The notes beneath the pieces are model-generated. The model ran no database searches. It was given only the letters and a program-made list of their open reading frames with translations, and was not told the DNA's origin. This document shows, one piece after another, positions 1 through 64,000 of a stretch of 64,000 bases of DNA (its first letter is position 1; each line of letters starts with the position of its first letter). The DNA comes from Aequorivita sublithincola DSM 14238 (GTDB lineage Bacteria; Bacteroidota; Bacteroidia; Flavobacteriales; Flavobacteriaceae), in assembly GCF_000265385.1 (NCBI RefSeq), contig NC_018013.1, positions 2,879,001 to 2,943,000 of the forward strand, read 5' to 3'. Both the position numbers and the translations under genes were made by a program.

Positions 1-2
1 CG

Positions 3-770
3 CTAGACAGAAGTTCAGGTGGGACGCTGGTGTTGAGTTCATTCACCGGATCGAATCTTCAAAAATGGAAAATTACAAGAACTAAACCAACTACACGTGG
101 TGATCTTAAACTTACTAATTTTAAATGGGAAAGAACCCTTTCCCAAGAACCATGGTATAAGCCTTGGAAATGGCACTACGTCTATAAAATTAAAGGAAAA
201 CTGACGTGGAGTATTGACAACTCCTTAAACGTTACAAAACAAACTATTAGAATGACAAATAGTACTCCTATTGATATAGCCCCTAATAGAAGTATTTATG
301 AATTTGATGTGAAAAGCGAAGAATCTTTCAAAACGGATGTTCATTGTTTCGTAGTTGCTGCTGATAGTAAATGGACAACTGACAATAGGTCCTTAAGTGA
401 TCCAGCATGCGGTGTGCCGGCGTATTCAGATCCATCAACGACAAGACCACCGGTAGCTGGAGTAGGTAAATTACTTATTCGTAATTGTCATAACGATAAA
501 AAATCTGTCCGTCTTTGGACTTATGATCTTACAGTCAATTCAGGACAATGGAAAGATAATGGAACTTTGGACAGCCAATGGCAAGGCTCGAATTGCGGAA
601 GTGCAGCACCAAAAGAAATTACAATTAAAGATAACCACATCTATTTAATAGCGGCAACAGACTGCGGAAATTCACAACCACCTCTAACCCAATCATCTTG
701 TGATAAACTAGCGCCATATCAATTTCAAGGGAAAGAAAATGGAACATCCCTTACATTTCAAATAGATTGA
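3..770 (+). CDS. Unknown protein, 5' end outside the window
   Basis: The frame is open back to the first base of the window, so the gene starts upstream and only its C-terminal part (about 255 residues) is visible. A GTG at 30 is in frame but there is no reason to call it the start. I do not recognise a family. The visible part is rich in Asn, Thr, Ser and Trp. It has six Cys residues (in HCF, ACG, NCH, NCG, DCG and SCD contexts), an even number that would suit a disulfide-bonded exported protein. The M23 peptidase gene follows 87 bases downstream on the same strand, so co-transcription is possible. No catalytic motif is visible, and function is not assigned. Confidence 0.6.
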   Translation, partial: LDRSSGGTLVLSSFTGSNLQKWKITRTKPTTRGDLKLTNFKWERTLSQEPWYKPWKWHYVYKIKGKLTWSIDNSLNVTKQTIRMTNSTPIDIAPNRSIYEFDVKSEESFKTDVHCFVVAADSKWTTDNRSLSDPACGVPAYSDPSTTRPPVAGVGKLLIRNCHNDKKSVRLWTYDLTVNSGQWKDNGTLDSQWQGSNCGSAAPKEITIKDNHIYLIAATDCGNSQPPLTQSSCDKLAPYQFQGKENGTSLTFQID

Positions 771-857
771 ACTTATTTCAAAGAGATTTGTGAAAATCAA
801 AGCCACATAAAATTTTTTTCGAGTGAATAAGAATATAATATCTAAATAATTAAAATC

Positions 858-3041
858 ATGGAAAAGAATAAAAATCACAACGACAAATTTGAAAAGTTAG
901 ATAATAAAACTGAACTACTTTGGAAAAAGACTTCGGATGAAGTAACAATCAATAGAAGTGCAGGATCTGGTTCTACATTCAATAAAATATTAGTAGCAGA
1001 ATCGAAAAGGGAAAAAGAAAGTCCGTTAGTTCCTGCTTTCCAATTATGGTCTGCTGATAGTTTTGCAATTGATGGAAATTATAAACAAGCGATAAAGTTT
1101 TACGATAAATCAATTAAAAGCAGTCAATTAAATAGAACTTTTTTGGCTAATCAAGACTTGATCTCAGGTTCATTAATGCATAAGGCTTTTGCACAGAAAA
1201 TTCTAGGTAATAATTCTGATGCCATCACAACATTTAATACGCTCTTTGATTATAATTCTTCTAAAAAAGAAGCTATGTTGCAAGCTGGAATGCTGGCAGA
1301 AAGCACAAATAAACTTGATTTGGCGGTTGACTATTATTCAAAAGTTTCTAATAAAAGAATCTCGTCAAAAACAGATGACCCTGGAGAATTGGCACGGAGG
1401 GCTGTGGAAAGACTAAAATTACCAAATTTAAAATATGCGAAATCTGCTATTGAACTAGCTGATATGTTATTCACATTAATAGAAAAAAGAGAGATTGAAA
1501 CATTGAAAAGTCTTATTAGTAAAACTCATTTTTCGATTGGGACCATTGGCGGTCATACAGTATATGAGGATTTGTCACTTTTGGATACTTTATTTGATGA
1601 ATTTACACTAAGTAATGTAAAGGTTAAAAAAACAATACTTGGAACAGGAGGTAAGAGATATATACCAACCTCTAACTGGGAAGGCAAATTGTTTAGAGGT
1701 GAAGTAACCCTAATGATAACTCAAGCGCCACAGGGGTGGCAATGGACTGGTATTGCACTTCATAATCCTAATGAGTATTGGATTGATAGATGGAAGCCAA
1801 CAGAAAAACAAACCAATGATCCATTGCCTTTTGAATTGCAAGCTCCATGGCCAAAAGATCAATGTTTTACTGCTGGAGGATTGTGGGAATATGTAATCCA
1901 ACAAGCATTAGTAGCAGGCGGAGGCTTGATTGGTGGATTTCTTATTGCTGAAGGTCTTTCAGCGAGCAGTTGTTGTGGTTGGGGACCGAGAGGCTATTAT
2001 TATAATTCCGGTCCAACTCATGACAAACAAGATGCTTTTGCTATTGACTTTACAAGATACAGACGTTTTGTACCATATGATAATGAAAGTGGAGGAACAC
2101 CCGTATTAGCAGTTAGAGAAGGGGTGGTAAAAGAGGTTTGTGCTGGGGTTAATTCAGGAGATTCATCAACGGCTAACATAGTTAAAATTGAACATTTGGA
2201 TCCAGATAACCCAGGAGATACCAATAGGTTTACCTCTAAGTATTTACACTTAGAAGGACCGTTTAAAATTCCGGTTTCAGAAGGCATGTCCATAAGAGTA
2301 GGAACGCGACTTGGTTTAATGGACGACACAGGAAACTCGGTACTTGACCATCTTCATTTTTCAATTCACGATAGACAGTTGACGTATCCAGGTGTTCCAG
2401 AAGGCAGAAGTGTACGACCAACACCTATGAGTGGTCATAACTTAGGAGATTCTGACTCTAATAAATGCGTAAAATCTGATAATATTGAATATAATGGTTC
2501 AAACAAAATAATCTATCCATCAAGTTTTGTGGGACAAAATTGGTTGCTAACTCCCGTTGCACTAGCCGCTAATGAAGCACCTTTGAGGTCAATAGAAGAG
2601 CAAAAGTGGATGTTAGTACTGTCAGGTGTTGCCAATATTGATATAAAAGGCAATGGATCAAGATGGTTAAGGGAAACAATAAGGTTGGCACCAGACTTAA
2701 TAGCCGCTATTGACTATGCAATTAATAAATTCAACATTCCAACGCCTGCAGGAAGTTATACCAAAAAATTTCAGGTAGAACAATTGGTTCCTCACGCTAC
2801 AATGAGTTCAATATACAATAAAAACCATTCTGTGAATTCTGGTTTCGCAGTTGATGAATGGCGACCGCATCCATTCACTAGTGATACCGATGTTTTAACA
2901 AATAATCCTATAAATAATATCTTTAGTGGTATTCAAGTAGATGTTGCCGTTTCAGATTCTGATGCCTATTTTTACCGAATTAGTTATCATATAACATTGA
3001 TAGGAAAGATTCGGTTCGGCCAGCCATTTATTATTGACTGA
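858..3041 (+). CDS. M23-family peptidase-like protein with N-terminal TPR-like repeats
   Basis: This 727-residue protein carries a LytM/M23 metallopeptidase-like domain, a family that cuts peptidoglycan cross-bridges. The zinc-site pattern is present: His388 and Asp392 (THDKQD) and the paired His498 and His500 (DHLHF), with the usual strand and loop sequence between. Residues about 60-190 read as helical TPR-like repeats (alternating Ala, Tyr and Leu spacing in QAIKFYDKSI and LAVDYYSKV). Residues about 340-375 contain a hydrophobic Gly-rich segment (VAGGGLIGGFLIAEGLS) followed by two Cys, which may be a membrane segment. The tail from about 580 is unassigned. There is no N-terminal signal peptide, which is odd for a cell-wall enzyme. 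The domain could instead bind something, or the protein could leave by another route. Confidence 0.75.
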   Translation: MEKNKNHNDKFEKLDNKTELLWKKTSDEVTINRSAGSGSTFNKILVAESKREKESPLVPAFQLWSADSFAIDGNYKQAIKFYDKSIKSSQLNRTFLANQDLISGSLMHKAFAQKILGNNSDAITTFNTLFDYNSSKKEAMLQAGMLAESTNKLDLAVDYYSKVSNKRISSKTDDPGELARRAVERLKLPNLKYAKSAIELADMLFTLIEKREIETLKSLISKTHFSIGTIGGHTVYEDLSLLDTLFDEFTLSNVKVKKTILGTGGKRYIPTSNWEGKLFRGEVTLMITQAPQGWQWTGIALHNPNEYWIDRWKPTEKQTNDPLPFELQAPWPKDQCFTAGGLWEYVIQQALVAGGGLIGGFLIAEGLSASSCCGWGPRGYYYNSGPTHDKQDAFAIDFTRYRRFVPYDNESGGTPVLAVREGVVKEVCAGVNSGDSSTANIVKIEHLDPDNPGDTNRFTSKYLHLEGPFKIPVSEGMSIRVGTRLGLMDDTGNSVLDHLHFSIHDRQLTYPGVPEGRSVRPTPMSGHNLGDSDSNKCVKSDNIEYNGSNKIIYPSSFVGQNWLLTPVALAANEAPLRSIEEQKWMLVLSGVANIDIKGNGSRWLRETIRLAPDLIAAIDYAINKFNIPTPAGSYTKKFQVEQLVPHATMSSIYNKNHSVNSGFAVDEWRPHPFTSDTDVLTNNPINNIFSGIQVDVAVSDSDAYFYRISYHITLIGKIRFGQPFIID

Positions 3042-3110
3042 TGAGATTGGAATAAAAGTTTTGTTATAATTCTGCGAAACACTTTATTATGATATATGAA
3101 CTACAATAAA

Positions 3111-3142
3111 AGAGATGTTCGAGGAAATTAACCCTCATCTCT
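3111..3142 (+). terminator. Imperfect hairpin after the M23 gene
   Basis: AGAGAT plus GAGG pair with CCTC plus ATCTCT, with a four-base bulge on the left arm and a short AT-rich loop. It lies between the M23 gene and the aminopeptidase gene. The following bases are T-rich but not a clean U-run, so termination is plausible rather than certain. Confidence 0.35.
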
Positions 3143-3189
3143 CTTATTATTACAATATATCATATTCAAACGAAAAACTTCAATAACAG

Positions 3190-4974
3190 ATGATCAATAA
3201 AAGATTAGAGAAGCTGCGTCAAATAATGACTAAATACAATTTTGATGCAATTATTATCCCATCAACAGATCCTCATCAATCTGAATATGTTGCAAAGCAT
3301 TGGAAAGTAAGGGAATATTTTTCAGGATTTACTGGTTCCGCTGGGGTATTAGTTGTAATGAAAGATGAAACGGCACTTTGGACAGATTCGCGTTATTTTT
3401 TACAATTTGAAGATGAATGCAAGGACTATGATGTCAACTTACACAAACAATCCATTCCTCATGCGCCCGAACACGTTCAGTGGTTATGCGATACTTTAGC
3501 CGAAAATGCAGTTATAGGACTGGATTTTTTACAGTTTTCCAAAGCTCAAATGGATTATATCAAGGAAGTTTCAGCATCTAAAAATATTCAACTTAAAAAC
3601 ACACCTAATTTAGTAAACGAAATTTGGGCTGATAGACCTGCTTTACCCGCTTTTCCAGTAGATATCCATCCATTAGAATACAGTGGTGAAACAACGGCTT
3701 CTAAAATAAAGAAGGTTCAAAATAAGATTTCAACTGCAAAAGCCGACTATTATTTATTTTCGAGCTTAGATGAAATTGCGTGGTTGTTTAACATCCGTTC
3801 AAAAGATGTCGATTTTACACCTTTAGTTACCGCTTATGCGCTGGTAGGACTTGAAAACACTGTATTGTTTTGTGATAGCAATAGATTTTCGGCTACGGCT
3901 ATTGAGACCTTTTCAAAATTAAATATTGAAATTATCGATTATGAATTAGCAATTGCTGAATTGCAGAAACTAGACATCGATAAAAAGATAATCACAGATA
4001 TTTCTTCTTTAAACTATGCCGTTTATAACGCGGTGCAGAGTAAGTTTTTATTTCAGAATTCAATCGCAAAGGAGTTGAAATCTATTAAAAATGAAACAGA
4101 GATTAGCGGTGCCAAAAACTGTATGCTAAAGGATGGGGTTGCGCTTACAAAGTTTTTTATTTGGTTGGAAAACGAACTTCCAACGCGAGAAATTTCAGAA
4201 TATGAAATTGGTAAAAAGCTAGAAAGCTTTCGAAAGCAACAGGATTTATACGTTGGCGAATCATTTGCAGCAATTGTAGGCTATAAAGGCAATGGCGCTA
4301 TCATACACTATACGGCTTCAGAAGAACGTGCTGCACTGGTTAAAAATGAAAATATTCTATTGGTAGATAGTGGCGCGCAGTATAAAGATGGTACAACAGA
4401 TATTACTCGAACTGTTTGGTTGGGCGGAACCCCAACAGCTGAGCTAAAAACAGCCTATACTTCAGTTTTAAAAGGATATATAGCACTGGAGCAATTGCAA
4501 TTCCCAAAAGGCACTGTGGGGATGCAAATAGATGCTTTTGCGCGGTTTCATTTATGGCAACACGGTTTAAATTATCCGCACGGTACAGGTCACGGTATCG
4601 GAAGTTTTGGAATGGTTCACGAGTCACCACAAGGCTTTACCACTAATCCAGCAACTAGTAGTGGAAGAACATCCCATTTGCCAAATCAGTTAACAACTAT
4701 TGAACCTGGCTGTTATAAAAAAGGTGTTTATGGCATTCGTATTGAAAACATCGTCCTTTCCATAGCTAAACAAGAAACTGAGTTTGGAAATTTTCTAGGT
4801 TTCACGCCAATAACGCTATGTGCAATAGATAGACAGCTTATTGATAAATCATTACTGACGGATTCAGAAATAGCGTGGTTTAACTCCTATCATAAAATGG
4901 TTTATGACAAACTATCTCCAATGTTGAATTCTGATGAAAAGAAATGGCTACAAAGAATGTGTGAAGAGCTATAA
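3190..4974 (+). CDS. Aminopeptidase P family protein (M24B, Xaa-Pro aminopeptidase)
   Basis: This 594-residue protein has the length and three-part layout of long cytosolic aminopeptidase P, which removes an N-terminal residue preceding proline. Two creatinase-like N-terminal domains (roughly residues 1-300, beginning with a DPHQSEYVAKHWKVRE stretch and a WTDSRYF motif) precede the pita-bread catalytic domain. Its metal ligands are visible: the Asp in LLVDSGAQYKDGTTDITRT, the second Asp in the same stretch, the His in HGTGHGIG, and the Glu residues in TIEPG and GIRIEN. It has no signal peptide. It appears to be a single gene, 148 bases after the M23 gene and convergent with the next peptidase gene. 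Confidence 0.95.
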   Translation: MINKRLEKLRQIMTKYNFDAIIIPSTDPHQSEYVAKHWKVREYFSGFTGSAGVLVVMKDETALWTDSRYFLQFEDECKDYDVNLHKQSIPHAPEHVQWLCDTLAENAVIGLDFLQFSKAQMDYIKEVSASKNIQLKNTPNLVNEIWADRPALPAFPVDIHPLEYSGETTASKIKKVQNKISTAKADYYLFSSLDEIAWLFNIRSKDVDFTPLVTAYALVGLENTVLFCDSNRFSATAIETFSKLNIEIIDYELAIAELQKLDIDKKIITDISSLNYAVYNAVQSKFLFQNSIAKELKSIKNETEISGAKNCMLKDGVALTKFFIWLENELPTREISEYEIGKKLESFRKQQDLYVGESFAAIVGYKGNGAIIHYTASEERAALVKNENILLVDSGAQYKDGTTDITRTVWLGGTPTAELKTAYTSVLKGYIALEQLQFPKGTVGMQIDAFARFHLWQHGLNYPHGTGHGIGSFGMVHESPQGFTTNPATSSGRTSHLPNQLTTIEPGCYKKGVYGIRIENIVLSIAKQETEFGNFLGFTPITLCAIDRQLIDKSLLTDSEIAWFNSYHKMVYDKLSPMLNSDEKKWLQRMCEEL

Positions 4975-5014
4975 GCCTCAACAAAATTTAACCAAAACTT
5001 AACATATAACGCCC

Positions 5015-5050
5015 CTTTTCGATTTCGTTTTCAATTTCGGTTTCGATTTC
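5015..5050. repeat. Short degenerate tandem repeat of a TTTCGATTTC unit
   Basis: About three imperfect copies of a TTTCGATTTC-like unit lie between two convergent genes. It may be a small simple-sequence tract in the shared 3' region. No function is apparent. Confidence 0.4.
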
Positions 5051-5069
5051 AAGCGCCAGCGCCTAATAT

Positions 5070-6380
5070 CTATTTAAGCCAACTGTCAATAATACTATAA
5101 ATCTCTTTCTGCTCCTTAGCATCAAAGCTTTTTATCCGTGTTTTATGATTTCCTTTCGGTTTTACGAATTTATATAGTTCACGTTTACTTGCATTTTCAG
5201 TTAACTCAACAGCTGTCGCACTCCAAGCGTCGTATTCGCCATAGATAAAGAGCATTTTTTCGGCTTTTAAATCTAAGAATGATTTAATACGTTGCATTGG
5301 TTTTAAATCGTATGTTTTCGTTATTCCTTCTGGGAAAGCCCAATCAAAAGTATATATTTTATCAGTATGCAGGTATTTTTCAAACGGCATGGTTTCATAG
5401 CCATAAATACCTTGTTGTGTTAAGGCTGCCCAGAAATATGGTTGTAGATTTTCTACCGAACTCTCTTCAAAAAAACTATAACCCACAACATCAAATAAAT
5501 GCTTGTAAATAACTTCAGGTGAGGCTGATGCTTTAGGAATTTCATTTGCATCGGTACCCCATTGCCAGTACGCAAAGGGATATTCTAGTATTGAATACTC
5601 CAGCGCTTTCTCTATGCCAAACTCCCAAGTCATTGCTTTTTCTTTGGCCTTAGTTTTTAATATTTCTAGTAAGGCTGCTTTGTTTTCAAAACATAAATCT
5701 TGAAAACTTCTAATTTTTGCTCTTTCCTTGGCAGTACCTACATTCTTTAAAAACTCAAAAATTCGTTCATCTTCTCTTGCAAAGTTTAGCGGACCAACGT
5801 AACAAACGCAGGCGTCAACATTTTCTGGGAAATAGAGCCGATGCGCCATAACTGTTTGGCAGCCTTTAGATATTCCTGTAGAAATAAATTTTGAATTTGG
5901 ATATAATGCATTTCTAATGGCAGTGATAATTGTAGCTTGATCTTTAGCCGCATTTTCTACCGTAAGTGTATTCCAATCTATATCCTCTGGACGAGAATTA
6001 TTAAAATATCGATGCTCTATTGATAGCTGATTTGCATTGTAATGAGTGGCTAATTCGCCAGCTTTTTCAGAACCAATCCCATAACCGCTAAGTTCTACAA
6101 TTACAGGTTGTTTAGGGTTTTCAAAACCTAAAAATACGCGTTGTTTAAATGTGCCTTTTGTTGAATCGTTATAATCAATAGGCTGTTCAAACCACAGCTC
6201 ATAGTTTTCATCAAAATGGCTGACAATAGCTCTTTTTTCAATGCTAACAATGTTTTCAATAGCTGCTAGTTTTTCAAAGTTTGAAACTTCTGTGTTAGGG
6301 ATTACAGCAACTGACGCACTTTTACAACCTACAATTAGGAGTAGGGAAAGTAAAAAATAATAGTAACGAATTGATTTCAT
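5070..6380 (-). CDS. S37-type serine peptidase lipoprotein (tripeptidyl aminopeptidase-like)
   Basis: The 436-residue protein begins with a lipoprotein signal ending LLLIVGC (acylated Cys19), so it is probably anchored in the envelope. The rest resembles the PS-10/S37 peptidases, alpha/beta-hydrolase enzymes that release N-terminal tripeptides. The nucleophile motif GISKG gives Ser171. Asp384 in GEYDAW and His412 in GNHKT complete a plausible triad. The usual SKGG is SKGC here: Cys174 replaces a Gly next to the nucleophile, which is uncommon. The stretch SIEHRYF near residue 120 is also typical of the family. The gene stands alone, convergent with the aminopeptidase gene, and both could take part in peptide use. 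Confidence 0.8.
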   Translation of the reverse strand: MKSIRYYYFLLSLLLIVGCKSASVAVIPNTEVSNFEKLAAIENIVSIEKRAIVSHFDENYELWFEQPIDYNDSTKGTFKQRVFLGFENPKQPVIVELSGYGIGSEKAGELATHYNANQLSIEHRYFNNSRPEDIDWNTLTVENAAKDQATIITAIRNALYPNSKFISTGISKGCQTVMAHRLYFPENVDACVCYVGPLNFAREDERIFEFLKNVGTAKERAKIRSFQDLCFENKAALLEILKTKAKEKAMTWEFGIEKALEYSILEYPFAYWQWGTDANEIPKASASPEVIYKHLFDVVGYSFFEESSVENLQPYFWAALTQQGIYGYETMPFEKYLHTDKIYTFDWAFPEGITKTYDLKPMQRIKSFLDLKAEKMLFIYGEYDAWSATAVELTENASKRELYKFVKPKGNHKTRIKSFDAKEQKEIYSIIDSWLK

Positions 6381-6540
6381 AATATATTAGATTTTTGAGA
6401 GCTTATTAAAACTAGAAAACTGTTTGCCGCAATTATTTATTCTAATTCTGCACGATTATAAAAGTACACTTGCTTGATTGAACGATAAAGCATTATCTGA
6501 AATTAAATCATATTTCTTCATAATGTGTGAAAATTTAAAA

Positions 6541-6578
6541 TTAAAAAAATAAATAGCGAAGACCGCCCCCGCTATTTA
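6541..6578 (-). terminator. Rho-independent terminator of the beta-helix lipoprotein gene
   Basis: TAAATAGCG (6550-6558) and CGCTATTTA (6570-6578) form a perfect 9-bp stem with an 11-base loop. Read on the minus strand, the stem is followed by a run of seven T. It lies just past the stop codon at 6612. Confidence 0.8.
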
Positions 6579-6611
6579 TTGTATTGAAAGATTTTATAAG
6601 GTAATCCTTAA

Positions 6612-7790
6612 TTAATTTTGACAAAAGTTATTAGTCACATTTATGTATGTTAAATTGGATGTAATTAATGTATTAGGATCATTAGGGAATTTATATTGAT
6701 GAATTGCACAGCGTTGAATATCTTTAAAAGTTACATCGTGTACATTTAAAACAGTATTGTACCACGTTTCAATTGCTCCCTCTTGATCTGGATTACTTGC
6801 ATATTCTATGGTTGCAAAGCCTATCTCGTTTAAAGCAGAAGGCGTATCAAAATAAATACCTTGCCAGGCACCGAGTACCGCATCTATTCCTGTAAACAAA
6901 ATTGGGCTTTGAGCGGTGCCAACGGCAACTAAACTAGGTTTTGACCCTGATGCTCCTTCATCAACAACCAAACTTGCGTTCAATCCAAATTTCATTACAA
7001 CCCCAGGGTTAATTGTTAACTTACCTCCACCTGCAGAGACAACTAAACGTGATAGAATATGATATGGCACACCAAAATCCTTAAAGGTTGCATCTATATT
7101 AAGAAACCCATCATTTAAATAAATTGCATTCGTTCCATTACCTTTATAATTTCCGCCAACCATACCGTTCACATAATTAGGCCTTATAATCATAGGTACA
7201 TTACAATTGGTAATTGTATTGTTTTCTAGGACAAGTTCATCTCCACCATATATCGCATTAAAACCATACGTTTCAGAATTTGAAATGACGCTATTGCGCA
7301 TAGTAAGATGTGAATTTGACCAAACAATTACAGCTCCTTTATCTCCATTACTATTAAATGCTTTCCCTCCCGCATATTCTATATTTGTAAATTCCATCTT
7401 GTTTTTGATGTCGTTAGTCTCAATATAAATTCCGCGCCATGAGCCTGGATTTCTATCTTCTCCCGTAAATAAAACGGGCTCACCTACGATGCCTAAAGCT
7501 TGTATTGATCCTGTATTTAGAATTGCTAATCCCGCATCTGTACCAAACTGAATAGTAACTCCTGGTTTTATAATGAGATCTCCATTTATGCCATAAACAC
7601 AATTAATTATGTAATCTATACCATCATTTCTGTTTTCTAAGGTCAGCGTTTCTCCTGCTGCTACATTTGTTGAGCAATCTATTGTTTCAGTAAGCAATTC
7701 TGGTGGGGCCCCGGTATCATCATCGCTACTACAAGATGTAACAAACATAAGTGAGCTTAAAGCTCCTATTAATAAAAATTTATTTTTCAT
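6612..7790 (-). CDS. Lipoprotein with a parallel beta-helix-like repeat fold
   Basis: This 392-residue protein starts with a lipoprotein signal whose lipobox Cys20 lies in VTSCSSDDD. That Ser/Asp stretch is typical of Bacteroidota surface lipoproteins. The body has two related halves, each with an ITINPGVVMKFG- or LIIKPGVTIQFG-like strand followed by a PVLFTGED or PILFTGID motif, then SWRGIYIET or AWQGIYFDT and an IEYA motif. That internal duplication and the short hydrophobic rungs fit a right-handed beta-helix. No catalytic residues of a polysaccharide lyase are evident, so adhesion or glycan binding is as likely as catalysis. The gene is monocistronic, with its own terminator. Confidence 0.75.
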   Translation of the reverse strand: MKNKFLLIGALSSLMFVTSCSSDDDTGAPPELLTETIDCSTNVAAGETLTLENRNDGIDYIINCVYGINGDLIIKPGVTIQFGTDAGLAILNTGSIQALGIVGEPVLFTGEDRNPGSWRGIYIETNDIKNKMEFTNIEYAGGKAFNSNGDKGAVIVWSNSHLTMRNSVISNSETYGFNAIYGGDELVLENNTITNCNVPMIIRPNYVNGMVGGNYKGNGTNAIYLNDGFLNIDATFKDFGVPYHILSRLVVSAGGGKLTINPGVVMKFGLNASLVVDEGASGSKPSLVAVGTAQSPILFTGIDAVLGAWQGIYFDTPSALNEIGFATIEYASNPDQEGAIETWYNTVLNVHDVTFKDIQRCAIHQYKFPNDPNTLITSNLTYINVTNNFCQN

Positions 7791-8126
7791 AATTCAATCG
7801 TTTTATTGCACCTACTCCGGTTTTAAGTCTTTTTTCGGCTTGTTCAGACTTTTTTTTGAATATTTTATTCAATGATGGCTACTATATTTATTGCCATACC
7901 ACCCTCCCACAATTGCACAGCTGTCATATTCTCTCCTAATGCATAAAGAAAAATACACTCTTTATATACCCATATTAATTCAGATATTTTTTCTCTTCAT
8001 TATGATTGAATTAGGGTGCTATTAAAAATAAATGTTTTGATGAATATGTTGAAACAAAATTATGGAAGATATAATCCTATAAATATCACATATGTTTCAA
8101 ATGGTATAACAGATGTAACATTATAA
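7791..8126. other. Gap between a lipoprotein gene and a kinase remnant
   Basis: This AT-rich gap holds no convincing gene. A 28-codon frame at 8040-8126 (beginning MNMLKQNYGRYN) sits directly upstream of, and in the same frame as, the kinase remnant, separated from it by one stop codon. It may be more of the same decayed gene or chance. The upstream region of the lipoprotein gene must also lie here, but I see no clear promoter. Confidence 0.4.
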
Positions 8127-8790
8127 TCATCAAGATTGCTACATAACAAGTTAGCAGAACTAAAAAAAAAATTTAGGAAGCCAGATGAATCCTCATTTTA
8201 TATTCAATTCTTTAAATGCTATTAAGCTCTATATCATTGATAATAAAGAAGAAAATGTAGTTGACTATTTAAATAAGTTCTCAAAACTGATCGGCAAAAT
8301 ATTAGCATCCACACAAGAGAAACAAATAACACTAACAGAAGAAATAGAAACCATAAAGTTATATATTGGTATTGAAGACATAATTTTTAACAACGAGATA
8401 GAAGCCACATTTACAATAGATGAAATGCTGCCTTTAGATACCATAAAAATCCCGTCATTAATTTTACAACCCTTTGCAGAAAATGCTATTTGGCACGGGT
8501 TATCATTAAAGAATGATCAAAAAAAACTTCATAGTGCTATTTGTAAAAAGGAAAGCATCTATATAGAAATAAGGATAGAAGACAACGGAATAGGAAGGGA
8601 AAAGTCTTCATTAATTAAACAGAGAAAGCTGTACAAAAAAGAATCTATCGGTGTTAATTTAACAAAAGAACGTTTAAGTAACTTTGAGAAAGACTATAAA
8701 AACAATTACAGCCTAAAGTTTGAAGATTTATACGATGAAGATAAAAAAGCATCTGGAACTACAGTTGTTTTAGAGATACCATTGCAATAA
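8127..8790 (+). pseudogene. Frameshifted LytS-type sensor histidine kinase remnant
   Basis: An open frame from ATG 8185 encodes 201 residues covering the LytS/YehU-type kinase core: the phospho-acceptor motif MNPHFIFNSLN at its very start, the N-box around LQPFAENAIWHGL and the G-box EDNGIG. In family members this motif is preceded by a helix such as LAEL-x-LRSQ. That helix (LLHNKLAELKK) is present at 8139-8171 in another frame. The two frames join if one A is removed from the ten-A run at 8162-8171. Farther upstream the frame meets a TAA at 8124, and no sensor domain or partner LytTR regulator is nearby. I read it as a decayed gene. A sequencing error in the A-run would repair the junction but not restore the missing N-terminus. 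Confidence 0.65.
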
Positions 8791-8826
8791 GGCATGCAAT
8801 ACTGCTATTGATGAAATGTCAGTTTT

Positions 8827-9051
8827 TTATTCAATAATTTCGTAGTCAATATCTAGTTTTCTCAATGCTCTTAAAGCAGATGCAGTGTCTTTGTCTTCTA
8901 TTTCAATTTCTACAGCGTCTCCTTCAAGGAGAATACCGGTAAGTTCATTCGACAAGGATTCACTAATATTTGATGAAATAGCTACAATACAGTTGGCTAT
9001 CGCTCTTCTATCTGGCCGCTGAGCATCACATGACAATAAGTTTAATTTCAT
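8827..9051 (-). CDS. Small HPr-like protein of unknown function
   Basis: This protein has 74 residues and no signal or membrane segment. The second half (SLSNELTGILLEGDAVEIEI, then DTASALRALRKL) has the strand-helix pattern of the C-terminal half of HPr phosphocarrier proteins, where a Gly-Asp turn is followed by an acidic strand and an Ala-Leu-rich helix. The His/Ser phosphorylation sites of true HPr are not evident: there is no His in the protein. It is therefore at most a distant relative. It is divergent from the cold-shock gene. Confidence 0.55.
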   Translation of the reverse strand: MKLNLLSCDAQRPDRRAIANCIVAISSNISESLSNELTGILLEGDAVEIEIEDKDTASALRALRKLDIDYEIIE

Positions 9052-9215
9052 AATATCAATTTATTCATGCAAGATACTAAAGTTGAATTTAGTAGAATGT
9101 GTGAAATTATAGCTTTCAAAATTATATAAAGTGAGTTTAATTCAGGTTAATACCTGTTTTGTTCATTTTTAAAATAATAAATGAAATTATTAGAGGTAAT
9201 TAAATTAAATGGCAC

Positions 9216-9223
9216 CATCTTTG
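9216..9223 (+). promoter_or_regulatory. Candidate -7 box of the cold-shock gene
   Basis: CATCTTTG matches the Bacteroidota -7 consensus TAnnTTTG at all but the first base and lies 37 bases before the start codon. A clear TTG -33 element is not visible at the usual distance. Confidence 0.4.
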
Positions 9224-9260
9224 CGGACCATTAAATATTAATAAATTAAATTACATTACA

Positions 9261-9452
9261 ATGAGTAAAGGAACAGTAAAATTTTTCAACGACACTAAAG
9301 GTTTTGGATTCATCACTGAAGAAGGAGTTGAAAAAGATCACTTTGTACACATTTCTGGATTAATCGATGAGATTAGAGAAGGTGATGAAGTTACATTTGA
9401 CCTTCAAGAAGGAAACAAAGGATTAAACGCAGTAAACGTAAAAGTTAACTAA
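9261..9452 (+). CDS. Cold-shock protein, CspA family
   Basis: At 63 residues this is a complete single cold-shock domain, a five-stranded OB fold that binds single-stranded RNA or DNA and acts as an RNA chaperone. Both RNP motifs are present: KGFGFIT (RNP1, residues about 13-19) and HFVHIS (RNP2, about 27-32, with His in place of the common Val). The start MSKGTVKFF is typical of the family. The gene has its own candidate promoter and a strong terminator, so it is monocistronic. Confidence 0.95.
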   Translation: MSKGTVKFFNDTKGFGFITEEGVEKDHFVHISGLIDEIREGDEVTFDLQEGNKGLNAVNVKVN

Positions 9453-9475
9453 TTATATATTCTTATATTTCAAAC

Positions 9476-9505
9476 AAAGCCCATCTTAATCGATGGGCTT
9501 TTTGT
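9476..9505 (+). terminator. Rho-independent terminator of the cold-shock gene
   Basis: AAAGCCCATC (9476-9485) pairs perfectly with GATGGGCTTT (9492-9501) around a six-base loop, followed by T residues. It begins 23 bases after the stop codon. Confidence 0.9.
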
Positions 9506-9583
9506 TTGCGGTATATTTAATAGTTTACCCACTCAAGCTCGTGTGCGCCGAAGCTTCAGCGAAGGTGTATAGCGAAGGAGGAA

Positions 9584-10225
9584 TTATTCAAAACTATACC
9601 GTTGCTCTACAGTAGAAGATGCATTCAGTAATTGATTGAATATTTTTATGTTATTAAAATCACGTGTTATATCGTCAGATACAGCGATTCCAGAAATTCC
9701 TGTTTCTAAAATGGCGGTTATGTCTGCTGTGGTAATTCCGCCATAGCCTATAATTGGCGTACCTGTTTTTAGTACGTCTGTAATAGCAGTATAGCCCATT
9801 AAACCTAAAGCTGAAGACGTATTCTCCTTAGTTGCTGATTCCCTAAAAGGTCCTAAACTAATATAGTTTACTTGTTTATCAAGTAAGGCTTCGCATTCAT
9901 CCATGGTATTTGCTATTCCTCCAATAAACTGCCAACTATATAAACGTTTTCTAGCTTCAGTAGGGAAGGCGTCGTTTTTTCCAAAATGCACCCCATCTGC
10001 TTTCACTTCTCTTGCTATTTTATAATTGTCGTTTATAATCAGCCTAGTTTGAAAATGGGAGGTCATTTCTCTAGCCTCACTGGCGAATTTTAAAAGCTTT
10101 TTTTCTGAAATCCCTTTTAACCGCAACTGCACTAATTCCGCCCCTGAAGTACAAGCCTTCTGAATATTTTCCAAATGCTCTTTTGGAGAATTGCCTTGAG
10201 ATATGTAATGTAGTTTAGGTATCAT
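9584..10225 (-). CDS. thiE: Thiamine phosphate synthase
   Basis: The 213-residue protein is a ThiE/TenI-family TIM barrel. ThiE couples hydroxymethylpyrimidine diphosphate to thiazole phosphate to give thiamine phosphate. Family landmarks are visible: VQLRLK near residue 32, LIINDNYKIA (phosphate and Mg2+ region), GVHFGKND, and the glycine-rich phosphate loop in PIIGYGGIT followed by GIAVSDDI. In ThiE the second of these loops is usually VHLGQxD and the last is more often VVSAI, so a TenI-like thiazole role is possible. No other thiamine genes and no TPP riboswitch are visible nearby. Confidence 0.8.
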   Translation of the reverse strand: MIPKLHYISQGNSPKEHLENIQKACTSGAELVQLRLKGISEKKLLKFASEAREMTSHFQTRLIINDNYKIAREVKADGVHFGKNDAFPTEARKRLYSWQFIGGIANTMDECEALLDKQVNYISLGPFRESATKENTSSALGLMGYTAITDVLKTGTPIIGYGGITTADITAILETGISGIAVSDDITRDFNNIKIFNQLLNASSTVEQRYSFE

Positions 10226-10313
10226 TGTATTTTAAATATTTTCAATATTTCAAAAAATCTGTCATCCACTTTCTGACTTCCGTCTTTTTCTAATCCCTAA
10301 TCCCTAATCCCAA

Positions 10314-10928
10314 TTACCCAATAGAAACCTTCTTCGAATACTCCATAAAATACCCTTCAAACCTTTTCAATATAGGATGCATTTTTTCTGAATAAAGTAC
10401 ATACTGGCATTTTTGAATACTTTGAGTTATAGACATTATAGCCTTATAGGATGATTGTTGCACTAAAAACTCCGCATCGTCAATACTGAATATCTTTAAA
10501 TCAGCGATACTTACTCCATTGGTTAAAAAGAGTTTATTCATAGATTTTGGGGTTGATATAAGGATGTCAACACCCATAGCGATTTCAGATTTTTGGACAT
10601 CGTTGTGCAATTCTTCATAACCAACGTAAACACGCAAGGAATTGTTTTTGGTATAGGCGAGAAAAGTATCGTATAGTTCCATAGCTATTTCCTTATTTTC
10701 TACAAGAACTAAGGCTCTTGGAGCGTTGCCAATGGCTCTGTATTTCAATTTTTGTAGCGTTGTAAGGATAAGCGTAGTTGTTTTTCCACTGTCTTTTGGA
10801 GCCGTGCAATATACATTGACACCACTTTTTATTATAGGAATACTCTTGCTTTGGAAAGGAGTAGGAGTTGTTATTTCAAACTGCGCTAGTTTTTCTTGTA
10901 TTTCGGGATGTAGTTTATTGAAGGGCAT
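10314..10928 (-). CDS. Half-size DEAD-box-like protein (N-terminal RecA domain only)
   Basis: This 204-residue protein matches just the first RecA-like domain of DEAD-box RNA helicases. The Q motif (TPTPFQ, Gln26), Walker A (APKDSGKTT, residues 43-51) and an ISTPKS motif Ib are present. Motif II is DDAE (residues 150-153) instead of DEAD, so the catalytic Glu is replaced by Asp. Motif III (SAT) and the whole C-terminal helicase domain are missing, so strand unwinding is not expected. The reading frame is clean and has a good promoter, so this looks like a stable short form rather than decay. It could bind RNA or regulate another helicase. Confidence 0.75.
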   Translation of the reverse strand: MPFNKLHPEIQEKLAQFEITTPTPFQSKSIPIIKSGVNVYCTAPKDSGKTTTLILTTLQKLKYRAIGNAPRALVLVENKEIAMELYDTFLAYTKNNSLRVYVGYEELHNDVQKSEIAMGVDILISTPKSMNKLFLTNGVSIADLKIFSIDDAEFLVQQSSYKAIMSITQSIQKCQYVLYSEKMHPILKRFEGYFMEYSKKVSIG

Positions 10929-10959
10929 ATTAAATTTTACAGATGAAGTCTTGGTCTAT

Positions 10960-10983
10960 TTTGTGCTAATTAGCACAAAGATA
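10960..10983 (-). promoter_or_regulatory. Promoter overlapping a 20-bp perfect palindrome before the DEAD-box-like gene
   Basis: On the minus strand TATCTTTG (10976-10983) matches the -7 consensus TAnnTTTG exactly. It overlaps TTTGTGCTAATTAGCACAAA (10960-10979), a perfect 20-bp palindrome that should cover the transcription start. The start codon is 31 bases farther on. The palindrome could be a repressor operator or a 5' leader hairpin. Confidence 0.6.
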
Positions 10984-11204
10984 CTGCCTACAAACGACAT
11001 AGGATGGGATGTTGGTTTTTTTTGAAGTCGGTGACTTTCTAGACGAGTTAATTCTCTATCCTAAGTTAATCAACTATTGTAATGATTCAGTTTTCTTTTG
11101 CCCAGTGAATAAGTTTTACCATAAAAGTTTATAAAACTGATTTTTGTCACATTCCTGCCCAAGTCCATATTGTATATTTACTATAATTTAAATGAAATCA
11201 CGAA

Positions 11205-11909
11205 ATGTCAGAATTAGCAGATGATTATTTGGACAATCACTACATCCACCGTAGCAATTGGTTGAGAGCAGCCGTCCTTGGAGCAAATGACGGAATTCTG
11301 TCAATTGCGAGTATTGCCATAGGGGTAAGTGCTGCAAGTACTTTAAGGGAGCCCATTATCTTGGCAACAGTAGCTGGATTAGTTGCTGGAGCGTTATCTA
11401 TGGCTGCGGGAGAATATGTTTCGGTGAGTTCTCAAACGGATGTTGAAAATGCCGACATTGAAAGGGAAAAACTTGAACTGGAGGAGATGCCTGAAATTGA
11501 ATTGCAACGACTCGCAGAAATTTATGAAAAACGAGGCTTAAAAAAACAAACCGCATTAACCGTAGCCAAGGAACTAACAGAAAAAGATGCCTTGGCCGCG
11601 CACGTTCGGGATGAGTTGGGTATAAATGAAATGAGCAAAGCGAACCCCATACAAGCCGCCCTTGCATCAGGAGCAGCCTTTACGGTTGGTGGTGTACTTC
11701 CTTTATTGGCAGTATTATTTCTACCATTAAATAACCTAGAATATTATCTATACGGTTCTGCTCTTTTATTCCTAATAATTTTAGGAGGGCTAGCCGCCAA
11801 AACTGGAGGTTCCAGTATTAAAAAGGCTGTTATTAGAATCACCTTCTGGGGCACTGTCGCCATGGGATTGACAGCCTTGGTGGGGTATTTGTTCAATGTG
11901 AATGTGTAA
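11205..11909 (+). CDS. VIT1/CCC1-family metal ion transporter
   Basis: The 234-residue inner-membrane protein belongs to the vacuolar iron transporter family, which moves Fe2+ or Mn2+ by proton exchange. The start is typical: HRSNWLRAAVLGANDGILS, with the Asp of the first helix. Two N-terminal membrane helices follow (to about residue 75, with the GALSMAAGEYVSV motif). The cytosolic metal-binding helical hairpin comes next, rich in Glu (DIEREKLELEEMPEIELQRL). The last three helices span about residues 148-230. The gene stands alone. A TATATTTA box at 11173-11180 is a possible -7 element. Confidence 0.92.
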   Translation: MSELADDYLDNHYIHRSNWLRAAVLGANDGILSIASIAIGVSAASTLREPIILATVAGLVAGALSMAAGEYVSVSSQTDVENADIEREKLELEEMPEIELQRLAEIYEKRGLKKQTALTVAKELTEKDALAAHVRDELGINEMSKANPIQAALASGAAFTVGGVLPLLAVLFLPLNNLEYYLYGSALLFLIILGGLAAKTGGSSIKKAVIRITFWGTVAMGLTALVGYLFNVNV

Positions 11910-12002
11910 TAAAGGCGACTGAGTTTTGAACAATTATGGAGCTTCAGAAGAGCCCTTTCAGGTCCTGGTGGAGAATATAATTTTTGATCTTATATAGCTG
12001 AA

Positions 12003-12308
12003 TTATATTTTTTGAAGAGGCGAGAGTTCATTAAGTTTCACCGGATGCCTATCTGGAGCGCTCAACTTTAAAGTTGATTCATATTCTTTATCAGTTAGTT
12101 GAAATTCCAAATAATCAACCCTTTGTCAAAAATTCCGATGAATATTATTGAAGAGTTTTTGAGCTAGTCTTATACATAAAATATCTTGGCTTAGTTTAAA
12201 ATTATGCTGTTTATGAGACAAATTAGTATTAAATTTTTTATATTTATTACTTATATCACTTAATTGTCTTAATTTTAAATAAGATAAATGTACATAAGAC
12301 GTATGACT
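12003..12308 (-). pseudogene. Decayed reading frame with one internal stop
   Basis: On the minus strand one frame is open from 12308 to the stop at 12003 except for a single TGA at 12126-12128. The 40 codons after the TGA look protein-like (LEFQLTDKEYESTLKL, then SAPDRHPVKLNELSPLQKI), and the 60 before it are Lys/Asn-rich. No clear start codon is present. I do not recognise the family. A broken gene is the simplest reading, but chance openness in AT-rich DNA cannot be excluded. Its upstream edge coincides with a short dispersed repeat. Confidence 0.35.
12292..12308. repeat. Copy 1 of a 17-base dispersed repeat
   Basis: ACATAAGACGTATGACT occurs here and again, identically, at 24348-24364. The second copy forms one arm of an inverted repeat. 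Confidence 0.6.
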
Positions 12309-12420
12309 TTATCAATTCTCATGAAATTAAGCATTTCAGTATTATTTTGTTTTAAGTCTATTAGAGGCTTCTGAACCAATAAGCATATTTTTAAATGTCT
12401 AATCCCTTAAAAACAGAAAG

Positions 12421-12915
12421 ATGAAAAAAGCCTTAAAAGTAATTTTAGTAATTGTAATTATTGCCTTCATTGCGATTCAGTTTATAAGACCTGTAATAAA
12501 TTCAGGCGAAGAAAATGTAGCGCACCAAATTACAGCGAACTATCAAGTGCCACAAGAAGTGCAGCAGCTCTTAAAGGTTTCTTGCTATGACTGTCATAGT
12601 AACACAACCCAATATCCTTGGTATTCCAAAATCCAACCAGTAGCTTGGATACTTGAAGATCATATATTGGAAGGTAAGGATGAATTGAATTTTTCTACGT
12701 TTATGAATTATCCAGTCTGGAGACAATACAAAAAATTTAAGGAAATAGAGAAAGAAGTAAAGGATGGCGAGATGCCACTAACTTCATACACTATTCTTCA
12801 CCGGGAAGCAATATTGAGTGAAGAACAAAAAATATTGATACAAAATTGGGCAGCCAATACAATGAAAGAAATGGAATCTGAAAATCCGGCAGAGAGTTTG
12901 GTAAAACCGAAATAA
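12421..12915 (+). CDS. Heme-binding domain protein (single CxxCH), membrane-anchored
   Basis: The 164-residue protein has an N-terminal hydrophobic segment (residues about 5-22) that can act as an uncleaved anchor. A compact domain with one c-type heme motif, CYDCH (Cys55, Cys58, His59), follows, ending in NTTQYPWYSKIQPVAWILE, which matches the Bacteroidota heme-binding domain family (PF14376-like). It should face the periplasm, where cytochrome c maturation attaches the heme. A Met-containing stretch (KDGEMP, about residue 121) may supply the second ligand. It may carry electrons or sense redox or gas ligands. No partner genes are adjacent. Confidence 0.85.
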   Translation: MKKALKVILVIVIIAFIAIQFIRPVINSGEENVAHQITANYQVPQEVQQLLKVSCYDCHSNTTQYPWYSKIQPVAWILEDHILEGKDELNFSTFMNYPVWRQYKKFKEIEKEVKDGEMPLTSYTILHREAILSEEQKILIQNWAANTMKEMESENPAESLVKPK

Positions 12916-12979
12916 ACTTGTTTTCTATATAATTAATGACTCTTACGTCTTTCATCAAGCTAAATTAAAAACTCTTAAC

Positions 12980-13031
12980 CTCTGCCTTCTTTGCGACTTG
13001 GCGGTGAAAAAATAACCGCGGAGGCGCAGAG
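12980..13031. repeat. Intergenic inverted repeat ending in CTCTGC / GCAGAG
   Basis: An imperfect long hairpin: CTCTGC at the left end matches GCAGAG at the right, and GGCGGT pairs with ACCGC around a GAAAAAATA loop. Related elements of the type CTTTGCG...CGCAAAG are widely dispersed in bacterial intergenic DNA. It is probably not specific to the neighbouring genes. Confidence 0.55.
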
Positions 13032-13167
13032 ATCACAAATTAAAAAAGCGTTTTAATCAAGGAAAGTCAGATTGTTCAACGAAAACTGGCTTGGCATTAT
13101 GATTTCGGCAAGTTCAGGGGGTTAGATCTGATAATTATTGGATACCCTCACCCTCACGTTTTTACAC

Positions 13168-13920
13168 TTACGCTTCCTCTTTAATAACTCCCGAAAGCAC
13201 CTCCCAAACAGTCTTAGCCAAAATTTTATGCCCTTCAGCAGTAGGGTGAATTCCATCATTCTGGTTTAATTTCTTAACTCCACCAACATCCTTCAGAATA
13301 AAAGGAATAAATGCCAAATCATTTTTAGAAGCCAAATCAGAGAAAACCTCCTTGAATTGTGTGGTGTAGTCGGCTCCCATATTTGGGGGCAATTGCATTC
13401 CCGCCAAAACAATTTTTGTATTGGGACTTTTTGCTTTTACTGCATCTATGATTGCTTGTAAGTTAGCTTTGGTTTCAGTGATAGCAACACCTCGAAGTCC
13501 GTCGTTGGCGCCGAGTTCTAAAATGAAGATGTCGATATCTTGGTTTAAAATCCAATCGATTCTACTTTTGCCACCTGCGGAAGTTTCCCCACTCACTCCA
13601 GAGTTTACAACTTGATAATTCAACCCCAATGAATCGATCTTAGTCTGAATAATTCCCGGAAAAGCATCGTTAGTATCATCTAAGCCATAGCCAGCAGTAA
13701 TACTATCGCCAAAAAATAGAATGGTTTTGCTAGAAGCCTTTTCAGAAGATTCAGTTTCTGTAGTTGCGTTTTCAGTTGCATTTAAAGTAGCTTTTGACTT
13801 TGTATCATTTCCGCAGGAAATCAAAACAAAAACGGTCAAGAAATAACAAAACTTTAAGAGGTTTCGATACGTCGAAACAGTTGGATTTAAAAGGCTTTGC
13901 GTAATTTTGGGATTCGGCAT
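13168..13920 (-). CDS. SGNH-hydrolase arylesterase lipoprotein (TesA-like)
   Basis: This 250-residue protein has a signal ending VLISC (Cys36) with a long preceding N-region, so it is probably a lipoprotein. A Thr/Ser/Glu-rich linker runs to about residue 64. The catalytic domain is of the TesA/GDSL type: block I GDSITAGYGL (Ser73), block II with its conserved Gly in NSGVSGETSAGG, block III GANDG and block V DGIHPTAEGH (Asp and His). This family hydrolyses short acyl or aryl esters and lysophospholipids in the periplasm. It is divergent, by 27 bases, from an ABC ATPase-permease pair. That is the same neighbourhood as E. coli tesA-ybbA-ybbP. Confidence 0.9.
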   Translation of the reverse strand: MPNPKITQSLLNPTVSTYRNLLKFCYFLTVFVLISCGNDTKSKATLNATENATTETESSEKASSKTILFFGDSITAGYGLDDTNDAFPGIIQTKIDSLGLNYQVVNSGVSGETSAGGKSRIDWILNQDIDIFILELGANDGLRGVAITETKANLQAIIDAVKAKSPNTKIVLAGMQLPPNMGADYTTQFKEVFSDLASKNDLAFIPFILKDVGGVKKLNQNDGIHPTAEGHKILAKTVWEVLSGVIKEEA

Positions 13921-13947
13921 ATTGTCGGAAATTATTATAAAATTTAA

Positions 13948-14637
13948 ATGACAAAGATATTAAAGATTAACGGACTAGAGCGCACTTACAATAGTGGTAA
14001 CAAGCAATTAACAGTCCTTCACAATGTTTCCTTCGAAGTTGTTAAGGGACAAACATTCTCCATCGTCGGACCATCAGGAAGTGGAAAGACTACCTTATTA
14101 GGCTTAGCTGCAGGCTTAGACACTCCCAATGCAGGCTCGGTGGAGCTATGCGGTCACGATCTAAGCACCCTCAACGAAGACGAACGCGCACAACTTCGAA
14201 ATGAACAAGTAGGTTTCATCTTCCAAGATTTTCAATTACTACCCACTTTAACTGCGCTGGAAAATGTAAGTGTGCCTTTAGAGCTTCAAGGCTCCAAAAA
14301 TGCAGTTAGCAAAGCAAAAGAATTATTAGAAAAAGTTGGTTTAGGAGACCGTATTCATCATTATCCCTCCCAATTATCAGGTGGCGAGCAGCAACGAGTG
14401 GCAGTGGCAAGAGCTTTTTCAAATAATCCTTCTATTTTATTTGCCGATGAACCTACTGGGAATCTAGATGAAGAAACTGGCCAGAAAGTAATACAGTTGC
14501 TCTTCAACCTCAATGAGGAAGCTGGAACTACATTGGTAATTATCACCCACGATTTAGATTTGGCTGCAAGAACGCAACAAATTCTAAGACTAAAAGGCGG
14601 ACAGATTTTAACCAATGAAACAACAGCCGTAGTTTGA
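13948..14637 (+). CDS. ABC transporter ATP-binding protein, YbbA/LolD-like
   Basis: The 229-residue ATPase has Walker A GPSGSGKTT, signature LSGGEQQRVAVARAF, Walker B ILFADEPTG and switch His in ITHDLDLA. Its closest functional class is the MacB/LolD/YbbA group, which drives FtsX-type permeases that act on lipids or lipoproteins in the envelope rather than moving small solutes. Its stop codon overlaps the permease start by four bases (TTGA), so the two are translationally coupled. With the divergent esterase, this suggests a lipid or ester-handling unit. Confidence 0.93.
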   Translation: MTKILKINGLERTYNSGNKQLTVLHNVSFEVVKGQTFSIVGPSGSGKTTLLGLAAGLDTPNAGSVELCGHDLSTLNEDERAQLRNEQVGFIFQDFQLLPTLTALENVSVPLELQGSKNAVSKAKELLEKVGLGDRIHHYPSQLSGGEQQRVAVARAFSNNPSILFADEPTGNLDEETGQKVIQLLFNLNEEAGTTLVIITHDLDLAARTQQILRLKGGQILTNETTAVV

Positions 14638-17177
14638 ACAAGTCACCGTTAAAATCAAAATACAACACCGCTTGGCTTTTCAAAATGGCTTGGCGCGATG
14701 CAAAAGCGAGTAGAATGCGATTGATGCTCTTTATGGCTTCCATTATCTTAGGAATTGCCGCAGTAGTTTCCATACAGTTGTTTAGCCAAAACCTTACAGA
14801 CAATATTCAACGCCATTCAAAATCCTTGATGGGTGCTGATTTTACTATTGACAGTGACGAGCTTCCCAATCCGCGTGCACAAGCAATTATTGACTCTTTG
14901 AAGCCCGACGCCTCCGAAATAAACTTTGTTTCCATGGTGGCTTTTCCTAAAAATGATGGCACTAAATTAGTGCGTGTTCGTGGTTTGCAAGGCGAATTTC
15001 CTTTTTACGGAAAACTTGATACAGAGCCTGTTGCAGCTGCTATTTCCTATCAAGCTTTAGGTGGTGCTTTGGTGGATGCCACTTTAATGTTGCAATACAA
15101 TTTGCAAGCTGGTGATTCAATTAAAATAGGTGAAATTACTTTGCCCTTAGCTGGCGCATTAAAGGCTATTCCGGGCAATTCAGCAGTTGCTACTTCGGTG
15201 GCACCTTTAGTAATTATCCCTTTTAGGTTTATAGAAGCTACTGAATTATTACAGTTTGGAAGCCGAAAAGAATATCGGTTTTTCTTTAAACAACCCAATA
15301 CAGATTTGTTGAGGTTGGAAGAAAAGCTCCAACCGATGCTAGAAGCAGAAAATGCAGATTTCGACACCCACACCAGAACTAGTAGCAGATTAGGCAAGCG
15401 TTACGATAATGTAGGCTCCTTCTTAAACCTAACCGCTTTTATTGCATTATTGCTTGGATGTGTAGGAATTGCCAGCTCGGTAAACATCTATATCAAAGAA
15501 AAAATAAAGGCGATTGCCATCCTAAAATGTCTGGGTGCCTCTAGAAAACAAAGCTTTCTGATTTTCTTAATCCAAATTGCAGGAATAGGAATTTTAGGCG
15601 GAATTATTGGGACTGCGATAGGAGTAGGGCTGCAAGAACTTTTCCCTATTGTATTAAAGGAATTTCTACCCTTCGAATTAACAATTAGTATTACCTCACA
15701 ACCCTTAATTATAGGCGTTTTTCTAGGCTTAGTAATGTCCGTTTTATTTGCTTTACTGCCGTTATTGCGCACTTGGTACGTTTCACCATTGGATGTGCTT
15801 CGGGTTAGCGGCGACACCTCAAAACAGTCAAGAAAGGCGAGTTATGTAGCCATTGCCGTGATTGTTTTGTTTTTATATGCCTTTTCCTTTTGGTTGCTAA
15901 AAGATTGGTTGTTTGCATTAGCCTTTATAGTCGCAATTATGCTAACCTTCGGGATTCTTTCAGGGATTGCAATTGCTACTATGAAATTGGTTAAGGCCTA
16001 TTTTCCGAAGGGAGCCGGATTTACTACAAGACAGAGTTTGCTGAATTTATTTCGCCCCAACAATCAAACTATCGTACTTTTGATTGCTATTGGCTTGGGT
16101 ACATTTTTAATAAGCACCCTATATTTTACTAAGGATATTTTACTGGATAAAGCCGAAATTGGCCAAACCTCCAAAAGTGTAAACCTTATAACTTTAGACG
16201 TACAACCAGACCAAGTAGATGAGGTTGCAAACACCTTTAAAGCAAATGACTTGCCGGTTTTAGACAATATTCCGCTGGTTACTATGCGAATGCACAGCAT
16301 AAAAAATGTGTTGGTAAATACCTTGCGAACCGATACTACCGCCCAAGTAAAATCGTGGCTTTTAAATCACGAATTTAGAACCACCTACCGCGCGAACCTC
16401 ATAGATTCTGAAGAAATTATAGCAGGCGAGTGGGTGCCTAATCAAAAGACAGACGAGATCATCCAAGTCTCCATCTCAGACAATCTTGCCGAAGATGCCA
16501 ATGTAAGCCTTGGCGACTCTATTGTTTTTAATGTGCAAGGCGTACTGATGGAAACCGTCATTAAAAGCATCCGAAAAGTAGATTGGGCAAACCTACAACC
16601 TAATTTTACAGTCCTTTTCCCCAGTGGCGTCTTGGAAAACGCGCCACAGTTTTATGTGCTAACCACTAATGCCCCAACTGAAGCCAGTTCAGCTAAATTG
16701 CAACGGGACTTGGTGAGTAAGTTCCCCAATGTTTCCGTTATAGATTTAAGGCAGATGTTTACGGTAGTAGAAGACATCCTCAACAAGGTATCTTGGATTA
16801 TTAATTTTATGGCATTTTTCAGCATCCTTACAGGGATTATTGTTTTAATTGGCTCGGTGCGCACCAGTAAATACCAGCGAATAAAAGAAAGTGTTCTCCT
16901 GCGAACCTTGGGCGCAAAAAACAAACAGATACTCACCATTACCGCCCTAGAATATCTATTTCTAGGAATTTTAGGCAGTCTTTTGGGAATCCTTTTGGCA
17001 CTAGTTAGCAGCTTGCTTTTGGCAATATTCGTATTTGAACAACCCTTTACACCTTCTCTAATCCCGTTCTTGGTTTTTCTACCTGGAATCTCTCTTTTGG
17101 TTTTGGGAATTGGGTTGAGTAATATTCGGGAGGTTTTGAGGAGTTCGCCTTTGGAGGTTTTGAGGAAGAGTGGGTAG
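14634..17177 (+). CDS. FtsX-type ABC permease, YbbP-like
   Basis: The 847-residue permease has one N-terminal helix (LMLFMASIILGIAAVVSIQLF), a large periplasmic domain, then two FtsX core units with transmembrane segments near residues 260-420 and 710-835, plus a central group near 405-500. This ten-helix, duplicated layout is that of YbbP. The start is taken as TTG at 14634 because it overlaps the ATPase stop in the usual way and places the first helix at a normal distance. An ATG at 14694 would lose 20 residues. The conserved FtsX phrase KYQRIKESVLLRTLGAKNKQ is present near the C-terminus. Long open frames on the opposite strand here are shadows. Confidence 0.92.
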   Translation: MNKSPLKSKYNTAWLFKMAWRDAKASRMRLMLFMASIILGIAAVVSIQLFSQNLTDNIQRHSKSLMGADFTIDSDELPNPRAQAIIDSLKPDASEINFVSMVAFPKNDGTKLVRVRGLQGEFPFYGKLDTEPVAAAISYQALGGALVDATLMLQYNLQAGDSIKIGEITLPLAGALKAIPGNSAVATSVAPLVIIPFRFIEATELLQFGSRKEYRFFFKQPNTDLLRLEEKLQPMLEAENADFDTHTRTSSRLGKRYDNVGSFLNLTAFIALLLGCVGIASSVNIYIKEKIKAIAILKCLGASRKQSFLIFLIQIAGIGILGGIIGTAIGVGLQELFPIVLKEFLPFELTISITSQPLIIGVFLGLVMSVLFALLPLLRTWYVSPLDVLRVSGDTSKQSRKASYVAIAVIVLFLYAFSFWLLKDWLFALAFIVAIMLTFGILSGIAIATMKLVKAYFPKGAGFTTRQSLLNLFRPNNQTIVLLIAIGLGTFLISTLYFTKDILLDKAEIGQTSKSVNLITLDVQPDQVDEVANTFKANDLPVLDNIPLVTMRMHSIKNVLVNTLRTDTTAQVKSWLLNHEFRTTYRANLIDSEEIIAGEWVPNQKTDEIIQVSISDNLAEDANVSLGDSIVFNVQGVLMETVIKSIRKVDWANLQPNFTVLFPSGVLENAPQFYVLTTNAPTEASSAKLQRDLVSKFPNVSVIDLRQMFTVVEDILNKVSWIINFMAFFSILTGIIVLIGSVRTSKYQRIKESVLLRTLGAKNKQILTITALEYLFLGILGSLLGILLALVSSLLLAIFVFEQPFTPSLIPFLVFLPGISLLVLGIGLSNIREVLRSSPLEVLRKSG

Positions 17178-17213
17178 ATTGTCATTTGAATTTTAATGAC
17201 GTATTGAATGTAG

Positions 17214-17426
17214 GATGCGAGCGAGACGCTTGCGCCAGCAGGGAATGAATATCAGTTGTGGAGTAATAAAGTTATTTGGGAGAAGATCAGTTATGTTCAC
17301 AATAATCCTGTAGCCGCAGGTTTGGCATATAGAGCTCAAAACTATGTTTATTGCAGTGCTTCGGATTATGCAGATGAAAAGGGTTTATTGGACGATATTG
17401 TAGTATTCTGCTATTTTGGAACCTGA
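17214..17426 (+). pseudogene. C-terminal remnant of a REP-associated (IS200-like Y1) transposase
   Basis: A 70-codon frame without a start translates to a typical tail of REP-associated tyrosine transposases. It contains ELW-like QLWSNKVIWEKISYVHNNP, then AGL and YCSASDYADEKGLLD. In complete proteins this follows the catalytic Tyr helix. Here the HUH motif and everything upstream are absent, and a TAG sits at 17211. The first residues (ETLAPAGNEYQ) are a plausible continuation of the family. This is a degraded mobile-element remnant at the end of the YbbP-like gene. Confidence 0.8.
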
Positions 17427-17435
17427 CTTAACAAA

Positions 17436-17463
17436 AAAAGGTTGCCCGTTAAGGCAACCTTTT
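17436..17463 (-). terminator. Rho-independent terminator of the DJ-1/PfpI gene
   Basis: AAAAGGTTGCC and GGCAACCTTTT pair perfectly (11 bp) around a six-base loop. A-runs flank the left side, so on the minus strand the stem ends in a U-run. It lies 20 bases past the stop at 17483 and may work in both directions. Confidence 0.85.
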
Positions 17464-17482
17464 CATCATAATAACAAAACCT

Positions 17483-18289
17483 TTATTTTAAACTTTTAAA
17501 CAGTTTTTCAGCAACCAACTTAGATGAAGCTGGGTTTTGACCTGTTATTAGGTTTCCGTCTTGTAGTGCATAAACTGCCCAATCGTCTCCGCTAGAATAA
17601 GTAGCTCCGTTTGCTTTTAGCATATCTTCCAGTAATAAAGGCACAACTTCTGTAAGGCCAACAGCTTCTTCTTCAGAATTTGAGAATCCGGTTACTTTTT
17701 TACCTTTTACCAAACTTTTACCGTCTGTGTTTTTAACGTCTCTTAAAACCGCCGGGGCGTGGCATACAAAAGCAATTGGTTTTTCTTGAGCATTAAATTT
17801 TTCAATCAATGCGATTGAATTGGCATCGTTTACCAAATCCCATAAAGGACCGTGACCCCCTGGATAAAAAACAGCGTCAAAATCGTCTGGATTCATATCT
17901 GCCAATACTTTTGTGTTTGCAATTATATGTTGTGCTTCGGTATCTTTATTAAAACGGTCTGTGTCCTCAGTCGCTGCATCAGGGCCGTCGCTACTTGGGT
18001 CTATGGGTGCTGCACCACCTTTTGGGGTTGCAACAGTAATTTTAACGCCTTGATCTAATAGACTGTAATATGGGCTTGCAAATTCCTCCACCCAAAAGCC
18101 TGTCTTTTTTCCTGTATCTCCTAATTTATCGTGAGATGTTAATACAAATAATACGTTCATTTCTTTTTCTTTTTTTAATGTTGATTTTTCTTCTGAAGCT
18201 TTTTCAGAAGAATTTTCCTTAGCGCCCTCATTACAACTAAATGCTGTAATAAGGGTTAGTACTAAGGCTATTGATTTTAATGAGTTCAT
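17483..18289 (-). CDS. DJ-1/PfpI-family lipoprotein (Hsp31-like, putative glyoxalase III)
   Basis: The 268-residue protein contains a DJ-1/PfpI domain with the nucleophile elbow FVCHAP (Cys176, His177), the acidic partner in WVEEFASPY (Glu69 region) and the YPGGHGP loop. This layout matches Hsp31/glyoxalase III proteins, which convert methylglyoxal to lactate or repair glycated protein. Unusually it carries a lipoprotein signal (ITAFSC, Cys19) and a 24-residue Lys/Glu/Ser linker, placing a normally cytosolic enzyme in the envelope. The alternative start Met44 (EKEMNVLFVLTSHD) would give the cytosolic form. It lies eight bases after the alcohol dehydrogenase gene, in the same operon. Confidence 0.88.
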   Translation of the reverse strand: MNSLKSIALVLTLITAFSCNEGAKENSSEKASEEKSTLKKEKEMNVLFVLTSHDKLGDTGKKTGFWVEEFASPYYSLLDQGVKITVATPKGGAAPIDPSSDGPDAATEDTDRFNKDTEAQHIIANTKVLADMNPDDFDAVFYPGGHGPLWDLVNDANSIALIEKFNAQEKPIAFVCHAPAVLRDVKNTDGKSLVKGKKVTGFSNSEEEAVGLTEVVPLLLEDMLKANGATYSSGDDWAVYALQDGNLITGQNPASSKLVAEKLFKSLK

Positions 18290-18297
18290 AGGTTTTA

Positions 18298-19458
18298 TTA
18301 ATAAGCCATTTTCACAATCTTCTCAACCTTGTCTGGCGATAAGGATTTGTGTTCTCCAATTCCCAACCAGCCACGATCTGTAAAGCGTTGCTTTATGGTT
18401 TCGGCGGTGCCTTCGTAATCGTCGGTATAATTGGATAACTTGGTTTCAATACCTAATTCGTGGAAAAAGGCTTCTGTTTTTTCAATAGCGGCGTATGCTT
18501 TATCGTCTTTGCTACCTTCGGTTATTTTCCAAACACGCTCTGCGTATTGGGCTAATTTCTCTTTTTTAGCCTCAAAGTTATATTTGTAATGGCTAGGTGT
18601 CATAATTGCTAGCGTACGCGCGTGGTCTATGCCGAATAGAGCGGTAAGCTCATGGCCCATCATATGAATAGCCCAATCTCCTGGAACTCCTTGTTGAATC
18701 AACCCGTTTAAAGCCATAGTACAACTCCACATAAAATTGGAAGCCGCTTCATAGTCCGTAGGATCTTTGATCACTTTTGGCGCTACTTCGATTAGGGTTT
18801 GTAAAATGCTTTCTGCGAAACGGTCTTGTAATAATCCGCCAACTGGATACGTCATATACTGTTCTAAAACGTGGGTAAAAGCATCGGTTATACCGTTTGC
18901 CAATTGGCGCTCTGGAATGGAAGTAATTACCTGAGGATCTAAAATAGAAAACTGTGGAAACAATCCTGGACCGCCCATCGCTAGTTTCTCTTTGGTTTCG
19001 GCACGAGTAATTACCGCTCCGGAATTCATTTCGGATGCCGTTGCAGGAAGGGTTAATACCGTTCCAAAAGGCAAGCCTTCTTCTATTTTTATATTATCGG
19101 TTAAAATATTCCAGGGCGATGCGCCTCCGTACATTGCAGCAGCCGATAAAAACTTGGTGCCGTCAATCACAGAACCGCCACCAACAGCTAATAGAAAGGT
19201 GATACTTTCAGTTTTAATAACCTCTAAAGCCTCCATCAACACTGAATATTCTGGGTTTGCAGGGATTCCACCAAACTCGATAACCGTGGCGTCTGCCAAA
19301 GCCGTTTTTACTTGGTCGTAAATTCCGTTTTCCATAATACTTCCGCCACCATAAAGGAGGAGGATTTTAGCGTTTTCAGGAATTTCATTTGCTAATTTTT
19401 CGATACTGTCCTTTCCAAAAATTATCTTGGTCGGGTTTTTAAATTCAAAATTGTTCAT
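18298..19458 (-). CDS. Iron-containing alcohol dehydrogenase, YqhD-like
   Basis: The 386-residue enzyme starts with MNNFEFKNPTKIIFGKDSI, typical of the YqhD/BdhA group of NADP-dependent, metal-containing aldehyde reductases. The nucleotide loop LAVGGGSVIDGTKFL is intact. The metal ligands are visible in NGITDAFTHVLEQY (Asp, His), HMMGHELTALFGIDHARTLA (two His). These enzymes reduce short aldehydes such as methylglyoxal, glyoxal and lipid-peroxidation products. The neighbouring PfpI-type protein and TetR regulator support a carbonyl-detoxification role. The gap upstream (19459-19560) contains an imperfect inverted repeat (near CAATCA...TGATTGG at 19534-19555) that might be an operator. Confidence 0.92.
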   Translation of the reverse strand: MNNFEFKNPTKIIFGKDSIEKLANEIPENAKILLLYGGGSIMENGIYDQVKTALADATVIEFGGIPANPEYSVLMEALEVIKTESITFLLAVGGGSVIDGTKFLSAAAMYGGASPWNILTDNIKIEEGLPFGTVLTLPATASEMNSGAVITRAETKEKLAMGGPGLFPQFSILDPQVITSIPERQLANGITDAFTHVLEQYMTYPVGGLLQDRFAESILQTLIEVAPKVIKDPTDYEAASNFMWSCTMALNGLIQQGVPGDWAIHMMGHELTALFGIDHARTLAIMTPSHYKYNFEAKKEKLAQYAERVWKITEGSKDDKAYAAIEKTEAFFHELGIETKLSNYTDDYEGTAETIKQRFTDRGWLGIGEHKSLSPDKVEKIVKMAY

Positions 19459-19585
19459 CTTTTATTTACTTATATGTTTTATTAAAGTTTTAATTTCTTT
19501 TTCAATAGTTTCGTTACTCTTAAAATGGCTTCAATCAATTATTTACTTTTAAATGATTGGTTAAATATTTATAATTTATAACATT

Positions 19586-19612
19586 AGGTTTCGACTGCGC
19601 TCAACCTGACAT
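19586..19612. repeat. REP-like element containing CGACTGCGCTCAACCTGACA
   Basis: An AGGTTTCGACTGCGCTCAACCT hairpin-forming core (outer AGGTT pairs with AACCT). Elements of this kind (GTCAGGTTGAGCGCAGTCGA on the other strand) recur in flavobacterial genomes. It could be a target of REP-associated transposases, one of which survives as a remnant 2.2 kb away. A related fragment GCGCAGTCGAAGGATTGAA occurs at 43591-43609. Confidence 0.5.
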
Positions 19613-19664
19613 CGCTATAACTATTATTTAAATATTGTCGATTAAGTCTTTCAGCGAAGCGGTC

Positions 19665-20246
19665 TTAAGTCTTTTTTATCGCGTCCCAAGCCGCCTTATA
19701 AGCAACTTCAATATGTTCTTCATCCAATTGAAACCCATCTCTTTTATCTGCCATCATCAAAAAAGATAGTGGACTTATAGTATAGGCATACAATATGTAG
19801 TTTGAAATTGGTTTTATAATTCCTTCGTTTTTACCGCGCTCCCATAAGTCGAGTAGGGGTTGAAGGTGTTTTATTCCTTCTTGTCTGCTAGGTTCATCAA
19901 TCATTGGAGTATTATCACATTGCGCTAAAAACATTGCGTTTTCAGAATCTTTAAACTTAAATTCTGCAATGCGTTTCCAGATGGTTTCAAATCCTTTTTC
20001 AATAGGCATTTCTTCATTATATGTGGCAAAAGCATATTCAGTATATATTGCCTTAACCTCTATATAGGCTTTGTTTGCCAAGTCTTGTTTATTTTCAAAA
20101 TAGAGATAGATAGTAGCAGGGGAAACGTTAGCCATTTTGGCAATCTTACTCATTGGCGCAGCGTGGAAACCGTTATTGTTCACTAATTGAATAGTCGCTT
20201 TTATTAAGGAGTTCCGCTTATCTATGCTTTTTTGAAGTTTAGCCAT
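19665..20246 (-). CDS. TetR/AcrR-family transcriptional regulator
   Basis: The 193-residue protein has the TetR N-terminal helix-turn-helix (residues about 10-55: ATIQLVNNNGFHAAPMSKIAKMANVSPATIYLYFENKQDLANK) and a C-terminal ligand domain. The start is set at ATG 20246 (MAKLQKS) rather than the longer frame from 20276, because the -7 promoter box lies at 20264-20271, inside that extension. A palindrome upstream of the -7 box suggests autoregulation. The gene lies 206 bases upstream of the alcohol dehydrogenase gene, on the same strand, so it probably controls the carbonyl-stress operon. Confidence 0.9.
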   Translation of the reverse strand: MAKLQKSIDKRNSLIKATIQLVNNNGFHAAPMSKIAKMANVSPATIYLYFENKQDLANKAYIEVKAIYTEYAFATYNEEMPIEKGFETIWKRIAEFKFKDSENAMFLAQCDNTPMIDEPSRQEGIKHLQPLLDLWERGKNEGIIKPISNYILYAYTISPLSFLMMADKRDGFQLDEEHIEVAYKAAWDAIKKT

Positions 20247-20263
20247 ATTATTTAATTCTGGCA

Positions 20264-20292
20264 CAAAGATACACAAAAGTGAATGTTCATTC
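20264..20292 (-). promoter_or_regulatory. Promoter and likely operator of the TetR-type gene
   Basis: On the minus strand TATCTTTG (20264-20271) is an exact TAnnTTTG -7 box. Just upstream, GAATG-TT-CATTC (20281-20292) is a 12-bp palindrome with a two-base centre, lying between the -33 and -7 regions. Short GAATG/CATTC palindromes in this position are typical TetR-family operators. Confidence 0.6.
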
Positions 20293-20836
20293 TTTTTTTT
20301 TAACAGGGATTTATGGTTAGAAAGGAAATTTGAAACTAAATATTGTCACCGAGGCTAGCCTTAAATACTATAGATATAGGGATGAAGAAGTTTAATAATA
20401 TAAATTATAATCTATTCGATGAAGTAATTTTAGAATTAATAAATTACTTCAAGCTTATAAATCTATATATTCATCTGAGTTTACTTCGTGCTTAATTTTG
20501 GTGTACTTGAAGAGAATCTTATATTTAGCTAACCATTTAATAAAAGTCCAAATACGCTAAGTTCAAATACATTTTATAAAACTTCAAAAACTATAGAATC
20601 AAAACAGTTCATTCATCGCGTATTTGAAAATAATCCTTACTAATTCCCAAATATCGATATTATACCCAATCTATGTGCCAATTTGTATAAGCATCTGATA
20701 ACGCCAAAAAACTAAGATAATAGCCAATAATGAACAATTCATAAGTATATATAATTGTTCTATAATTTATATTATGTAAAATAGAATTTGTCCAGCATTA
20801 CTAATCTTCACTTTATTATAGATTTCATAAATACAG
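20277..20836. other. 560-base gap with two inverted repeats and no clear gene
   Basis: The gap is AT-rich and lies between the 3' end of the TIR gene and the TetR promoter. GAAGTAATTT (20421-20430) and AAATTACTTC (20441-20450) form a perfect 10-bp hairpin. CAAATACGC (20549-20557) and GCGTATTTG (20618-20626) are perfect 9-bp arms 60 bases apart. A 37-codon frame at 20382-20495 (MKKFNNINYN...) overlaps the first hairpin but is not convincing. The gap may hold a structured RNA, the cassette's 3' end or a relic. Confidence 0.4.
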
Positions 20837-21748
20837 TTACTCAGTAGCGATTATCGCATACCACAGTATAGGCTCTTCTCCTTCTGTGGTGGACATATAG
20901 ATTCCGTTGCGGTATAGATCTATATACAAATTTATATCACGACTATCATCAGATAAATAAACAAACCATTCGTCGCGTTTGGTTTCTATAAATCTATATT
21001 TTGCATCGTTTTCAACAGATCGTTCCATCCAAACATTGTCGCCTACATTTTCAAAATAGCCGGCAGGTTTCTCGCCATCCTTTGTGTACACTACTTTTTT
21101 TAAATTCAACCCATTTATCTCGTTTTGGGAATCACTATTTTTCGTTTGTTGTTGCACAACGGTTTCATTGGAATTGTTTATTTGATCAGTACTACTATCA
21201 TCAGTAAAATTTAATATCAAGATTATAAAAAGAACAATCGTTATTAAACCTCCAATTAAATAAGGGACTATTTTTTTTGATTTCTTTTGAGGAACTGAAT
21301 TAATATTTGCTATCGGTGGCTTAAAACTTCCCTTGGGAACCGACTTATTTTCTTCTGCCAATTTTAAGGTCTGCTTCAAATCATTTACCAAGCGTTCAAA
21401 ACCAGCTTCGTGACCCATAGCCGTAAAATCTACAAACTGCTTCCGTGCCAGTCGCATCGGTACGTCGCATTCCTCTATTTTTATAGGGTTTACGGGTTTG
21501 TCTAAGCCTATAGCATACGAAATTTCGTCTTTCACATTTTCCGAAGCAACAGAAGTTTGCGAAAGGATTAATACGATTGCATCTGCTTTTTTAAGTTCAG
21601 ATTCTATGGTGTCGTCCCAATCTGTTCCTGTGCGTATGTTTTTATCGAACCACACTTCGAATCCTTGTTTTCGTAATGCTTCTACTAATGATGAAACATA
21701 TTCAGTATCGCGTCTTGAATAACTGATGAAAATCTTCTTTGCTGCCAT
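20837..21748 (-). CDS. TIR-domain protein with a single membrane anchor
   Basis: The 303-residue protein has an N-terminal TIR_2-like domain (residues 5-130): box 1 IFISYSRRD, FEVWFDKNIRTGTDWDDTIE and VLILSQTSVAS. A Lys-rich stretch, one transmembrane helix (about 160-181) and a C-terminal region with a KKVVYTKDGEKPAGYFENVG motif follow. The C-terminal part resembles short beta-rich sensor domains but is not assignable. Bacterial TIR domains often hydrolyse NAD or make signalling nucleotides. Here the position after Trp44 that often holds the catalytic acid is Asp45/Asp46, with Glu49 nearby, so activity is uncertain. It is the last gene of a four-gene strand group with a caspase protein. Confidence 0.85.
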   Translation of the reverse strand: MAAKKIFISYSRRDTEYVSSLVEALRKQGFEVWFDKNIRTGTDWDDTIESELKKADAIVLILSQTSVASENVKDEISYAIGLDKPVNPIKIEECDVPMRLARKQFVDFTAMGHEAGFERLVNDLKQTLKLAEENKSVPKGSFKPPIANINSVPQKKSKKIVPYLIGGLITIVLFIILILNFTDDSSTDQINNSNETVVQQQTKNSDSQNEINGLNLKKVVYTKDGEKPAGYFENVGDNVWMERSVENDAKYRFIETKRDEWFVYLSDDSRDINLYIDLYRNGIYMSTTEGEEPILWYAIIATE

Positions 21749-21789
21749 TGTATTCTTTATTAATAAATTAGTATGATTTTGTTAGTACT

Positions 21790-22017
21790 TTAATCCATAA
21801 TATCATAACTTCTTTTAAAGATTGCATCATCACACACATATTTCTCGCCATCAATACCTATCATTAACCAGTCTCCTGCTTTTCCGCTCATCACTCCTTC
21901 CATAGTTTCTACTTCGAAGGGTTCATAGATTTGCACACATTTTATAGGAATGGGCTTCTTTACAGCTTTTTTGAAACTCAGCTTAGGAGTTTTGTCTTGA
22001 AAGAATTTCTTCATCAC
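21790..22017 (-). CDS. Small PGDYG-like protein
   Basis: The 75-residue protein ends with a motif (GKAGDWLMIGIDGEKYVCDD followed by IFKRSYD) similar to the small PGDYG-type domain seen in phage and bacterial proteins, where a Gly-Asp-Trp/Tyr turn precedes two strands. The N-terminal third is Lys/Pro-rich. Function is unknown. It sits 19 bases after the caspase-protein stop codon and 41 before the TIR gene start, so it is probably co-transcribed with both and may link or modulate them. Confidence 0.65.
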   Translation of the reverse strand: MMKKFFQDKTPKLSFKKAVKKPIPIKCVQIYEPFEVETMEGVMSGKAGDWLMIGIDGEKYVCDDAIFKRSYDIMD

Positions 22018-22036
22018 TTAAAAATTTATATTGAAA

Positions 22037-24271
22037 TTACGATAAAAAATTAATTTTTAGGAACTTTATGTATTCATCTTCTGGATTGTCTGTTTGCATC
22101 AAACTCACATAAGCATTATAGGCATTGGCGTGGATTGAAACCTTTTCGCGCAAATCAGCCATTGCTGCCGCTTTTCCATAATTTTCTTTTGAATTTTCAA
22201 AATCGCCTTTATAAAGAAAAATTTCTCCCATCGTAGCTAATTTCCATAGACCTGGAAATGGATCTTTTTCGGTTGCTTGGAAAGCTTTATCCGCAAACGC
22301 TGTCATATCTCCTCTTTCTCTTTTCATCAAACTTAGAAAAGCCAGATTGATGGCGTGGTAATATATTTGTGAATAATCTCCTTTGTCTTCTGAAATCTTT
22401 AAGGCATCACTGTAATGTTTAAAAGCCATTTTTAAATCTTCCGCTAAAGAGGTCAATAAATATTGACGTTTGTAGCGTCCGCCCATTATTCCCAATAAAT
22501 TTGAATTGTTTTTTGCAGCTGGGGTCTCATTCAAAATTTGAATAGCCTCCTCTTCCCTACCGGCTGCTTCTAAAGCGTATATTAAACGCTCTAAACCTTT
22601 GTTATCAAGTTCTTTAAGCTTGGGAAGAAGTGAATTTATAACTTCATTATATTCCCCCATTGCAATATTAATTTCCTCTATATTAGAAGATTTATTTAAA
22701 AAACTTTTGTTGGTTAGCGTATTTAAAAGTAGTTGGTAACTATCGTCATTTTCATTCGTAATCTGTACTATTGAAAAATGGTCACCCTCTATAATTTCGT
22801 GATATTTTTTTGGAAAAGGTTCCAAACTTGAACTAATAGGCACATATTCATCTTTAGTAGCCGCAATTGTTTTAAAAGTGAAAGGATAATCAGCTGGAAA
22901 AGCTTCATCCCAGCGATTTCGTAAGTTTCGCATATATTGGCTTCCTTCTTTCAGGTCTTTTTCATCATTGCCATAAGTAAAAAAGTTTTGCAGTTCTATT
23001 TCAGGAAGGCCATAACTTGGGGTAGCATAGAACATCACGTGACTTATTCTGCCCAAATCATATTCATTCAATTCTAGTAAGGCTTGTTGCACTACAATTC
23101 CACCCAAATCGTGCGCTACAACTGCGATACGTTTATATTTTGAAAATTTATTGTTGATTGAAGTAAGCAAAAAACCTGAATTTCTTTCAATATCAGTTGA
23201 GCACGCCCAAACACTCTTACCCATTTCTGGCATTACATTACTACTATAACCCAACGGAAACATATCCCAACCGTCTAACCCACCTTTATTGTTAATGAGC
23301 AACTTTGGCGCTTGCGAAAAAGTATTTTCAGCATCGCCAGAAAAACCGTGTACAAAGAGAATTACACTATTGGCATTTTCGCTTTCTCTAAATTTTGTAA
23401 CTAATTCTTTTCTAGATGCTTTTGTGGCCTCTACTAAAGCTTCAATTTCTGCTTCATCTGCGTTTTCATCCATCAATTTTGAAGCAAAACTCAACACAAA
23501 ATTCTCGGATATCTGAATGTTTGCATACGGGTTTTGTTTTGGGTAAATCTTTTTTACTTTTCTGAATATATAATCTACCGTTTCAAGAATGTAGACAAAA
23601 GCGTCTTCACCTTCGTGCTTGTCATCTCCTCTTAAAACTTCAATCATACATTGTGAAAAAAGGCTATTTTCTCCTCCTTCCAAAATAACACTCAATTCTT
23701 CTGCACGACAAGCGGAAATTATGATCATACCGCGACCATCATCTAATTTTTGGGCAAGACCATCTGCGTTGGTGTGTTTGGGTTGCAGTCCTGCAACACC
23801 TGCCGTCATTCCTGCAGCGTGGCAACAGTCCAAGAAAAAAATTAATCTTTTTGATTTTAATTGTGAGATTTTATATTTTATTTCTTCGGCTTTAATCCAA
23901 GTGGTTTTGTATTTTTTTGGTTTATAATCAGACGGGCAGAGATGAAAATACTTTTGATTTTCTGCTTCGGGTTTCTTTTTTGTTTCGTCTTTTATAAAGG
24001 TATTGTCGCTATACATTCCACCGTGACCTGAATAAAAGAGTAATACAGAAGAATCTTCATCTGTTCTTTCCAATAAATCATCAAACGCCTTTAGAATGCC
24101 TTTGCGGCTTGCTTTTTTGCCTGTAAGAATTTTTACATTCGATTTATAATAACTACCTGTTTCCTTATTGGCTAGGATTTCATTTATTGCTTTCGCATCG
24201 TTTATTGTTTCTGGGATATCCTTACCACCTACTCCAATTAACAGCGCATGAGCGTTTTTTAGCTTTGCCAT
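22037..24271 (-). CDS. Caspase-like peptidase fused to an alpha/beta hydrolase domain and C-terminal TPRs
   Basis: The 744-residue protein combines three parts. Residues 1-265 are a caspase/metacaspase-type C14 domain with the catalytic pair His83 (FYSGHGG) and Cys150 (FLDCCHAAG). Residues about 300-515 are an alpha/beta hydrolase domain starting VILFVHGFSG, with Asp474 (KDEYVP) and His498 (GDHFS) placed for a triad. The nucleophile elbow reads VVAHDLGGI, so Asp388 replaces the usual Ser. Residues about 550-744 are TPR-like helices. Standalone caspases with repeat domains are common in bacterial conflict systems. It is cytosolic, with no signal or membrane segment. A TPR membrane protein lies upstream and a TIR protein downstream, which suggests an inducible proteolytic response. 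Confidence 0.88.
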   Translation of the reverse strand: MAKLKNAHALLIGVGGKDIPETINDAKAINEILANKETGSYYKSNVKILTGKKASRKGILKAFDDLLERTDEDSSVLLFYSGHGGMYSDNTFIKDETKKKPEAENQKYFHLCPSDYKPKKYKTTWIKAEEIKYKISQLKSKRLIFFLDCCHAAGMTAGVAGLQPKHTNADGLAQKLDDGRGMIIISACRAEELSVILEGGENSLFSQCMIEVLRGDDKHEGEDAFVYILETVDYIFRKVKKIYPKQNPYANIQISENFVLSFASKLMDENADEAEIEALVEATKASRKELVTKFRESENANSVILFVHGFSGDAENTFSQAPKLLINNKGGLDGWDMFPLGYSSNVMPEMGKSVWACSTDIERNSGFLLTSINNKFSKYKRIAVVAHDLGGIVVQQALLELNEYDLGRISHVMFYATPSYGLPEIELQNFFTYGNDEKDLKEGSQYMRNLRNRWDEAFPADYPFTFKTIAATKDEYVPISSSLEPFPKKYHEIIEGDHFSIVQITNENDDSYQLLLNTLTNKSFLNKSSNIEEINIAMGEYNEVINSLLPKLKELDNKGLERLIYALEAAGREEEAIQILNETPAAKNNSNLLGIMGGRYKRQYLLTSLAEDLKMAFKHYSDALKISEDKGDYSQIYYHAINLAFLSLMKRERGDMTAFADKAFQATEKDPFPGLWKLATMGEIFLYKGDFENSKENYGKAAAMADLREKVSIHANAYNAYVSLMQTDNPEDEYIKFLKINFLS

Positions 24272-24344
24272 AATTTTTGATTTTGAAAAGAATTTATAGC
24301 CTTTGAAAAAAGATCAATTAATTAATAATTTGCCTTAAGACGAA

Positions 24345-24420
24345 AGGACATAAGACGTATGACTAATTGGGTTTTTTATCAACGTAATATTTAAAATCAC
24401 ATTTTTACGTCTTATGTCTT
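24345..24420. repeat. Inverted repeat with ACATAAGACGTA arms, containing copy 2 of the dispersed repeat
   Basis: The left arm GGACATAAGACGTA (about 24346-24359) pairs with TACGTCTTATGTC (24406-24418). A further piece, CTTAAAGTCCTATGTCT, follows on the right. The 17 bases at 24348-24364 are identical to 12292-12308. It lies between the caspase gene and the upstream TPR gene and could form a long hairpin in a shared transcript. Confidence 0.55.
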
Positions 24421-24472
24421 AAAGTCCTATGTCTGTTTTCAGCATCAATTCATTTTGGAAGGTTCATTCCAA

Positions 24473-26440
24473 TTATTTCCAAAAGTTCATGACTTCTTCA
24501 AATTCTTTTGAGTTAATATATTTAGTAAAGTGAGGATCGTTTTTAAAGTATTTCCAATGATACAAATGGCCACTGGCTACGGCTTTTAATAAGTGTTTAT
24601 AAAGCTCAGGTTTGTTATTTGCTGCGGCATAATATTGGCCCAGCGCGTAATCTACTTCTCCAAACTGATAGGCGGCTCGTAGATTTTCTAAAATATTTAA
24701 ATTCTTTTTTGCTTCTGAAAGGTTTCCAATTTTAAAATTACTGATAGCCAATTTCGCCAATACATCAATATCCTTAGGCTTTTTAGTATGAACTTCCTTT
24801 AAAACTTTTTCTGCTTTTGCAAATTGCTCTTTATAATATAAAGCGTCGGCAAGCATCTTGGAATCAACTATGCCAGATTCAGCATTAGTAATTTTGTTAA
24901 AGTATTCTTCGGCTTTTGGAATATCATTTTTTAATAGATATTCTTTTCCTGCTTGTAAGTATAATTCTTGTGTTTCTGCCGGAGTTGCGATTATATTTAT
25001 TTTTCGAAGGAATTGACTTAAGGCGTCTTCTTTTCCCGAACGTACATAAGCAATAACCAAAGGTCTATTAAGAATTTTTACTTCAGTTTCATTTTGGGCA
25101 TTTTCAATAATTGAAATTGCTTCTCTGTATTTGCCCAACTCAATATCTGCATATGCCTTTACATAAATACGTGTGGTACAATCTGAACAGTTTTGAAGAT
25201 TCATGCTGTCCATAGCAACCGTTTTGTATATTGCTTCCACATCTTCTGGGCGGTTTACGTATTGTAACGCCACAACCAATGCTGTTCTATTTGTTTTTAA
25301 GTCGAAGGGAGCAATTTCATATTCTTTTAAAATTGATTTGTAAACAGTATGGTTATCGCCTTTCAAAAGCGCTTCATACATATTCAGAAGGTTTAATTGC
25401 CGTTTGTTTGTATAGGAATCTGGTTTTATCAATTTAAGAAGAGAATCAGATTTTTTAAATTCCTTTTGATTGTAAAAATGGGCTACACGTAATACTTTCG
25501 GCTCAAAATAAGTTGAATCGGCAGTTATGGCCTTGTTTAAAAGGTTGATATATTCCTGATTGTCGTTACTGTATTTAGCCTCGAGCAGAAATTTGTAAGC
25601 TTCATATTTTGGAGGCGTTTCCTGAAGCATAAGTCCCTTTTTATCTTCTGTTATAAAATAGCCAGTAATAGATTCATTAAGCTCCTCTATACATTGCAAA
25701 GGGTTGCTGGCAGGACATTCTGTGGGTTTGAAAGATATATTGGTTTTATTTGTTTTTCCGTCAATGAGCATTCCCTGAAAAAGAAGGTTTCCATTTTTAA
25801 GATAAAAATTACCCGAAATAATTTTGCTGGGTTTTAGGTACTCTTTTACTATTGTGGTCTCATCTTCATCAATTTTTTTTCCTTTTAAAATGGTTTTGTA
25901 TTCATCTACCAAATCCTGGGTTATCACTTGCGCTACTTGATTTTCGGTAATTCCATGAATAATCCAATCTGAAGCCATTTTACTCACAATGTCATATTTT
26001 GGATCGCCAGTATTATTGCCAAATTTTAAGACCGCAATTTTGTCACTCTTTACTATTACGGGAAGTAAATCACTTTTATCTCGCGAAAAGTTCTTATTTA
26101 CAATTAAAAAAACGGTAATCACGCAAAGCGAGGTGATTATACCTAGTGAGGAAAAGTACATTTTTTTAAAACCGACCTTTTTCTTTTCTTCCTTTTCGTC
26201 TAGCTCCTCACCGGGTGTATTTATGGGCGCTAGGCGAAATTTCCAAAGAAAAAAAATGTAGAGTGGAAAACAGAGTAGTAATATTATTATCAGAAAAGTA
26301 ACTGATTTTTGAGGAAGGCCCAAAGGTTGCCATGTAATTGATAATACCTGCAAAATAACCCACGCAGATACTACATAAATAGACAACATTTTAAAGACTT
26401 CCTTTTCGTGGCATTGCTTAAAAAAGGAGTTAAGCTTCAT
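24473..26440 (-). CDS. Membrane TPR protein with a FlgO/TolB-like domain
   Basis: The 655-residue protein starts with a short cytosolic tip, a CadC/adenylate-cyclase-type double transmembrane region (IYVVSAWVILQVLS and FLIIILLLCFPLYIFFLW), a charged loop and a third helix at about 95-114. A domain beginning KIAVLKFGNNTGDPKYDIV (residues 134-152) has the pattern of the FlgO/TolB_N family (IAVLPFxNxSGDPxxEY). TPR-like helices fill residues about 275-655. Such proteins usually act as membrane scaffolds or sensors in regulatory systems. It is the first gene of the caspase/TIR strand group, but 201 bases with an inverted repeat separate it from the caspase gene, so it may have its own transcript. 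Confidence 0.8.
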   Translation of the reverse strand: MKLNSFFKQCHEKEVFKMLSIYVVSAWVILQVLSITWQPLGLPQKSVTFLIIILLLCFPLYIFFLWKFRLAPINTPGEELDEKEEKKKVGFKKMYFSSLGIITSLCVITVFLIVNKNFSRDKSDLLPVIVKSDKIAVLKFGNNTGDPKYDIVSKMASDWIIHGITENQVAQVITQDLVDEYKTILKGKKIDEDETTIVKEYLKPSKIISGNFYLKNGNLLFQGMLIDGKTNKTNISFKPTECPASNPLQCIEELNESITGYFITEDKKGLMLQETPPKYEAYKFLLEAKYSNDNQEYINLLNKAITADSTYFEPKVLRVAHFYNQKEFKKSDSLLKLIKPDSYTNKRQLNLLNMYEALLKGDNHTVYKSILKEYEIAPFDLKTNRTALVVALQYVNRPEDVEAIYKTVAMDSMNLQNCSDCTTRIYVKAYADIELGKYREAISIIENAQNETEVKILNRPLVIAYVRSGKEDALSQFLRKINIIATPAETQELYLQAGKEYLLKNDIPKAEEYFNKITNAESGIVDSKMLADALYYKEQFAKAEKVLKEVHTKKPKDIDVLAKLAISNFKIGNLSEAKKNLNILENLRAAYQFGEVDYALGQYYAAANNKPELYKHLLKAVASGHLYHWKYFKNDPHFTKYINSKEFEEVMNFWK

Positions 26441-26530
26441 AATACTTGGTAATTGTCGCTAATTTACAGAAAATCATTGAGCCTTAATTTATTTAACTAA
26501 GATTAAATAAGATGTTTTTTTAAATTTCAC

Positions 26531-26538
26531 TATCTTTA
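26531..26538 (+). promoter_or_regulatory. Candidate -7 box of the Lys/Pro-rich small gene
   Basis: TATCTTTA matches TAnnTTTG except for the last base and lies 28 bases before the start codon. No clear -33 TTG is visible, although a T-run occurs at about 26515-26521. Confidence 0.4.
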
Positions 26539-26566
26539 GTTATTATTAACCAAAAATCTTTCAATT

Positions 26567-26701
26567 ATGCCAACATCAGATGAGGACAAACCAAAAAAGA
26601 AACCCGCAACAACTGCGAAACCAAAGCAAAAACCGAAAGCAAAAGTAAAAACGAAACCAAAAGTAAAAACGAAACCAGGAGCAGATATTCAACCAGGTTA
26701 A
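26567..26701 (+). CDS. Lys/Pro-rich 44-residue protein
   Basis: A start codon, 44 codons and a stop are followed 30 bases later by a strong terminator and preceded by a -7 box, so this small frame looks like a real transcript unit. The sequence is almost entirely Lys, Pro, Ala, Thr and Val, with a short repeat of KAKVKTKPKVKTKP. It resembles the Lys/Ala/Pro-rich basic tails of histone-like or nucleic-acid-binding proteins. It should be disordered and very basic, apart from an acidic SDED start. Function is unknown, but nucleic-acid binding is the simplest guess. Confidence 0.6.
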   Translation: MPTSDEDKPKKKPATTAKPKQKPKAKVKTKPKVKTKPGADIQPG

Positions 26702-26731
26702 TTTGTTTAAACTTGCTAACTAAGAAATTTA

Positions 26732-26765
26732 AAAATCCCTTATACCAATTGGCATAAGGGATTTT
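26732..26765 (+). terminator. Bidirectional rho-independent terminator
   Basis: AAAATCCCTTAT (26732-26743) pairs perfectly with ATAAGGGATTTT (26754-26765), a 12-bp stem with a 10-base loop. A/T runs at both ends let it serve the small plus-strand gene and the minus-strand T9SS gene that ends at 26791. Confidence 0.85.
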
Positions 26766-26790
26766 ATATTACTTCAATTAAAACAATTTT

Positions 26791-28044
26791 TTACTTTTTA
26801 ATTACTTTGAAAGTCCTAACACCTTTTTCGCCAATCACATTTACAAAGTACAAACCAGATGAAAATTCAGACAGATTTATAAGTTTGTTTTCAGTAACTT
26901 CAGGATATTGCTTCAAAAGTTTACCTTGGGTGTTATAGATGGCAACACTTTTTGCACCTATAATTCCAGAAATAGTTATGCTACCGCTAGTTGGGTTTGG
27001 CGATATTGCGATTTGAGAATCACTGTTTCCATCGATACTTGCAGTAAAGCCAGACATTCTATACATTTTTTCGTTTTGAAGATTAAAAACAAAAATGCTG
27101 GTGCCGGACTCGTTTCTCCCTAAAATGGTGAAAACTGCGCTGCTAATGTTGAAAAGACCTGAAGACCAAGTTACACCTTTATCTTGGCTTAACTTTATTC
27201 TATAGTCGCTTCCGCACGTCCCTCCTACGGTTGCAAAAGTATATCCTGCAACACTTACAATATCATAAACTTCACAATTTCCATAAAAGGGATTAGGGCT
27301 TGGAGTTTGCCAAGTCTGTCCTGTGTCTATACTACTTTGAAGCCCACCCATATTGCTGCCAGTAAATAGCGTATCATCTTCTAAGGCCAAAGGTTTGAAA
27401 TAAACCCCATTGTTAGGAAGTCCCGACCCGGCCTGACTAAAAGTTAGTCCATTGTCAATGCTCTTAAAAACTTTGTCTTTTGCGGTTAGAAACATTGTAT
27501 TGTTATATAACTTAAAATTATTTACGCGAATCTGCGGTATTGACGATGACTGCTTAGTAACAAGACCATCTGAGGAATAGTACACTCCATTACTAGATGC
27601 ACTGAGATAAGAACTTAAAATATTAGGACCTACTTTGTCAATATCAAATACATAAACACTAGTAATTGCAGTTTGAGTCCACGAATTACCGTTATCCGTA
27701 CTTTTAAAAACTCCTTGTCCGCTAGTGCCAATATACATGTTACCGTCAGCAGCATCCACATAAACACATTGTATTTCAAGGCCCTGCGTAACCCCACTTA
27801 ACCATGTAAGGTTGGTTAAGGTTGATCCGTTATCAGAAGATTTGAACAGACCTTTGTCTGTACATAGATAGATGTCGTTTCCAAAACCCTCTATTTTAAG
27901 CATCCTTTGAACGACTTCCCCATTTACTTGGAGATTGCCTAAATCTTGCCATTCCTGTGCTATTACCGTCGGGATAAAAGAGAACAGGAAAATTGCTAAG
28001 CTAATTACTGTAATGTAGTTTTTTGTTTTCATTGTTTGCATCAT
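26791..28044 (-). CDS. T9SS cargo protein with BNR/Asp-box beta-propeller
   Basis: The 417-residue secreted protein has an N-terminal signal (ITVISLAIFLFSFIPTVIAQ). The body has about five Asp-box motifs (SxDxGxTW pattern: SSDNGST, STDNGNSW, SIDNGLTF, SIDTGQTW, SQDKGVTW), the hallmark of sialidase/sortilin-type beta-propellers. The last 80 residues form a type A type IX secretion sorting domain (AISPNPTSGSITI, then VAIYNTQGK and SGLYFVNV, KVIKK end). It is therefore exported through the outer membrane and attached or released. Asp-boxes alone do not show sialidase activity, and no catalytic Arg triad is evident. Met5 is an equally good start. Confidence 0.88.
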   Translation of the reverse strand: MMQTMKTKNYITVISLAIFLFSFIPTVIAQEWQDLGNLQVNGEVVQRMLKIEGFGNDIYLCTDKGLFKSSDNGSTLTNLTWLSGVTQGLEIQCVYVDAADGNMYIGTSGQGVFKSTDNGNSWTQTAITSVYVFDIDKVGPNILSSYLSASSNGVYYSSDGLVTKQSSSIPQIRVNNFKLYNNTMFLTAKDKVFKSIDNGLTFSQAGSGLPNNGVYFKPLALEDDTLFTGSNMGGLQSSIDTGQTWQTPSPNPFYGNCEVYDIVSVAGYTFATVGGTCGSDYRIKLSQDKGVTWSSGLFNISSAVFTILGRNESGTSIFVFNLQNEKMYRMSGFTASIDGNSDSQIAISPNPTSGSITISGIIGAKSVAIYNTQGKLLKQYPEVTENKLINLSEFSSGLYFVNVIGEKGVRTFKVIKK

Positions 28045-28215
28045 TTATAAATTGATGTAACAAACTTCAACCATTTACAAAGCAATTTCAATGGGGCATA
28101 TGCCCTATTATACTGAAAACAAGTTTATTAAAAAAGAGGAGTAATTTAAGTAATTGATAGCGCTATTTTAATTAAGTATATTTCTTGAAGTAATTTCCGC
28201 TGCAACGAGTGTTAC

Positions 28216-29076
28216 TTATCCCTTCACATCATAAACAAATGCGCGATATTTCAAAAGAGCTACAAACACAGCCCCACCAAACGCATTTCCGAAAAGTGCG
28301 AGGCCTATAAATATAAGATAGCCTGAAATGGTTATTGCTGGAGAACTTATTAGCCCTGCAAATACTTCCACATTACCAACAATACTATGATGAAGCCCTG
28401 TAAAAGCCAATACTGCAGTAATCATAAAAATGATGACAATTCTACTCAGTGTGCTTTTTGAAGCTGCAATAAGCCAAGAAAGCAACCCCATTAACCAGCC
28501 TGCTAAAACGGCACTTGCAAAAATGATCATCTTGTCGTAATCGGTTACGTGCACTGCTATTTTTTCTATAGTTGAAAGATCAAAAATCTGTAAACGCGGC
28601 CCGATCCAAACCAAGAAGAATGCTATGATATAACCGCCAATTAAATTCCCAAAAATTACCAGACCCCAGAGTTTAAGAAGACTTTTTAAGGATCTCTTTT
28701 TGTTAAGAACTGGAAGTGTTAATAGCGAAGTTTGTTCGGTAAATAATATAGATTGCCCTAAAATTACCATTATAAAACCCACCGGATATAAAAAGGACAT
28801 TAATTTAATAATAGTGTCCTCTTCAACTTTATCTTGGAGAAAATAATACAAGGTGCAGATTAATAAATAACTAAACCCAATTTCCAAACCAGCTGTTAAG
28901 GAACTCAGCAAAATACTTACAGGATTTTTATCGTATGTTTCCTGACCTTCAACTATTTGTTGTTTCAGTATTTCACCGTGGGATTTTGCCGTGGTCAGTT
29001 CAGAAGCTTCAGAATTTTTAAGCTCTTTATCAATGTTTTGTTGCTCTTTAGATTTAGCTTCTTCGTTTTCTAACAT
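28216..29076 (-). CDS. Formate/nitrite transporter family channel (FocA/NirC-like)
   Basis: The 286-residue inner-membrane protein has a 50-residue cytosolic, Lys/Glu-rich N-terminal extension and then six transmembrane helices in the FNT pattern. Landmarks include YDKNPVSILLSSLTAGLEIGF, the GQSILFTEQTSLLTLPV loop and LHHSIVGNVEVFAGL. The second is the region around the selectivity constriction in FocA-type channels, and the third contains the central His environment. FNT channels move small monovalent anions such as formate, nitrite or hydrosulfide. The substrate cannot be told from the sequence here. A charged small protein gene lies 43 bases upstream of its start, on the same strand. Confidence 0.88.
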   Translation of the reverse strand: MLENEEAKSKEQQNIDKELKNSEASELTTAKSHGEILKQQIVEGQETYDKNPVSILLSSLTAGLEIGFSYLLICTLYYFLQDKVEEDTIIKLMSFLYPVGFIMVILGQSILFTEQTSLLTLPVLNKKRSLKSLLKLWGLVIFGNLIGGYIIAFFLVWIGPRLQIFDLSTIEKIAVHVTDYDKMIIFASAVLAGWLMGLLSWLIAASKSTLSRIVIIFMITAVLAFTGLHHSIVGNVEVFAGLISSPAITISGYLIFIGLALFGNAFGGAVFVALLKYRAFVYDVKG

Positions 29077-29119
29077 CTTTGGATTTTGAGTAAATTTAAA
29101 ATAAATTATAATCTAAACT

Positions 29120-29320
29120 CTACTCCTCTTCTGAATTGATTGTTTTTAAAGTTTCGGCAATTTTCTTCTCTTCGGATTTAGATTTCATTGCTTCGTCTTT
29201 CTCCATTTTGAGCTCTCCGTCACCTTTTATATTCAGGTTTTCTTTTTCTTCAGCTTTGCCAAAATTGGAGGATTTTCTGTATTCATCTTGAAAATCGGCG
29301 TGTTTCTTTTTCTCGGTCAT
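29120..29320 (-). CDS. Highly charged small protein of unknown function
   Basis: The ATG at 29320 (MTEKKKHADF) gives 66 residues and begins eight bases after the nitroreductase stop codon. A longer frame from 29353 would overlap the nitroreductase gene and is not preferred. The sequence is mainly Lys, Glu, Asp and Ser, with no hydrophobic core. It should be disordered or coiled-coil. It sits between the nitroreductase gene and the FNT channel on one strand and is probably co-transcribed with them. Function is not assigned. Confidence 0.6.
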   Translation of the reverse strand: MTEKKKHADFQDEYRKSSNFGKAEEKENLNIKGDGELKMEKDEAMKSKSEEKKIAETLKTINSEEE

Positions 29321-29327
29321 AGTTATA

Positions 29328-29939
29328 TTATTTTTTTGTTTGAAAATTTCCATTAAAGGCGAATTCGTGCTGTTCCTTACGTTCGCGCATTTTTTTGAGT
29401 TCTTGCTTTTTTAAATCTTCTGGTAAATCGTCCGGATTACCGCCATAATAACCGAAAGCAACGGCAGTTGTAACGTGATAATCATCAGGAAATTTAAATT
29501 CATCTTGAGCTTTTTTAAATTTGACTCCAGCCATTTGGTGGGTTGCAATTCCCATACTATTTGCCTGGTGAATTACATTTCCCATAAAAAGACCTAAATC
29601 ATGCAATGCGTGAAAGTTTTCCTTGTCATTCTTCTCCATCGTTTTTTTGAAAGCATTAATCCACAACAATTCAGCGTTAGCAGCCCAAATTTGGTTGAAA
29701 TCGTCCAAGCAATCAAAAATACGGTCGTACATTTTGGTGCCTTTAATTCCCCAAATAACTCGCCATGGCTGAATATTGGAGGCACTCGGAGCCCACCTAC
29801 CCGCTTCTAATAATATTTTCACTTTCTCTTCAGTAATTGGGGTTTTAGCGAATGCTCTAGGACTCCATCTATTTTTAATGCTTTCTAAAACGGGATGCTC
29901 CAAAGGGGTTATTTTATTGACTGTAACAATACTTTCCAT
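29328..29939 (-). CDS. Nitroreductase-family FMN oxidoreductase
   Basis: The 203-residue protein is an FMN-dependent nitroreductase-type enzyme. The FMN-binding starts are visible: SIKNRWSPRAFAKTPI (Arg and Ser contacts) and AGRWAPSASNIQPW. Near the C-terminus VAFGYYGGNPDDLPEDLK is the usual family end. It should reduce quinones, nitro-compounds or similar acceptors with NAD(P)H. Several Bacteroidota homologues are annotated simply as nitroreductase. It is the first gene of a short strand group and is divergent from terC. Confidence 0.9.
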   Translation of the reverse strand: MESIVTVNKITPLEHPVLESIKNRWSPRAFAKTPITEEKVKILLEAGRWAPSASNIQPWRVIWGIKGTKMYDRIFDCLDDFNQIWAANAELLWINAFKKTMEKNDKENFHALHDLGLFMGNVIHQANSMGIATHQMAGVKFKKAQDEFKFPDDYHVTTAVAFGYYGGNPDDLPEDLKKQELKKMRERKEQHEFAFNGNFQTKK

Positions 29940-30088
29940 AGGGTTCTTTTTATTTTTCTTTTAAATATACTACGTTTGGTTTGCGTTGAAAAGGTTTTTT
30001 AAAAGATTTAACGCTAGCTTTCATTATTAACAGTTCTGAATATTATTTTAGCGAAAATTGCACTTATTTTTGTTCAAAATCTTATACA

Positions 30089-31048
30089 ATGCTAGTCTGG
30101 GGAATTTTTATTGCGTTTATTATTTTATTTCTTGCTTTAGATTTGGGTGTTTTTAATAGGCAAGCCCACGAAATAAAAGCTAAGGAAGCTGGAATCTGGA
30201 CTGCTATTTGGGTTACAGTCGCTTTGGGGTTTTCTGGAATTATCTACTGGCTTTTTAACGACGGTCTCATAGCAAATCCCACAGATTTAACGCCAAAGCT
30301 TGCTGTAATAAAATATATAACTGGATATTTAATAGAGCTATCTTTAAGCATTGACAATGTCTTTGTGATTGCTGTAATCTTTTCCACCTATGCTATTCCG
30401 AAGAAATATCAGCACGAAGTTTTGTTCTGGGGAATTCTGGGAGCCATTATTTTTAGGGCGCTTATGATATTTTTTGGAGTTGCGCTTATTAATAAGTTTG
30501 ATTGGATAATCTACGTCTTTGGAGCTTTTCTATTATTTACAGCTTTCAAAATGCTTGTTAGTAATGAGGAGGAAATAGATCCAAAGAAATCGCCGGTATA
30601 TAAATTTCTTAAAAAGTTATTTCCAATATCCTACAAAATGGATGGGGATAAATTTTTTATAAAACGAATGGGCGTTCGTGCCGCCACTCCCCTTTTTGTA
30701 GCGCTTATAATTATAGAATTTACCGACATTCTTTTCGCTTTGGATAGTATTCCGGCAGTATTATCTATAACATCAGATCCTTTTATTGTTTTTAGTTCTA
30801 ATATATTGGCAATTTTAGGATTGAGATCAATGTACTTTTTAATCTCCCGAATGTTGACTAAGTTTCGATTCATCAACTATAGTTTGGTTGTGATTCTTGC
30901 TTTTGTAGGTGTAAAGATGATTCTTTCTCACCACGTTGATATTCCCGAATGGCTTTCCCTTGGCATTATTGTAGTTTCCCTGACATCTGGCGTTTTAGCA
31001 TCCGTCTATATTAAGGAGAGCCCATCAGAAACTACAAATGCCGATTAA
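30089..31048 (+). CDS. TerC/Alx-family membrane protein
   Basis: The 319-residue inner-membrane protein has eight or nine transmembrane helices. It has the TerC family landmarks: FLALDLGVFNRQAHEIKAKEA near the start, ELSLSIDNVFVIAVIFSTY (acidic in-membrane Asp) and IIEFTDILFALDSIPAVLSI. The duplicated acidic motifs in these helices are the proposed metal sites. The family includes Alx/TerC proteins that export Mn2+ or help load metalloproteins, and tellurite-resistance proteins. TATTTTTG at 30065-30072 is a perfect TAnnTTTG -7 box, 16 bases before the start. Confidence 0.93.
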   Translation: MLVWGIFIAFIILFLALDLGVFNRQAHEIKAKEAGIWTAIWVTVALGFSGIIYWLFNDGLIANPTDLTPKLAVIKYITGYLIELSLSIDNVFVIAVIFSTYAIPKKYQHEVLFWGILGAIIFRALMIFFGVALINKFDWIIYVFGAFLLFTAFKMLVSNEEEIDPKKSPVYKFLKKLFPISYKMDGDKFFIKRMGVRAATPLFVALIIIEFTDILFALDSIPAVLSITSDPFIVFSSNILAILGLRSMYFLISRMLTKFRFINYSLVVILAFVGVKMILSHHVDIPEWLSLGIIVVSLTSGVLASVYIKESPSETTNAD

Positions 31049-31071
31049 TATCACAAAATCCTATTAAAAAG

Positions 31072-31103
31072 TTTGGAATGGATTTTTGCCTATCGTATCT
31101 TTA
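31072..31103 (+). promoter_or_regulatory. Promoter of the ribosome hibernation factor gene
   Basis: TTTG (31072-31075) and TATCTTTA (31096-31103) are separated by 20 bases, the usual spacing of the Bacteroidota TTTG/TAnnTTTG promoter. It lies 26 bases before the ATG at 31130, inside a longer frame that opens at 31073. This argues for the shorter start. Confidence 0.6.
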
Positions 31104-31129
31104 AAATTCATAATCAAAACAACCGAAAT

Positions 31130-31432
31130 ATGAATATCAATTTTGAGTACCACGACATCGCTGCGAGCCCCAGATTAGAAGCTTTCGCGGCTGAAAAATT
31201 AAACAAACTTGAAAATAAATATGATTTTATAATAAGTGCAGATGTTTATTTTAAAAAGGAAAATTCTAGCAATCCTGAAACTGGAAAGATATGCAACGTG
31301 AGGTTGAGCTTACCAGGACCATCTATTTTTGCAGAAACATCTACCGCGTCTCTAGAAGCTTCAGTTGCAAAGGTTGCTGACGAATTGGCGTCGCAATTGC
31401 AAAAAAGAAAAGCAAAAATGAAAACTCATTAA
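31130..31432 (+). CDS. Ribosome hibernation promoting factor, short HPF/RaiA type
   Basis: From ATG 31130 the protein has 100 residues, the usual size of short HPF. The upstream in-frame codons to 31073 contain the promoter and are not coding. Residues 1-95 show the RaiA beta-alpha-beta fold: NINFEYHDIAASPRLEAFAAEKLNKLEN, then VRLSLPGPSIFAETSTASLEASVAKVADELASQLQKRKAK. It should bind the 30S subunit in stationary phase and support 100S dimers or inactive 70S. A short gene follows two bases later. Confidence 0.9.
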   Translation: MNINFEYHDIAASPRLEAFAAEKLNKLENKYDFIISADVYFKKENSSNPETGKICNVRLSLPGPSIFAETSTASLEASVAKVADELASQLQKRKAKMKTH

Positions 31433-31434
31433 TA

Positions 31435-31908
31435 ATGAATGAAATGGGCGTAATAGCACGAAACGAGAAACAATTAACTCTTATTTATAGCAGTAACACA
31501 CGAGTAGGCAGACATACATTGAGCTACCTAGCTGGTACTGATGAAAAATACTTAGCCATAGACTTGGCAAAAACAAAAGTTTCCGACACGCAATGGGCTG
31601 AAATTGCAGAGGCTCTTGGAGTGAAAATTGGCGATTTGGTGGATAAACGAGAGTTGGACATCAGTTCTGATAGTACTGCTGAATTCAGCTCTAATGACTG
31701 GTTAAAAATTATCCAAAATGATGATACTGTTATCTCAAGACCAATTGTCATAAATGGAAAACGCACCAAACAGATAGATAACCCGCCCGAAATACTGGAA
31801 TTTTTTCAAGTAGATTCCGCAGGTTTGGAGCAAAGTCCTTCTAACGGCGTAGCTCCCGATATTGAAAGAACTACAGAAAAAGAAAATTTTATAGAGAAAG
31901 ACGAATAA
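31435..31908 (+). CDS. Cys-less ArsC/Spx-like thioredoxin-fold protein
   Basis: This 157-residue protein follows HPF by two bases. It has the ArsC/Spx pattern: TLIYSSNTRVGRHTLSYL near residues 15-32 and VISRPIVINGKR (cis-Pro region) near 102. The nucleophilic Cys of ArsC (as in NPRCSKS) is Val here, and the whole protein appears to have no Cys, so arsenate reductase activity is unlikely. A disordered acidic tail follows residue 120. It could be a regulator, for example an RNA-polymerase- or ribosome-associated Spx relative. The alternative start Met4 (31444) is nearly equivalent. Confidence 0.75.
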   Translation: MNEMGVIARNEKQLTLIYSSNTRVGRHTLSYLAGTDEKYLAIDLAKTKVSDTQWAEIAEALGVKIGDLVDKRELDISSDSTAEFSSNDWLKIIQNDDTVISRPIVINGKRTKQIDNPPEILEFFQVDSAGLEQSPSNGVAPDIERTTEKENFIEKDE

Positions 31909-32292
31909 CTAATCGTCTTTCTTTGCTTTTTCCTTCACTATTTCTAGAGGTTGGATTTCTGGTTTCACTTGTTTGTAAACCTGTAATTGTTGATGTGTAA
32001 GAATATCTTGCATATCTGCCGTTTCCTCTTGCTGATTTTTGTATAGCTGATCTAGTTTTAATTTACCTGTAAAACCTGCGGCTTCTATTTCTTGTCTTCG
32101 AATTAAAAATTCCTCAACTTTTTGTTGAAACAATAGTATTTGATCCCCTGACAAAGCAAGTTCTCGATTATATCGATCTGTGAGTTTTATAGCTTCTTTT
32201 TTCGCCTCTAGATTAGATTTCTGAAGAAACGGATCTTGAGAAAAGGCAGTAATACTTATAAATAGCGTTAAAATTGTAAACAGTTTTTTCAT
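31909..32292 (-). CDS. Exported helical protein, Spy/LTXXQ-like
   Basis: This 127-residue protein with a cleavable signal (FTILTLFISITAFS) should be periplasmic. The mature part is helical, Gln/Glu/Lys-rich (LTDRYNRELALSGDQILLFQQKVEEFLIRRQEIE, then DILTHQQLQVYKQVKPEIQPL), as in Spy/CpxP-family chaperones. The LTPQQ-type motif is only approximated (LTHQQ). Its stop codon abuts the ArsC-like stop with no spacer, so the two genes converge tightly. Function is inferred from fold resemblance only. Confidence 0.65.
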   Translation of the reverse strand: MKKLFTILTLFISITAFSQDPFLQKSNLEAKKEAIKLTDRYNRELALSGDQILLFQQKVEEFLIRRQEIEAAGFTGKLKLDQLYKNQQEETADMQDILTHQQLQVYKQVKPEIQPLEIVKEKAKKDD

Positions 32293-32433
32293 GGCTTCTG
32301 TGATTAAAGATTCTATTAAAATTATTAAATATAATTCTTGGAATCAACCGTTTTAACTCACTTTAACTGATAAACTCTTTGAAATTAACGGAATGCTAAG
32401 AAATCATTTCACAGACTAGTTTTTAACAGTTCA

Positions 32434-32685
32434 CTATGCCGAAGTCTTTTCCTTAATAAGTGAAATTGCATCGTTTACGTTACGTAATTTCTCTAAATCG
32501 TCATTTTTGAATTCAACATCAAAAGCGTCTTCAATATCCAAAACGATATCCACAAGATGGGCCGAGTTTATGTTTAGTTCTCGCGTTAAATCACTATCGC
32601 GGCTAATTTTGGAGGAGGCTACATCTTCAGGTAAATAACTTTTGATAATTGGCTCTAGTTTTATGTAAATTTCTTCTGAATTCAT
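32434..32685 (-). CDS. Acyl carrier protein of the type III PKS operon
   Basis: The 83-residue protein has the four-helix ACP pattern. The pantetheine attachment site is Ser41 in LNINSAHLVDIVLDIED (normally DSL; here Asn-Ser-Ala), followed by the acidic recognition helix II. It is a second, pathway-specific ACP rather than the housekeeping one. It lies four bases after the ketoacyl synthase gene and is the last gene of the operon. It would carry the growing acyl chain during starter synthesis. Confidence 0.85.
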   Translation of the reverse strand: MNSEEIYIKLEPIIKSYLPEDVASSKISRDSDLTRELNINSAHLVDIVLDIEDAFDVEFKNDDLEKLRNVNDAISLIKEKTSA

Positions 32686-32689
32686 AAGT

Positions 32690-33961
32690 TTAATATTTTT
32701 TAAAAATAACGCAAGCGTTCACATCTCCAAATCCAAAACTGGCTTTAGCGATTGTATTAATTGGTTTATAAATGGTTTTAGTGGGAATTTTTTCTTCTGA
32801 AATTGTATTTAAAATATCTGGATGAATTGGATTGCAATTAATATTTGGAAAAATAAAACCCTGTTGCAATTGAAGCAAAGAAGCTACAATCTCAATACTT
32901 CCACTTGCGGCTATACAATGACCAATCATTCCTTTTAAAGAGTTAATGTATGGGAAATCACTTCCGCTTCGTTTTAGAGCCTTGCTCCAGTTTGCTATTT
33001 CGTCTGGATCTTTTATGGTGGAAGTAAGGTGACCATTAATATAGTCAATTTCCGAAGCGCTAACGTTAGAGTCTTCAACTGCCATCTCGATACATTTCTG
33101 GACAGCTATATTGTTTGGTGCAGTCATGCTTCCATCGCCACGTTGGCCCCCATTATTCAAAGCACCTCCTAAAACTTCTGCATATATTATTGCGCCTCTT
33201 TTCTGGGCACTTTCTAGAGACTCTAGTAAATAGGCTCCTCCTCCACTCCCCGGAACAAAGCCACTCGTTACTGCACTCATTGGTCCGGCTACATTTTCTG
33301 GAGCATCGTTATATTTATGGGTGGTTACTCTTATGGCGTCAAAACCTCCCCAAATGTATGGTCCGTGATCACTACAACTTCCGCAAAGCATTTGTTTGGC
33401 TTGTCCATTTTTGATGCGCTCATAGCCCATTAAAAGAGCTTCGGTGCCAGTAGAGCAAGCAGAAGAATTTGATGTTACCACATTTCCTGCACCAATAAAA
33501 CCTGAAAGATAGGCACTTACTCCACTAACCATAATTTGGGGAATAGTGTTGCTACTTAGTCTACGAACATTTTTAGAGTGGATTTTCATTAGGCTCTCGT
33601 GCATCTTTTCTACGCTGCTAACGCCTGTGCCAAAAATAATTCCTAAATCCCAAAGAGGGTCTTCATCATTTTTTGCTAGTTCTAATTTAGCATCTTTAAA
33701 AGCATCCATACCAGCTATAATACCGTATAAAATTCCGCTGCTCATAAAATTCCGAAGTTGTAATTCTGTTAGATATTCACGCTTTTTTTCTTCGGAAATC
33801 TGTGGAATGGCCCCCAATTGGCAAGAGAATTTAAGTTCTTCCAAATCAGGACGAAACCGAATACCAGACTCCCCGTTCTTTAATGCTTGGGTGAATTCTG
33901 GTATGGTAACTCCAATTGGAGAGCATACACCTAAACCAGTTATAACTACTCTATTTTTCAT
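32690..33961 (-). CDS. Beta-ketoacyl-ACP synthase of the type III PKS operon
   Basis: This 423-residue protein of the KAS I/II family performs decarboxylative condensation of malonyl-ACP with an acyl thioester. The catalytic residues are visible: Cys169 in SSACSTG, His311 in INGHLTST (the usual NAHGTST, with Leu for Gly and Gly for Ala), Lys343 in SLKGMIGH and His348. The reading is complete. The divergence from FabF at the first His loop (Gly310-His311-Leu312) suggests a specialised chain length or partner. It is adjacent to the ACP and dehydratase-like genes. Confidence 0.88.
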   Translation of the reverse strand: MKNRVVITGLGVCSPIGVTIPEFTQALKNGESGIRFRPDLEELKFSCQLGAIPQISEEKKREYLTELQLRNFMSSGILYGIIAGMDAFKDAKLELAKNDEDPLWDLGIIFGTGVSSVEKMHESLMKIHSKNVRRLSSNTIPQIMVSGVSAYLSGFIGAGNVVTSNSSACSTGTEALLMGYERIKNGQAKQMLCGSCSDHGPYIWGGFDAIRVTTHKYNDAPENVAGPMSAVTSGFVPGSGGGAYLLESLESAQKRGAIIYAEVLGGALNNGGQRGDGSMTAPNNIAVQKCIEMAVEDSNVSASEIDYINGHLTSTIKDPDEIANWSKALKRSGSDFPYINSLKGMIGHCIAASGSIEIVASLLQLQQGFIFPNINCNPIHPDILNTISEEKIPTKTIYKPINTIAKASFGFGDVNACVIFKKY

Positions 33962-33992
33962 TTATCAGCTTCTGAAAAAGCGTTCTTTTATA

Positions 33993-34442
33993 TTATTTTT
34001 CACTAGTTTTCAATCCCAGCATGCCACTTATAGTTCCTTTGGCAACTAACTCGTTTTTGCTATTTACCATTTTCACTTTACATTTTAATTTATTGAATCT
34101 GAAATATTCCTTTTCTGAAATCACTTTCACTTTTTCGCCAGGAAATACGGGAATATAAAAATCTATAACGGAACTGCTCAATGCAATGGCAGGTTTTTCA
34201 GAAGAATTTTCTATTTGTAAGAGAAAAATACCCAAACACACTAGCCCAATTTGCGCCATACATTCTGTTAATATGACTCCAGGTGTAACGGGATTGCTTT
34301 TGAAATGACCTTGGTAAAAATATTCGTCTTTTTTAAAAATATAATAACCTTCTACTCCTTCTTGTGAAACGGATACTAGCTCGTCTACAAACAAAAATGG
34401 AACTTCATAAGGAAGCAAATCAAGAATGTCGTTATATTTCAA
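33993..34442 (-). CDS. FabZ-like 3-hydroxyacyl-ACP dehydratase
   Basis: The 149-residue hotdog-fold protein has the FabZ core: LPYEVPFLFVDEL, then GHFKSNPVTPGVILTECMAQ with catalytic His46 and Glu60. It should dehydrate 3-hydroxyacyl-ACP. It lies 31 bases before the ketoacyl synthase gene and nine bases after the SDR gene, in a single transcript. The size and motif order are normal. Confidence 0.85.
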   Translation of the reverse strand: MKYNDILDLLPYEVPFLFVDELVSVSQEGVEGYYIFKKDEYFYQGHFKSNPVTPGVILTECMAQIGLVCLGIFLLQIENSSEKPAIALSSSVIDFYIPVFPGEKVKVISEKEYFRFNKLKCKVKMVNSKNELVAKGTISGMLGLKTSEK

Positions 34443-34451
34443 AATTGTAAA

Positions 34452-35225
34452 TTATCTAAGGCTCTCTCCACCGTCTGCTTTTATAATGTTTCCATTAATC
34501 CAATCTGCTTCTGGACGACAGAGTAAATAAACCACATCGGCAACATATTCCGGTTGCGTAAGACGGTGGAAAGGGTTTCGTTTTTTACTCATTGCAGCAA
34601 GTTCTTCACTTCCTGGAATCATAGCAAATGATGCAGTTTTAGTAGTTCCAGCTTGAATGCAATTTGTGGTTATATTTATTGGAGCCAATTCAACAGCCAT
34701 ACTTCTCATCAAAGATTCTAACGTAGATTTCGCCGCAGAAACTGCTGCGTATCCTGGCCACACTTTGGAACTGCCTTCACTTGTAAAAGCAATATTTTTC
34801 GCCTTTTTTGAAAACTTTTCACTTTGAACCAAAGCCTGCGTCCATTCATACCAACTGGTTGCCATGGCGTGAAGCGTTATATCCAAATCTTGCTTTTGAA
34901 GCACAGCTTCATCTGCACTATGCATAGGCTTTAAACTACCTTTAGCGATACTATGAAGCAATAATTTTATACTGTTTTTGGGTAATTCTGAAATTATCTC
35001 GTTTCTAATTTCAGAGTTTAAGGCATCTTGGTTAAACGTTTTTACTGAAACGTCTAAGTTTTTAAGTTGCTCAACTTCTTTTTCGAACTCAGGAATATTA
35101 CTTCTTCGGTCTCTATGAACAATGCAAATATTCATCCCTTCGGAAGCAAGTTTTTTTGCACTTGCTAAGCCGAGGCCGCTACTGCCGCCTAGGATTAATG
35201 CCCATTGCTGTTGAAACTCTATCAT
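34452..35225 (-). CDS. SDR-family reductase, enoyl-reductase (FabL/FabI)-like
   Basis: This 257-residue short-chain dehydrogenase-like protein has a Rossmann start LILGGSSGLGLASAKKL. The active-site spacing is Tyr159-X6-Lys166 (GYAAVSAAK). This is the signature of FabI/FabL-type enoyl-ACP reductases, not the YxxxK of 3-ketoacyl reductases. The downstream pattern (RSMAVELAPINITTNCIQAG, then IIKADGG) resembles FabL. It could thus reduce enoyl-ACP after FabZ. A keto-reductase is not visible in the operon and would have to come from the housekeeping FabG. Assignment as a KR cannot be excluded from sequence alone. Confidence 0.8.
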   Translation of the reverse strand: MIEFQQQWALILGGSSGLGLASAKKLASEGMNICIVHRDRRSNIPEFEKEVEQLKNLDVSVKTFNQDALNSEIRNEIISELPKNSIKLLLHSIAKGSLKPMHSADEAVLQKQDLDITLHAMATSWYEWTQALVQSEKFSKKAKNIAFTSEGSSKVWPGYAAVSAAKSTLESLMRSMAVELAPINITTNCIQAGTTKTASFAMIPGSEELAAMSKKRNPFHRLTQPEYVADVVYLLCRPEADWINGNIIKADGGESLR

Positions 35226-35261
35226 AATTTTACCTTTCTAAAAGGAAAGCGCAAAGTTACT

Positions 35262-36311
35262 CTAAAATTTCAATAACACACGCTGGGCTGAGAACCCTGG
35301 ACCAAAACTAAGCATCAGACCGTAGCTTCCATTTTTAGGTTTTTTATCCATAAAACGTTCCAGAACAAAAAGGACTGTTGCGCTACTCATATTGCCATAC
35401 AGTCTGAGCACTTCTTTTGTGTCTGTTATATCTTTGCCCAAACTGCCAAAAAGCTCCTCCACAGTTTCTACAATTTTTCTGCCTCCTGGATGAAAAATAA
35501 GATGATCAACGTCTTCGATGGTTAAGTTATTTTTCTCTAAAAAGGGATGAATAATTGCCGGAAAATGTTCTGCAATTTTATCAGGAACCTCTTTATCGAG
35601 TATCATCTGAAGTCCAGTGTCTACCAGCTTGAAACCCATCATTCCTGTTGCATCATAAAAATGAAACATTTCCTCGTCAATAATTTCGGGACCTTCATCT
35701 TCTTCTCTTGAAGAAAGTAACACGCAAGCCGCGCCATCTCCAAAAATAGCAGTACTTACAATATTTGCCATCGAAAAATCGTCTATTTGAAAAGTGGCGG
35801 ACGGAGCTTCTATAGCAACTAAAGCTGCACGTTTTCCAGGATTAGCTTTTAAAAAATTGTGGGCATAGATAATTCCTGAAACTCCTGCGGCACAGCCCAT
35901 TTCAGTTACTGGCAACCGCATCACGTCTTGCCTCATTTTAAGTTCGTTGATTAAATAGGCGTCAACTGAAGGAATCATAATTCCAGTGCAGCTTACGGTT
36001 ATAATATAATCAAGATCAGTTGGCTTCCATCCAGCTTTATTGAGTGCTTTTTCCAAACACTGCTTCCCCATTTTTTTTATTTCACGGGCGTAAATATCGT
36101 TTCTGGAACCAAAACTTGGATTGATAAAAACTTCAATAGGATCCATAATGGAACCCCTTTTGTCTACTCCCGCTCCTTCCATGATTTTTACGACCTTTCG
36201 TTTATATCTTTCATCTTGGTCACGCATCCAATTTTTAACGAGATCAATAATCTGAGCAGTATCTCGCATAAATTCTGGTAATTGTGTAGTAACTGTATTT
36301 ATTTTTACCAT
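35262..36311 (-). CDS. Type III polyketide synthase
   Basis: The 349-residue chalcone-synthase-family enzyme extends a CoA- or ACP-bound starter with malonyl units and cyclises the product to alkylpyrone, resorcinol or phloroglucinol types. The triad is visible: Cys140 in TEMGCAAGVSG, His274 in LIFHPGGRKI and Asn307 in LYGNMSSATV. The C-terminal GFGPG-like loop (SFGPGFSAQ) is conserved. Its start shares one base with the methyltransferase stop (TAATG), so the two are coupled. The ACP, KAS, dehydratase and reductase genes that follow suggest that the starter is made on site. Confidence 0.92.
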   Translation of the reverse strand: MVKINTVTTQLPEFMRDTAQIIDLVKNWMRDQDERYKRKVVKIMEGAGVDKRGSIMDPIEVFINPSFGSRNDIYAREIKKMGKQCLEKALNKAGWKPTDLDYIITVSCTGIMIPSVDAYLINELKMRQDVMRLPVTEMGCAAGVSGIIYAHNFLKANPGKRAALVAIEAPSATFQIDDFSMANIVSTAIFGDGAACVLLSSREEDEGPEIIDEEMFHFYDATGMMGFKLVDTGLQMILDKEVPDKIAEHFPAIIHPFLEKNNLTIEDVDHLIFHPGGRKIVETVEELFGSLGKDITDTKEVLRLYGNMSSATVLFVLERFMDKKPKNGSYGLMLSFGPGFSAQRVLLKF

Positions 36312-37030
36312 TAGTTTGTGTTTTTAGAAATCCATTGATAGCGATACGCCCAACGCCAATGGATTGTGCTTTTTTGATTACTTATTGTTGTTGAAATAGC
36401 TTCAAGTTCATTTTTTTTGAACCCTCTAGCTATTGAAACTAAACCGTCGTGTCGCGCAGTTTTAGTCTTCAAAAACAATTTACTAACTATTTTGAATAGG
36501 AAAAAGGCTTGTTTGCTTCTTTGTAAATCATTGACTATTAAACCGATTTCGGTCTTTTTTAAAATTGTTTTCAATAAATTTTCAATCTGTTCATTACTGA
36601 AATGATGCAAGAACAGTGTACATAATGCAATATCGCAATTTGGTATTAATTCTTCTTCTAAAAAAACGTCAACTTTTTTAAAAGTTAGATTTGGATAATT
36701 ACTGCTTCTATTTTCGGCGATTTCTAAAATATTTTGGTTAAAATCTATACCAATACATTTGAAGTTGAAATTGTTTTTCTTTCCAAAATCGGTACACTTT
36801 CGAAGCAATTCACCATCGCCACAACCAATATCTAAAATGGTCAAAATTTTGTCGTTTGGATGATTTTTCAATAACTCTTTTAATCCATCTATCGTAATAC
36901 TATTTCCTCCCAACCACTTATTTACGTTTTTTAGATCATCCAAAAGATGTTTCATTTCTTCGCCTTGAAAGTCCAAATCGTCCATTATCTCTGCTTGAAT
37001 GGATCTATGTTTGTTACTAAATGCTATCAT
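36311..37030 (-). CDS. Class I SAM-dependent methyltransferase
   Basis: The 239-residue protein has the SAM-binding motif ILDIGCGDGELLRK (residues about 96-108) and a post-I region IGIDFNQNILEIAENR. Later motifs include DIALCTLFLHHF, typical of small-molecule O- or C-methyltransferases. It overlaps the oxidoreductase stop by four bases (ATGA) and the PKS start by one. It is the likely tailoring enzyme for the PKS product, probably O-methylation. Confidence 0.88.
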   Translation of the reverse strand: MIAFSNKHRSIQAEIMDDLDFQGEEMKHLLDDLKNVNKWLGGNSITIDGLKELLKNHPNDKILTILDIGCGDGELLRKCTDFGKKNNFNFKCIGIDFNQNILEIAENRSSNYPNLTFKKVDVFLEEELIPNCDIALCTLFLHHFSNEQIENLLKTILKKTEIGLIVNDLQRSKQAFFLFKIVSKLFLKTKTARHDGLVSIARGFKKNELEAISTTISNQKSTIHWRWAYRYQWISKNTN

Positions 37031-38154
37031 TTTATTGGACTTCCGTGTGTTTTTTCAATTAGTTTTGGTATTAATGAAGGTATTGATTTGGCCATTGAAA
37101 ACCCTAATTTTGAACTAAGAGGATTCATTAAAATACGTTGAATGAATCTTCCAGTTTTTAATCTACTTCCAAATTCTTTTTGCCAGTGATTTGAATATTC
37201 TTTTTCCAAATTATTTCTATCAAAATCACTTTTCTGAAATGCTTTAAGAAACAATTCTGAAAATAGTTGCGCGCTCCTAATAGCCATAGCCATTCCATTG
37301 CCACATAGTGGATGTATGAGTCCTGCGCTATCACCAATCATAAAAATATGATTTTCTACAGGTTCTTTTTTCTGAAACGAAATCTGGCTAATAGTCAATG
37401 GTTTTTTGAAAACGGGTTTAGCCTTTTTGAAAAATTCATCTAAAAAAGGATTCTTTGAAAGTTCCTTCTTCTGAAAAGTATCAATATCGCCATATTTCTT
37501 GAATGATTTAAAAGTGGTTAAATAACAGGCGTTTACGGTGTTGGTTTCGGTTTTACTTAGACCGCAATAACCTCCATTAAAATTGTGTAAGGCAACCGTG
37601 TCTTCGTCAAAATCAAAATCATAATGTGTTTTTACAGCTAACCAAGGCGAGGGTTGTTTCATAAACCTTCGATTTAAAAAAAAGTCTATATTAGATCTTT
37701 TTCCGAAGGCTCCAATAACAAAATCTGCGTATAAAACATCTTTTCTTTGAGTTGTGACTGTAAATATATTTTCTTTGAAAATTACTTTTTCAACTGTATC
37801 AAAAATGATTTCAACTTTATCTTTTATAGCTTCAAATAGTAAATTATCAAAAGCATAACGGCTGATTCCAAATCCGCCGAGCGGTAAATCTGCTTTAAGT
37901 GGAAATCCTTTTGAATCGGTTATTTCAAATTTTGATATTCTTTTGGCTCCAATTGAGAATGGATCGATTCCCAATGAGCTTAAATAGGGCAACACTTCAT
38001 TGCTAATATATTCCCCACAAACTTTATGGTGTGGATATTCATTTTTTTCAATTAAACATATTTTGAGGTTATGATTGGAAAGATGTAACGCCGCCGTAAG
38101 CCCCGCCAATCCTCCTCCGATAATTATAACTTCTCTTTTATTATTGTATGCCAT
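37027..38154 (-). CDS. FAD-dependent oxidoreductase of the PKS operon
   Basis: The 375-residue flavoprotein is first in the operon. It has the ADP-binding start VIIIGGGLAGLTAALHLS, an EKNEYPHHKVCGEYIS motif seen in geranylgeranyl-reductase-like and tryptophan-halogenase-like monooxygenases, and the second FAD motif GDSAGLIHPLCGNGMAMA. It could hydroxylate an aromatic product to a quinol or quinone, or reduce a prenyl or polyene chain. In Streptomyces, type III PKS, methyltransferase and flavoprotein genes of this kind occur together for phenolic lipids. That is a parallel, not proof. Confidence 0.85.
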   Translation of the reverse strand: MAYNNKREVIIIGGGLAGLTAALHLSNHNLKICLIEKNEYPHHKVCGEYISNEVLPYLSSLGIDPFSIGAKRISKFEITDSKGFPLKADLPLGGFGISRYAFDNLLFEAIKDKVEIIFDTVEKVIFKENIFTVTTQRKDVLYADFVIGAFGKRSNIDFFLNRRFMKQPSPWLAVKTHYDFDFDEDTVALHNFNGGYCGLSKTETNTVNACYLTTFKSFKKYGDIDTFQKKELSKNPFLDEFFKKAKPVFKKPLTISQISFQKKEPVENHIFMIGDSAGLIHPLCGNGMAMAIRSAQLFSELFLKAFQKSDFDRNNLEKEYSNHWQKEFGSRLKTGRFIQRILMNPLSSKLGFSMAKSIPSLIPKLIEKTHGSPIK

Positions 38155-38173
38155 TCTTGGTTTAAAGCTAAAA

Positions 38174-38208
38174 AAAAATCCCGACCAATGAAGAGGTTCG
38201 GGATTTTT
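38174..38208 (-). terminator. Terminator after the OmpA-family gene
   Basis: AAAAATCCCGA (38174-38184) pairs perfectly with TCGGGATTTTT (38198-38208), an 11-bp stem ending in T residues. It separates the OmpA gene from the PKS operon, whose first start codon is at 38154. Confidence 0.85.
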
Positions 38209-38227
38209 AAATAATATTTGTTTCTAA

Positions 38228-38935
38228 TTATTCGCCAGCTTGCTGCTTTGCTTCTGTCTTCATTTTTTCATTCGGAACAATAGCAAGATTTACACGTCTG
38301 TTTTTAGCACGACCTTCGGCAGTAGTATTATCTGCAACTGGAGCAGTTTCACCGTACCAATTGGTTGTAAAACGTCCAGCGCCCAAACCTTTTGTCTGCA
38401 CAAAATAGTTTGTAACCGACTGAGCTCTGTTTTTGGAAAGCCTCATATTCATATCATCCGCACCAACACTATCAGTATGACCAACTACAAGTACATCTGT
38501 GTCTGGATATTCAACTAACACATTTGAAAGCTTGTCTAAAATAGACTGGGAAGCCGCATTTACGTTGTATTTTGCAGTGTCAAAATATACACCACTGTTT
38601 TCGTCAAAAGTAACAACGATTCCGTCATCTACTCTTTCTACTTGAGCTCCGGGGATTTCTTGCTCAATTTTTTGGGCTTGCTTGTCCATTTTGTTTCCAA
38701 TAAGAACACCAGCGCCACCACCAACAACACCACCGATTACGGCTCCAAGTTCTCCGTTACCACCTTTTCCAACGTTGTTTCCAATAATTGCTCCAAGAAT
38801 GGCGCCGCCTGTAGCTCCAATTACGGCTCCTTTTTGTTTGTTATTAGCATTTCTAGTTGCTTCGCAGCTTCCTAAACTGATAACAAGTGTTAATGCAAAT
38901 GCTACTAATGCGGTCTGTTTAAAAAATGTCTTCAT
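38228..38935 (-). CDS. OmpA-family lipoprotein with a glycine-zipper segment
   Basis: The 235-residue protein has a lipoprotein signal (VISLGSC, Cys24). A glycine-zipper segment (residues about 36-82; GAVIGATGGAILGAIIGNNV, then a second similar run) may insert in or lie along a membrane. The C-terminal OmpA domain (about 105-220) contains the peptidoglycan-binding motif VVGHTDSVGADDMNMRLSKNRA with its Asp and Arg. It should tether the outer membrane to the cell wall. The neighbouring lipocalin-like lipoprotein gene starts two bases from its ATG side and may be co-transcribed. Confidence 0.9.
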   Translation of the reverse strand: MKTFFKQTALVAFALTLVISLGSCEATRNANNKQKGAVIGATGGAILGAIIGNNVGKGGNGELGAVIGGVVGGGAGVLIGNKMDKQAQKIEQEIPGAQVERVDDGIVVTFDENSGVYFDTAKYNVNAASQSILDKLSNVLVEYPDTDVLVVGHTDSVGADDMNMRLSKNRAQSVTNYFVQTKGLGAGRFTTNWYGETAPVADNTTAEGRAKNRRVNLAIVPNEKMKTEAKQQAGE

Positions 38936-38937
38936 AA

Positions 38938-39420
38938 TTATTGTTCGTTTATTTTAGAAAAGTTCATATTTATTTTAAATGGTTTGCCATCTAAACTTAC
39001 TGTTTGTTCCCAACGCATTGAGGATTCATTTAATTGAGATAGATGTACCCTGAAACCTGTGTTATCTTCAGATTTACCTTTAGCATTTGTAGGTTTAATT
39101 ATGAAATCATACAAGCCAGAAGCTGGATCTATTTCTACTATTGTAAAAATAAAATTTCGTTCACCTGTTGGGCAATCGGGATTGTCAATATTATAATTAG
39201 CGGTATTATTATTAGGGATAAAACGCCAAGTACTTCCTTCAAAACACTCCGCAGAGGTATCATTAAAAAGCTGAACATTAAATTTACCTGAGGAACCATA
39301 GCTTACATTGTCTAAAGTCCAATACCCTTTAATAACTTTTCGTGATTCTTGAACGGTTTTGGGTGTTCCGCAAGCGAATGCTGTGACCGCTACTAGGGCC
39401 AAAATGAGGATTTTTTTCAT
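38938..39420 (-). CDS. Lipocalin-like lipoprotein
   Basis: The 160-residue protein has a lipoprotein signal ending VTAFACG (Cys17). The mature part carries a GYWTLDNVSYG start, a strand-rich middle and WEQTVSLDGKPFKINMNFSKI, as in the Bacteroidota lipocalin_5-like family. It probably forms a small beta-barrel in the envelope with an unknown ligand. It precedes the OmpA-like gene by two bases on the same strand. Confidence 0.75.
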   Translation of the reverse strand: MKKILILALVAVTAFACGTPKTVQESRKVIKGYWTLDNVSYGSSGKFNVQLFNDTSAECFEGSTWRFIPNNNTANYNIDNPDCPTGERNFIFTIVEIDPASGLYDFIIKPTNAKGKSEDNTGFRVHLSQLNESSMRWEQTVSLDGKPFKINMNFSKINEQ

Positions 39421-39462
39421 AAAAATGATAGTTTGTGTTTAATAAAAAGGTTAGTGATTTTT

Positions 39463-39624
39463 TTATCTTTTAAATAATCTTGAAAGTAAGGAGATTACTA
39501 AAAGAACTATAAAAATGTAAAAAATTATTTTTGCGATATCAGCTGCACCATCTGCGATACCTCCAAATCCAAAAATTGCCGCAACTATTGCGATTACTAG
39601 AAAAATAACGATCCAACGTAACAT
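39463..39624 (-). CDS. DUF1328-type small membrane protein
   Basis: This 53-residue frame translates to a typical DUF1328 protein: [20 protein letters not shown], then [18 protein letters not shown] and SLLSRLF. Two hydrophobic helices flank the conserved GGIAxGAAxIAK loop. The family is found widely in stress-related gene neighbourhoods and its function is unknown. The gene is easily missed because of its length. It ends 42 bases before the lipocalin-like gene start. Confidence 0.85.
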
Positions 39625-39721
39625 AATATTTATTTTTAATGATTAGTATGGCACTAAATTAAACAACCATTTTAACATTCGGATTGTCTTTATCTAAAGT
39701 TTAACAACGAATGTTAAATTA

Positions 39722-41731
39722 TTAGTAAGACAATAAATTTAATAGGATTTCTTTGAATTTTTCTTTAGGAAGATAAGCAGATTCCAAATTTGCTGCAAAA
39801 GGTATTGGTGTTTCTAAACTTGCTACTCGTTTAACGGGAGCGTCTAAATGTTCAAAACAATTCTCCATTATCAAAGCTGAAATATCTGAAGCTATTCCGC
39901 CGAACAAAGAATCTTCTTGAAGTATAATTACCTTTCCTGTTTTCTTAACTGATTTATATATTGCTTCAATATCCAAAGGAACTAAAGTCCGTAAATCAAT
40001 TAAATCAGCACTTACTTCAGGATTTTGTTCTAAAGTTTCTAAAGCCCAATGCACTCCTGCTCCATAAGTTATAACGCTAACATCTGTTCCTTCCTTTAGA
40101 ATGGAAGCTTTCCCTAAAGGTAAAGTGTAATAATCTGTTGGCACATCTTGGCGAATACTTCTATATAAAGCCTTATGCTCAAAGAACATTACTGGGTTTG
40201 AATCTTCAATACTTGTTGCCAATAAGCCTTTAGCATCATATGGAAACGCTGGATAAACAACTTTTAAACCTGGAGTATGCGTAAACCAAGCCTCATTAGT
40301 TTGACTGTGGAATGGTCCGGCTCCTACTCCTGCACCGCAAGGCATTCGCACCACAACGTCTGCATTTTCACTCCAACGGTAATGACTTTTTGCGAGATAG
40401 TTGATGATTGGATTGAAACCAGAAGTAACAAAATCTGCAAATTGCATCTCTACAACAGCTTTATATCCATTGATGGAAAGTCCCATTGCTGCTGAAACAA
40501 TTGCAGATTCACATATAGGTGTATTGCGAACTCGGTCTTTGCCGAATTGTTCCACAAAGCCTTCGGTTATTTTGAAAACACCGCCGTATTCCGCAACGTC
40601 TTGACCCATGATTATAAGGTTGTCATGACGCTCCATGGATTGTTTTAAACCTTGTGAAATAGCATCAATTAAACGAATATTTTCGTTTTCTGAATTTTCT
40701 TTAACTTCTTGATATTGAAATTCTTTATAAACATCACTTAACTCATTAGCTACAGTAGATTGTATTTTAGGTTCTGCAAAAGCAATCTCTAAATTATCAT
40801 CAATTTCATGTTTGAACTCATCTTTAAACTCTTGAATTTTTTCTACTGAAAGAATTCCTTCGGCTAATAAAAAGTCTTCATAATTTAGAAGTGGGTCACG
40901 CAAACCCCATTCATCAATCAAATCTGTAGGAACGTATTTTGTTCCGCTCGCTTCTTCGTGACCGCGCATTCTAAAGGTTTTGAACTCCAAAAGAACCGGG
41001 CGTGGATTTATACGCATATCTTCCACCAAATCCTTCAACTTAGTATAAACTTCCAAAATATCGTTTCCTTCAATAATGTGAGATTCCATGCCGTAACCTT
41101 TGCCTCGATCTGCAATATTTTCGCAATTATACTGCTCGTTTGTTGGCGTTGAAAGCCCATAACCATTGTTCTCAACACAAAAAAGAACAGGAAGCTGCCA
41201 GACTGAAGCTACGTTAAGTGCTTCGTGAATATCACCTTCGCTAGTTCCGCCTTCACCTGTAAAAACGGCGCAGACTTTATTATTTTTCTTCAATTTGTTT
41301 GCCAGTGCAATTCCATCAGCAACACCAAATTGAGGCCCCAGATGTGAAATCATCCCAACTATATTGAATTCCTGCGTTCCAAAGTGAAAACTTCTATCGC
41401 GACCTTTGGTAAAACCGTTCGCTTTACCTTGCCATTGCGAAAACAAACGGTAAAGTGGAATTTCACGCATTGTAAAAACAGCGAGGTTTCGGTGCATCGG
41501 AAGGATGTATTCATCTTTGTCCAAAACCGCTGTTATTCCTACGGAAATGGCTTCTTGCCCTATTCCGCTAAACCATTTTGAAACCTTTCCTTGACGTAGA
41601 AGAATTAGCATTTTCTCTTCTATCATCCTCGGTTTCAGCATTCCGCGGTATAGTTTCAATAAAGTAGCATCATCAACGTCTTTTCGGTTATAATCGTAGA
41701 AAATATGTGGCTTGGTTTCAGGTTTCATCAT
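39722..41731 (-). CDS. Fused alpha-beta E1 subunit of a 2-oxo-acid dehydrogenase
   Basis: The 669-residue protein joins an E1 alpha domain (1 to about 330) and an E1 beta domain (about 350-669), the usual fused form in many Bacteroidota. The TPP site is GEGGTSEGDIHEALNVASVW...ENNGYG. The beta half starts IRLIDAISQGLKQSMERHDN and carries PICESAIVSAAMG and MPCGAGVG. By similarity the substrate is branched-chain 2-oxo acids (2-oxoisovalerate), though pyruvate cannot be ruled out. The E2 and E3 genes are not in this window. Confidence 0.9.
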   Translation of the reverse strand: MMKPETKPHIFYDYNRKDVDDATLLKLYRGMLKPRMIEEKMLILLRQGKVSKWFSGIGQEAISVGITAVLDKDEYILPMHRNLAVFTMREIPLYRLFSQWQGKANGFTKGRDRSFHFGTQEFNIVGMISHLGPQFGVADGIALANKLKKNNKVCAVFTGEGGTSEGDIHEALNVASVWQLPVLFCVENNGYGLSTPTNEQYNCENIADRGKGYGMESHIIEGNDILEVYTKLKDLVEDMRINPRPVLLEFKTFRMRGHEEASGTKYVPTDLIDEWGLRDPLLNYEDFLLAEGILSVEKIQEFKDEFKHEIDDNLEIAFAEPKIQSTVANELSDVYKEFQYQEVKENSENENIRLIDAISQGLKQSMERHDNLIIMGQDVAEYGGVFKITEGFVEQFGKDRVRNTPICESAIVSAAMGLSINGYKAVVEMQFADFVTSGFNPIINYLAKSHYRWSENADVVVRMPCGAGVGAGPFHSQTNEAWFTHTPGLKVVYPAFPYDAKGLLATSIEDSNPVMFFEHKALYRSIRQDVPTDYYTLPLGKASILKEGTDVSVITYGAGVHWALETLEQNPEVSADLIDLRTLVPLDIEAIYKSVKKTGKVIILQEDSLFGGIASDISALIMENCFEHLDAPVKRVASLETPIPFAANLESAYLPKEKFKEILLNLLSY

Positions 41732-41896
41732 AAATAATTAGAACAACCAAAATTAGAAAAAAACCGTTATCCGCAAGGATTATTAAAGGAAATTTTATCT
41801 AAGGAATAACTTTTGCAATTTGGTATATTTGTAATTACATAATTGACTTAGAACGGTAAGACCTAGGAAATAAGATGTTAAATTCCATAACCATAG

Positions 41897-42448
41897 ATGA
41901 ATCAAACCCGAAGAACTCTTGAAGAACAAAGAAATGAATTTACAAATGGAAAATTTCTTGCTACACCTTTAGCGGGTTTAATTGCTTGGTTAATTGTCGG
42001 AATAGCGGGACTTATCCTACCAATTCAGGCGACCGTTTGGGTATTGTTTATTGCAACAGGCAGCATTGTTTACTTGGGAATATTTATTTCGAAATTTACT
42101 GGCGAGAATTTTTTGGACAAGAATAAACCTAAAAATGAATTTGACAAATTGTTCTTTTTTACAGTTGGACAGGCAATTTTAGTATATTCTATTGCTATTC
42201 CGTTTTTTTTAATTGACTATACCTCTTTACCATTGACAGTTGGTATATTAACAGGATTAATGTGGTTGCCCTTTTCGTGGATAATTAACCATTGGGTAGG
42301 AATTTTCCATTCGCTTGCTAGAACGGTTTTGGTACTTTTACTTTGGTATATGCTTCCTGAATACAGGTTCGTGGCCATACCTTTTGCAATAGTATTGATT
42401 TATATAATTACAATTTTTATATTGAAAAGTAGAAAGAAAACAAAATAA
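41897..42448 (+). CDS. DUF7010-like integral membrane protein
   Basis: This 183-residue protein has five or six hydrophobic segments: LIAWLIVGIAGLILPIQATVWVLFIATGSIVYL, then LFFFTVGQAILVYSIAIPF, LPLTVGILTGLMWLPFSWII and a C-terminal helix. The charged start MNQTRRTLEEQRNEF and the IINHWVGIFH stretch match the DUF7010 family I recall, so this name is moderate in confidence. No transport or enzyme motif is visible. It is probably monocistronic. Confidence 0.65.
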   Translation: MNQTRRTLEEQRNEFTNGKFLATPLAGLIAWLIVGIAGLILPIQATVWVLFIATGSIVYLGIFISKFTGENFLDKNKPKNEFDKLFFFTVGQAILVYSIAIPFFLIDYTSLPLTVGILTGLMWLPFSWIINHWVGIFHSLARTVLVLLLWYMLPEYRFVAIPFAIVLIYIITIFILKSRKKTK

Positions 42449-42587
42449 AAATTAGATTTGAAAAGATTGATAAACAAGCAGCAGCAGTTGTTATTATCAA
42501 ACGTTTTTTTAACCTTATATCACAAGTTTTTTGGTCTTAGGTCCAAAATAAGTAATTTAGTTTTTTTGAACAGATAAATTAAAAATC

Positions 42588-43538
42588 ATGAATAATATCC
42601 CTAGCGTAGATTTGGCCGATTTCCTTTCGGAAAACCCTAAAAGGAAGCAAAAATTTGTAAATGAAATTGGTTCAGCTTTTGAAGATATAGGCTTCGTTTC
42701 GCTTAAAAATCATTTTTTAAGTGATGATTTGGTTGATGAACTTTATAAAGAAGTGAAAAGCTTTTTTGGACTTCCACTTGAAGAGAAGGAAAAGTATGAA
42801 ATTGAAGGTCTTGGAGGGCAGCGCGGTTATATTTCCTTCGGAAAAGAGCACGCCAAAGGCAAAAAAGAAGGCGATTTAAAGGAGTTTTGGCACTTTGGGC
42901 AAGAACCTTCCGCAGATGCAAAACTGACTGAAGAATATCCTAAAAACGTACAAGTAAAAGAGCTTCCGGATTTTAACCACACAGGAATGGAAGCCTACAG
43001 AATGCTTGAAAAAACAGGAATTTATGTGCTTCGTGCTTTGGCATTATATATAGGTGTGGATGAATTTTATTTTGACCATTGGGCAAATAACGGGAATAGT
43101 ATTTTGCGACCAATCCACTACCCTCCTATTACCGAAGAACGAAAAGGCGCAGTACGTGCGGGAGCTCACGGAGATATAAATCTTATAACCTTATTAATGG
43201 GTGCTTCTGCTGGAGGCTTACAAGTTTTACGCAAGGACGGCGTTTGGATGGATGCAATTCCGAATGAAGATGAATTAGTTATAAACGTAGGCGATATGTT
43301 GGAACGCCACACCAACGATAAACTTCGCTCCACAATTCACAGAGTTGTAAACCCGCCGAAAGAAGAATGGGGCAGTCCACGATATTCAATTCCTTTCTTT
43401 ATGCACCCTCGCAGTGATATGAAATTGAACTGTATGCCAGAGTGTATAACCAACGAACATCCAAAAGCGTATGAAGATATCACGGCTGGCGAGTTTTTAC
43501 ATCAACGTTTGGTTGAGATTGGACTTATAAAAAAGTAG
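42588..43538 (+). CDS. 2-oxoglutarate and Fe(II)-dependent oxygenase, isopenicillin-N-synthase family
   Basis: The 316-residue protein has the DSBH facial triad His194-X-Asp196 (GAHGDINLITLL) and His251 (STIHRVV). The co-substrate Arg and Ser are in SPRYSIPFF (Arg265, Ser267). The N-terminal domain (VDLADFLSENP, then GFVSLKNHF) is of the DIOX_N type. Members hydroxylate or desaturate varied small molecules, and no substrate can be named. The gene stands alone, and its stop is followed by a repeat tract. Confidence 0.9.
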   Translation: MNNIPSVDLADFLSENPKRKQKFVNEIGSAFEDIGFVSLKNHFLSDDLVDELYKEVKSFFGLPLEEKEKYEIEGLGGQRGYISFGKEHAKGKKEGDLKEFWHFGQEPSADAKLTEEYPKNVQVKELPDFNHTGMEAYRMLEKTGIYVLRALALYIGVDEFYFDHWANNGNSILRPIHYPPITEERKGAVRAGAHGDINLITLLMGASAGGLQVLRKDGVWMDAIPNEDELVINVGDMLERHTNDKLRSTIHRVVNPPKEEWGSPRYSIPFFMHPRSDMKLNCMPECITNEHPKAYEDITAGEFLHQRLVEIGLIKK

Positions 43539-43612
43539 GGAGTATTCAGTGGCAGTGAGCAGTAAATAATATTTACCACCTCACCCTACGCGCAGTCGAA
43601 GGATTGAATTTT

Positions 43613-43636
43613 AAACATTGAAACATTGAAACATTG
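43613..43636. repeat. Three tandem AAACATTG units ending in a start codon
   Basis: AAACATTG occurs three times without interruption. The last TTG (43634-43636) is the only reasonable start codon for the SUI1 gene. Changes in copy number would move that start relative to upstream sequence. Confidence 0.6.
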
Positions 43637-43963
43637 AAATCTCTAGAAGACCAATTAAAAAACCTATTTCCCGATCACGAACCAAAAGATATTCCTGAAA
43701 CTGAGGAAGAAACCACTCTTTGGATGCAGGACGATCCTTTGATTTGTAAATACGAAAAGCGAAAAGGAAAACCAATTACTATTATCGAAGGCTACACTGG
43801 CGCCGATTCAGATTTTAAGATTCTTGCTAAAGAAATAAAACAATTGTTAAGCGTTGGCGGGAGCTTTAAGAATGAACAAATCATCATTCAAGGCGATTAT
43901 CGCGATAAGATTATGTCATTTTTGAAGAGTAAAGGATTTAAAGTTAAGCGAGTTGGAGGGTAA
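43634..43963 (+). CDS. SUI1/eIF1-family translation initiation factor
   Basis: The 109-residue protein has a YciH/SUI1 domain: KYEKRKGKPITIIEGYTG (strand and loop), KILAKEIKQLLSVGGSFKN, then IIIQGDYRDKIMSFLKSKGF. SUI1 proteins in bacteria may modulate start-codon choice. The start is TTG (no nearby ATG in frame), giving the family-typical MKSLEDQLKNLFPDHE. It is followed 11 bases later by an exported hypothetical protein. Confidence 0.88.
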   Translation: MKSLEDQLKNLFPDHEPKDIPETEEETTLWMQDDPLICKYEKRKGKPITIIEGYTGADSDFKILAKEIKQLLSVGGSFKNEQIIIQGDYRDKIMSFLKSKGFKVKRVGG

Positions 43964-43974
43964 AAATTTTTTTA

Positions 43975-44547
43975 ATGATCAAAATATTCTTTATTGTTAT
44001 TCTCGTTTTGTCTCAAAATTTATTTGCACAAGATAATTTACTAGTGCCTGTTTATAATGAGTCAAATCAAATAGGCGTTGATAAATTTTGGGCCGAAATA
44101 TATTCAAACCATCTAATTTCTTTCAAAGAAAACAATCTACAGGATTATAAATGTAATTGCGAAGTGTATCGGTTTTTATGGTTGAGATCTTTCCATAATC
44201 CTGTTGCAATAACAATTACTAAAAATAATAAAAAAATAAGTTTGAATTGGAAACGAACCGATGTTGATGGGGACTATGAGACTGGAAGATTAGTTGAAGA
44301 TAAAACGATAAGTTTAAGTTCAGAAAATTGGGACAAATTTAAAGAATTATTAAAAGCATCAAATTATTGGGAAACCCCATCGATATTAATAGAAGATAAT
44401 AAAATAGAGGTACTTGACGGAGCTTCTTGGGTTATAGAAGGATTATCTAAAAATAAATACCATATAAGCGAGGTTAATGTAGAAAATATTGGTCGATTTT
44501 TAATAAAAAATACAGAAATGAATATTCCTGAAAACGAAATTTATTAA
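43975..44547 (+). CDS. Exported hypothetical protein
   Basis: The 190-residue protein has a cleavable signal (IFFIVILVLSQNLFAQ). The mature part is strand-rich and has a pair of Cys in KCNCEVYRFLWLRSFHNP, a feature that may help recognise homologues. A central ISLNWKRTDVDGDYETG segment and an ASWVIEGLSKNKYHI end follow. I cannot assign a function. It is 11 bases after the SUI1 gene and could be co-transcribed. Confidence 0.65.
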   Translation: MIKIFFIVILVLSQNLFAQDNLLVPVYNESNQIGVDKFWAEIYSNHLISFKENNLQDYKCNCEVYRFLWLRSFHNPVAITITKNNKKISLNWKRTDVDGDYETGRLVEDKTISLSSENWDKFKELLKASNYWETPSILIEDNKIEVLDGASWVIEGLSKNKYHISEVNVENIGRFLIKNTEMNIPENEIY

Positions 44548-44616
44548 TCAAAACCAGAAACCAAGAATCTCAAGCTCCCATTTAGAGGATCGGAGTAAAA
44601 ACTAGAAACAAGAAAC

Positions 44617-45498
44617 TTGAAACAAGAAACAATAAAACCCAGCGAATTAATCCTAACCCCCGAAGGCAAAATCTATCATTTAGACCTTTCTCCTTCTCAG
44701 TTGGCCACAACTATCATAACAGTTGGCGATCCGGGGCGTGTGGCAGAAGTTTCAAAGTATTTTGAGACTATAGAAACGACGGCTGAACACCGTGAATTCA
44801 AAACACATACAGGAACCTATAAAGGAAAGCGGATAAGCGTGATTTCAACAGGAATTGGGCCTGATAATATTGACATTGTTTTCAGTGAACTTGACGCTTT
44901 GGTAAATTTAGATTTTGAGAAACGACAAGTCAAGAAAAAACTTACGTCATTAGAAATTATTAGAATTGGAACCTCCGGAGGTTTAACAGCCGAAATAGTA
45001 GTTGATAGTTTTTTAATAAGTACTATGGGCATTGGTTTAGACAATGTGATGCACTATTATGACAAGACGGATAAATTTTTCAATCGTGATTTTGCTCAAT
45101 CATTTATTGACCATATGCAATGGAATCCAGATAATTCAGTCCCTTACGCAGTTGAAGCTGATAAAAATTTGCTTAAAAAAATGACTTCAGATAAGACAAC
45201 TCAAGGCATTACGATAACGAATGTTGGTTTTTACGGACCACAGGGACGTGTTCTTCGCGCAAAGCTGAAGGATGAAAATCTGAATGAAAATTTGATCACT
45301 TTCAAATATAAAAAGAAACAAATCACAAACTTAGAGATGGAAACCGCAACGATGTATGCAATGGCGAAATTACTGGGTCATCACGCTATTTCAATGAATG
45401 CGATTATCGCTAACCGAGCTACGGGAACGTTTAGTAAAGACGCATCAAAAACCATAGATTCTTTAATTCAATATACTTTGGAAAAAATTGTAGCATGA
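44617..45498 (+). CDS. Nucleoside phosphorylase (uridine phosphorylase-like)
   Basis: The 293-residue enzyme belongs to the PNP/UDP family, which splits nucleosides with phosphate. The phosphate-binding VGDPGRV at the start, VISTGIGPDNIDIV, RIGTSGGL and the nucleoside-binding Glu region in NLEMETATMYAMA match. It begins with TTG at 44617; the ATG-free N-terminus MKQETIKPSELILTPEG has the family pattern. Its stop overlaps the start of the next gene by four bases (ATGA), so both are coupled. Confidence 0.9.
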   Translation: MKQETIKPSELILTPEGKIYHLDLSPSQLATTIITVGDPGRVAEVSKYFETIETTAEHREFKTHTGTYKGKRISVISTGIGPDNIDIVFSELDALVNLDFEKRQVKKKLTSLEIIRIGTSGGLTAEIVVDSFLISTMGIGLDNVMHYYDKTDKFFNRDFAQSFIDHMQWNPDNSVPYAVEADKNLLKKMTSDKTTQGITITNVGFYGPQGRVLRAKLKDENLNENLITFKYKKKQITNLEMETATMYAMAKLLGHHAISMNAIIANRATGTFSKDASKTIDSLIQYTLEKIVA

Positions 45499-46361
45499 AA
45501 AAATTTATGATTGGCGGTGTGCCAGAACACTTCAACTTGCCTTGGTATATAGCCCTTCGCGATAAAAAATTCAATGAACAAGGCATAGAACTTCGTTGGA
45601 AGGATTATCCAGGAGGTACCGGTCAAATGGCGCGTTCATTGCGCAACAAGGAAATTGATATGGCCGTAATTCTTACCGAAGGAATAGTCCGCGATATCAT
45701 TCAAGGAAACGATAGTAAGATTGTTCAAGTCTTTGTGAAATCGCCTTTATTATGGGGAATTCACGTTGCAACAGCTTCAGATTATAAAGAAGTTAGTGAT
45801 TTAAAAGGAACAAAAGCTGCCATTAGTCGTTACGGCTCTGGATCACATTTAATGGCTTTTGTAAATGCTGAAAACCTCGCGTGGAATTTAAAAGAGGACT
45901 TAGATTTTCACGTAATAAAAGATTTAGATGGCGCTCTGGAAGGACTTCCAATAGGAAATGGCGATTATTTTATGTGGGAAAAATTTATGACAAAACCCCA
46001 CGTAGATAACGGCACCTTCCGTTTAATTGGTGAATCCCCTACTCCGTGGCCAAGTTTTGTAATTGCGGTTAGAAATGATGTTTTGGAGAATGATCCAGAA
46101 AGCATTCAATCAATTCTAAAGGTGATAAATGGTATAACTGAAGACTTCAAAAACTTACTAAATATTGATGAAATAATCTCCAAACGTTACGGTCAAAAAA
46201 TTGAAGATGTTCGCGAATGGCTGTCATTAACCGAATGGAGCGACCGACAATTAACTTCAAAAGAGCTTGAAAACATTCAGCAAAAACTGTTAGAACTAGA
46301 TTTAATTGAATCTAAAACGCAAGAAGACAGAATCTTACATAAAATCCAAAAAAAATCTTAA
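45495..46361 (+). CDS. Substrate-binding-protein-like domain without a signal peptide
   Basis: The 288-residue protein is an NMT1/SsuA-type periplasmic-binding fold protein. MIGGVPEHFNLPWYIALRDKKF, the GGTGQMARSLRNKEIDMAVILTEG stretch and GTKAAISRYGSGSH are typical of the two-lobe ligand clamp. There is no N-terminal signal or lipobox, so it should be cytosolic, and no transporter genes are adjacent. It overlaps the nucleoside phosphorylase stop by four bases, which suggests a nucleoside- or base-linked ligand. A ligand sensor or a THI5-like enzyme are other options, but the Cys-rich THI5 motif is absent. Confidence 0.8.
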   Translation: MKKFMIGGVPEHFNLPWYIALRDKKFNEQGIELRWKDYPGGTGQMARSLRNKEIDMAVILTEGIVRDIIQGNDSKIVQVFVKSPLLWGIHVATASDYKEVSDLKGTKAAISRYGSGSHLMAFVNAENLAWNLKEDLDFHVIKDLDGALEGLPIGNGDYFMWEKFMTKPHVDNGTFRLIGESPTPWPSFVIAVRNDVLENDPESIQSILKVINGITEDFKNLLNIDEIISKRYGQKIEDVREWLSLTEWSDRQLTSKELENIQQKLLELDLIESKTQEDRILHKIQKKS

Positions 46362-46416
46362 AATTTACGCAACCCGAAAGTAGATCTTGCATCTTGTTTA
46401 TATAAAAACAATCATC

Positions 46417-46524
46417 ATGACTACATTTTTAATCGTTTTGGGCGCGTTGTTAGTTACCAACTTCTTGTTATTGCAGTTTAGCTGTAATGATGCAACCGAG
46501 CCAGACGTACCAGAAGAAGAATAG
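46417..46524 (+). CDS. Small membrane protein, 35 residues
   Basis: The frame MTTFLIVLGALLVTNFLLLQF, then SCNDATEPDVPEEE, gives one membrane helix with an acidic tail. A terminator begins at its stop codon, and the gene is too short for most gene callers. The Cys24-Asn-Asp just after the helix might be a lipid-attachment site. It could regulate a membrane partner. No homologue is named. Confidence 0.55.
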   Translation: MTTFLIVLGALLVTNFLLLQFSCNDATEPDVPEEE

Positions 46525-46553
46525 AAACCACTCCCCGTTTCTATTTTTTATTT
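46521..46553 (+). terminator. Terminator starting at the stop codon of the 35-residue gene
   Basis: ATAGAAAC (46521-46528) pairs with GTTTCTAT (46537-46544), an eight-base stem and eight-base loop, followed by TTTTTATTT. The left arm includes the TAG stop. Confidence 0.75.
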
Positions 46554-46614
46554 AAAATTTTTTATTGAAGTTATAACCTCTTTGATTATAGCAAAATTGC
46601 TAAGTCTTTTAGCA

Positions 46615-47286
46615 CTACCAAATTATTTTTTCCTTTCCTTTCGTTATTAAATAGTCATTCGCTGCACTAAATTGTTTTATTCCAAACCAACCTTCTTTAT
46701 TTTTATTTACACTTAATGGCGACGGATGTATTGTTTCTATAACTTCGTGTTTTGAGCGATCAATTTTTTTCCCCATCTTTTTGGCATAATTTCCCCAAAG
46801 CATAAAAACGATTCCTTCTCTTTCATCTGAAAGCTTTTCAATTACAGCATCTGTAAATTTTTCCCAACCTTTGCTTTTATGGCTTCCAGCTTGATGTGCA
46901 CGAACTGTTAAGGTAGCATTTAATAATAAAACACCTTGGTCTGCCCAACGTTTCAAATTTCCACCTTCTGGAACGGGCGAACCAACATCGGTCCGTATTC
47001 CTTCGTAAATATTTTTAAGCGAAGGAGGAATTTTAACACCTTCATTTACAGAAAAACACAGTCCGTGCGCCTGACCAAAATCATGATACGGGTCTTGCCC
47101 TATTATCACAACCTTCACTTCATCAAAAGGTGTATGATTAAAAGCTGAAAAAATCTGCTCTTGCGGCGGAAAACAATCTGTTGAATTATATTCTGAACTA
47201 ACAAATTCCATCAAATTTTTGAAATAAGGTTTTTCAAATTCTTCTGCTAAAATCGCCTTCCATACTGGCTCAATTGTTACCTTCAT
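46615..47286 (-). CDS. ung: Uracil-DNA glycosylase
   Basis: The 223-residue enzyme removes uracil from DNA to start base-excision repair. Family 1 motifs are intact: GQDPYHDFGQAHGLCFSV (catalytic Asp in DPYH), LLLNATLTVRAHQAGSHKSKG, and the HPSPLSV loop with the second His. The start is the Met at 47286 (MKVTIEPVWKAIL). The longer frame to 47385 adds a non-family, Cys-rich 33-residue segment and runs into the divergent MutS2-like gene's upstream DNA. Confidence 0.95.
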   Translation of the reverse strand: MKVTIEPVWKAILAEEFEKPYFKNLMEFVSSEYNSTDCFPPQEQIFSAFNHTPFDEVKVVIIGQDPYHDFGQAHGLCFSVNEGVKIPPSLKNIYEGIRTDVGSPVPEGGNLKRWADQGVLLLNATLTVRAHQAGSHKSKGWEKFTDAVIEKLSDEREGIVFMLWGNYAKKMGKKIDRSKHEVIETIHPSPLSVNKNKEGWFGIKQFSAANDYLITKGKEKIIW

Positions 47287-47387
47287 TATTCTTACTTTTG
47301 TGAAAGCAAAAATAAGGGAAGATTTCCACGAATTCACGAATAAAACTACATTCGTGCATTCGTGGCAAAAAACCGAAAGCTCCATTT

Positions 47388-49547
47388 ATGCCAAAAATAG
47401 ACACAAAAACATTAGAAGACCTTGAATTTCCAAGCGTGCTACGCCAAGTTTCCGAAAACTGCGTTACAGAACCAGGAAGAGAAACGGTGCTTGTAATAAT
47501 TCCATATCAGGATTTTGATGAAATTGAGCCAGAGCTTCAACGAGTAAAAGAATTTAAAGCTTCATTTGATGGCGATAACCATATTCCGAATCACGGTTTC
47601 GATCCTATTTTTAGGGAACTTCGCTTGCTGGAAATTGAAAACAGTACTTTGGAAATCTCTGGTTTTAGAAAAATTCTTTCTATTTCTGAAACGACTCGAA
47701 TTCTATTAAAATTCTTTAAAAAATTTGAAGAGTTCTATATTCATCTGAATTCTTTTTCGGAAGAAGTGAGTTACACTTCAATCATTTCGGAAGAAATAAA
47801 CAAACGAGTTGACAAATACGGCGAGATAAAAGATGATGCTTCTACACAACTCGGAACCATTCGCAGACGACTGAATGTTGTTAAAGGAAAAATTAATTCA
47901 TCATTTACAAAAGCACTTTCGCAATATTCGGCAAGCGATTATTTAGATGAAATTCGTGAATCTGTAGTTGAAAACAGAAGAGTTTTGGCTGTAAAAGCAA
48001 TGCACCGCAAAAAAGTGAAAGGCGCGGTTTTAGGAAGTTCAAAAACAGGAAGTATCGTTTACATTGAACCACAGGAAACGCTGGAATACGCTAATGAATT
48101 GAGCAATTTAATTTACGAAGAAGACGAAGAAATAAAGCGAATTCTAAAAGCAATGACTGAGTTTGTGCGGCCACACACCGAAATTCTTGCGAGTTATCAG
48201 GAATATTTAATAGCGATGGACGTGCTTTATGCAAAAGCAAAATATGCGTTGAAAATAAACGGAGTTTTGCCAATTATTTCAAAGGATAAAAAGATTTCTC
48301 TTCAAAAGGCATTTCATCCATTGTTGTTGGTTTCAAATAATAAAAGGAAAGATAAAACATTTCCGCAAAGCATAGAATTGGTTCCCGATAAGCGAATAAT
48401 CGTAATCTCGGGACCAAACGCTGGAGGAAAGAGTATTACACTCAAAACTGTTGGATTACTGCAAGTTATGCTTCAAAGTGGATTATTGATTTCTGCTGAA
48501 TCTCAAAGCGAAATGTGCTTTTTCAAAAGGATAATGACAGATATTGGCGACAATCAATCTATTGAAAACCACCTCAGCACTTATAGTTATCGCTTAAAAA
48601 AGATGAATTATTTTCTAAAAAAGTGCGACAAAAAAACACTTTTTTTGATTGATGAATTTGGAACGGGAAGCGACCCTGAACTAGGTGGTGCTCTGGCTGA
48701 AACCTTTTTAGAAGTTTTCTACGAACGTGAAGCTTTCGGTATAATTACAACACATTACACCAATCTAAAATTATTGGCTAATGAATTGCCGCACGCAATC
48801 AATGCGAATATGCAGTTCGATAATAAATCACTTGAACCTTTATATCACCTACATTTAGGTGAAGCAGGAAGTAGTTATACTTTTGAAGTTGCCCAGAAAA
48901 ACGGAATTCCGTACAGTTTAATAAATCGTTCAAAGAAAAAAATTGAACGCGGAAAAGTTCGTTTTGATAAAACTATTGCTAACCTTCAAAAAGAACGAAG
49001 CAATCTTCGGAAGACTTCGGAATCCTTAAAAACTGAGGAACAAAAGGCACGAGTTGAAGGAAAACAGTTAGAAGAAGTAAACGCTCGCGCCCAGGAAAAG
49101 CTAGAAAGCTACCAAGAATTGTTTGACGCCAACCAAAAGCTAATTAGCTTAGGTAAAAAATTTGATACGCTTTCTGAGAAATTTTTCAACAACAAGCAGA
49201 AGAAGCAACTTTTGGATGAGTTAATGCGGCTTGTAATGATTGAAAATAGCAAACGCAAAAAAGTTGCTCCTAAAGTGAAGAAAGCTGTAAAAGTTAAAGA
49301 GCAGGAGATTATTAAGGAGGTCGAGCAAAAAGTTGAAGTAATCCGTGAGCGCAAAAAAGAGGAAAAAGAAAAAGCCAAAAAACTACCGCCACCAAAACCG
49401 AAAGTAACACTAAAACTTGGCGACAGAGTGCGTATGATAGACGGCAGAGCCATCGGCACAATTGATACCATCGAAAAAAACAAGGCAATCGTGAATTATG
49501 GAATTTTCACGACGAACGTTAGTTTGGAGGAATTGGAGAAAGTATAG
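47388..49547 (+). CDS. MutS2-like ATPase lacking the Smr domain
   Basis: The 719-residue protein has the MutS2 layout: helical core domains to about 330, Walker A GPNAGGKS (342-349), DIGDNQSIENHLSTYSYRL and Walker B LFLIDEFGTGSDPELGG, then a long coiled-coil arm (about 520-680, Lys/Glu-rich) and an SH3-like end (KLGDRVRMIDGRAIGTIDTI). The C-terminal Smr nuclease domain of Gram-positive MutS2 is absent, which is usual in Bacteroidota. It may act in branched-DNA processing or on collided ribosomes as reported for MutS2. It is divergent from ung by 101 bases. Confidence 0.9.
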   Translation: MPKIDTKTLEDLEFPSVLRQVSENCVTEPGRETVLVIIPYQDFDEIEPELQRVKEFKASFDGDNHIPNHGFDPIFRELRLLEIENSTLEISGFRKILSISETTRILLKFFKKFEEFYIHLNSFSEEVSYTSIISEEINKRVDKYGEIKDDASTQLGTIRRRLNVVKGKINSSFTKALSQYSASDYLDEIRESVVENRRVLAVKAMHRKKVKGAVLGSSKTGSIVYIEPQETLEYANELSNLIYEEDEEIKRILKAMTEFVRPHTEILASYQEYLIAMDVLYAKAKYALKINGVLPIISKDKKISLQKAFHPLLLVSNNKRKDKTFPQSIELVPDKRIIVISGPNAGGKSITLKTVGLLQVMLQSGLLISAESQSEMCFFKRIMTDIGDNQSIENHLSTYSYRLKKMNYFLKKCDKKTLFLIDEFGTGSDPELGGALAETFLEVFYEREAFGIITTHYTNLKLLANELPHAINANMQFDNKSLEPLYHLHLGEAGSSYTFEVAQKNGIPYSLINRSKKKIERGKVRFDKTIANLQKERSNLRKTSESLKTEEQKARVEGKQLEEVNARAQEKLESYQELFDANQKLISLGKKFDTLSEKFFNNKQKKQLLDELMRLVMIENSKRKKVAPKVKKAVKVKEQEIIKEVEQKVEVIRERKKEEKEKAKKLPPPKPKVTLKLGDRVRMIDGRAIGTIDTIEKNKAIVNYGIFTTNVSLEELEKV

Positions 49548-49756
49548 GAATGAAAATTCGAAAACAAAAAACAAAAAACAAATTCCAAATAATACTCAAA
49601 TCCCAAAAATTTAAAAAAATCAATGGGTTAATGCTTTATCAATCTTTTAAATTTTGAGATCTGATTTTTGTTTTTTTTATTTGGAATTTGGAATTTGACA
49701 TTTGGTGCTGCATTAAGATTTCGGAATTTATTTTTTGGTGCTTTTTAGAATGATTT
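49548..49756. other. Gap with simple AT-rich tracts
   Basis: This gap holds A-rich and T-rich tracts with short direct repeats (AAAAAACAAA on the left, GGAATTTGGAATTTG on the right). The left AAATTCCAAAT and the right ATTTGGAATTT are inverted copies at 49580-49590 and 49680-49690. No gene is visible. Confidence 0.4.
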
Positions 49757-50158
49757 ATGTTAGATAATTATAAAATAGTCCTCTTCGACGGCGTTTGCAA
49801 TCTCTGCAACGGCGCGATTAATTATATTATAAAGCGCGATAAGAATAATGTCTTCAAGTTTGCGGCGCTTCAAAGTGAAATTGGTAAAGAGCTCATTACA
49901 AAATTCAACATTGATACTTCAAAAATTGATTCTATCATTCTTATAGATGGCGAAAAACATTACATAAAATCATCTGCTGCGCTTCATATTTCTAAAGCTC
50001 TTTCGGGTGCTTACCCCCTACTTTTTGGACTTATGATTGTTCCAAAGTTTATTAGAAATGCAGTTTACGATTACATTGCCCGAAACCGTTACAAATGGTT
50101 TGGCAAGAAAGAAAGCTGTATGATCCCCACTGCGGAATTGAAAAGCAAGTTTTTATAA
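49757..50158 (+). CDS. Thiol-disulfide oxidoreductase, DCC family
   Basis: The 133-residue protein begins MLDNYKIVLFDGVCNLCNG, the DGxCxxC signature of the DCC family (thioredoxin-like fold). The FKFAALQSEIGKE, LIDGEKHYIKSSAALHI and YDYIARNRYKWFGKK stretches match. It probably exchanges disulfides in the cytosol or at the membrane. It is a single gene between the MutS2-like and MuiA-type genes. Confidence 0.9.
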   Translation: MLDNYKIVLFDGVCNLCNGAINYIIKRDKNNVFKFAALQSEIGKELITKFNIDTSKIDSIILIDGEKHYIKSSAALHISKALSGAYPLLFGLMIVPKFIRNAVYDYIARNRYKWFGKKESCMIPTAELKSKFL

Positions 50159-50286
50159 ATTTTTACGTCCCAAAATAATTGATACAGTGTTTTCCCTTGC
50201 CCAAAAGGGCAAATGGCTCATTCTCGTTATTTTAAAAACGCAGATTATAATAGTTTTGGTTTCAGAATCAATTAAAAACCATCACC

Positions 50287-52362
50287 ATGAAAAATCTTGT
50301 ACTACTCTTCGTTCTTTTTCCTTTCGTATTGTTCGCAAATGCTGAAAAACCTTCACAATCTAAAATTGAAAAAGTAACTGTTTATTTGGAAGGTGCTTCC
50401 ATTGAGCGAACTTCTTCAATTAATCTTCTTAAAGGCGAAAATACCTTCGTCTTCAACAATCTTTCGCCAGATATTGATGAAAATAGCATCCAGATTTCAG
50501 GATTGGGCGATGCTTCGGTGTTATCAATCGTTTTCAATATAGATTTTTTGGAGAAAAAGGAAGCTTCACAGGAATATCAATCAATAGAAAATCTGTTGAA
50601 AACTTTTCAACAGCAAAAAAACCAAATTGAAAATGAAATTGCGGGTTATAATGAAGAGTTGCAATTGCTTCAAAAAAACCAACGCATCAACAGCGACGCT
50701 ACGAATCTTTCTGTGGAAATGATAAAAGAAATGTCCGCTTACTACCGAAACCGTGTAACCGAAATAAAAAACGCAATCTACAAACAGCAATTATTGTTGG
50801 CAGAATTGCACAAGACAATTGCAGACCACCAAAACGAACTTTTAAAATTGGACGATTCCAAAAAGGAACAACGAGGTGAAATAACGTTGAAACTGAATTC
50901 CCCAAAACCAGCAAATCTTGTGTTAAAATTTACCTATAACATTAAAAATGCGGGTTGGTTTCCATTGTATGACATTCGCGCTACAAACACCTCCTCGCCT
51001 ATTAAGTTTTCGTATAAAGCCAATGTTTATCAACAAAGCGGCACAGATTGGGAAAATGTAAACGTCGTACTTTCCACAGGCGACCCGAATACAAATAATA
51101 TTAAACCAACCTTGTTTCCAAAGTATCTTAATTTCAACAATAAAAGTTATGCCAGCACAACGCCAGTGCGCAGTAAAGGCTATAAATACAACCCAACAAT
51201 TCGTAAAGTGAGCGGAACAATATATGACAATTCTGGCTTACCATTGCCAGGGGTAAACGTAATTGTTGCAGGAACTTCAAAAGGAACGCAAACTGATTTT
51301 GATGGAAATTATACTTTAGACGTTCAAGGCTCTCGCGAACTGACATTTAGTTATGTAGGTTTTGAAGTTGAAACATTGCCAGTTTATGCGAGTGTGATGA
51401 ATGTTACGTTACAAGTGAATTCTTCAACTTTAGATGAAATTGTGGTAACTGGTTACGGAAGTATAGACAGAGAACTTTCAGGAAAGGCTGCGGGTGTTCA
51501 AGTAACTAACGGTAAACCTGGTCAAAGTACTTTTGTTAGAATAAGAGGAATGGGCAGTTTAACAGCATCAAATCAATTGTATATTGTGGATGGCGTTCCT
51601 GTAGATGAAAGTGATCTTTCAAGTATTATAAAAGATGTGCGGGTGTTAAAGAATTCTGAAGCAACAAGTCAATATGGTTCTAGAGGTAGAAACGGCGTTG
51701 TAGTAATTACAATGAAAAGTGGTGCAGAAATGAATGTTTCAGCAAAAGAAGAAGGTTTAACCACAACCCGTTTCGAAATAAGAGAAAAATACACCATAAA
51801 ATCCAACGCCGAAATAACCGTGATTGAAGTTGATAATTTTGAATTGCCAGCTATCTTTCAGCATTACGCAGCACCTGAGCTTAACGAAAATGTATTTCTT
51901 ACCGCAACCATTAAAGACTGGGAAAAGTATGATTTCCTTACTGGCGAAGCAAATATTTATTTTGAAGGAAATTACGCCGGAAAATCATACATAGATCCAC
52001 AAGCAACCGCAGACAGCCTAAACCTTTCTCTTGGAATGGATCCAAATATTATTGTAAAGCGTGAAAAGCTAGAAAACTTCAAGAGCAAATCCTTTTTGGG
52101 CGGAACTCGAATTGTAGATAAAGGCTATAAAATTGAAGTAAAAAACAATAAGAAAACCACAATAAATCTTGTACTTGAAGATAGAATCCCAATTTCAGAA
52201 AACAAGGAAATTAAAGTGGAAGACCTAAAAACCGGTACTGCAGAATACAACGACAAAACTGGGATATTACGATGGAAACTTCACCTGCAACCCAATGCTA
52301 CGGATAAAAAAGATTTTACTTATACTGTGAAGTATCCTAAGTTTAAGAAAGTTTCTTTGTAG
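50287..52362 (+). CDS. MuiA-type DUF4139 protein interrupted by a CarboxypepD_reg and TonB-plug-like insertion
   Basis: The 691-residue exported protein (signal LLFVLFPFVLFANA) has the mucoidy-inhibitor MuiA pattern: DUF4140 (about 27-95), a coiled coil (about 95-190) and DUF4139 from about 200. Between about 305 and 480, DUF4139 is split by a SusC-like segment: a beta-sandwich with VSGTIYDNSGLPLPGVNV and DGNYTLDV, then a STLDEIVVTGYG and VRIRGMGS, DGVPVDESD, RGRNGVVVITMKSG plug-like stretch. DUF4139 resumes at about 495. TAGTTTTG at 50251-50258 is a candidate -7 box. This nested insertion may let the protein contact SusC/TonB-type channels. Confidence 0.85.
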   Translation: MKNLVLLFVLFPFVLFANAEKPSQSKIEKVTVYLEGASIERTSSINLLKGENTFVFNNLSPDIDENSIQISGLGDASVLSIVFNIDFLEKKEASQEYQSIENLLKTFQQQKNQIENEIAGYNEELQLLQKNQRINSDATNLSVEMIKEMSAYYRNRVTEIKNAIYKQQLLLAELHKTIADHQNELLKLDDSKKEQRGEITLKLNSPKPANLVLKFTYNIKNAGWFPLYDIRATNTSSPIKFSYKANVYQQSGTDWENVNVVLSTGDPNTNNIKPTLFPKYLNFNNKSYASTTPVRSKGYKYNPTIRKVSGTIYDNSGLPLPGVNVIVAGTSKGTQTDFDGNYTLDVQGSRELTFSYVGFEVETLPVYASVMNVTLQVNSSTLDEIVVTGYGSIDRELSGKAAGVQVTNGKPGQSTFVRIRGMGSLTASNQLYIVDGVPVDESDLSSIIKDVRVLKNSEATSQYGSRGRNGVVVITMKSGAEMNVSAKEEGLTTTRFEIREKYTIKSNAEITVIEVDNFELPAIFQHYAAPELNENVFLTATIKDWEKYDFLTGEANIYFEGNYAGKSYIDPQATADSLNLSLGMDPNIIVKREKLENFKSKSFLGGTRIVDKGYKIEVKNNKKTTINLVLEDRIPISENKEIKVEDLKTGTAEYNDKTGILRWKLHLQPNATDKKDFTYTVKYPKFKKVSL

Positions 52363-52369
52363 GTTTTAA

Positions 52370-52405
52370 TTTTTAAAAGTGAAGCAATTGCTTCACTTTT
52401 AAAAA
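52370..52405. terminator. Bidirectional terminator, 16-bp perfect stem
   Basis: TTTTTAAAAGTGAAGC and its exact complement flank an AATT loop (52370-52405). It lies between two convergent genes and has T-runs in both directions. Confidence 0.9.
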
Positions 52406-52406
52406 T

Positions 52407-53219
52407 TTAATTAATTATCTGGCCTGCATTGAGAGATCCTTGGGAGCTTACAGCTGGAGGATTCCACATAAAATCTCCATAAGAATTTCCTGTTCCTGTT
52501 AGTTGAAGTGAATTACCAATTGGCGTTGTTGTATCAGATTCTTCAACTCCTATATCTATAGATGTCATTCCATTGGCCGTATTATTGGTTGCCATAAAAA
52601 TTCCTTCATAACTGATAAATTGTATTACTTGACTGTTTGATATTTTTATCAATGCAATCCCATCTGCCGAAGTGGAAGTACCTTCAATACCATTTTGAAT
52701 ATTTGATCGAGTAAAAGAAAGCGCTCCAAATGAATTTGACTCAAAATCTATAATTCCTGAAAGAAGAAAAGAATCATAGGTTTTGCCATCAGTGCCATTA
52801 TAAAGCAAAATTCTATATTTACTTAAATCTAAACCTGATGGTCCTGCTATTTCAATAAACTCACTTTCGTCAGCACCAACATTATCATAGTGAAATTCAT
52901 TTATCCAAGGCTCTGTTGGTATTGTATTTAAACAATAAATACTCTCCCAAGCGCTTCCATTCCATATTTGTAAACATCCTAAGCTTTCAACAAAAACTAA
53001 AAGACCTACATCTATCGAGGTAGCATTAATAGATTGTCTTGCAGCAAAATTAGGCACTCGTGGAGGCATAAATCCACGATAGGCTCCAGTTGCGTTTGTT
53101 TGACTGCTAACCTCCAGCATAGCCACAGAGGAAGGTGTTGTAGTTCCAATTCCAACTTGGCAATAAGAATTTGTTGTAAAAAGTGTAAACGCGATGAAGA
53201 TGAAGAATAATTTTTTCAT
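52407..53219 (-). CDS. Exported protein with a lamin-tail-like domain
   Basis: The 270-residue secreted protein has a signal ending TNSYCQ. It starts VGIGTTTPSSVAMLEVSS, the common N-terminal motif of Bacteroidota fibre and tail-like surface proteins. A second domain (WINEFHYDNVGADESEFIE, then LDLSKYRILLYNG) has the lamin-tail domain pattern often attached to extracellular nucleases. The nuclease itself is absent. No T9SS sorting domain is evident at the C-terminus, so it may be periplasmic or surface-bound by another route. Confidence 0.75.
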   Translation of the reverse strand: MKKLFFIFIAFTLFTTNSYCQVGIGTTTPSSVAMLEVSSQTNATGAYRGFMPPRVPNFAARQSINATSIDVGLLVFVESLGCLQIWNGSAWESIYCLNTIPTEPWINEFHYDNVGADESEFIEIAGPSGLDLSKYRILLYNGTDGKTYDSFLLSGIIDFESNSFGALSFTRSNIQNGIEGTSTSADGIALIKISNSQVIQFISYEGIFMATNNTANGMTSIDIGVEESDTTTPIGNSLQLTGTGNSYGDFMWNPPAVSSQGSLNAGQIIN

Positions 53220-53416
53220 AACTATGATGTTTATATAGTTAAGAAAGGCAAGGATTCAGAAATATAGCCTATGCCTATCTTTCTGGGGAGATAATAAATT
53301 TAATTAAATTATTAATTTCCACAAAATTTCCTCATCATTTTTTTTCGGGCTAAAAAATTCAGTTAAAATTGCGGAATCGATTTAGAGAAAATTTAGAATA
53401 ACAGTTATTGAAATTT

Positions 53417-54862
53417 TTAAGATTCCAAATCAAAAGTCTCAGAAGGGTTTTCCTGTGGTTTATAATTCAGCATTCCTTCTCCTTTAGCTATTATAGTACA
53501 AACTGTGGCATCTCCAGTTACATTTACTACGGTTCTAAACATATCCAAAATTCTATCTACTGGAAAGATAATAGCAATCCAAGCAGGATTAAGACCAACG
53601 GATTCTAAAACGATAATTAGCATTACCAAACCTGCGCTTGGCACTGCCGCAGAGCCTATAGATGCTAAAGTGGCTGTTAAAACAATCGTTAATTGTTGTC
53701 CCATTGTGAGATCGATCATATGTAACTGCGCAAGAAAAACAACTGCTACGGCTTGGTAGAGACAGGTTCCATCCATATTTACGGTTGCTCCAATTGGCAA
53801 AACGAAACTGGTTATTTTTTTGTTTACTCCTAGGTTTTCTTCCACGCACTCCATTGTTACTGGTAATGTTGCGGCGCTACTAGAAGTGGAAAACGCAAGC
53901 GTTTGTGCGGGAGCCATTGCTTTAAAAAATCCTTTGTAGGGTATTATTTTTACAAATAATTTCATCAATAAAGGATAGATCACAAAAATCATTAACATTA
54001 GGCCTAAAAACACTGTTAATGAATACCAACTTAAACCTTTAAAAATTTCATATACTTTACCTATATTATCTCCTGCCATTTTACTTACAACGCCTGCCAA
54101 CAATGCAAACACGAAAAATGGTGCGGCTTGCATTACCAAATCTACCATCTTCAAAAATACTTCCATGGCGCTATCCATGAAGTCTGTAACAGGTTTTGAT
54201 TTTTCATTTGGAATCAACAGTAAGCACACTCCAAAAAAGATTCCGAAGAAAATGATTTGAAGCATCAATCCATTGTTTGACAGTGAATTGAAGAAGTTTT
54301 CCGGAACAATATCTACCAAAGGCTGTAAAGGTGAAGTTTCTTTGGTTTTTTCTGCAGTCTCCATCTTTTCTGCTACCGAAGCGTCTTTAAGATCTCCTTT
54401 TGAAAGATCTGTAATTTTTTGCGCTCGCTCAAAAAATGCAGGGTCCTGCAGATAGTTAATACCATCTTTTGGTGGATGCCCTTCTGACGAGGCCCAAATT
54501 TCATAACTTATACGATTATCAATCCTACTCTGTTCATCAATCAGTTTTCCTGGTTTTATAGTGTTTACCATTAAAAGTCCAAGCCCTACTGCAAATAGCG
54601 TGGTTAAGAGATAGGCTAAAAGCGTCTTCCCTCCCATTCTTCCTAAACTGGATGGATCGCCAATATTGGCTACTCCAGTAATTATGGAAACCAAAACTAA
54701 TGGCACTGCAATTAATTTTAAAAGATTAATGAAAATTGTACCGAAAGGGGCAATCCAATCAATGGTAAACTCACTCCATCCTAATTTACTCGAAAGTAGA
54801 GCCCAAATAATTCCTAAAACCAATCCTATGATAATTTTCCAGTGTAGTGCGAGTTTTTTCAT
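53417..54862 (-). CDS. DAACS-family dicarboxylate/amino-acid:cation symporter
   Basis: The 481-residue inner-membrane transporter of the GltP/DctA family has about eight helices and two re-entrant hairpins. Signature elements are LAFSTSSSAATLPVTM (serine-rich hairpin HP1), ATVNMDGTCLYQAVA (NMDGT cation site) and ASIGSAAVPSAGLVML (HP2). The C-terminal VVNVTGDATVCTIIA has the substrate Asp and Thr. A hydrophilic insert (about residues 120-185) is longer than in E. coli proteins. It should take up glutamate, aspartate or C4-dicarboxylates with Na+ or H+. Confidence 0.93.
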   Translation of the reverse strand: MKKLALHWKIIIGLVLGIIWALLSSKLGWSEFTIDWIAPFGTIFINLLKLIAVPLVLVSIITGVANIGDPSSLGRMGGKTLLAYLLTTLFAVGLGLLMVNTIKPGKLIDEQSRIDNRISYEIWASSEGHPPKDGINYLQDPAFFERAQKITDLSKGDLKDASVAEKMETAEKTKETSPLQPLVDIVPENFFNSLSNNGLMLQIIFFGIFFGVCLLLIPNEKSKPVTDFMDSAMEVFLKMVDLVMQAAPFFVFALLAGVVSKMAGDNIGKVYEIFKGLSWYSLTVFLGLMLMIFVIYPLLMKLFVKIIPYKGFFKAMAPAQTLAFSTSSSAATLPVTMECVEENLGVNKKITSFVLPIGATVNMDGTCLYQAVAVVFLAQLHMIDLTMGQQLTIVLTATLASIGSAAVPSAGLVMLIIVLESVGLNPAWIAIIFPVDRILDMFRTVVNVTGDATVCTIIAKGEGMLNYKPQENPSETFDLES

Positions 54863-54922
54863 TTATAGTTTTTAGACGTTAGTGGGTAGACGTTAGTAGT
54901 GTGTTTCGTTAATTTTACAATC

Positions 54923-55987
54923 CTACAATTTAGAAGTTTTATTTAACAACCAAAAATCGGCAATTACTAAAGCGGCCATTGCTTCAACAATTGGTACTGC
55001 TCGTGGCACCACACAAGGGTCGTGACGGCCTTTGCCTTCGGCTATTGCTTTGTTTCCGTCACTGTCTATGGTTTCTTGTTTTTGCATGATTGTAGCTACA
55101 GGTTTGAAAGCCACTTTAAAATAGATGTCTTCGCCATTGCTTATTCCACCTTGAATTCCGCCGCTATGATTGGTTTTTGTACCTCCGTTTTCATTAAAAG
55201 CATCGTTGTGCTCGCTGCCTTTCATTGTAGTTCCAGCAAAACCGCTTCCGTATTCAAAACCTTTTACGGCGTTTATGGAAAGCATAGCTTTGCCAAGTTC
55301 TGCGTGAAGTTTGTCGAAAACAGGTTCACCCAGACTAACTGGTACGTTTTGAATAACGCAAGTAACGGTTCCGCCAACAGTATCGCCTTCTTTTCTGATG
55401 GATTTTATGAAATCTTCCATTTTTGAAGCCATTTTGGCATCTGGGCAACGGACTGGATTTTTTTCGATTTCTGAAAAATCTACTTCGGAATAATTTTTTT
55501 TGAGTTCCATTTCGCCTACGGAAGAAACATAGGCGGTAATTTTAATACTGTTTAGCAATTGTTTTGCAATCGCTCCAGCCACTACTCTACAAGCCGTTTC
55601 GCGAGCAGAAGAGCGTCCACCGCCACGATAATCGCGGATTCCGTATTTTTTATCGTAGGTATAATCAGCGTGAGATGGGCGGTAAATATCTTTTATATGA
55701 CTGTAGTCTTGGCTTTTTTGATTTGTATTTTCAATGATGAAGCCAATAGATGTACCAGTTGTTTTTCCTTCAAATATTCCTGAAAGAAATTTTACTTCGT
55801 CTTCTTCTTTTCGTTGTGTAACGATTTCAGACTGACCGGGTTTACGGCGTTGCATTTCAGTTTGTATCGCTTCAAAATTTAAGGAAAGTCCTGCTGGACA
55901 TCCATCTATAATTCCGCCAATAGCCTCGCCGTGCGATTCGCCAAAGGTGGTTAGTTTAAAGATTTTTCCGAAGGAATTGCCCGCCAT
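54923..55987 (-). CDS. aroC: Chorismate synthase
   Basis: The 354-residue enzyme removes phosphate from EPSP to form chorismate, using reduced FMN. The protein has all main family signatures: [18 protein letters not shown] near the start, [15 protein letters not shown] [19 protein letters not shown], and ESHGD-like and FKPVATI and [14 protein letters not shown] near the end. Both conserved His residues lie in GESHGE and GRHDPC. It appears to be transcribed alone. Confidence 0.97.
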
Positions 55988-56053
55988 AGGTTGGTTTTCA
56001 ACAAATGTAAACTTTCGGGTTTAATTATTCAAGATTCAAGGTTTAAAATTCAA

Positions 56054-56071
56054 TCCCGATAGCTATCGGGA
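56054..56071. repeat. Perfect palindrome TCCCGATAGCTATCGGGA
   Basis: An 18-base perfect palindrome upstream of aroC. CCCGATAGCTATCGGG-type elements are dispersed in Bacteroidota genomes, and a partial copy (TTTCGGGATT) follows it by a few bases. It could form a hairpin in transcripts. Confidence 0.7.
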
Positions 56072-56212
56072 CAAGATTTCGGGATTAAAATTTTAGGGAT
56101 TTTGATTGAAAAGAACTAGGACTTAAGGGAAACAGAAGTCAAGACTGAAATGAAACAAGACATAAGAGAACCATGATCCAAGGCTTTACCACTCCTAACC
56201 AACGTTTTAAAT

Positions 56213-56250
56213 CTAACCCTTCCAGCGGTTTAAACGCTGAAAGGGTTTAG
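56213..56250. repeat. Hairpin repeat, AACCCTT-CAGCG...CGCTG-AAGGGTT
   Basis: AACCCTTCCAGCG pairs with CGCTGAAAGGGTT (one C/A mismatch) across a GTTTAAA loop. It is near the 3' end of the flavin monooxygenase gene. It has no clear T-run, so it looks like a dispersed repeat rather than a terminator. Confidence 0.6.
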
Positions 56251-56267
56251 TCCGAATAAATTCATAA

Positions 56268-57611
56268 TTAATAAACCTGCATATCTTCTTGAAGAGGTTT
56301 TGTGGAATTTGCCAATGATTTATTTTTAAAACCATTTAACTTCTTATCTATTTCTAATCCTTTTTTCTCTAGTTTATTTATTCTTTTTTCGGTTTTTTGA
56401 ATCCATTTTATCACTTGAGCCCCGCCGAATAAATGGCTGGTTGGTAAGGGTTCTCCAGTTTCTTTTAGGATCAGACCCACAGGACATTCAACTTTATCTT
56501 GAAGTTTTACGAAGCGAGTCAATAAATCTGCGTAAGGCGCAATCAAGGAGCCTACACCTCCTCTAGGTTGCATCCAGCCTACTAAATAAAGTCCTTTGTA
56601 GGTGTCGTACATACTGAAACCATACACTTTTACGTGTGCTTTTTCAACCCTGCAAAGTTCTTTAGGTAGAAAAGGGAAATCGGTTTTAAAACCAGTTGCG
56701 TAAACAATTGTATCTACATCTTCAATACTTCCATCTTGGAATTCTACTTGCTTTCCTAAAAACTTTTTTACGGCGCCTTTGATGATGGTTCTGCCGTGTT
56801 TAACGTGCATTAAGGTTTCAGTATTTACTGTTGGATGGCGGTCAAAAACTTTGGATTCAGGTTTCGGTAAGCCGTATTCTTTGTGACTTCCAATGGTAAG
56901 TTTTAACATCACTTTAATTAATCGCTCGCGAACCCAATCTGGTATTGGCGGTACAGTTAATGAAGCCAAAGGTTTTCCCATAAAGGTTTTTGGGAAGATC
57001 CAAATACCGCGGCGAACGCTTAAAAATTTTTTTGAACTTACTCGCGCAGATTCTGAAGCAATATCGAACGCAGAATTTCCTGCGCCAATTACTAAAACTC
57101 TTTTGTCTTTTAGCTGATCTGATGATTTGTAATCTTTGGAATGAAAAGAATCACCAGTAAATTCACCTTCATATTTTGGAAAATTTTTGCTCCAATGATG
57201 ACCATTACAAACGATTACTCCTTTGAAAGTTTTGGTTGTATTATCTGAAAAAATTACTTCCCATAAATTATCTTCTATAGGATTAACGTGAATTACTTTT
57301 GTATTGAATTGAATAGCTTCCGTTAAATCATAATGAGCTGCGTAGCTTCTATAATATGCCAGCATTTGCCCACTACTTGGAAAATCGGGATAATCTTCAG
57401 GCATTTTAAAATCTGGATATTCCATCACTCTTCTAGCAGAAAGTATATGTGCAGATTTGTAAGTGCCGTGATACCAATTGCCACCCACATCATCATCAGC
57501 ATCTACTTGTTGATAGGGAATTCTTGCTTCTTTGAAAGCTTTTGCAACTGCTAAACCAACAGGTCCTGCGCCAATTATTAAATAATGATTATCGAAACTC
57601 TCACTTTTCAT
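56268..57611 (-). CDS. Flavin-containing monooxygenase-like protein
   Basis: The 447-residue enzyme has FAD motif IIGAGPVGLAVAKAF, the FMO fingerprint FTGDSFHSKDY (FxGxxxHxxxY) and NADPH motif VLVIGAGNSAFDIA. DTIVYATGF is the usual ATG-type motif near the C-terminal end. It should oxygenate soft nucleophiles (N or S), or act as a Baeyer-Villiger-type oxidant. The start is taken as Met at 57611 (MKSESFDNHYLII), dropping 14 upstream residues from 57653. Substrate unknown. Confidence 0.9.
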   Translation of the reverse strand: MKSESFDNHYLIIGAGPVGLAVAKAFKEARIPYQQVDADDDVGGNWYHGTYKSAHILSARRVMEYPDFKMPEDYPDFPSSGQMLAYYRSYAAHYDLTEAIQFNTKVIHVNPIEDNLWEVIFSDNTTKTFKGVIVCNGHHWSKNFPKYEGEFTGDSFHSKDYKSSDQLKDKRVLVIGAGNSAFDIASESARVSSKKFLSVRRGIWIFPKTFMGKPLASLTVPPIPDWVRERLIKVMLKLTIGSHKEYGLPKPESKVFDRHPTVNTETLMHVKHGRTIIKGAVKKFLGKQVEFQDGSIEDVDTIVYATGFKTDFPFLPKELCRVEKAHVKVYGFSMYDTYKGLYLVGWMQPRGGVGSLIAPYADLLTRFVKLQDKVECPVGLILKETGEPLPTSHLFGGAQVIKWIQKTEKRINKLEKKGLEIDKKLNGFKNKSLANSTKPLQEDMQVY

Positions 57612-57745
57612 ATTTTTATACTCTCTGTTATGGGTTTGTTTGATTTTTATCAAGACTCAATATAAAAATCTGAAAAAAATATGTCTTCAGTTTCTTTCGT
57701 CCCTTTTCCTGAAAAGTTTGGTAATCTACAAATTTTATTGAGGGG

Positions 57746-58405
57746 TTATTCAGCTTTATCAAAAAACTTCCATATAAAAATCGCAAATATAGCTCCCAAT
57801 GTAGGCCCAACAATGTAAATCCAAAGTGAAGTTAAATTTCCAGATAACAAAGCTGGGGCAAAACTTCTTGCTGGATTAAATGAACCTCCTGAAATTGGAC
57901 CGGCAACCAAAATTATTCCTGTTACAACCAAACCAATCTTTAAGCCAACCATAGACGAAAAATCCTTTTGTGAAGTTATTCCTAAAATAGTAAGCATTAA
58001 AAAGAAAGTTAAAATAGTTTCAAGAATAAAGGATTGCATAACTCCGCCAGACGGCAGTGTTGCTCCTAAAGTTAAGTTTTCAGGAAACATGAATTTTAGA
58101 AGTGCGCTTGCTACAATTGCACCTAAAACTTGAGCAATTATATAAAAAGAAGCGTCTTTTATTTTAATTACTTTTCCCAATAATAAAGCTATTGTAACCG
58201 AAGGATTAATGTGCGATCCAGAAATGCTTCCGAAAATATAAATCATTGCACTAACTATAATTCCAAAAGCAAATGAAATTCCCACTAAACCCAAGCTACC
58301 TCCAGATTCTTGATTTACAATTATGGCTCCTGTTCCGCAGAAAACTAAAGCGAAAGTGCCAATGAATTCGGCTGTATATTTTTTTAGGTCGTGATTATTA
58401 CCCAT
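57746..58405 (-). CDS. Aquaporin/MIP-family channel
   Basis: The 219-residue protein has six membrane helices and two half-helix loops. The first pore motif is NPS (SGSHINPSVTIAL) instead of NPA and the second is NPARS with the selectivity Arg. Thus the channel is intact but variant. AEFIGTFALVFCGTGA is the typical helix 1. Selectivity (water, glycerol or other) is not determined by what is visible. The two genes around it are in the same orientation. Confidence 0.92.
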   Translation of the reverse strand: MGNNHDLKKYTAEFIGTFALVFCGTGAIIVNQESGGSLGLVGISFAFGIIVSAMIYIFGSISGSHINPSVTIALLLGKVIKIKDASFYIIAQVLGAIVASALLKFMFPENLTLGATLPSGGVMQSFILETILTFFLMLTILGITSQKDFSSMVGLKIGLVVTGIILVAGPISGGSFNPARSFAPALLSGNLTSLWIYIVGPTLGAIFAIFIWKFFDKAE

Positions 58406-58427
58406 TGGTTTGCTGACTTTTTTATAT

Positions 58428-58461
58428 GAAAAAGAGGATAACCAAAAACGATTATCCTCTT
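58428..58461 (-). terminator. Terminator after the GlcG-like gene
   Basis: AAGAGGATAA (58432-58441) pairs with TTATCCTCTT (58452-58461). On the minus strand the stem is followed by TTTC and an AT-rich run. It separates the GlcG-like gene from the aquaporin gene. Confidence 0.8.
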
Positions 58462-58481
58462 AGGAAATAAAATACTATGTA

Positions 58482-58880
58482 TTAAAGTGCTGATGCGCCA
58501 GCTCCTGCAACTGCGTGGTCATTTTCTACTGAACTACCGCTTACGCCGATTGCTCCAATAATTTCACCGTCTGCATTTTTAACTGGAATTCCTCCTGGGA
58601 AAGTAATTAAACCTCCGTTAGAGTGCTCAATGTTGTATAAAGAACCTCCTGGTTGTGATAATTCACCTACAATTCCTGTGTTCATATCAAAGAAACGAGC
58701 TGTTTTTGCTTTCTTAATAGAAATGTCAAGAGATCCCAACCAAGCTCCGTCCATACGAACAAATGCTACTAGATTTGCCCCTGCGTCTACAACTGCGATA
58801 TTCATTTTGGTATCTATAGCTGTCGCTTTTTCTTTTGCTGCGGCTACTAATTTTTCTGCTTGTGCTAATGTAATATTCAT
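58482..58880 (-). CDS. GlcG/HbpS-family protein
   Basis: The 132-residue protein has the GlcG/HbpS (DUF336) pattern: [54 protein letters not shown], and [37 protein letters not shown]. Members bind heme or cobalamin, or sit in glycolate operons. It has no signal peptide, unlike the exported HbpS. A clear terminator follows. A nearby AraC-type regulator is in the same orientation but has its own spacing. Confidence 0.9.
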
Positions 58881-59016
58881 GATTTTCTGTTTTAGTTTTG
58901 TTTTTAATTATGATGCAAATATACAACCCAGGTTAAGGTTTCCATTTATCAAAACAGGTCAGTGATTTATGAAAAAAGGTCAATTGCTGGAATTGGTTCA
59001 AATTTCACCTAAAAAA

Positions 59017-59856
59017 CTATGAAGAAGTCTCGCTCGGACTGAAACCGAATTTGTTTTTGAAGGCAATACTAAAGTTGGAAAGGTTGTTATACCCAAAATC
59101 CAAATAGATTTCTGAAGGTTTTAAATGGCCCTGCTCAAGGGTTTCCTTTGCCTTTTGAAGTCGCTTGTCCTGCAACCATTTTCCTGGAGAGGTTTTATAT
59201 TCTTTGATGAAATTGCGTTTAAAAGTTGATAAACTCATATTACACAGGAAAGCAATTTCCTCCAATTTTAAGTTGGAATGTATTTTACTTTCCACTGTTT
59301 TTTTAAAAGCTGAACTTTCATTAATTATTAAGGAGTATAGGTATAGTTCAAAACTTTTGCCGTATTTCTGGATTAAATAAAGCATCAATTCTTCAAATTT
59401 TACAGAAAGTAGATTTTCCATAAAAATTGCTGGCGCGTTGCTAATTGTAGACAAAGAGTTTAAATAGGAAGTAATATAATTATCATTTCCTATTATGAAA
59501 TATGGCACTTCATCCTTCACAACGGTTTTGTTTTCAGTGTGTTTCTCTAAAAATTCTTTTAGCCTTTTTTCTGAAAAGAAGAAGAGTTTGCAGTAGTAAT
59601 TGGTTTCGGTATCCAATAATTCCGTCCAAAGCCAATTTCCTTTTTTCAACAACAATGATTGGTCTTTATTAACAGCGACGGCTGTTCCTGCGAAGTGAAC
59701 TTGCTTTTTTCCAACCTGCAAAAAGCTAAACATATTCATCCCCAAATTCACCTTGCTTTTTACTACATCTTGCTTCATTATGAAGTCATAGACGAATAAA
59801 TCTGGCATTTCCTTAGTATCGTCAAGGTAAATTTGGGGGATGTTTTCTATGGGCAT
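59017..59856 (-). CDS. AraC-family transcriptional regulator
   Basis: The 279-residue protein has a C-terminal double helix-turn-helix (LKLEEIAFLCNMSLSTFKRNF, then LKPSEIYLDFGYNNLSNFSIAFKNKFGFSPSE). The N-terminal ligand domain is about 170 residues long. Met at 59856 (MPIENIP) is chosen since the upstream in-frame start (59892) is only TTG. It lies 58 bases after a GyrI-like gene, on the same strand; AraC and GyrI domains often work as regulator and effector. Confidence 0.88.
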   Translation of the reverse strand: MPIENIPQIYLDDTKEMPDLFVYDFIMKQDVVKSKVNLGMNMFSFLQVGKKQVHFAGTAVAVNKDQSLLLKKGNWLWTELLDTETNYYCKLFFFSEKRLKEFLEKHTENKTVVKDEVPYFIIGNDNYITSYLNSLSTISNAPAIFMENLLSVKFEELMLYLIQKYGKSFELYLYSLIINESSAFKKTVESKIHSNLKLEEIAFLCNMSLSTFKRNFIKEYKTSPGKWLQDKRLQKAKETLEQGHLKPSEIYLDFGYNNLSNFSIAFKNKFGFSPSETSS

Positions 59857-59914
59857 AAGTAGTTTTTTTAAAATCTTGTTTTGGAAAAACAATAGCTAGA
59901 TATAAACCTCGTTT

Positions 59915-60370
59915 TTATGAAACTGCTATGAAAATTTCCACTTCTGAATTTTCACCTAGTTGTGATTTTTCATCATAAACTTCGAAATCTGCTGTATAGC
60001 TACGGTTTAAGGTTTCATCTTTTGCCCAAATCTCTTGCCAAGTATCTTGAACTGCTTTGGGCATTTCTCCTTTAGCTATGAATTTCAAGTATTCTCCACC
60101 CTTAAATTCTCGACCAACGAGGTCTTCTGGAATATCTGTCAATGAATCTACTTTTAGTCCAATCACACAAGTGTATTTTCCTTTATAATTGGATTCATAA
60201 TCTGTGTAAATTGAATAGATTTCATCGCTCTTTTTATTTGGAATTTTGCCAATTATGTTTTCCGTAAAAAACTTTTCCCAGAGTTTACCTAGATCTTGTG
60301 CTGCTTTGCCGCTATCATTGGTTGTTTCTGTTGCAATTTCTATTATTTTAAAAGGTTCAATGTTTTTCAT
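59915..60370 (-). CDS. GyrI-like effector-binding protein
   Basis: This 151-residue protein has a GyrI/Rob-type effector-binding fold: VIGLKVDSLTDIPEDLVGREFKGGEYLKFIAKG, LWEKFFTENI and DFEVYDEKS. The family binds small hydrophobic ligands or inhibits gyrase. It overlaps the end of the large oxidoreductase gene by 14 bases. With AraC downstream it may form a drug- or metabolite-sensing unit. Confidence 0.85.
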   Translation of the reverse strand: MKNIEPFKIIEIATETTNDSGKAAQDLGKLWEKFFTENIIGKIPNKKSDEIYSIYTDYESNYKGKYTCVIGLKVDSLTDIPEDLVGREFKGGEYLKFIAKGEMPKAVQDTWQEIWAKDETLNRSYTADFEVYDEKSQLGENSEVEIFIAVS

Positions 60371-63329
60371 TTAGTTTTTTTTTAAATGGTTTTAAATTTT
60401 TTAAGAGCGCATTTCTAAGAATAGTAACCGGATGCAACGCTTTCCGCTTCGTTCCATCTAAAATTTGATGCCTGCAACTCGTACCATTTGCAGCGATAAT
60501 GATGTCTTCGGAAGATTTACGGATTGCCGGAAAAAGCTTTAACTCCCCTATTTTCATACTTACCTCATAATGCTCCTTTTCATACCCAAAACTCCCGGCC
60601 ATTCCGCAACAACCCGACGTAATGATGGTTGGTTTGTAGTTTTGGGGAAGATTCAGAATATCAAAAGTCACTTTTTGATTGCTCAAAGATTTTTGATGGC
60701 AGTGGGAATGAATCTTAATATGTTTTTCTTCGGAAGTAAACTGCGCTGCGGTAATGTTTCCTTCTTCAATTTCAGCAGCCAAAAATTCTTCAATTAAAAA
60801 AGTGTGCTTTGAAATGTTTTCTGCGGAAGATTTATCGTCTGCCAATCGAATATATTCGTCTCGAAATGAAAGAATTGCTGAAGGTTCAATACCAACAAGC
60901 GGAGTGTTTGCTGAAACCATTTCCTTTAAGAAAGTAATGTTTTTGTTGGCTTCCGCTTTCGCTTCTTCTAAAAATCCTTTTGAGATTAATGCGCGACCGC
61001 TATCCAAAGTATCAATTACAGTCACTTTGTAACCTAATCCTGTTAAAAGTTGAAATGAATCTACCAGAATTTCAGCATCTAAATAATTACTGAATTCATC
61101 GACGAATAATAATACATTTTTACTAATTTTCTTATCAGTTGAAATATTTTTATTTAATTGATTTTCATCACTTTGAATAACTTTACTAAAACTCTTAATC
61201 GAAATCCTTGGCAACGTTCGATTCGGATGAACGCCACCAATATTCTTAATAATATTTGCGGTGAAACCATTGGAAAAAAACCAATTTGAAAGCTTCGGAA
61301 AATTTGAAGCCATTTTATTCAATTTCGTGCTTTTTCCGAAGAGTTTATTTGAGAATGAAACTCCATTAGCTCTATTATATTGATATAAAAATTCCGCTTT
61401 GGCAGTGCTAATATCAACATTGCTGGGACATTCACTAGAACATGCTTTGCAGCTTATACAGAGATCAAAAACTTCCTTTAATTCCTTAGAATTGAACTTA
61501 TTTACATCTTCATTATTCGTTAAAACCTCTCGCAATGCGTTTGCTCTAGCTCGAGTTGTGTCTTTTTCGTTTTTTGTAGCGTGATAGCTAGGACACATAG
61601 CGCCGGCAGAATCGGCTGTTTTACGGCAATCGCCGCTACCGTTGCAGCTTTCAGCCAAGCGTAGAATACCTTGATAATCACTGAAATCCATTAGTGTTTC
61701 CACTTTGGGTTCCTTTCTATCAACCTCATATCGAAGCGATTCATCCATTTTAAAAGCATCTACAATTTTTCCTGGATTGAAGATGTTTTGAGGATCGAAG
61801 GCAGCTTTGATTCGCTTTAAAAGCTCGTAGTTTTTTTCTCCAATCATCAATGGAATAAACTCAGCACGAACTATTCCATCACCGTGTTCGCCTGAGAATG
61901 AGCCATTGTATTTTTTACAAAGTATAGCAACATCTGTCGTTATTTTTCTAAAATATTCAACGCCTTCATTTTCCTTCAAGTTAAGTATTGGCCGCAAATG
62001 CAACTCACCTGCTCCTGCGTGTGCGTAATAAACCGCTTGTTGGTCATACTTTTTCATTAATGCGGAAAAATCGGAAATATAAGCTGGTAAATCTTCCAAA
62101 GCTACGGCTGTGTCTTCAATGCAGGCGACGGCTTTGCGGTCGCCAACCATATTTCCTAAAAGACCCAAACCTGCTTTTCGGAGCTCCAATGCCATTTCAA
62201 TTTCTTCTCCTTTTAAAACTGGGTTGTGGTAGGAATGCTTTGAAATTTTTAAGGATTCTAATAAAGCTAAAGTTTGTTTTTCTAAATCTTCTTCAGAATT
62301 ACTCTTTAACTCTAACAATAGCACCGCTTTCGGATTTCCTTTTACGAAAAAACGGTATGGTTCGTAAGTTTTGCTCTTTTTCGTGCAATCCAAAATCGTA
62401 TCGTCCATCATTTCGCAAGTGTGCAAATTGTGCTGCATTGCGATAACTACATCATTCAAGCAAGCTTCTAACGTTTCGTAATGCGTTGCAACCATCGCAG
62501 TATGTTTCGGCGGTAAAGGATCTAATTGAAGGGTAATTTCCGTAGTAAAAGCAAGGGTTCCTTCGCTTCCACAGAGCAGTTTGCATAAATTGATTTCCTC
62601 ATTAAAATCACTGAAGGTTGAAGTGTTAAGCAAGCTGTCCACAGCATAGCCAGTGTTTCTTCTATGAATTTCAGGTTTGGGAAATTCATTCCAGATCTCT
62701 TGTTGGGTTTCTTTAGAAATCAACTCATTATATAGGGTTTTGTATATTTTTCCTTCCAAAGAATCCATTTGAGATTTATATAAAACTGTTTCTCTTGAAA
62801 GATTTTCAAAAATGGCTTCACTTCCGTCAGAAAGTATTGTTTTCAGCTTTAAAACTTTATCTCGCGTAACTCCATATTGAATAGAAGTCGTACCGCTACT
62901 ATTGTTACCAACCATCCCGCCAATCATGCACCGATTGCTGGTGGAAGTATTTGGACCGAAGAAAAGTCCGAATGGTTTTAAATGTGCGTTCAATTCGTCT
63001 CTAATAACGCCTGGTTGGACGGTGACTGTCCTATTTACAGTATCTAAAGAGAGTATTTTTGTAAAATGTTTTGAAACATCAACCACAATTCCATCGCCAA
63101 CACATTGTCCTGCTAATGAAGTTCCTGCCGTTCTGGGTATTAAGGAGCTATTGCTGGTTTCAGCAAATATTACCAATTGCTTAATTCCACGTTCATTTTT
63201 AGGATAAGCCACTGCTAGGGGAACTTTTCGGTACACTGAAGCATCAGTTGCATATAACGACGTATTAAGGGAATCTGTGAAAAATTCGCCATTAAATATT
63301 TTTTGAAAATCTTGAAGTTGTTTTTTCAT
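60357..63329 (-). CDS. FAD-binding and Fe-S-binding oxidoreductase (D-lactate/glycolate type)
   Basis: The 990-residue protein joins an FAD_binding_4 domain (about 35-205, with PRTAGTSLAGQCVGDGIVVD and NNSSGTTSIQYG), an FAD-oxidase C domain (about 270-530), two 4Fe-4S clusters (CNGSGDCRKTADSAGAMCPS, then DLCISCKACSSECPSNVD) and a CCG-type C-terminal domain (SHCHQKSL, SGCCGMAGSFG). This fused form oxidises a 2-hydroxy acid, D-lactate or 2-hydroxyglutarate-like, at the membrane and passes electrons to quinones. It has no clear membrane helix. GyrI and AraC genes follow. Confidence 0.92.
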   Translation of the reverse strand: MKKQLQDFQKIFNGEFFTDSLNTSLYATDASVYRKVPLAVAYPKNERGIKQLVIFAETSNSSLIPRTAGTSLAGQCVGDGIVVDVSKHFTKILSLDTVNRTVTVQPGVIRDELNAHLKPFGLFFGPNTSTSNRCMIGGMVGNNSSGTTSIQYGVTRDKVLKLKTILSDGSEAIFENLSRETVLYKSQMDSLEGKIYKTLYNELISKETQQEIWNEFPKPEIHRRNTGYAVDSLLNTSTFSDFNEEINLCKLLCGSEGTLAFTTEITLQLDPLPPKHTAMVATHYETLEACLNDVVIAMQHNLHTCEMMDDTILDCTKKSKTYEPYRFFVKGNPKAVLLLELKSNSEEDLEKQTLALLESLKISKHSYHNPVLKGEEIEMALELRKAGLGLLGNMVGDRKAVACIEDTAVALEDLPAYISDFSALMKKYDQQAVYYAHAGAGELHLRPILNLKENEGVEYFRKITTDVAILCKKYNGSFSGEHGDGIVRAEFIPLMIGEKNYELLKRIKAAFDPQNIFNPGKIVDAFKMDESLRYEVDRKEPKVETLMDFSDYQGILRLAESCNGSGDCRKTADSAGAMCPSYHATKNEKDTTRARANALREVLTNNEDVNKFNSKELKEVFDLCISCKACSSECPSNVDISTAKAEFLYQYNRANGVSFSNKLFGKSTKLNKMASNFPKLSNWFFSNGFTANIIKNIGGVHPNRTLPRISIKSFSKVIQSDENQLNKNISTDKKISKNVLLFVDEFSNYLDAEILVDSFQLLTGLGYKVTVIDTLDSGRALISKGFLEEAKAEANKNITFLKEMVSANTPLVGIEPSAILSFRDEYIRLADDKSSAENISKHTFLIEEFLAAEIEEGNITAAQFTSEEKHIKIHSHCHQKSLSNQKVTFDILNLPQNYKPTIITSGCCGMAGSFGYEKEHYEVSMKIGELKLFPAIRKSSEDIIIAANGTSCRHQILDGTKRKALHPVTILRNALLKNLKPFKKKLNEKH

Positions 63330-63459
63330 AGCCAGTATGTAAATGTAAAAAACTTCCTTAATAAAACTTTGTAAAATCCGGCATTAGCATTGGCATCATC
63401 TTAACTAATCCAATTACTTTTTAAACCTAATTTTACACCAAATAACTAAAAGAAAAATT

Positions 63460-63960
63460 ATGAAAAAATCAGTTTTTTTAATCTTGACTATTATTGGCCT
63501 TGGATTACAAGCGAACGCTCAAGAAATAGCTAAAAATGCTATTGGAATTCGGCTTAGTGAAAGTGATGGCTTTGGACCTGAAGTAAATTATCAACGCGCA
63601 TTGGGGGATTCAAACCGATTAGAACTCGGACTGGCTTTTCACAGCAAGCGTAATTGGGATGCCGTAAAACTAACAGGAATCTACCAATGGGTATGGAATA
63701 TTGATGGAGGTTTCAATTGGTATGCTGGTCCTGGAGTGGGAGCTGGTATTGTGAACTATGATCGTAAATATAAAGATTATCCTAATGACGACCGATATAA
63801 GGATTCCGAAGCCTTTGCGTTTTTAACTGGAGATGTTGGGATAGAGTACAGTTTTGATTTTCCACTACTCATTTCCTTTGATTTTAGACCTCAAGCGAAT
63901 TTAAACTATAGAGATGACGTAACTTTTGACGTTGGTTTAAGTGCTCGCTATCAGTTTTAG
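63460..63960 (+). CDS. Outer-membrane beta-barrel protein
   Basis: The 166-residue protein has a signal ending LQANAQ. The mature part alternates aromatic and polar residues in amphipathic strands (ELGLAFHSK, AVKLTGIYQWVW, FNWYAGPGVGAGIV, DVGIEYSFDFPLLISFDFRPQ) and ends in RYQF, the typical C-terminal aromatic of porin-like barrels. It should form an eight-strand outer-membrane barrel. The gene ends 40 bases before the window edge. Confidence 0.85.
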   Translation: MKKSVFLILTIIGLGLQANAQEIAKNAIGIRLSESDGFGPEVNYQRALGDSNRLELGLAFHSKRNWDAVKLTGIYQWVWNIDGGFNWYAGPGVGAGIVNYDRKYKDYPNDDRYKDSEAFAFLTGDVGIEYSFDFPLLISFDFRPQANLNYRDDVTFDVGLSARYQF

Positions 63961-64000
63961 AAAATAAAAAATATAAAATTATTATAAGGAATGCCTCTTC

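Follow-up and report, generated by a model that had tools for sequence, protein, structure and literature searches.

The question raised by this locus is whether four neighboring genes on the minus strand of the Aequorivita sublithincola DSM 14238 genome, combining caspase, TIR, PGDYG-like and membrane-TPR proteins, act as a single conflict or cell-death system. The window, i.e., the whole stretch of DNA analysed, comprised 64,000 nucleotides (GCF_000265385.1, contig NC_018013.1, positions 2,879,001–2,943,000). All four open reading frames proposed by the first-pass annotation were located, and their order was kept in relatives: a TPR membrane protein (TPRmem; 24473–26440, 655 aa), a fusion of caspase, alpha/beta-hydrolase and TPR-S domains (CASP; 22037–24271, 744 aa), a PGDYG-like small protein (21790–22017) and a TIR membrane protein (20837–21748, 303 aa). 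The gaps of 19 bp (CASP to PGDYG) and 41 bp (PGDYG to TIR) were both measured as described earlier; a spacer of 201 bp (24272–24472), with an imperfect palindrome inside, separates CASP from TPRmem. The earlier statement that no named system has this exact gene set also held: in the NCBIfam search every match of the four proteins was below its cut-off, and the PADLOC models produced nothing beyond partial or single-domain matches.

The fused architecture of CASP was borne out by the Pfam profiles: Peptidase_C14 at residues 8–250 (23522–24250, minus strand, as are all domains and residues located below; 1.6e-18), DUF676 at residues 301–432 (1.5e-4, 21.8 bits, barely above the cut-off of 20.3) and the predicted sensor domain TPR-S at residues 540–646 (22334–22654; PF20308, 1.7e-15). 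According to the AlphaFold model (mean pLDDT 80.5), the hydrolase domain extends over approximately residues 301–521 (22709–23371). Cys150 (23822–23824) had been correctly named as the caspase cysteine and forms, with His83 (24023–24025), a dyad conserved in 70/70 sequences; besides this caspase-clan dyad, metacaspase and MALT1 were among the fold matches. The likeness to the EACC1-associated caspase (NF047832) consisted of a caspase-domain match of 64.4 bits, below the curated cut-off of 140. In the hydrolase domain Asp474 and His498 were present in all 70 sequences, while the aligned nucleophile position, Asp388 in the window protein (23108–23110), was occupied by Ser in 46, Asp in 15 and Gly in 9, including Asp in 15/15 genus-type sequences. 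Because Asp or Gly replaces the nucleophile in 24/70, the hydrolase domain may be non-catalytic in those proteins.

TPRmem consists of N-terminal membrane helices, a central domain of uncertain family and C-terminal TPR repeats (TPR_19, 1e-6, in the profile scan of the window protein). The FlgO/TolB-like domain attributed to it was not confirmed: the window protein matched 9 families and none was FlgO or TolB, and neither was any of the 25 families listed of the 60 matched by 24 TPRmem members, the window protein included.

The gene for the small protein is real, but Met2, unchanged across 44 sequences, points to the ATG at 22014 as the probable start, so that the product would have 74 rather than the 75 residues originally given. 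The protein matched PHROG_419 (2.5e-12) and, narrowly missing the cut-off of 27, PF14083 (2.1e-5, 25.2 bits). Its structure model (pLDDT 91.5) had viral fold matches (best 2.6e-5) and no match in the PDB (best E 0.73). The family was detected in 182 of 50,697 phage records at E ≤ 1e-3, and by its sequence the window protein is related to this widespread phage protein; here, in contrast, its gene recurs as part of a caspase/TIR locus on the chromosome. A limited literature search found no work naming the family, and the locus could assign a role to a protein common in phages. A fusion to an RyR domain was considered and discarded, as a Pfam scan of five phage proteins did not find RyR. In phage Daddyjeff the PGDYG-like gene adjoins an Acb2/Tad1-type gene; apart from Daddyjeff, 0/13 inspected regions were so annotated, most neighbors being unnamed, and the idea of a signal-sponge neighbor was therefore given little weight.

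The description of the fourth product as a TIR protein with a single membrane anchor agreed with a TIR_2 domain at residues 6–121 (21386–21733; 3.4e-28) and one transmembrane helix, predicted from hydropathy and charge count, at residues 160–178 (21215–21271); it is followed by a predicted C-terminal outer domain (20840–21214), in place of which several close relatives carry another domain. Four Lys/Arg residues were counted in the 15 positions preceding this helix and none following it, and an excess of Lys/Arg before over after the first helix was found in 54/56 helix-bearing TIR proteins. Two helices were predicted in 11/57 TIR proteins, whose C-terminus would therefore be inside. Among 45 aligned TIRs (44 of these 57 and that of L198), the TIR_2 profile was present in 45/45 and ThsB_TIR in 38/45 at E ≤ 0.01, and Glu75 (21524–21526) was the only invariant column. 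Of the two key residues proposed before, Asp45 was nearly invariant, whereas Glu49 was variable; since only Glu75 is invariant, mutants of Asp45 and Glu49 would miss the likeliest key residue, which we take to be the catalytic one by comparison with the SARM1 glutamate. The fold and this glutamate fit a putative NADase.

The TIR domain and the outer domain differed sharply in conservation. Over 11 pairs of genus members the TIR domain was 89–98% identical, with 25–61% identity at fourfold sites. In the sister pair L062/L092 TIR was 98% and both caspase and TPRmem were 91% identical, but the outer domain only 25%, while L092 and L067 (the latter assigned to Flavobacteriaceae only) had a common outer domain (79%); in 4 of the 11 pairs it was merely diverged (36–47%). 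By these comparisons the outer domain is swapped even between two sister species. Recent transfer as the cause of the conserved TIR domain was ruled out by the fourfold sites: identity to the window was 25–47% for the TIR domain in L062, L092, L066, L067 and L073, no higher than the 33–56% for CASP and TPRmem. The layout, newly seen here, appears receptor-like, with a presumably cytoplasmic TIR, one helix and an outer domain, and because it is a membrane protein with an exchangeable outer domain, the TIR protein may hold its own sensor. The earlier division of labor, in which the membrane proteins sense while caspase and TIR act, consequently needs revision.

Conserved synteny, which the first-pass annotation had proposed searching for, was found, the gene order being preserved across several genera. 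Of 62 related loci in which the caspase was full-length and the upstream sequence long enough, 59 had TPRmem there; PGDYG followed the caspase in 47/66 loci (median spacing 12 bp, range 1–98 bp, 49 loci), the median PGDYG–TIR spacing was 35 bp (38 loci), and TIR was near CASP in 42/61 (L074, whose TIR ends past the 2.2-kb limit, was counted as PGDYG only). Neither PGDYG nor TIR was present in 7/61 loci, and 9/61, all from other genera, had TIR without PGDYG. Open reading frames in relatives were found with a simple script. Among 299 family genomes, 33 had CASP, 7 of them matching without the hydrolase part; TPRmem occurred in 30/33 caspase-positive against 2/266 caspase-negative genomes (Fisher 1.7e-35, a value that treats genomes as independent, which neither the genomes nor, phylogenetically, the loci are), and PGDYG was near CASP in 19/21, with G148 scored as not co-located, its PGDYG being on a different contig from a partial caspase match.

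Within the Aequorivita-like genus, where 18/28 genomes had CASP, the two pairs behaved differently. A hand-tallied table covered 22 chromosomal sites (the window, L061–L067, L069–L073, L092, L214 and L216–L222), with L068 and L215 excluded at contig ends; for the 10 CASP-negative genomes, 7 sites were read, G027 was incomplete, and G693 and G703 had no anchor-gene match. TIR was present at 12/14 PGDYG-positive and 0/8 PGDYG-negative sites (p = 1.4e-4), never occurring without PGDYG, which stood alone in L061 and L217. In contrast, TIR was found at 9/15 sites with caspase and 3/7 without it (p = 0.65), and PGDYG–TIR occurred without adjacent CASP in L197, L198, L218, L219 and L220. Thus, at this site the TPRmem/caspase pair is present or absent independently of the PGDYG/TIR pair, so that the claim of one four-gene system was overstated. 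That the homologues of caspase and TIR lie mostly apart, named beforehand as an outcome telling against the system, was not the case family-wide, where they were together in 42/61 loci, although they were unassociated in the genus.

Order, spacing, key residues and neighbors support a conflict-type locus. In the fetched flanks of 77 loci, a SLATT-type gene (SLATT/DUF4231) was present in 8 and nSTAND1 in 5, and a patatin gene followed PGDYG–TIR in L198. These neighbors are those of some relatives; among the three scanned flanking proteins of the window (TetR, secreted BNR, formate/nitrite transporter) there was no conflict-type gene. In one clade the locus had a fixed position in the core genome, flanked by rplT and dnaB (rplT in 17/77, dnaB in 15/77 loci). 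A mobile-element origin was rejected, as no relatives were found in viral contigs and plasmids had no place covering 80% of CASP; together with the fixed site, this makes the locus less mobile than usual defence genes, which weighs against the immune reading.

The explanation we favor, with tentative confidence just short of even, is that two separable pairs, at a site where genes turn over, make up a membrane-associated immune or programmed-death locus, for which we infer a role in phage defence. In the first pair, TPRmem would hold CASP as a sensor or scaffold and, upon a signal, free or activate it, whereupon cell proteins would be cleaved. In the second, formed by PGDYG and the membrane-spanning TIR enzyme, the trigger would be a change either in PGDYG or at the outer domain, for instance through a surface protein of an attacker or damage to the membrane; the cytoplasmic TIR would then deplete NAD+ or produce an ADP-ribose signal. 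Loci that have both pairs probably transcribe them together, and TPR-S may receive the TIR product as well, while each pair would still work independently of the other.

The nearest named system is type IV Thoeris, said to have been described by Rousset et al. in Science in 2025, in which N7-cADPR made by the TIR enzyme reportedly activates a caspase. Both share a TIR enzyme encoded together with a caspase-like protease (here in the window and 42/61 loci), but by description the present locus is set apart from it: hydrolase and TPR-S are added to its caspase chain, which has TPRmem as a partner; its TIR has a membrane anchor and an outer domain that can be exchanged; it includes a PGDYG gene; and TIR and caspase can also be found without each other. 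No Thoeris caspase was named among the profile matches or the 50 fold matches listed, in libraries that may lack one. A linear cascade of this kind, with cyclic ADP-ribose from TIR binding TPR-S and turning the caspase on while PGDYG and TPRmem tune it, is rather unlikely. It fits the single operon-like order of caspase and TIR, the TPR-S sensor predicted on the caspase chain, the ThsB_TIR matches and a published precedent in which the signal made by a TIR switches on a caspase-like protease (PMC12847820). However, PGDYG–TIR exists without CASP, TIR and CASP are unassociated in the genus, and of 8 CASP genomes lacking an operon-type TIR next to the caspase, 7 had none elsewhere at E ≤ 1e-20 (1/11 CASP-negative genomes had one in the same search). 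The separability of the pairs disfavors a strict cascade, albeit not decisively: near the locus, three of those seven genomes (G103, G191, G289), although counted against it, carry a TIR that is more diverged, and because of these and the two-helix TIRs our confidence shifted slightly toward the cascade and away from the two-pair and receptor readings.

Housekeeping signalling in envelope stress or development, in which TPRmem and the TIR outer domain watch the envelope while regulators are trimmed by the caspase, would suit the core-gene site in one clade, the absence from viral contigs and a TPRmem relative in L100 bearing a nucleotide-cyclase domain, but it is unlikely in view of the patchy presence in genus and family, the outer-domain exchange and the conflict-type neighbors of some relatives. 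Still more doubtful is a toxin-antitoxin-like PGDYG/TIR pair parked by an unrelated caspase pair: TIR never lacked PGDYG at the 22 genus sites, yet it did so in other genera, and PGDYG follows CASP within 98 bp in 49 loci and is near it in 19/21 family genomes.

TIR and caspase proteins are common to bacterial and animal immunity, and animal Toll-like receptors have an outer domain, one membrane helix and a cytoplasmic TIR. The present TIR protein is analogous to them in layout only, with the order along the chain reversed and descent unsupported. A receptor of this layout, with swappable outer sensors, one helix and a near-frozen TIR, wired with the caspase and with a captured phage PGDYG as bait or ligand-binding switch, is quite improbable; if true, it would let the cell detect attackers outside, not after infection, and would exemplify outside-in immune signalling in bacteria, whereas the bacterial TIR defences known to us have triggers inside the cell. 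Conflict proteins with DGR-diversified C-type lectins also join TIR or caspase-like effectors to a variable ligand-binding domain, varied by retroelement mutagenesis of lectin folds (PMC10907252), while here whole outer domains differ among species; and the NTP-dependent conflict systems, similarly, pair caspase with alpha/beta-hydrolase, the VMAP systems always having a neighboring hydrolase gene, with TIR among their effectors (Kaur et al., 2020; PMC7159879), while CASP carries both domains on a single chain. Within the operon no MoxR, vWA or VMAP genes were recognised.

The 201-bp spacer between CASP and TPRmem compares with gaps of 29–58 bp in 13/14 genus-type loci (L061–L073, L092) and of 199 bp in L070. 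Its predicted fold had z = −2.99, and pieces of it had 11 further matches of 31–49 bp in the Aequorivita sublithincola genome.

The four minus-strand genes at 20837-26440, which in transcription order encode a TPR-membrane protein, a caspase/alpha-beta hydrolase/TPR-S fusion of 744 aa, a small PGDYG-like protein and a TIR membrane protein, were confirmed as described in the first-pass annotation. Their products matched caspase, alpha/beta-hydrolase, TPR-S, TIR and PGDYG profiles, the hydrolase match being marginal and the PGDYG match slightly below its cut-off. The caspase protein matches once in the genome (a single 3.52-Mb contig), and the closest named relatives, mostly Aequorivita (Flavobacteriaceae), have a caspase 71-86% identical to that of the window. 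Between the TPR-membrane and caspase genes lies a palindromic spacer (24272-24472), short pieces of which recur at 11 further genomic positions. The single conflict or cell-death system proposed earlier proved to be a real and conserved locus, albeit a less unified one, consisting of two pairs: TPR-membrane protein with caspase, and PGDYG with TIR.

In a sample of 299 genomes of the family, the caspase was detected in 33 (E<=1e-10; the hydrolase part was unmatched in seven of them), the TPR-membrane protein in 32 (E<=1e-40) and PGDYG in 21 (E<=1e-6). The first two occurred together in 30 genomes (Fisher 1.7e-35), and PGDYG was located near the caspase gene in 19 of its 21 genomes (Fisher 3.1e-19), including one case 4 kb off and one partial match. 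A scan of named genomes produced 77 loci, 68 with a full-length caspase; where there was room upstream, the TPR-membrane gene was within 3.2 kb in 59/62, the three exceptions being L075, L077 and L121, with a distance of ~5 kb in the last two. In 33/62 loci the caspase was preceded by an additional membrane protein (C4) that the window lacks; in L077 and L032, ~5 kb of unrelated genes separated the TPR-membrane gene from C4-caspase, and L121 and L128 had a similar gap. Of 66 loci, 47 had PGDYG no more than 450 bp after the caspase, and of 61, 42 had a TIR gene at a distance of up to 2.2 kb; these 61 comprised 33 with both, 12 with PGDYG only, nine with TIR only and seven with neither. The gene order was found again at different chromosomal sites in three groups of loci: near TerC in the genus (the Aequorivita-like group holding the window), between rplT and dnaB, and near nSTAND1 and SLATT-type genes. 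Several variants were also observed. Shorter caspase proteins (~460 aa, without hydrolase) adjoined the TPR-membrane gene in L054-L057, three of which had small proteins with repeated G-N-I-G-D-like motifs downstream; L139-L144, from other families of the phylum, encoded a hydrolase-TPR-S protein of ~460-480 aa with the caspase part unmatched; and a TPR-membrane relative in L100 (7667-9922) carried an N-terminal adenylate/guanylate cyclase domain.

The separability of the pairs was evident at the 22 genus sites: TIR was present at 12/14 PGDYG-positive versus 0/8 PGDYG-negative sites (p=1.4e-4), and at 9/15 caspase-positive versus 3/7 caspase-negative ones (p=0.65). The seven caspase-negative genomes examined at this site had PGDYG-TIR (three), PGDYG alone (one) or neither (three). 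PGDYG-TIR without adjoining caspase was also found in L197 and L198; in the latter, whose genome has a partial caspase match on a different contig, a patatin phospholipase gene (9925-11013; PF01734, 2e-31) directly follows the pair, as though one effector had been swapped for another. Eight caspase genomes had no adjacent operon-type TIR; a search for one elsewhere in the genome at E<=1e-20 was negative for seven, although G103, G191 and G289, which are among these seven, encode a TIR of greater divergence close to the locus. Therefore, although the caspase and TIR genes share a location and are probably transcribed together, they do not seem to need each other.

The TIR and PGDYG parts turned out to be more interesting than initially stated. 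A helix was predicted after the TIR domain in 56/57 proteins (one helix in 45, two in 11), and in 54/56 the first helix had more Lys/Arg on its N-terminal than on its C-terminal side. By the positive-inside rule, the C-terminus of the one-helix type, including the window protein, is predicted to be outside, while that of the two-helix type would be inside; genes for the latter often adjoined one for a distinct membrane protein whose tail is related. Glu75 was the sole invariant column in 45 aligned TIRs. The TIR domain is under strong purifying selection and its similarity is not due to recent transfer: in L062, L092, L066, L067 and L073 its protein sequence was 91-96% identical to that of the window, whereas fourfold sites agreed at only 25-47%. 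The outer domain had 81% identity to the window in L062 and 22-28% in the other four. With 91% identity in caspase and TPR-membrane protein, L062 and L092 are closely related; their TIR domains are 98% identical, their outer domains 25%. L092 shares its outer-domain type with L067 (79%). In four further pairs the outer domain was of one kind, diverged to 36-47%, and L064 and L065 had a different TIR (45-47%). A Fib_succ_major outer domain was found in 1/45 TIR proteins, by sequence that of L064. Of 44 tails compared, 35 fell into one loose group and two were of the window type; G101 has a similar domain in a different TIR protein, as has G076 in a long protein. The outer-domain exchange is real, though few types were seen.

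In the caspase chain, the His/Cys dyad was intact in 70/70 sequences, as were hydrolase Asp474 and His498, and the hydrolase nucleophile (23108-23110) was Ser in 46, Asp in the 15 genus-type sequences (window, L061-L073, L092) and Gly in nine. Asp serves as nucleophile in some hydrolases, and here it could still do so, while Gly could not. Profile matches were metacaspases and lipases; the predicted model retrieved metacaspase, MALT1 and lipases among its best 50 matches. TPR-S is a predicted sensor by its Pfam name, with no describing paper found in the literature searched.

In the simplest reading, there would be two arms, a caspase gated by the TPR-membrane protein and a TIR gated by its outer domain, each able to act without the other. 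With both pairs present, crosstalk via TPR-S would be plausible, because in type IV Thoeris a caspase can be activated by what the TIR makes (PMC12847820). Other systems are known to combine TIR or caspase parts with variable sensors of the lectin type (PMC10907252). This gene set had no match in the literature searched, most subscription papers being outside its scope, and its novelty is provisional; the comparison drew on PMC7159879, PMC8195603, PMC12847820, PMC13232231 and PMC10907252.

The window PGDYG protein matched PHROG_419 (2.5e-12), and 182 of 50,697 phage versus 5 of 72,556 plasmid records (E<=1e-3; collections unequal in size). Its predicted model (pLDDT 91.5) had no match in PDB; a fold search retrieved viral PGDYG proteins (best 2.6e-5). 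Phage contexts gave weak hints of nucleotide metabolism: one match was inside a MazG-type protein (weak, 9e-4), and the matching protein of another phage bears the label nicotinate ribosyltransferase, for which a Pfam scan gave no support. In Curtobacterium phage Daddyjeff (L199), a PGDYG-like gene is located directly after an Acb2/Tad1-type signal-sponge gene.
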